Assembly (NCBI GenBank): GCA_002479245.1
Contig: DLMG01000017.1
Span: 1-14,112, forward strand
DNA from: Verrucomicrobia subdivision 3 bacterium UBA7542
GTDB lineage: Bacteria > Verrucomicrobiota > Verrucomicrobiia > Limisphaerales > UBA11358
DNA length: 14,112 nucleotides
Reading direction: 5' to 3'
Below the pieces are notes generated by a model. That model was given only the letters and a program-made list of their open reading frames with translations, made no database searches and was not told the DNA's origin. Shown one piece after another: positions 1 through 14,112 of the stretch; the stretch's first letter is position 1; each line of letters starts with the position of its first letter. The position numbers and the translations under genes are program-made.

Positions 1-468
1 GGGAACCTGACGCGGGATCAAGTGCGGGACATTTTTACCGGAGCGGTCATAAACTGGAAAGAGGTGGGCGGGCCGGATGCGCCGATTCATTTGTGCAGCC
101 GCGATGAAATTTCAGGGACCTATCTGGGCTTCCGGGAATTGGCGATGGAAAACAAGCCTTATGCCTTGGGCCTGAAAGCGTTCACCAATTACCTGGGAAT
201 CATCCAGAAGGTGGCTCAAGATGTGAACGGAATTGGTTATGCCAGCATTGATCTGGTCGGCAAGGACGGCGTCAAGGCCGTGTCAATCGGAGGCGTGGCC
301 CCCACCATCGCGTCGGTGAATGGAGGTCAATATCCTTACGCGCGTGTGCTCCACCTTTACACCGACACGACGAAGGAATCATCGACGACACGGGATTTTG
401 TCCAGTTTGTCCAGTCAAAGCGCGGGCAGGAAATTCTGACTCTAATGGGCTTTGTGCCTCGTCCTTGA
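1..468 (+). CDS. PstS-like phosphate ABC transporter substrate-binding protein (5' end outside window)
   Basis: The frame is open from base 1 and ends at TGA 466-468, leaving 155 C-terminal residues of a periplasmic binding protein of the PstS / PBP-like family, which captures phosphate for the Pst ABC importer. The opening 'LTRDQVRDIFTGAVINWKEVGG' region is the usual inter-lobe segment. 'SRDEISGTYLGF' matches the S-x-x-x-SGT phosphate-contact loop. 'VNGIGYASIDL' and the C-terminal 'YPYARVLHLYT..FVQFVQSKRGQEIL' block are the standard ending of the family. Signal peptide and first lobe lie upstream of the window. No pstC, pstA or pstB follows it, so it is either the last gene of its cluster or a stand-alone binding protein. 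The family is clear; phosphate as the ligand rather than another oxyanion is inferred. Confidence 0.88.
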   Translation, partial: GNLTRDQVRDIFTGAVINWKEVGGPDAPIHLCSRDEISGTYLGFRELAMENKPYALGLKAFTNYLGIIQKVAQDVNGIGYASIDLVGKDGVKAVSIGGVAPTIASVNGGQYPYARVLHLYTDTTKESSTTRDFVQFVQSKRGQEILTLMGFVPRP

Positions 469-782
469 TATGGTTAAAGCAGGACGGAAGACGATATAGA
501 AGGACGGACGCGAACTCCAAGGGGTTGGCTTTACGGTCTCCTCCAACCGGGGGATAGTGTCGAGACACAGTTTGGATTGATGGTTGACACTCTCTATCAG
601 TGGTACAAGAAGTACGGCGACGCTTGCGAGGAGTTCAGTGTTGGCTTTGTCGGCTCACCAGAAGAGCACGAGGCGCTGATGACTTGTCTGCTCGCGCCAT
701 TCAGCAGGAGGAGCCCTTGCGTCCACTGTTTGTTCGACTCGGCCAGGTGGCGGTTGCCTTTGTTTCACGTGATGGGACAGTC
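469..782 (+). other. 314-base stretch without a convincing gene; possible decayed coding remnant
   Basis: Between the pstS stop and the aminotransferase fragment I see no complete gene. The frame that starts after the TAA at 475-477 is open to 786. Between about 520 and 700 it reads like real protein ('GWLYGLLQPGDSVETQFG', 'YQWYKKYGDACEEF', 'SPEEHEALMTCLLAP') before becoming Arg/Cys-rich. Its only usable starts are TTG 577 and ATG 580, neither preceded by a good Shine-Dalgarno, and they would give a 68-69 aa product that I do not recognise. A small imperfect hairpin (gttgg 525-529 with ccaac 544-548) is too weak to call a terminator. Either a short hypothetical gene at 580-786 or a remnant of a broken gene is possible; I favour a remnant because a truncated gene follows directly. 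Confidence 0.4.
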
Positions 783-1082
783 ATGAAGGAATCCAATTTG
801 AAAATTGAAGCCGTTGCCTGGCACGAAGCGGCTCAACCACGCCGTGGCGTGCTGCCCGGCATCACGCGTTCGGTGGTGCTGGAAATCTGCCAGACGCTTG
901 GCCTGCCGACGAACAAACGTGTCATCAAACCCGAGGCGCTGCGGAATTCCGAGGGCATTTTCATCACCCAGAGCGCGCTCGGCATCGTGCCGGTGACGAC
1001 GCTGGACGGCGAACCGGTCGCGCCGCCGCCGTTGCTGGACCCGGTTTTGCGCGCCTATCACGAAATGCTTGCCAAGCCGTAA
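783..1082 (+). pseudogene. C-terminal fragment of a class IV PLP aminotransferase (BCAT / aminodeoxychorismate lyase family)
   Basis: From about base 840 to the TAA at 1080-1082 the protein is clearly the C-terminal part of a fold-type IV PLP enzyme (IlvE/PabC/D-amino acid transaminase group). 'GVLPGITRSVVLEICQTLGL' is the conserved LPGITR phosphate-binding turn, and 'EGIFITQSALGIVPV' is the family's '..ffltnSl.gi.pV' strand. Intact members are about 270-300 residues. From ATG 783 only 99 residues remain, and the open frame (GTG 600) gives 160 at most. The N-terminal half, including the PLP lysine and the usual 'E..xSNLF' segment, is absent: the sequence before LPGITR ('MKESNLKIEAVAWHEAAQP') does not fit the family. 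The simplest reading is a deletion that removed the front two thirds and joined the tail to unrelated DNA. I looked for the missing part in other frames of 469-840 and did not see it. Confidence 0.7.
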
Positions 1083-1229
1083 GCCCGCCGCTAATGGTTA
1101 ATCATCTGGATTAGTTGTCATCAAATCGTTTTTGGCCCCGTTGAAATCGGTCGGGCCGGCGCTATTTTGAGGTGGAAACCGCGATGACGCATGTGGCGCC
1201 CGCCACCGGTTTGAAAATGAAAGGCCGTT

Positions 1230-1934
1230 ATGATCGCCAATGCCAGCGCTGAACAATGTTTGTCTTTCATCCATAGCCAGCTCCAAACCCCGGACGAACA
1301 CGGGGAATTCGCGAAAAAAAGTGTCCGCCGGGCAGTGACAATCTCACGGCAAACGGGTTCCGGGGCATTCGTCGTCGCCGAAAAGCTCGCTCATTATCTG
1401 CAACATCATTCATCCGGGGATGCCTGTCCGTGGACGGTGTTCGACCGCAACCTGATGGACAAGGTGCTGGAAGATCACAATCTACCGACCCGCCTCGCCA
1501 AATTCCTGCCCGAAGACCGGGTGTCGCAAATTGAGGACATCCTGGCCGATGTGTTTGAGGTGCATCCGCCGGCGCAAACCGTTATCGAACAAACCATCGA
1601 GACCATTCTCAAGCTGGCCGGGTTGGGCAACGTGATCCTCATCGGCCGCGGCAGCCCGGTGATCACGGCCAAGCTGTCGTACGTGCTCCGCGTCCGCCTG
1701 ACCGCCCCGCTGGAAAAGCGCGTTGAACATGTCTGCCAGTTCTACCACCTGACCGAGACCGAAGCGCACAAGTTCTGCCTGAGCCAGGATCGGGGCCGGG
1801 AACGTTATCACAAAAAGTATTTCAACGCCGATATCAACGACCCGTTGCTTTACCACCTTATCATCAACACCGGTCTGGTCAATTTCGATGACGCCGCGAA
1901 GCTGATCGGCGACGCGGTTCTGAACTTGCACTGA
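1230..1934 (+). CDS. Cytidylate kinase-like family protein
   Basis: A 234-aa cytosolic protein of the cytidylate-kinase-like family (Cytidylate_kin2 type P-loop NMP kinases). Near residues 36-53 'VTISRQTGSGAFVVAEKLA' matches the family's 'ItISRqyGSGGreIaekLA' phosphate-binding loop, in which the classic GKS/T Lys-Ser is absent. 'WTVFDRNLMDKVLEDHNLP' (about 72-90) is the conserved FDr.L...v motif. 'NVILIGRGSPVI' and 'VRLTAPLEKRVEHV' form the later core strands, and 'QDRGRERYHKKYFNADINDP' is the Arg-rich lid. The family transfers phosphate from ATP, but its physiological acceptor is often unknown, so CMP kinase activity is not assured. ATG 1230 is chosen because gaaagg at 1219-1224 lies 5 nt upstream. 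No partner gene indicates a pathway. Confidence 0.85.
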   Translation: MIANASAEQCLSFIHSQLQTPDEHGEFAKKSVRRAVTISRQTGSGAFVVAEKLAHYLQHHSSGDACPWTVFDRNLMDKVLEDHNLPTRLAKFLPEDRVSQIEDILADVFEVHPPAQTVIEQTIETILKLAGLGNVILIGRGSPVITAKLSYVLRVRLTAPLEKRVEHVCQFYHLTETEAHKFCLSQDRGRERYHKKYFNADINDPLLYHLIINTGLVNFDDAAKLIGDAVLNLH

Positions 1935-1983
1935 GGCCGACTTCGGTCTTGGGTCGCCGTCCGGCCTGTGGCTTAATCTCCAT

Positions 1984-3051
1984 GTGCGCCGCAATTACAA
2001 TTCTTCGTCGTTCCGTCCGCATCGCAAAAGGGGCGGCGGCTGGCGCTGGTTGTTGGTGCTGGCTGTGCTCGCGGTCGCGGCATGGTTTTGGTGGCGCCAC
2101 GAGCATCCAACCAAAATCGTCCGCCCGCCGGTGAAGGCCGTGGCGCCGCGCCTGCGGCCATTTGTCGTTGCCCCCGAATCGCCGGCCAGTTTTCCGCGTC
2201 CGGTGCGCGATGTGTTTGAAGCGCAGGTGGCATTGGCGCGCCGGGCGATTTCATCGGGTTCCATTGACGCCGCGCTCGGCTCGCAAACGCGCCGGGCAAT
2301 TTCCATTTTTCAGGAAACCCAACATTTGCCGGTGACCGGCGCGCTCAATGCGGACACGCGCGCCCGGCTCATGCTCAATGCGCCGCTGATGACGACTTAT
2401 GTGGTCACGACCAACGACCTTGCGCGGCTGCAGCCGCTCGGCAAAACGTGGCTCGCCAAGTCGCAGCAAACGGCGCTGGAATACGAAACGGAACTGGAGC
2501 TCGTCGCGGAAAAAAGCCATTCGCATCCTGAATTGATCCGGCGGCTGAACCTGAACGTCAACTGGAGCAACATCACGGCGGGGACGGTTTTGCAGGTTCC
2601 CGACGTGGATTATCCGGCGGCATCGAACAAGGCGGCGTTCGCCGTCATCCATCTGGCAGACAAGGTTTTGGAAGCCTTCGACGTGGAAACGAACCTGCTC
2701 GCGCATTTCCCGTGCAGCATTGCGGCGAACGTCGAGAAACGGCCGGTGGGCGAGTTGCACGTGATCGTCGTGGTGCCGAACCCGGATTACACGTTCGACC
2801 CGGACTTGTTTCCCGAATCGCCTGAGGCGCAGCAATTGAAGACGAAACTGAAGCTGCCGCCCGGCCCGAACAATCCGGTCGGCGTGGCGTGGATTGGCCT
2901 GGACAAGACCGGCTACGGCATTCACGGCACGCCGGTTCCCGAACAGGTTGGGCGGACGGAATCGCACGGTTGCTTCCGGCTGGCGAATTGGGACGCGGAA
3001 TACCTGTCGAAGCTGGTGTGGGTGGGGATGCCGGTGCTGGTCGAGCCGTGA
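1984..3051 (+). CDS. Membrane-anchored L,D-transpeptidase (YkuD domain) with peptidoglycan-binding domain
   Basis: A 355-aa envelope enzyme. L,D-transpeptidases cross-link peptidoglycan stems (3-3 links) or attach proteins to them. A basic N-terminus is followed by a single hydrophobic segment at about 20-38 (uncleaved anchor). A PG_binding_1 domain spans about 74-132 ('AQVALARRAISSGSIDAALG..TRRAISIFQETQHLPVTGALNADTRARL'). A LysM-like stretch lies near 165-207 ('HPELIRRLNLNVNWSNITAGTVLQVP'). The catalytic YkuD domain occupies about 217-353, with the signature H-G-T (H314) and S-H-G-C-F-R-L (H328, C330 nucleophile). All catalytic residues are present. The start is GTG 1984: the ATG at 1982 is in another frame, the GTG gives a sensible anchor sequence, but there is no clear Shine-Dalgarno. 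It starts 49 bp after the kinase gene and ends just before a paired-hairpin element. Confidence 0.92.
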   Translation: MRRNYNSSSFRPHRKRGGGWRWLLVLAVLAVAAWFWWRHEHPTKIVRPPVKAVAPRLRPFVVAPESPASFPRPVRDVFEAQVALARRAISSGSIDAALGSQTRRAISIFQETQHLPVTGALNADTRARLMLNAPLMTTYVVTTNDLARLQPLGKTWLAKSQQTALEYETELELVAEKSHSHPELIRRLNLNVNWSNITAGTVLQVPDVDYPAASNKAAFAVIHLADKVLEAFDVETNLLAHFPCSIAANVEKRPVGELHVIVVVPNPDYTFDPDLFPESPEAQQLKTKLKLPPGPNNPVGVAWIGLDKTGYGIHGTPVPEQVGRTESHGCFRLANWDAEYLSKLVWVGMPVLVEP

Positions 3052-3066
3052 GGCATGACTTCCTCC

Positions 3067-3149
3067 TCCTGGGAGCGCCGGCGTCTCGCCGGCAAGTGGT
3101 TCAGTCTGCCGCAAGACGCCAAGCCGGCGGGATGCCGGCGCTCCCAGGA
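3067..3149. repeat. Paired-hairpin (REP/BIME-like) intergenic element, copy A
   Basis: Two 27-nt arms, 3067-3093 and 3123-3149, are inverted copies of each other (25 of 27 positions match) separated by 29 nt. Each arm is also a hairpin by itself: gccggcg-tct-cgccggc at 3077-3093, and gccggcg-gga-tgccggc at 3123-3139 (one G-T pair). The outer stretch tcctgggagc pairs only between the two arms. The element can therefore form either two small hairpins or one long cruciform. It sits 15 bp after the transpeptidase stop and ends 86 bp before lemA, so in RNA it could limit read-through or stabilise the upstream message. It shares its 17-nt core and loop sequences with the element inside pheT at 13133-13205. 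Confidence 0.85.
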
Positions 3150-3235
3150 ACCTGATTCCAAAAAGACGGCCAAATTATCATTGCCGGGTGGCTGGCTTTG
3201 GCCTAATTGTTTGGCAAATTCAACAAAGGATATTT

Positions 3236-3841
3236 ATGGCCATCGGAATTGGACTGATTATCGCCTTAGTGGTGCTGGTTTGCGCGCTGGGACTCATTGC
3301 TTTTGTCATCGGCGTTTATAACAAACTCGTCACGATGCGCAACCGCTACAAAAATGCCTACGCGCAAATTGACGTGCAGCTCAAGCGCCGCTACGACCTG
3401 ATCCCGAACCTGGTCGAGATTGCCAAGGGCTACATCAAGCACGAACGCGAGACGCTGGAAAATGTCACCAAGGCGCGCAACATCGCCTACGCCGCCTCGC
3501 AGGCCGCCGCCGCCAATCCGGGCGACGCCAGTGCCATGAAAAATCTCGTCTCCGCCGAAAGCGGCCTGGCCGGCACGTTGAGCCGCCTGATGATGGTTTC
3601 CGAACAATACCCCGATTTGAAGGCCAACCAGAATATGATGCAACTCACCGAGGAACTGACCTCCACGGAAAACAAAATCTCCTTCGCGCGGCAGGCTTAC
3701 AACGACTCCGTCATGGTTTATAACACCGACCGCGAAGTGTTTCCGAGCAACCTCATCGCCGGCATGTTCAACTTCGGCCCGGCGGAACTGTTTGTCGTTG
3801 ACAAGCCGGAGCAGAAGGATGCGCCCAAAGTCTCCTTTTAG
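3236..3841 (+). CDS. lemA: LemA family protein
   Basis: A 201-aa LemA-family membrane protein. An N-terminal hydrophobic segment (about residues 4-27, 'IGLIIALVVLVCALGLIAF') leads straight into the family signature 'VYNKLVTMRNRYKNAYAQIDVQLKRRYDLIPNLVEIAKGY', followed by the helical bundle ('HERETLENVTKARNIA', 'ENKISFARQAYNDSVMVYN') and the closing 'FPSNLIAGMFNF' motif. The start is ATG 3236, with aaagga at 3225-3230 five nt upstream; an upstream in-frame extension to 3188 lacks this support. LemA proteins have an N-out/C-in helical fold and no catalytic residues. They are often next to M48 proteases, as here, which suggests a shared role in envelope protein quality control. The molecular function is unknown. 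Confidence 0.95.
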   Translation: MAIGIGLIIALVVLVCALGLIAFVIGVYNKLVTMRNRYKNAYAQIDVQLKRRYDLIPNLVEIAKGYIKHERETLENVTKARNIAYAASQAAAANPGDASAMKNLVSAESGLAGTLSRLMMVSEQYPDLKANQNMMQLTEELTSTENKISFARQAYNDSVMVYNTDREVFPSNLIAGMFNFGPAELFVVDKPEQKDAPKVSF

Positions 3842-3850
3842 TAAATCACA

Positions 3851-3977
3851 TGTAGCAGCCGACGTGAGGAGGCTCGAATTTATTTACGATATTGGATTTA
3901 CGATTGACGAGTCTCGCTACCATCCAGGCACATCACGTAAATCGGAAAGAGTGAGCCTCGTTACCTCGGCTGCTACA
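3851..3977. repeat. 127-bp MITE-like element with 25-bp terminal inverted repeats between lemA and the M48 protease gene
   Basis: The terminal arms 3851-3875 (starting tgtagcagccgacgtgag) and 3953-3977 (ending acctcggctgctaca) are inverted copies matching at 22 of 25 positions. The 77-bp interior is AT-richer than the surrounding genes and has its own short complementary pieces (atttacg and cgtaaat; gacgagtctcg). It has no coding capacity. It begins 9 bp after the lemA stop and ends 10 bp before the protease ATG, so it fills almost the whole spacer of what is normally a tight lemA-M48 pair. I see no clear target-site duplication. The arms do not match the other paired-hairpin elements in the window. 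Confidence 0.85.
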
Positions 3978-3987
3978 AAAAATTCAA

Positions 3988-5961
3988 ATGGACTTCTTCG
4001 AGCGACAGGACAAAGCCAGAAAAAAGACCAAACTACTCGTTTTTTATTTCATCCTCGCGGTTGCGGCGCTCATCGTCGCCGTGTATTTCGCCGCGTTGCT
4101 GATTTTTTCCGGCGTTCAGGCGCAACAGCATCGTAATTTCGGCGAATCGCCGCAGTTCGCGCTTTGGAATCCGCAACTGTTTCTTGGCGTCGCCGGCGGT
4201 GTGCTGGCGGTCGTTCTCATCGGCAGCGGTTACAAGACCGTGGCGCTTGCCCAGGGCGGCAGCGCGGTTTCGGAAATGATGGGCGCGCGGCTCGTCAGCC
4301 CGAACACGAATGATCCCGACGAACGCAAACTGCTCAATGTCGTCGAGGAAATGGCCATCGCCTCCGGCGTCCCCGTGCCGCACGTCTATGTCATGGACGA
4401 GGAGGACGGCATCAACGCCTTCGCCGCCGGCCACAAACCCGGCGACGCGACCATCACCGTGACGCGCGGCTGCGTAAAAATTTTGTCACGCGACGAATTA
4501 CAGGGCGTCATCGGCCACGAATTCAGCCACATTTTGAACGGCGACATGCGGCTGAACCTCCGGCTTATGGGCATCATCTTTGGCATCCTTTGCCTCGCCA
4601 TCATCGGACGGGTTCTTTTGCAAACGGCGCGCGTCGGCGGGCGCGGGCGCGGACAAAATCCGTTGCCCCTGCTCGGTTTGTTGCTGCTCGTCATCGGCTA
4701 CATCGGCGTTTTTTTTGGACGCCTCATTCAGGCCGCTGTCAGCCGCCAGCGTGAATTTCTCGCCGACGCCTCGTCCGTCCAATTCACGCGCAATCCGGGA
4801 GGCATCACCGGCGCGCTGAAAAAAATCGGCGGCCTGGGCGAAACGGGTTCGCGCCTCAGCCACGCGCACGCCGAGGAACTTTCTCACATGTTTTTTGGAA
4901 ACGGCGTCAGCGAACCGTTCATCGGCCTGCTTGAAACCCATCCGCCACTCGCGGAACGCATCCGTGTTTTTGACCCGAATTTCGATGGAAAATTTCCCTA
5001 CGTTCGTTACGACGGACGCGACCGGCCGCCTGAAGAAATTTCAAAACTGAAACGCCCGCCAATGCCGAACCTTTTCGGCACGATGCTGGGCGGCGCGATC
5101 CTCGCTTCGGGCGACGCGGAAAAACCACCGGTCATCAGATCGCATTCCGTCCTGCCAAGTCTGGGCAATCCCACGCCGCTGCATCTCAAATACGCCGGGC
5201 AACTGCGCGATTCGCTGCCCGACAACGTAAAAGCCGCCGCGCGCGAACCGCTGGATGCCGTTGCACTGATTTACGCGATGCTGCTCAGTCCGGACGAAAC
5301 GGTGCGCATGACGCAACTCGCCGAACTGGCCAAACGGATTGATCCGGCAATTCAGGAAAAAACCATTGCGTTGTTTCCCGATGTTTTGACCGCCGCGACG
5401 CACGCGCATTTGCCGATCATCAATCTCGCGTTGGGCGCGTTGCGGCAGTTGCGCGCGGAGCAGTTTAATCAATTTTCGCAGACACTCCAATGGCTCATCG
5501 AAAGCGACGGCAAGATCGAGCTGTTTGAATTCGTGCTGCAAAAAATTGTTCTCCGCCATCTCACGCCGCAATTCACCGGGGCGCGTCCGCCGGTCGCCCA
5601 ATACTACACGCTCAAGCCGCTCGTGCCGGATTGCGCCGTCGTGCTGTCGGCGCTCGCCAACGTCGGCAGCAGCGATGCCGGCGAAATCGAAAAGGCCTTT
5701 GAAACCGGGGCGCCGTATCTGCGCGCGCCCAACGACGGCGATCTGACGCTGCTGCCACGCGAACAATGCGGCGTGGACCAGATTGACGCCGCGCTCAACC
5801 GCCTGGCGCTGGCCGTGCCGACCATCAAAAAGAATTTGATTGAAGCCTGCGTCCATACGGTCGGCGCCGATGGCGTGATGACAGAAAGCGAGGCCGAACT
5901 GCTCCGGGCCGTCGCCGACACGCTGGATTGCCCCATCCCGCCGTTCGTCCAGACGGAATAG
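3988..5961 (+). CDS. M48 family (HtpX-like) membrane zinc metalloprotease with C-terminal TerB-like extension
   Basis: A 657-aa integral membrane protease. Predicted membrane segments lie near residues 16-42, 63-85, 192-212 and 226-250. Zinc ligands and catalytic glutamate are in H-E-F-S-H (H177, E178, H181), and the third ligand is E256 in 'SRQREFLADA'. 'NAFAAGHKPGDATITVTRGCVKILSRDELQGVIGHE' is typical M48. HtpX-type enzymes (about 290 aa) degrade damaged membrane proteins on the cytoplasmic side. This one carries a further ~330 residues after 'THPPLAERIRVFDP'. The last ~50 ('IEACVHTVGADGVMTESEAELLRAVADTL') resemble a TerB-like domain, as in other long M48 proteins. No Shine-Dalgarno precedes ATG 3988, and the MITE-like element sits directly upstream, so translation may depend on coupling or on RNA folding. 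It pairs with LemA. E. coli HtpX lacks the extension, so I do not use the symbol. Confidence 0.92.
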   Translation: MDFFERQDKARKKTKLLVFYFILAVAALIVAVYFAALLIFSGVQAQQHRNFGESPQFALWNPQLFLGVAGGVLAVVLIGSGYKTVALAQGGSAVSEMMGARLVSPNTNDPDERKLLNVVEEMAIASGVPVPHVYVMDEEDGINAFAAGHKPGDATITVTRGCVKILSRDELQGVIGHEFSHILNGDMRLNLRLMGIIFGILCLAIIGRVLLQTARVGGRGRGQNPLPLLGLLLLVIGYIGVFFGRLIQAAVSRQREFLADASSVQFTRNPGGITGALKKIGGLGETGSRLSHAHAEELSHMFFGNGVSEPFIGLLETHPPLAERIRVFDPNFDGKFPYVRYDGRDRPPEEISKLKRPPMPNLFGTMLGGAILASGDAEKPPVIRSHSVLPSLGNPTPLHLKYAGQLRDSLPDNVKAAAREPLDAVALIYAMLLSPDETVRMTQLAELAKRIDPAIQEKTIALFPDVLTAATHAHLPIINLALGALRQLRAEQFNQFSQTLQWLIESDGKIELFEFVLQKIVLRHLTPQFTGARPPVAQYYTLKPLVPDCAVVLSALANVGSSDAGEIEKAFETGAPYLRAPNDGDLTLLPREQCGVDQIDAALNRLALAVPTIKKNLIEACVHTVGADGVMTESEAELLRAVADTLDCPIPPFVQTE

Positions 5962-5979
5962 TCGAACAATGGGTGGAAC

Positions 5980-6081
5980 AAAAGCGGCGGAGGGCCGCCG
6001 CACTCCAAAACCTGTCGGACACTTCGACGATTTTAAAGTAACGCGAGGCGTCTTGGACTGCGCCAGTCCTCTGGCGCTTTT
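5980..6081. repeat. Paired-hairpin element between convergent genes, copy C
   Basis: Arms 5980-6008 and 6053-6081 (29 nt each) are inverted copies matching at 23 of 29 positions. Each forms a perfect 7-bp hairpin with a 4-nt loop: gcggcgg-aggg-ccgccgc at 5984-6001, and gcgccag-tcct-ctggcgc at 6060-6077. Both are flanked by the same sequence (aaaag outside, actcc/ggact and aa/tt inside). Four of the six differences between the arms fall in the stems as two paired changes, so pairing is kept. The element lies 19 bp after the M48 stop (+ strand) and 24 bp before the arabinofuranosidase stop (- strand). It may act as a bidirectional RNA 3' end; there is no long U-tract on either strand, so I do not call a classical terminator. 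Confidence 0.82.
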
Positions 6082-6104
6082 GATCGGCGTGTCCCGCCTG
6101 TATT

Positions 6105-7748
6105 TTATTCCACTTCCAAGACCACCACCGACCTTGCCGGCAGGGTGGTGACGAATCCGTTGTCCGTAACCTTGAAGGCGTTGAACTCGGCGGGCTTCAC
6201 CGCGTCAGGTTGGTCGAAGGTGTTGTGCGCGTTCATTTCCGGCGCGGTCAGGATGCGGCCGGAAATTTTCCGCGCCCTGGCGCCCTGCAATTCGCACGGG
6301 ACTTCAACGGATTGGTTGGGATTCAGATTGCACAGCGTGACGTGGATTTTACCCGTCTGGTCGCGCGAGGCCGAGGCGCTAACTGCCGGAATTGTTTTGC
6401 CGTCGAAGGCATAATCCACGCTTTGCAGTTCGCTGGGCAGCAGCGTGGCGTCGTGGTGGACGGTGTCCATTTCAAACACCCAATAGCTCGGCGTGACGGT
6501 CATCTTTTCGTTGTCAGTGAGGATCATCGCCTGGAGCACGTTGATCATCTGGGCGATGTTCGCCATCTTCACGCGGTCGGCGTGATTATTGAAGATGTTC
6601 AACGTGACGCCGGCCACCAGCGCGTCGCGCAGCGTGTTTTGCTGGTAAAGGAAGCCGGGGTTGCTTCCCGGCTCGACGTCGTACCACGCGCCCCATTCGT
6701 CCACGATCAGGCCGACTTTTTTCTGGGGGTCATATTTGTCCATGATGGCGGAATGTTTGGTGACGAGTTCATCCATGACCAGCGCGCGCCGGAACGTGTT
6801 GAACCATTCCGTCTCGTCGAATTTGGTGGCGGAACCCTTGTGCGACCAGTTGCTCGTGGGCAGGGTGTAATAATGCAACGAATAGCCGTTCATCGCCTGC
6901 CCCCCATGTTTCAGTCCGTCCGCGTTCTGCTTCATCAACACTTCGGTCCAGTGGTAATCGGACTCCAGCCCGCCGCTCGCGACGCGGTAGATGTTGTTGC
7001 CAGGGTAGTTTTTCACGAAGGTGTTGTAACGGCTGAAATTGTTGGCATAGAACTCCGCCGTCATGTTGCCACCGCAACCCCAGCTTTCGTTGCCGACGGC
7101 GAAGTAGGGCACTTTCCACGGCTGTTCGCAACCGTTTTGCCGGCGCAGATTGGCCATCGGTGAATCCGCATCGGAGGTCATGTATTCGACCCACTCCATC
7201 ATTTCCTGCACCGTGCCGCTGCCGACGTTGCCGCAGATGTAAGGGGCCGCCCCAATCTGATTGCAAAAATCCATGAACTCATGCGTGCCAAAATGATTGT
7301 TTTCCGTCACGCCGCCCCAATGGGTGTTGATCATGGACGGACGGTTGGTGGGCGTGCCGATGCCGTCCATCCAGTGGTATTCATCAGCGAAACAGCCACC
7401 CGGCCAGCGCACCACCGGCACCTGGATTTTCTTCAGCGCGGCGACGATATCGTTGCGGATGCCGCGGGTGTTGGGAATGGGGCTGTCCTCGCCCACCCAG
7501 ATGCCGCCGTAGATGCAATGGCCGAGATGCTCGGAAAACTGGCCGTAAATGTTCCGGCTGATTTCCGCGCCCGGCTGGTCCGCGTGAATGACGAGCCGGT
7601 TGGTTTTCACAACGGCAGGAGGCGGCTTCGGGCTGACAGGTGGCTTCGGGCTTTGAGCAACCGGATGCTTGGGACTGGCGCAACCCGCCAAAAGACCGAG
7701 GAAAAAGATGCTGACAACAGGGATGACAAGAAAAGGTCTCACGTTCAT
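6105..7748 (-). CDS. GH51 alpha-L-arabinofuranosidase, lipoprotein
   Basis: A 547-aa glycoside hydrolase family 51 enzyme that releases terminal alpha-L-arabinofuranosyl groups from arabinan, arabinoxylan or arabinogalactan. The N-terminus is a lipoprotein signal with lipobox L-A-G-C (C23), followed by a Pro-rich linker (about 33-46, '[12 protein letters not shown]'), so the enzyme is probably tethered to a membrane. The catalytic (beta/alpha)8 domain starts near 50: '[21 protein letters not shown]' and '[22 protein letters not shown]' are family hallmarks. The acid/base is E221 in '[10 protein letters not shown]' and the nucleophile E351 in '[10 protein letters not shown]'; both are present. 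A beta-sandwich C-terminal domain follows ('[15 protein letters not shown]', ending '[10 protein letters not shown]'). Start ATG 7748 gives the lipoprotein signal directly; no strong Shine-Dalgarno is visible. It lies 92 bp after the PFK gene and has no neighbouring sugar transporter. Confidence 0.95.
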
Positions 7749-7840
7749 GGCGGTAATTCAAAACGAGATTAAGCCAAACGCAAGTATTCTTTTGAGCAAG
7801 GCAACCCCCCCCAATTACCGGACATCAGCCGGAACTGGCC

Positions 7841-9115
7841 TTACTCAAAACGCGCGGGTTGTCCAGTGGTGGCCAGCACTGCGTGCCAGATGGAGCCGTT
7901 GGGATCCACACGCTTTTCCTGTTTCGCCAGCATTTCAATGGGCACATGGATGAAGTGGTCATGCAGCAACCCAATCACCAGCCCGGTCTTGCCCGCCATC
8001 GCGGCATGCACGGCATGGCGGGCATATTGGTCGCATAGGATCGCGTCTTCCGCATCGGCGGGCACGCTCCGGATGATGTAGCTCGGTTCCAGGTAACGCA
8101 TCACCACGGGAATTTTTTCTGCCCGGAAGTAAGACTCGATCTTTTCGCGGAGGAACGGGCCGATGTCCCTGAGTTTGACGTTCCCCGAAGCGTCACGTTC
8201 CGCGCCTTTGTTTTCCAGCAGGTCCTGTCCGGTGCCTTCAGCCACCACGATGACTGCGTGTGCCCGTTTCAACGTGCGTTTCTTCAGCGCGTTGAGAAAC
8301 CCGCCTTCGCCTTCCAGCTTGAACGGAATTTCCGGGATCAGACAAAAGTTCACCTCCTGGCTGGACACCGTGGCTTCCGCGGCGATGAACCCGGCGTGCC
8401 GTCCCATCAATTTTACCAGGGCGATGCCGTTCTGGACGCTGTGAACCTCCGTGTGGGCGCAGGTAATGACCCGGGTCGCTTCCTGCACCGCTGTCTGGTA
8501 ACCAAACGTGCGTGAAACATACGGCACGTCGTTGTCAACGGTCTTCGGAATGCCCACGACCGCCAGCACATGACCGCGCTTTTGTGCCTCCTGAAAAAGC
8601 TTATAACCACCGTGTTGCGTGCCGTCGCCGCCGACGACGAACAGGATGTTCACATCGCGTTTGATGAGATTGTCCACCGCTCGGCTGATGTCCACCGGGC
8701 CGCGCGATGTGCCGAGGACCGTGCCGCCTTCCTTGTGGATGTCGTCCACGAGGTCGGGGTTGAGCACGATTGGCTCCAATCCGCTCGCCGGATCAAGTCC
8801 GTGATAACCATCGCGGAAGCCCAGCACTTGTTTCACGCCGTAGGTATGGTGCAGTTCCAAGAAGGCGGAGCGGATGACGGTATTCATGCCGGGACAAAGT
8901 CCACCGCAGGTGACAATGCCGGCACGAGTGTCTTTGGGATCGAAGAAAAGTTTTTCGCGCGGGCCGGCCATCTCGAAAAGTAGTTCCTCCGGTGGCGTGA
9001 CGCCCGGCGTCCGCACAATTTGCAACGGTATGTGTGCCTCGTCACTGACTGAGTGTCGAATCGGCGACGCGAAGCGGCCCGGGCCGAGCAAGGTGATGTT
9101 CGTTGAGCTATTCAC
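7841..9115 (-). CDS. 6-phosphofructokinase, plant-type ATP-PFK group
   Basis: A 424-aa phosphofructokinase converting fructose 6-phosphate to fructose 1,6-bisphosphate in glycolysis. It resembles the long plant/protist-type ATP-PFKs: an N-terminal extension ('LLGPGRFASPI', 'FEMAGPREKLFFDP') precedes 'AGIVTCGGLCPGMNTVIR'. Key sites are G-G-D-G-T (162-166), P-K-T-V-D-N-D (190-196, catalytic D194), M-G-R (237-239) and 'IPEIPF' (E262). Glycine at 165 (E. coli G104) points to ATP, while lysine at 191 (E. coli G124) is the residue found in PPi enzymes and in plant ATP-PFKs. The start is GTG 9115. The open frame continues to 9190, but that part is antisense-free remnant pheT DNA, and the family's N-terminus ('..LG..rf.SPl') begins right after 9115. 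The start codon overlaps the stop of that pheT remnant. ATP use is an inference. Confidence 0.9.
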   Translation of the reverse strand: MNSSTNITLLGPGRFASPIRHSVSDEAHIPLQIVRTPGVTPPEELLFEMAGPREKLFFDPKDTRAGIVTCGGLCPGMNTVIRSAFLELHHTYGVKQVLGFRDGYHGLDPASGLEPIVLNPDLVDDIHKEGGTVLGTSRGPVDISRAVDNLIKRDVNILFVVGGDGTQHGGYKLFQEAQKRGHVLAVVGIPKTVDNDVPYVSRTFGYQTAVQEATRVITCAHTEVHSVQNGIALVKLMGRHAGFIAAEATVSSQEVNFCLIPEIPFKLEGEGGFLNALKKRTLKRAHAVIVVAEGTGQDLLENKGAERDASGNVKLRDIGPFLREKIESYFRAEKIPVVMRYLEPSYIIRSVPADAEDAILCDQYARHAVHAAMAGKTGLVIGLLHDHFIHVPIEMLAKQEKRVDPNGSIWHAVLATTGQPARFE

Positions 9116-9165
9116 GCACCGTTGCCTGTAATTGTGACTTGAACGCCTCCACAATTTTCGTGTGC
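9108..9165 (-). pseudogene. Remnant copy of the 3' end of pheT
   Basis: Bases 9109-9165 match 12494-12550, the 3' end of pheT, at 53 of 57 positions (mismatches at 9114, 9117, 9153, 9157; constant offset 3385). Read on the - strand it encodes 'HTKIVEAFKSQLQATVRE' and a TAG stop at 9110-9108, against 'HTTIVEAFKSQLQATVRE' and TAA in the intact gene. Beyond about 9165 similarity fades, with possible weak similarity to about 9185. The PFK start GTG (9115-9113) lies inside this remnant in another frame. No other part of pheT is present here. Confidence 0.9.
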
Positions 9166-9208
9166 AGCGTTGCCTGTTGTCCACAACCAAATCTTGACGG
9201 CAGAACTT

Positions 9209-12200
9209 TCATTCGTCCGCAGTATTTGCGGCCTGGTTGCCAAGCAACTCCTGGGCGGCACGAACAAATCCATTTTGGCCGATTGCCTTGCCCGGGGTGA
9301 TGTTTTCCTCCAGTTCCTGCGACCTAAAACGGTATTCCATATCCCGGTCTTGTTCGCTGGCTTGCGCCGCCTGCTTTTCAACTTGTGCCTTGCTGGCCGG
9401 CAACGGATAAAGACTTTCGGGCTTGGCCGGGCGCTTCCCGGCGGCGATGGCAACATTGCTCCAGAGCGCGGCCAGATCGGAGACATTCTCAAACGACGGA
9501 TGGGTGTGCCGGCCCAGCGGATCCAGTCGAAGCAGATTGAAAACCACGGCGTCGCGTTCCGGCGCGGGTTGGAAAACATGAGAACTGATGCCTTCGATTT
9601 TGACCCAGGCATTGAGATAATCCGGATCCAGTCTGACCGCCGCGTGATAATTGGTCAGCGCCTCCGGATAACGCCCTTCATCTTCCCGCAGATAGCCGAG
9701 CAGATAATGCACCTGCGGCTTGTTCGGCGTTTTTTGGGCCAGTTCGGTGAACACCTTTTCGGCAATGCCTTGCGCCCGTTCACCATCAAACGCGCGCTCG
9801 CACCCGAAACAATAACTCTCCATGCGGCCAAACTGGTCGGGCATCAATTCGTAGGCGCGACGGTAATGTTCCTCCGCCTGCTGGTGCAATCCCATGTCCG
9901 ACAGTTGCACGGCCAGCCGCGCATGGATGCAATAGGCGTCCGCAAAACGGTTTAATGAATCCTGATACATGGCCACGGCCCGTTTGAGCAGGCCGGCGGC
10001 ATGAAATTGGTCGGCTAATTCCGCTTGATGCACGGATTGAACAACGCCACGCAAAGTTGCTGCCTCATTGGTGTCGCCCCGGGCGGCGCGGATCTCTGCC
10101 AGTTCGACATAGGCGCGGATGCGGTCGCCGGGACCTTCCTCGCCATCCGTGGGATCAATGGTAATGGCCTGGCGGGCGGCTTGTTCGGCTTCCGCCAAAT
10201 GCTGGTGGGTGCGTAGCCAGTGTGCCTTCCAGATCAACGGTCGTTCCTCGAACTGGTCCCGCGCAAACAAAGCATCCAGTTCGGCCGGGACGTTTTCATC
10301 ATCCAATGAGAGCAGCAATTCATAAAGTCGGTCGCAGCCGGGGGACTGATCGAACAGTGGGTTGAGCAGTTTGCGCGCCTCTGCTGTGTGTCCGGTTTTG
10401 GCCAGCGCTGCGGCGGCGTAATAGCCCACCGGCACGATGACGGGCTGGTGGGAATAATTCGGAACCATATCTTCCAGTTCGGCAAACCGGGAGTTCAAAT
10501 CAGCCAGGTCTTTTACGCCCCAGTACGGTGCATCATCAAATAATTTCAGTACGTCCGCATCCCGTCCGGCACGGTGATAAAGCCGGGCCAGCGATGTCAG
10601 AATTTGAGTGGCGGGAGTGGAGCGTCCTTCGTAACCGTACATTCGCGGGTCGGCCTTCTTCGAGACGGCGTTGGACAAGGCTGTGGCCAGAACCATTTCC
10701 GCCTCCGGTCCCCGGTTAAGATCTTCCAAAAGCGTCGCCAGCGACGGCGCTGTGGTGTTTCTCCATGGATAATAATCCTGTTCATCCGGTTTTTGAACAG
10801 CCGCCTTGGCGGCAGTGATGCCTTCCTCCAGCCATTCAGGACGATTGAGGAGGTGGCCGATTTGCGCCAACTTCAGTGCCAGATCGCTGCGGCTTTCACG
10901 CTCGTAGCGAGCCGAGGCTGAAACCGGTTCATTGGTTTGCATCAAGCGGCGAAGTTCAGTCACACCGGCCTCAACTTCATCGTTGGCGAGCAATGCCTGG
11001 TACAACAATTGTTGCAGATGCAGCCGTTGGCCCTTGCTCAGGCCGGGCTTGGAAATGGCCGACTGGACCAGCTTGACCATTTCCGCGGTTTGACCCGCGT
11101 GCGCCGCCACCTGCACATACTCCTCCCAAAAAGGCAGACCCGGATTTTGCTGCAACAGTTCATGGAAAAAACCATTGAGCTGGCCGGCGAAACCGGCGCG
11201 TTCCATCTGCCGGACGGCTTCATTCGGGAAGTAAGCGTCGTTTTCCTTCTCAAATTGTCTGGCCACCGCCACGGCATCAGTCGTGCGTTCATGGGCAATC
11301 AGGCCAAGCAGATAATAAATCTGGGCGCTCTTCTTTTCATAGTCGCCGGAAGCCTCGGTCGGAAGCGGCATTGAAGGCATGTCGGAAGCGGCTGCCGGGG
11401 GCTCATTGGTTTCGGGTTTGGCAAAGCGTTTGTCCATCGCTTCATACAAGTCAACCGACTCCAGCGAATTGACCAGCGACCACTGTGGTGTTTTTAATTC
11501 CTTGACCAATTCCAGCGCCAGTTTCTGCGCCAGCTTGTCGGTGGCTGTGCCGGCATCAATACTTATTTGGGCTGTGGATTTGACCAGGGCGCGCCGGAGA
11601 AATGCCTCGGCTTTTTCCGGTCCGACCAGCGGAACGAGGTCCGGGACTTGAAGACTGGATTGATAACGATAGCCTTCCCCGGATTGTTGGGCTGCCAGTT
11701 TCCGGTCCAAGGCCTGTAGCACGGCATCGGGATTGTCCATTGTGGCCATCAGGGAACTGCTTAGTTCCTCAAACAGGGAATTGTAAAAGTAGGCCTGCCG
11801 GGTTTTGGCCTTGGCGGCGAGGGCTTCCAAGGCGGCGATGTCTTCCCGCCGCTTGGTCGTGTCACTCAGAAGGGTGTGAGCCAGCAGCCGCAAGCCAAGC
11901 TTTTGCAACGACTGAGCGCCTTCGCCCGCCGGACGCGCTTCGATGGCCTTGCCCAGTTCCGGCCAACTGGAAGGCGGAGGCAGCGCCTCGACCAATTCCT
12001 CCGGTTGAATGGGATGGGACATCCCGCCCTGTTGGCCATAATTGGCGGGCGTCTCATTCAGTTGCAGCAGGCGATCCACCAGTGCCAGCCATTGTTTCGC
12101 CGCTTCGGCCGGCGCCAGGCTGGCGGACTGTTGCTTGAAAGCCTTCAAATCTTCGCGCAGTTGTGACGTCGGCGATGGTTTTTCCTCCTTCGATTTCGGT

Positions 12201-12352
12201 TGGTTGCTGCCTTCTGCCGCCTGACGAAGAATGGCATCAGCCCCCTCATAATTGGTTGCCGACGCCGCTTCCGCCGTTGTGGTCCAAACCCAGGCGCCCG
12301 CCATACACAACACGACACTGGCAACGATATTGCGGCAGGTTTTGATGTTCAT
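9209..12352 (-). CDS. Large exported TPR-repeat protein of unknown function
   Basis: A 1047-aa protein. The N-terminus 'MNIKTCRNIVASVVLCMAGAWVW' followed by 'TTAEAAS' looks like a Sec signal peptide with cleavage after A-E-A (about 29/30). The next ~80 residues are low-complexity and charged ('QPKSKEEKPSP'). The rest is helical-repeat sequence with many A/L/E-rich pairs typical of tetratricopeptide repeats. The clearest TPRs are C-terminal: 'HLAEAEQAARQAITIDPTD', 'GLHQQAEEHYRRAYELMPDQ', 'GRYPEALTNYHAAVRLDPDY'. No catalytic domain is recognised. A C-F-G-C pair (C848, C851) lies between two TPRs. ATG 12352 is preferred over the upstream start at 12421, because it gives the signal peptide, has ggaac about 7-11 nt upstream, and the longer form would overlap the promoter at 12393-12421. 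Such proteins usually scaffold envelope complexes. The gene is bracketed by two copies of the pheT 3' end. Confidence 0.88.
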   Translation of the reverse strand: MNIKTCRNIVASVVLCMAGAWVWTTTAEAASATNYEGADAILRQAAEGSNQPKSKEEKPSPTSQLREDLKAFKQQSASLAPAEAAKQWLALVDRLLQLNETPANYGQQGGMSHPIQPEELVEALPPPSSWPELGKAIEARPAGEGAQSLQKLGLRLLAHTLLSDTTKRREDIAALEALAAKAKTRQAYFYNSLFEELSSSLMATMDNPDAVLQALDRKLAAQQSGEGYRYQSSLQVPDLVPLVGPEKAEAFLRRALVKSTAQISIDAGTATDKLAQKLALELVKELKTPQWSLVNSLESVDLYEAMDKRFAKPETNEPPAAASDMPSMPLPTEASGDYEKKSAQIYYLLGLIAHERTTDAVAVARQFEKENDAYFPNEAVRQMERAGFAGQLNGFFHELLQQNPGLPFWEEYVQVAAHAGQTAEMVKLVQSAISKPGLSKGQRLHLQQLLYQALLANDEVEAGVTELRRLMQTNEPVSASARYERESRSDLALKLAQIGHLLNRPEWLEEGITAAKAAVQKPDEQDYYPWRNTTAPSLATLLEDLNRGPEAEMVLATALSNAVSKKADPRMYGYEGRSTPATQILTSLARLYHRAGRDADVLKLFDDAPYWGVKDLADLNSRFAELEDMVPNYSHQPVIVPVGYYAAAALAKTGHTAEARKLLNPLFDQSPGCDRLYELLLSLDDENVPAELDALFARDQFEERPLIWKAHWLRTHQHLAEAEQAARQAITIDPTDGEEGPGDRIRAYVELAEIRAARGDTNEAATLRGVVQSVHQAELADQFHAAGLLKRAVAMYQDSLNRFADAYCIHARLAVQLSDMGLHQQAEEHYRRAYELMPDQFGRMESYCFGCERAFDGERAQGIAEKVFTELAQKTPNKPQVHYLLGYLREDEGRYPEALTNYHAAVRLDPDYLNAWVKIEGISSHVFQPAPERDAVVFNLLRLDPLGRHTHPSFENVSDLAALWSNVAIAAGKRPAKPESLYPLPASKAQVEKQAAQASEQDRDMEYRFRSQELEENITPGKAIGQNGFVRAAQELLGNQAANTADE

Positions 12353-12392
12353 AAGTGTTCCATTTGTGGGTTGTAATTGAATGTGTAAAATC

Positions 12393-12421
12393 CTTATAGC
12401 TCTTGGAGAAATGACTTTCAA
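12393..12421 (-). promoter_or_regulatory. Sigma70-type promoter of the TPR protein gene
   Basis: On the - strand, TTGAAA (12421-12416; 5 of 6 to TTGACA) and TATAAG (12398-12393; 5 of 6 to TATAAT) are separated by exactly 17 nt. Transcription would begin near 12386, giving a leader of about 34 nt before ATG 12352. The position between the pheT stop and the TPR start fits an independent transcription unit. Confidence 0.65.
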
Positions 12422-12492
12422 CCAAGATTTTGCAGGATGCCGGCAATCCGCGCGTCATGCCTGCCGGTCGTCGCCACGTTAAAACGGTTGGT

Positions 12493-14112
12493 TTATTCCC
12501 GTACCGTTGCCTGTAATTGTGACTTGAACGCCTCCACGATTGTCGTGTGCGCCGCGTTCGCCTCGGCGTCGGTCAGCGTTTTGTCCTCGGCGCGGTAGGT
12601 GAAGGCGTAGGCCAGGCTCTTTTGGCCTTCGGGAACGTTTTTGCCGCGAAACACGTCGAACAATTCCACCGCTTCCAGGTTCGCCGGTTTGGTCTGCTTC
12701 ACCACCTGCAAAACGGCGTCGTGTGTCGTGGCTTCGGGCACAATCATCGCCACGTCCCGGCGAATGGCGGGAAACGCGGGCAAAGGCTTGAATGACTTGG
12801 CCGGATTGCGCCGCGCCAGCAGCAAATCCAGATTCAATTCCGCCAGCAGCACGGTGTCGCGCAAATCATATTTCTTCGCCAGCGCGGGTAGCAATTGACC
12901 GAACTCGCCGAGCGTTTGCTTGCCGAGTTGAATCGTGGCCGATTCGAGAAACAACGCGGTGCTTTCCGCCTGACGCGTGAACGCCATACCGCGCAGACCG
13001 AATTGCTCAAAAAATTCCTCCAGCACACCTTTCAAATCAGATGCGTCAAATTTCGCGTCACGTTCGTTGCCGCTCCAGAAGGGCAGGGCACGCTGGCCGG
13101 TGAGAGCGATGGCCACGCGACGTTCTTCCTTGAACGTGCTGCCAGCATCTTGCTGGCAGGATTGTTTTCTAGTTTGATCTGCCGGCGGGACGCCGGCAGC
13201 ACGTTGGAACACCCGCCCGACTTCAAACAAAGCCACATCGTAATTTTTGCGGCTGATGTTGTGCCGCAACGAATGAATCAGGCCGGGCAACAGACTCGGA
13301 CGGAGCACGTCCATGTCCGAACTCAACGGATTCGCCAGCGCCACTGTTTCCGAACTTGATACTCGACACTCGGCACTCGACACGAGCGTCTGCCCCTGCG
13401 CTTCATTCAAGCCCAGCCCGCTCAAAATCCGCCGTGCTTCCGCCAGGACGTCGTGCGTCGCGTCGAATGCGTTCGTGCCAATCGCGCCGCGCGGCGGTGT
13501 GGCCGGAATTTTGTCCACGCCATGCAGGCGGCCGACTTCTTCGATCAAATCCGCCTCGCGTTTCAAGTCCACGCGGAACGTCGGGATTTGAAACGTCACC
13601 GGTTCCGGCGCGGCGTTTGTGCCGGTTGGCCGCGCCTTGCGACCGATGGTTTTCAAGCCAAGCTGGCCGAGGTAAAACTCAATTTCTTCAGGTCGAAGCT
13701 CAATGCCGAGCAATTCGTTCACCTTGTGATGCCGCAGCGTGATTTCCTTTGGTTTGACCGGTTTCGGATAGGCGTCCACGACACCTTCGGCCAACTGGCC
13801 GCCGGCGGTTTCGAGAATCAATTGCGCACAACGCGCGCCGGCCCAGTCGTTGATGTCAATGTCCGCGCCGCGCTCGAAACGATAGCTGGCATCGGTGCGC
13901 AGTCCCAGTATCTTGCTCGTGCGGCGGATGTTCGTGGGCGAGAAATAGGCGCTCTCGATGAGTACGTCCACGGTGTTGTCCTTGATCTCGGAATTCTGCC
14001 CGCCCATGACGCCGGCCAGCGCGATGCCTTTTTCTTCGTCGGCAATGAGCAGGTTCTCAGTGGTGAGCTTGTGTTTCTGGCCGTCGAGCGTGATGAACTC
14101 CTCGCCGGCCTT
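12493..14112 (-). CDS. pheT: Phenylalanyl-tRNA synthetase beta subunit (5' end outside window)
   Basis: 539 C-terminal residues of PheT, whose full length is usually about 800. With PheS it charges tRNA-Phe in the cytosol. The frame runs off the window at 14112. The visible part begins in the B3/B4 editing region ('FITLDGQKHKL..NLLIADEEKGIALAGVMGGQNSEI', 'SYRFERGADI'). It continues through B5 (about 116-205, 'FRVDLKREADLIEEVGRLHGVDKI'), the catalytic-like core ('VALANPLSSDMDVLRPSLLPGLI', 'DVALFEVGRVF') and the FDX-ACB anticodon-binding domain (about 441-539, 'FPAIRRDVAMIVPEA', ending 'SQLQATVRE'). Two oddities interrupt the core: about 25 residues encoded by a paired-hairpin element (visible residues 303-328, after 'GRVF'), and a Ser-rich insert encoded by a 7-bp tandem repeat just before 'VALANP'. 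Both keep the frame, so the gene appears functional. pheS is not in the window. Confidence 0.96.
   Translation of the reverse strand, partial: KAGEEFITLDGQKHKLTTENLLIADEEKGIALAGVMGGQNSEIKDNTVDVLIESAYFSPTNIRRTSKILGLRTDASYRFERGADIDINDWAGARCAQLILETAGGQLAEGVVDAYPKPVKPKEITLRHHKVNELLGIELRPEEIEFYLGQLGLKTIGRKARPTGTNAAPEPVTFQIPTFRVDLKREADLIEEVGRLHGVDKIPATPPRGAIGTNAFDATHDVLAEARRILSGLGLNEAQGQTLVSSAECRVSSSETVALANPLSSDMDVLRPSLLPGLIHSLRHNISRKNYDVALFEVGRVFQRAAGVPPADQTRKQSCQQDAGSTFKEERRVAIALTGQRALPFWSGNERDAKFDASDLKGVLEEFFEQFGLRGMAFTRQAESTALFLESATIQLGKQTLGEFGQLLPALAKKYDLRDTVLLAELNLDLLLARRNPAKSFKPLPAFPAIRRDVAMIVPEATTHDAVLQVVKQTKPANLEAVELFDVFRGKNVPEGQKSLAYAFTYRAEDKTLTDAEANAAHTTIVEAFKSQLQATVRE
12494..12550 (-). 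repeat. Direct repeat: parental copy in the pheT 3' end
   Basis: This is the other member of the ~57-bp direct repeat described at 9109-9165 (53 of 57 identical). Here it is the intact end of pheT. The two copies lie in the same orientation 3385 bp apart, with only the TPR gene and its promoter between them. Confidence 0.9.
13133..13205. repeat. Paired-hairpin (REP/BIME-like) element inserted in frame in pheT, copy D
   Basis: Arms 13133-13159 and 13179-13205 (27 nt each) are inverted copies matching at 22 of 27 positions, with a 19-nt AT-rich spacer. Each folds alone into a perfect 9-bp hairpin: ctgccagca-tct-tgctggcag at 13139-13159, and ctgccggcg-gga-cgccggcag at 13179-13199. Four of the five differences between arms are two compensatory pairs, so both stems stay perfect; the fifth is in the loop. 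On the coding (-) strand the element reads 'QRAAGVPPADQTRKQ' then 'SCQQDAGSTF', with no stop. Other PheT proteins go almost straight from 'GRVF' to the 'EERRVAIAL' strand, so this is an insertion in the protein. The loops and 17-nt core match the element at 3067-3149. Confidence 0.88.
13361..13381. repeat. Three 7-bp tandem units inside pheT
   Basis: Three head-to-tail units, actcgac, actcggc and actcgac (13361-13367, 13368-13374, 13375-13381), are followed by a partial unit. On the coding strand they supply most of the peptide 'SSAECRVSSSE' between 'GQTLVS' and 'VALANP'. 21 bp equals seven codons, so the frame is kept. This position is a variable loop in PheT. Confidence 0.6.

Follow-up and report, generated by a model that had tools for sequence, protein, structure and literature searches.

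How an essential gene can carry a strong palindromic insert and remain readable is the question raised by pheT of Verrucomicrobia subdivision 3 bacterium UBA7542. The window analysed here, the whole stretch of 14,112 nt at positions 1–14112 of contig DLMG01000017.1, encodes the C-terminal 539 residues of PheT (12493–14112, minus strand), and the gene is interrupted at 13133–13205 by a paired-hairpin element. The best explanation, to which we assign a probability of about 77%, is that the insert is a REPIN-like repeat of about 40 copies, placed by a RAYT-like HUH/Y1 transposase and translated as a tolerated disordered loop. Copy number, anatomy, reading frame, absence from related species and the occurrence of different inserts at this site were all observed directly.

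A paired-hairpin element in the CLM domain of PheT

The 73-bp element is present as the earlier note claimed and is made up of two inverted arms of 27 nt each, 81% complementary and 19 nt apart (inverted-repeat scan). Arms and spacer have no assigned strand; in plus-strand writing, the first arm (13133–13159) consists of the foot AACGTG and the hairpin CTGCCAGC-ATCTT-GCTGGCAG, and its ends recur in other copies. It is followed by a 19-nt spacer between the two hairpins (13160–13178), which varies in length and sequence among copies, and by the inverted second arm (13179–13205), composed of the hairpin CTGCCGGC-GGGAC-GCCGGCAG and the foot CACGTT. Each arm is a hairpin in itself, with an AACGTG foot. 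The predicted fold of the element region has an energy of −48.9 kcal/mol, compared with −31.0 kcal/mol for shuffled sequences (z = −6.06; none of 200 dinucleotide shuffles folded as well). An Rfam scan of the window gave no family reaching its gathering score, and a strict pattern for the second hairpin returned zero matches, the flank of the hairpin not fitting the pattern. In the pheT frame, on the minus strand, the whole REPIN-like element (13133–13205) encodes QRAAGVPPADQTRKQSCQQDAGSTF, with end codons common to the flanks.

The open frame at 12493–14112 runs through the element, in agreement with the proposed in-frame insertion into an essential gene, and matches four PheT domains in Pfam (B3/4 in part, B5, CLM and FDX-ACB), the element falling within the CLM domain. 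The contig ends inside the gene, and the N-terminal part lies on another contig of the source genome (C94 of G000). The full-length protein (P0001) has 879 unbroken residues and scores 757.7 bits against the bacterial PheT model TIGR00472. There is one PheT locus in the genome, and three further matches are confined to short segments at the insert and fall within other genes; the gene is thus not the second, non-functional copy whose existence would have weakened the earlier note's proposal. A second A-type copy, as we call the family of this element, occupies the part of pheT encoding the B3/4 domain (C94:53–125, outside the window).

Between the conserved GRVF and EERR motifs this PheT has 26 residues, compared with about 8 in relatives without the insert. 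The net gain is therefore about 18 residues (+54 nt relative to the 24-nt loop of relatives), and about 19 nt of the older loop were apparently replaced by the element; of the earlier estimate of about 25 residues added before EERRVAIAL, the in-frame insertion stands and the size does not. In the AlphaFold model the insert lies between two strands (residues 634–644 and 667–678), with pLDDT below 50 at residues 652–665, and is predicted to be a disordered loop, consistent with the surface-loop site anticipated from the sequence.

Two further features of the pheT region were observed. A tandem-like stretch, ACTCGACACTCGGCACTCGACAC, at 13361–13383 encodes the peptide SSAECRVSSSE in another PheT loop; in sister species, loops of MetH, RsmB and RecJ are likewise filled by short tandem stretches. 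A 64-nt direct repeat (89% identity) of the pheT 3′ end, at 9102–9165 and 12487–12550, flanks a single open reading frame of 1,070 residues (9209–12421), as if this frame had entered beside pheT together with a copy of the pheT end.

Copies of the family lie in frame within conserved genes

A BLAST search of the element against its own genome (E up to 10, with matches merged by eye) gave 79 high-scoring pairs that reduce to 40 places, at all of which the best E value is 5.4e-4 or lower; of 86 first-look candidates, 40 were scored. Both arms were matched at 31 of the 40 places and one arm only at the other 9. A GCCGGC-hairpin pattern with one mismatch allowed, which also takes in a sister repeat type, found 97 sites, compared with 0 for the reversed control. 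Most of the 27 copies printed have sharp AACGTG...CACGTT ends, with spacers that differ between copies.

Counting the two arms around a transposase in priA as one site reduces the 40 places to 39 distinct sites. At 31 of these the element lies in an open frame within a conserved gene, as judged from the longest open frame through the element and Pfam matches; 6 sites are between or at the ends of open reading frames on the frame map, and 2 have no assignment. Because a copy was scored as intragenic only if its frame was open, the independent evidence on frame is the absence of out-of-frame copies: no assigned copy among the 39 sites breaks a gene out of frame. The source genome is a 70% complete draft, with masked N within some frames.

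The host genes, named in short form from our reading of Pfam matches, include those for the aminoacyl-tRNA synthetases PheT (two sites), PheS, ValS, IleRS (two sites), ProRS and a class II synthetase, and those for PriA (two sites, of which one holds the transposase), TopA, RecJ, LigA, DnaE and DnaG. Further hosts are an ArgD-like aminotransferase, a class I aminotransferase, MetH, GcvP, PurL, GlmS, a pyrimidine phosphorylase and a molybdopterin dehydrogenase. The remaining copies are in a PAD-type deiminase, TsaD, a U32 peptidase (two sites), a DUF255 protein, RsmB, HypF and ClpB. In the case of PurL, TsaD, the DUF255 protein and one of the U32 sites, it is conservation in sister species that supports the second flank. 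The PheS and GlmS copies, in which one hairpin was matched, may belong to the sister repeat type. Other proteins of the genome thus contain the insert peptide, as the earlier note had expected. The family provides a natural insertion scan of which loops in dozens of core proteins tolerate foreign peptides.

Paired hairpins of other kinds also occur in the window. One, of a different family, lies between open reading frames at 3067–3149, with arms TCCTGGGAGCGCCGGCGTCTCGCCGGC that are 93% complementary; the foot CTGGGAGC is common to this pair and to the GlmS insert (L144). A third inverted pair, TGTAGCAGCCGACGTGAGGAGGCTC, at 3851–3977 between the frames 3188–3841 and 3988–5961, has arms that are 88% complementary and 77 nt apart, with a GTAG-like foot.

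Reading frame and selection within the inserts

Translated in its three frames, the first arm gives QRAAG.., NVLPAS.. or TCCRRPAG... Use of these frames in the 31 intragenic copies is strongly skewed, with 24 in the QRAAG frame, 6 in the NVLPAS frame, none in the TCCRR frame and 1 (PheS) unclassified (chi-square p = 1.7e-7); excluding single-arm copies leaves 18:6:0 (p = 2.8e-5). The TCCRR frame is unused although it is open in many copies. Relative to sister species lacking the A insert, all 13 comparisons, drawn from 9 genes, show a net length difference divisible by 3; these are the 9 of 25 host genes picked for having an A-insert-free sister. Sister alleles are open across the site in 45 of the 47 fetched, and the two not counted as open (TsaD and PurL of the sister species G002) contain N.

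In eight inserts common to the source genome and the sister species G005, 214 insert codons contain 25 synonymous and 30 nonsynonymous changes, giving a pN/pS of 0.41 compared with 0.12 in the flanks. Such a relaxed but still lowered ratio is as expected of translated sequence and counts against removal at the RNA level. The element might otherwise be excised before or during translation, as a small intron or through ribosomal bypassing of the mRNA hairpin, so that the protein lacks the insert. Bypassing of mRNA hairpins by ribosomes is familiar from mitochondrial byp elements, and a strong hairpin inside essential genes would suit it. Were the element removed, the frame would not have to be kept; out-of-frame insertions in genes are nevertheless absent among the assigned copies, and both the net lengths in multiples of 3 (13 of 13) and the 24:6:0 skew in frame use speak against removal. 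We regard removal as very improbable; on the sequence evidence, the inserts are likely to be translated as tolerated protein loops.

Synonymous divergence is lower in the shared inserts (pS = 0.154) than in their flanks (0.311), hinting at nucleotide-level constraint or at conversion between copies. Constraint of this kind would be compatible with co-option, in which the loop or the mRNA hairpin is now useful to PheRS, for example in regulation or binding. Against this stand the unrelated inserts or short loops of relatives at the same site, the presence of the same insert in unrelated proteins and the relaxed pN/pS, and we consider co-option unlikely.

The pheT loop is a hotspot for several repeat families

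If all relatives shared these residues, the insertion proposed in the earlier note would be in doubt. Among the 120 PheT relatives listed, out of 7,385, 27 have this insert (A) and 93 have other states: 22 B, 19 C, 19 short B-like, 17 D, 11 E, 3 C2 and 2 other loops, one of 14 residues and one an 8-residue form. The labels were assigned by regular expression, and the D and E inserts are known from protein sequence only. At least five insert types occur at this site in close relatives, one of which (Limisphaerales bacterium bog_1418) has a PheT 88% identical to that of the source genome; distant relatives have mostly a loop of about 8 residues, such as TNVNGQTK. The B insert of G005 has a GTAG foot and the C insert of G002 a GTGG foot, and both types recur elsewhere in their own genome and in other genomes of the genus. 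Because relatives carry several insert types or a short loop here, the pheT site can be called a hotspot.

With the loop excluded, a tree of the PheT core requires 48 changes of insert label, the least possible being 7, and 14 for the A label alone; by a quick method, well-supported branches force at least 8 changes for the A label. A PheT alignment (A1) comprised 24 of 28 near-full PheT sequences from 38 loci and 14 of the 120 database proteins. Homologous recombination may explain part of the 48 state changes. It is a serious possibility, to which we give somewhat less than even odds, that alleles at this site were spread mainly by recombination and that fresh insertion is rare, a view partly compatible with the REPIN-like explanation. 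The A label changes 14 times on the tree, yet its peptide is near-constant. Genome G011 (PheT identity 69%) carries an A insert at this very position, and at E 1e-5 nothing else in that genome matches A. Recombination leaves unexplained the first arrival of three or more families at the same codons.

Similar turnover is seen at other host sites. When 25 of these were searched in two sister species, the A insert was common to G005 at 8 of 24 sites and to G002 at 0 of 23; the remaining alleles have either a short loop or another insert, and several of these look repeat-like by eye. In ClpB of G002 (C41, L276), a Y1_Tnp domain lies within an open frame of 1,137 residues, at a position where the source genome and G005 have half an A repeat. 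The pattern suggests that part of the length variation of core proteins in bacteria is built by mobile repeats.

A RAYT-like transposase between family A arms inside PriA

The source genome contains 12 Y1_Tnp matches; when these loci were scanned, one of the 12 proved to be flanked by A arms. These arms (L275) are inverted, 31 nt long, 87% complementary and 703 nt apart, and the whole transposase unit lies in frame within a PriA of 1,041 residues, just before the Walker A motif. The Y1_Tnp domain scores 29.2 bits (cut-off 23). Against the NCBIfam model of REP-associated transposases, NF047646, the domain scores 62.2 bits, under the cut-off of 80, and is therefore named 'RAYT-like'; it also weakly matches the solved TnpA-REP structure 4er8 (E = 6e-5). 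The predicted structure has a well-folded RAYT domain and disordered repeat-encoded linkers. A DinG-like helicase of the same genome (G000:C272; L126, L274) similarly contains an in-frame RAYT-like domain, here between perfect C-type arms, and the corresponding site in G005 has an A-type insert instead (L132).

Inteins are selfish nuclease-like domains lodged in frame in conserved DNA-processing proteins. The PriA fusion shares the in-frame position in such a protein, here beside Walker A, and differs in that its insert is predicted to be retained. Pfam searches of the fusion and of related inserts gave no splicing or intein domain, and protein splicing of the insert was set aside on this ground.

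Judging by their arms, which form terminal inverted repeats with 81% complementarity, the elements might instead be MITEs of a DDE transposon and not REP doublets moved by a RAYT-like enzyme. Neither target duplication nor target motif was seen by eye in the printed copies and the sister comparisons, each arm is itself a hairpin, and the same arms bracket a Y1_Tnp gene; a MITE origin is accordingly improbable in our estimate. Where the sister has a short loop (six sites), insertion apparently removed 17–36 nt, a point against the REPIN-like explanation in that plain IS200-type insertion would have no such effect. The arrangement of arms and gene makes it likely that the priA-borne transposase moves the family A repeats.

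We infer that the elements are mobile and that those in genes are translated. The transposase would recognize both hairpins as single-stranded DNA and spread copies widely through the genome, and gene-breaking copies would be purged. Copies in variable loops that keep the frame would persist, since the frames in use run through the arms with no stop codon. The transposase unit, itself in frame inside priA between inverted arms of the same family, would persist together with the repeat as part of essential proteins, since loss would need precise deletion. Variable loops would serve as landing pads, refilled repeatedly by different repeat families.

Relation to known palindromic repeats

The Rickettsia palindromic elements to which the insert was first compared were reportedly described by Ogata in 2000 and 2002. 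The likeness holds for the manner of insertion, whereas the anatomy is closer to the REPIN/RAYT system. The Rickettsia elements (PMC10969869) also lie in frame in many unrelated genes. They measure about 150 bp, compared with 73 bp here, and belong to different bacteria.

Intragenic REPs are already known from Opitutus and Rickettsia. The accessible text of PMC3733652 reports palindromic REPs, often dimers, in frame in conserved genes of Opitutus terrae and other bacteria; as here, many of the genes concerned act in DNA replication and repair, and a member of the Verrucomicrobia is among the hosts. Those REPs have GTAG or CGTC tags and are, in the same text, mostly intergenic, whereas family A has AACGTG ends and 31 of its 39 sites are intragenic; neither tag is present in the A-type foot (AACGTG in most printed copies). 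The CGTC repeats, whose Rickettsia counterparts are RPE-4 and RPE-6, are described there as having no associated transposase genes, different REPs at about the same site are given only for recB of two Xanthomonas species, and the text as available reports no transposase gene inside a host protein.

In the portions available of PMC3116915, PMC2817692 and PMC8266576, REPINs are inverted hairpin pairs with a variable spacer, and RAYTs are Y1/HUH genes flanked by two inverted copies, both as found here. The GT(A/G)G head of RAYT repeats described in these sources fits the GTGG foot of the C type and not the AACGTG foot of the A type. REPINs are mostly extragenic in these accounts: the most abundant 16-mers of P. 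fluorescens occur 1,067 times, of which only 14 overlap genes (PMC3116915). With 31 of 39 sites intragenic, we use the label 'REPIN-like' only, and the total of 40 places is modest compared with Pseudomonas. The RAYT gene here is fused in frame into PriA, unlike the RAYTs these sources describe. REPs are named for being extragenic; this family is found mainly inside conserved genes and is apparently translated.

PriA–RAYT fusions in relatives and databases

A query with the RAYT part, restricted to proteins of at least about 570 residues, matched 1,742 proteins, and a DinG-based query matched 2,139, with 120 listed for each. PriA–RAYT fusions, identified by regular expression, account for 52 of the 120 matches listed for the RAYT part, the source genome's own among them. 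The HUH motif is kept in all 52 and the Tyr motif in 51 by regular expression (P0155 reads YTQENP), and 33 of the 52 have A-like repeat peptides on both sides of the RAYT part. In an alignment of 46 fusions (A2; six shorter ones were left out), both His residues, the Tyr and Walker A are invariant.

Within the genus, 30 PriA loci from a set of 49 genomes were read. Four loci have a Pfam-supported Y1_Tnp domain at this point (G000, G018, G016 and G008, the last just at the cut-off), and 25 have loops without a HUH-like motif, including those of G005 and G017. Although a HUH-like motif is present in the PriA insert of G002, Pfam gave no Y1_Tnp match there at 0.001, and this insert was not counted as a transposase. 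G005 and G017 have 19 and 4 A matches, respectively, and empty PriA sites, so the idea that the A family everywhere owes its presence to a PriA-borne RAYT does not hold cleanly: in these genomes the repeats persist without one, or another transposase serves.

In the available part of PMC6006769, TnpA_Y1 proteins longer than expected were set aside as annotation errors or fused genes. The literature searched yielded no report of a transposase within an essential helicase, of a RAYT inside PriA or DinG, or of turnover of several repeat families at one protein site. We give about even odds to the broader proposal that REP/RAYT systems of Limisphaerales lead an intein-like life without splicing, in which repeats and active transposases are permanent, translated parts of essential proteins such as PriA, DinG and ClpB, guarded from deletion, and loops are shared landing pads where families replace one another. 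A transposase gene housed in a replication-restart helicase would be hard to lose, a possible answer to the persistence of low-copy RAYT genes.

In a further genome of the 49, G014, a single open frame contains two PriA matches separated by about 790 nt. Other listed long proteins with RAYT-like regions (P0121–P0324) contain RecG, MetH and carbamoyl-phosphate synthase domains, and further ones contain alanyl-tRNA synthetase, D-3-phosphoglycerate dehydrogenase and restriction enzyme domains.
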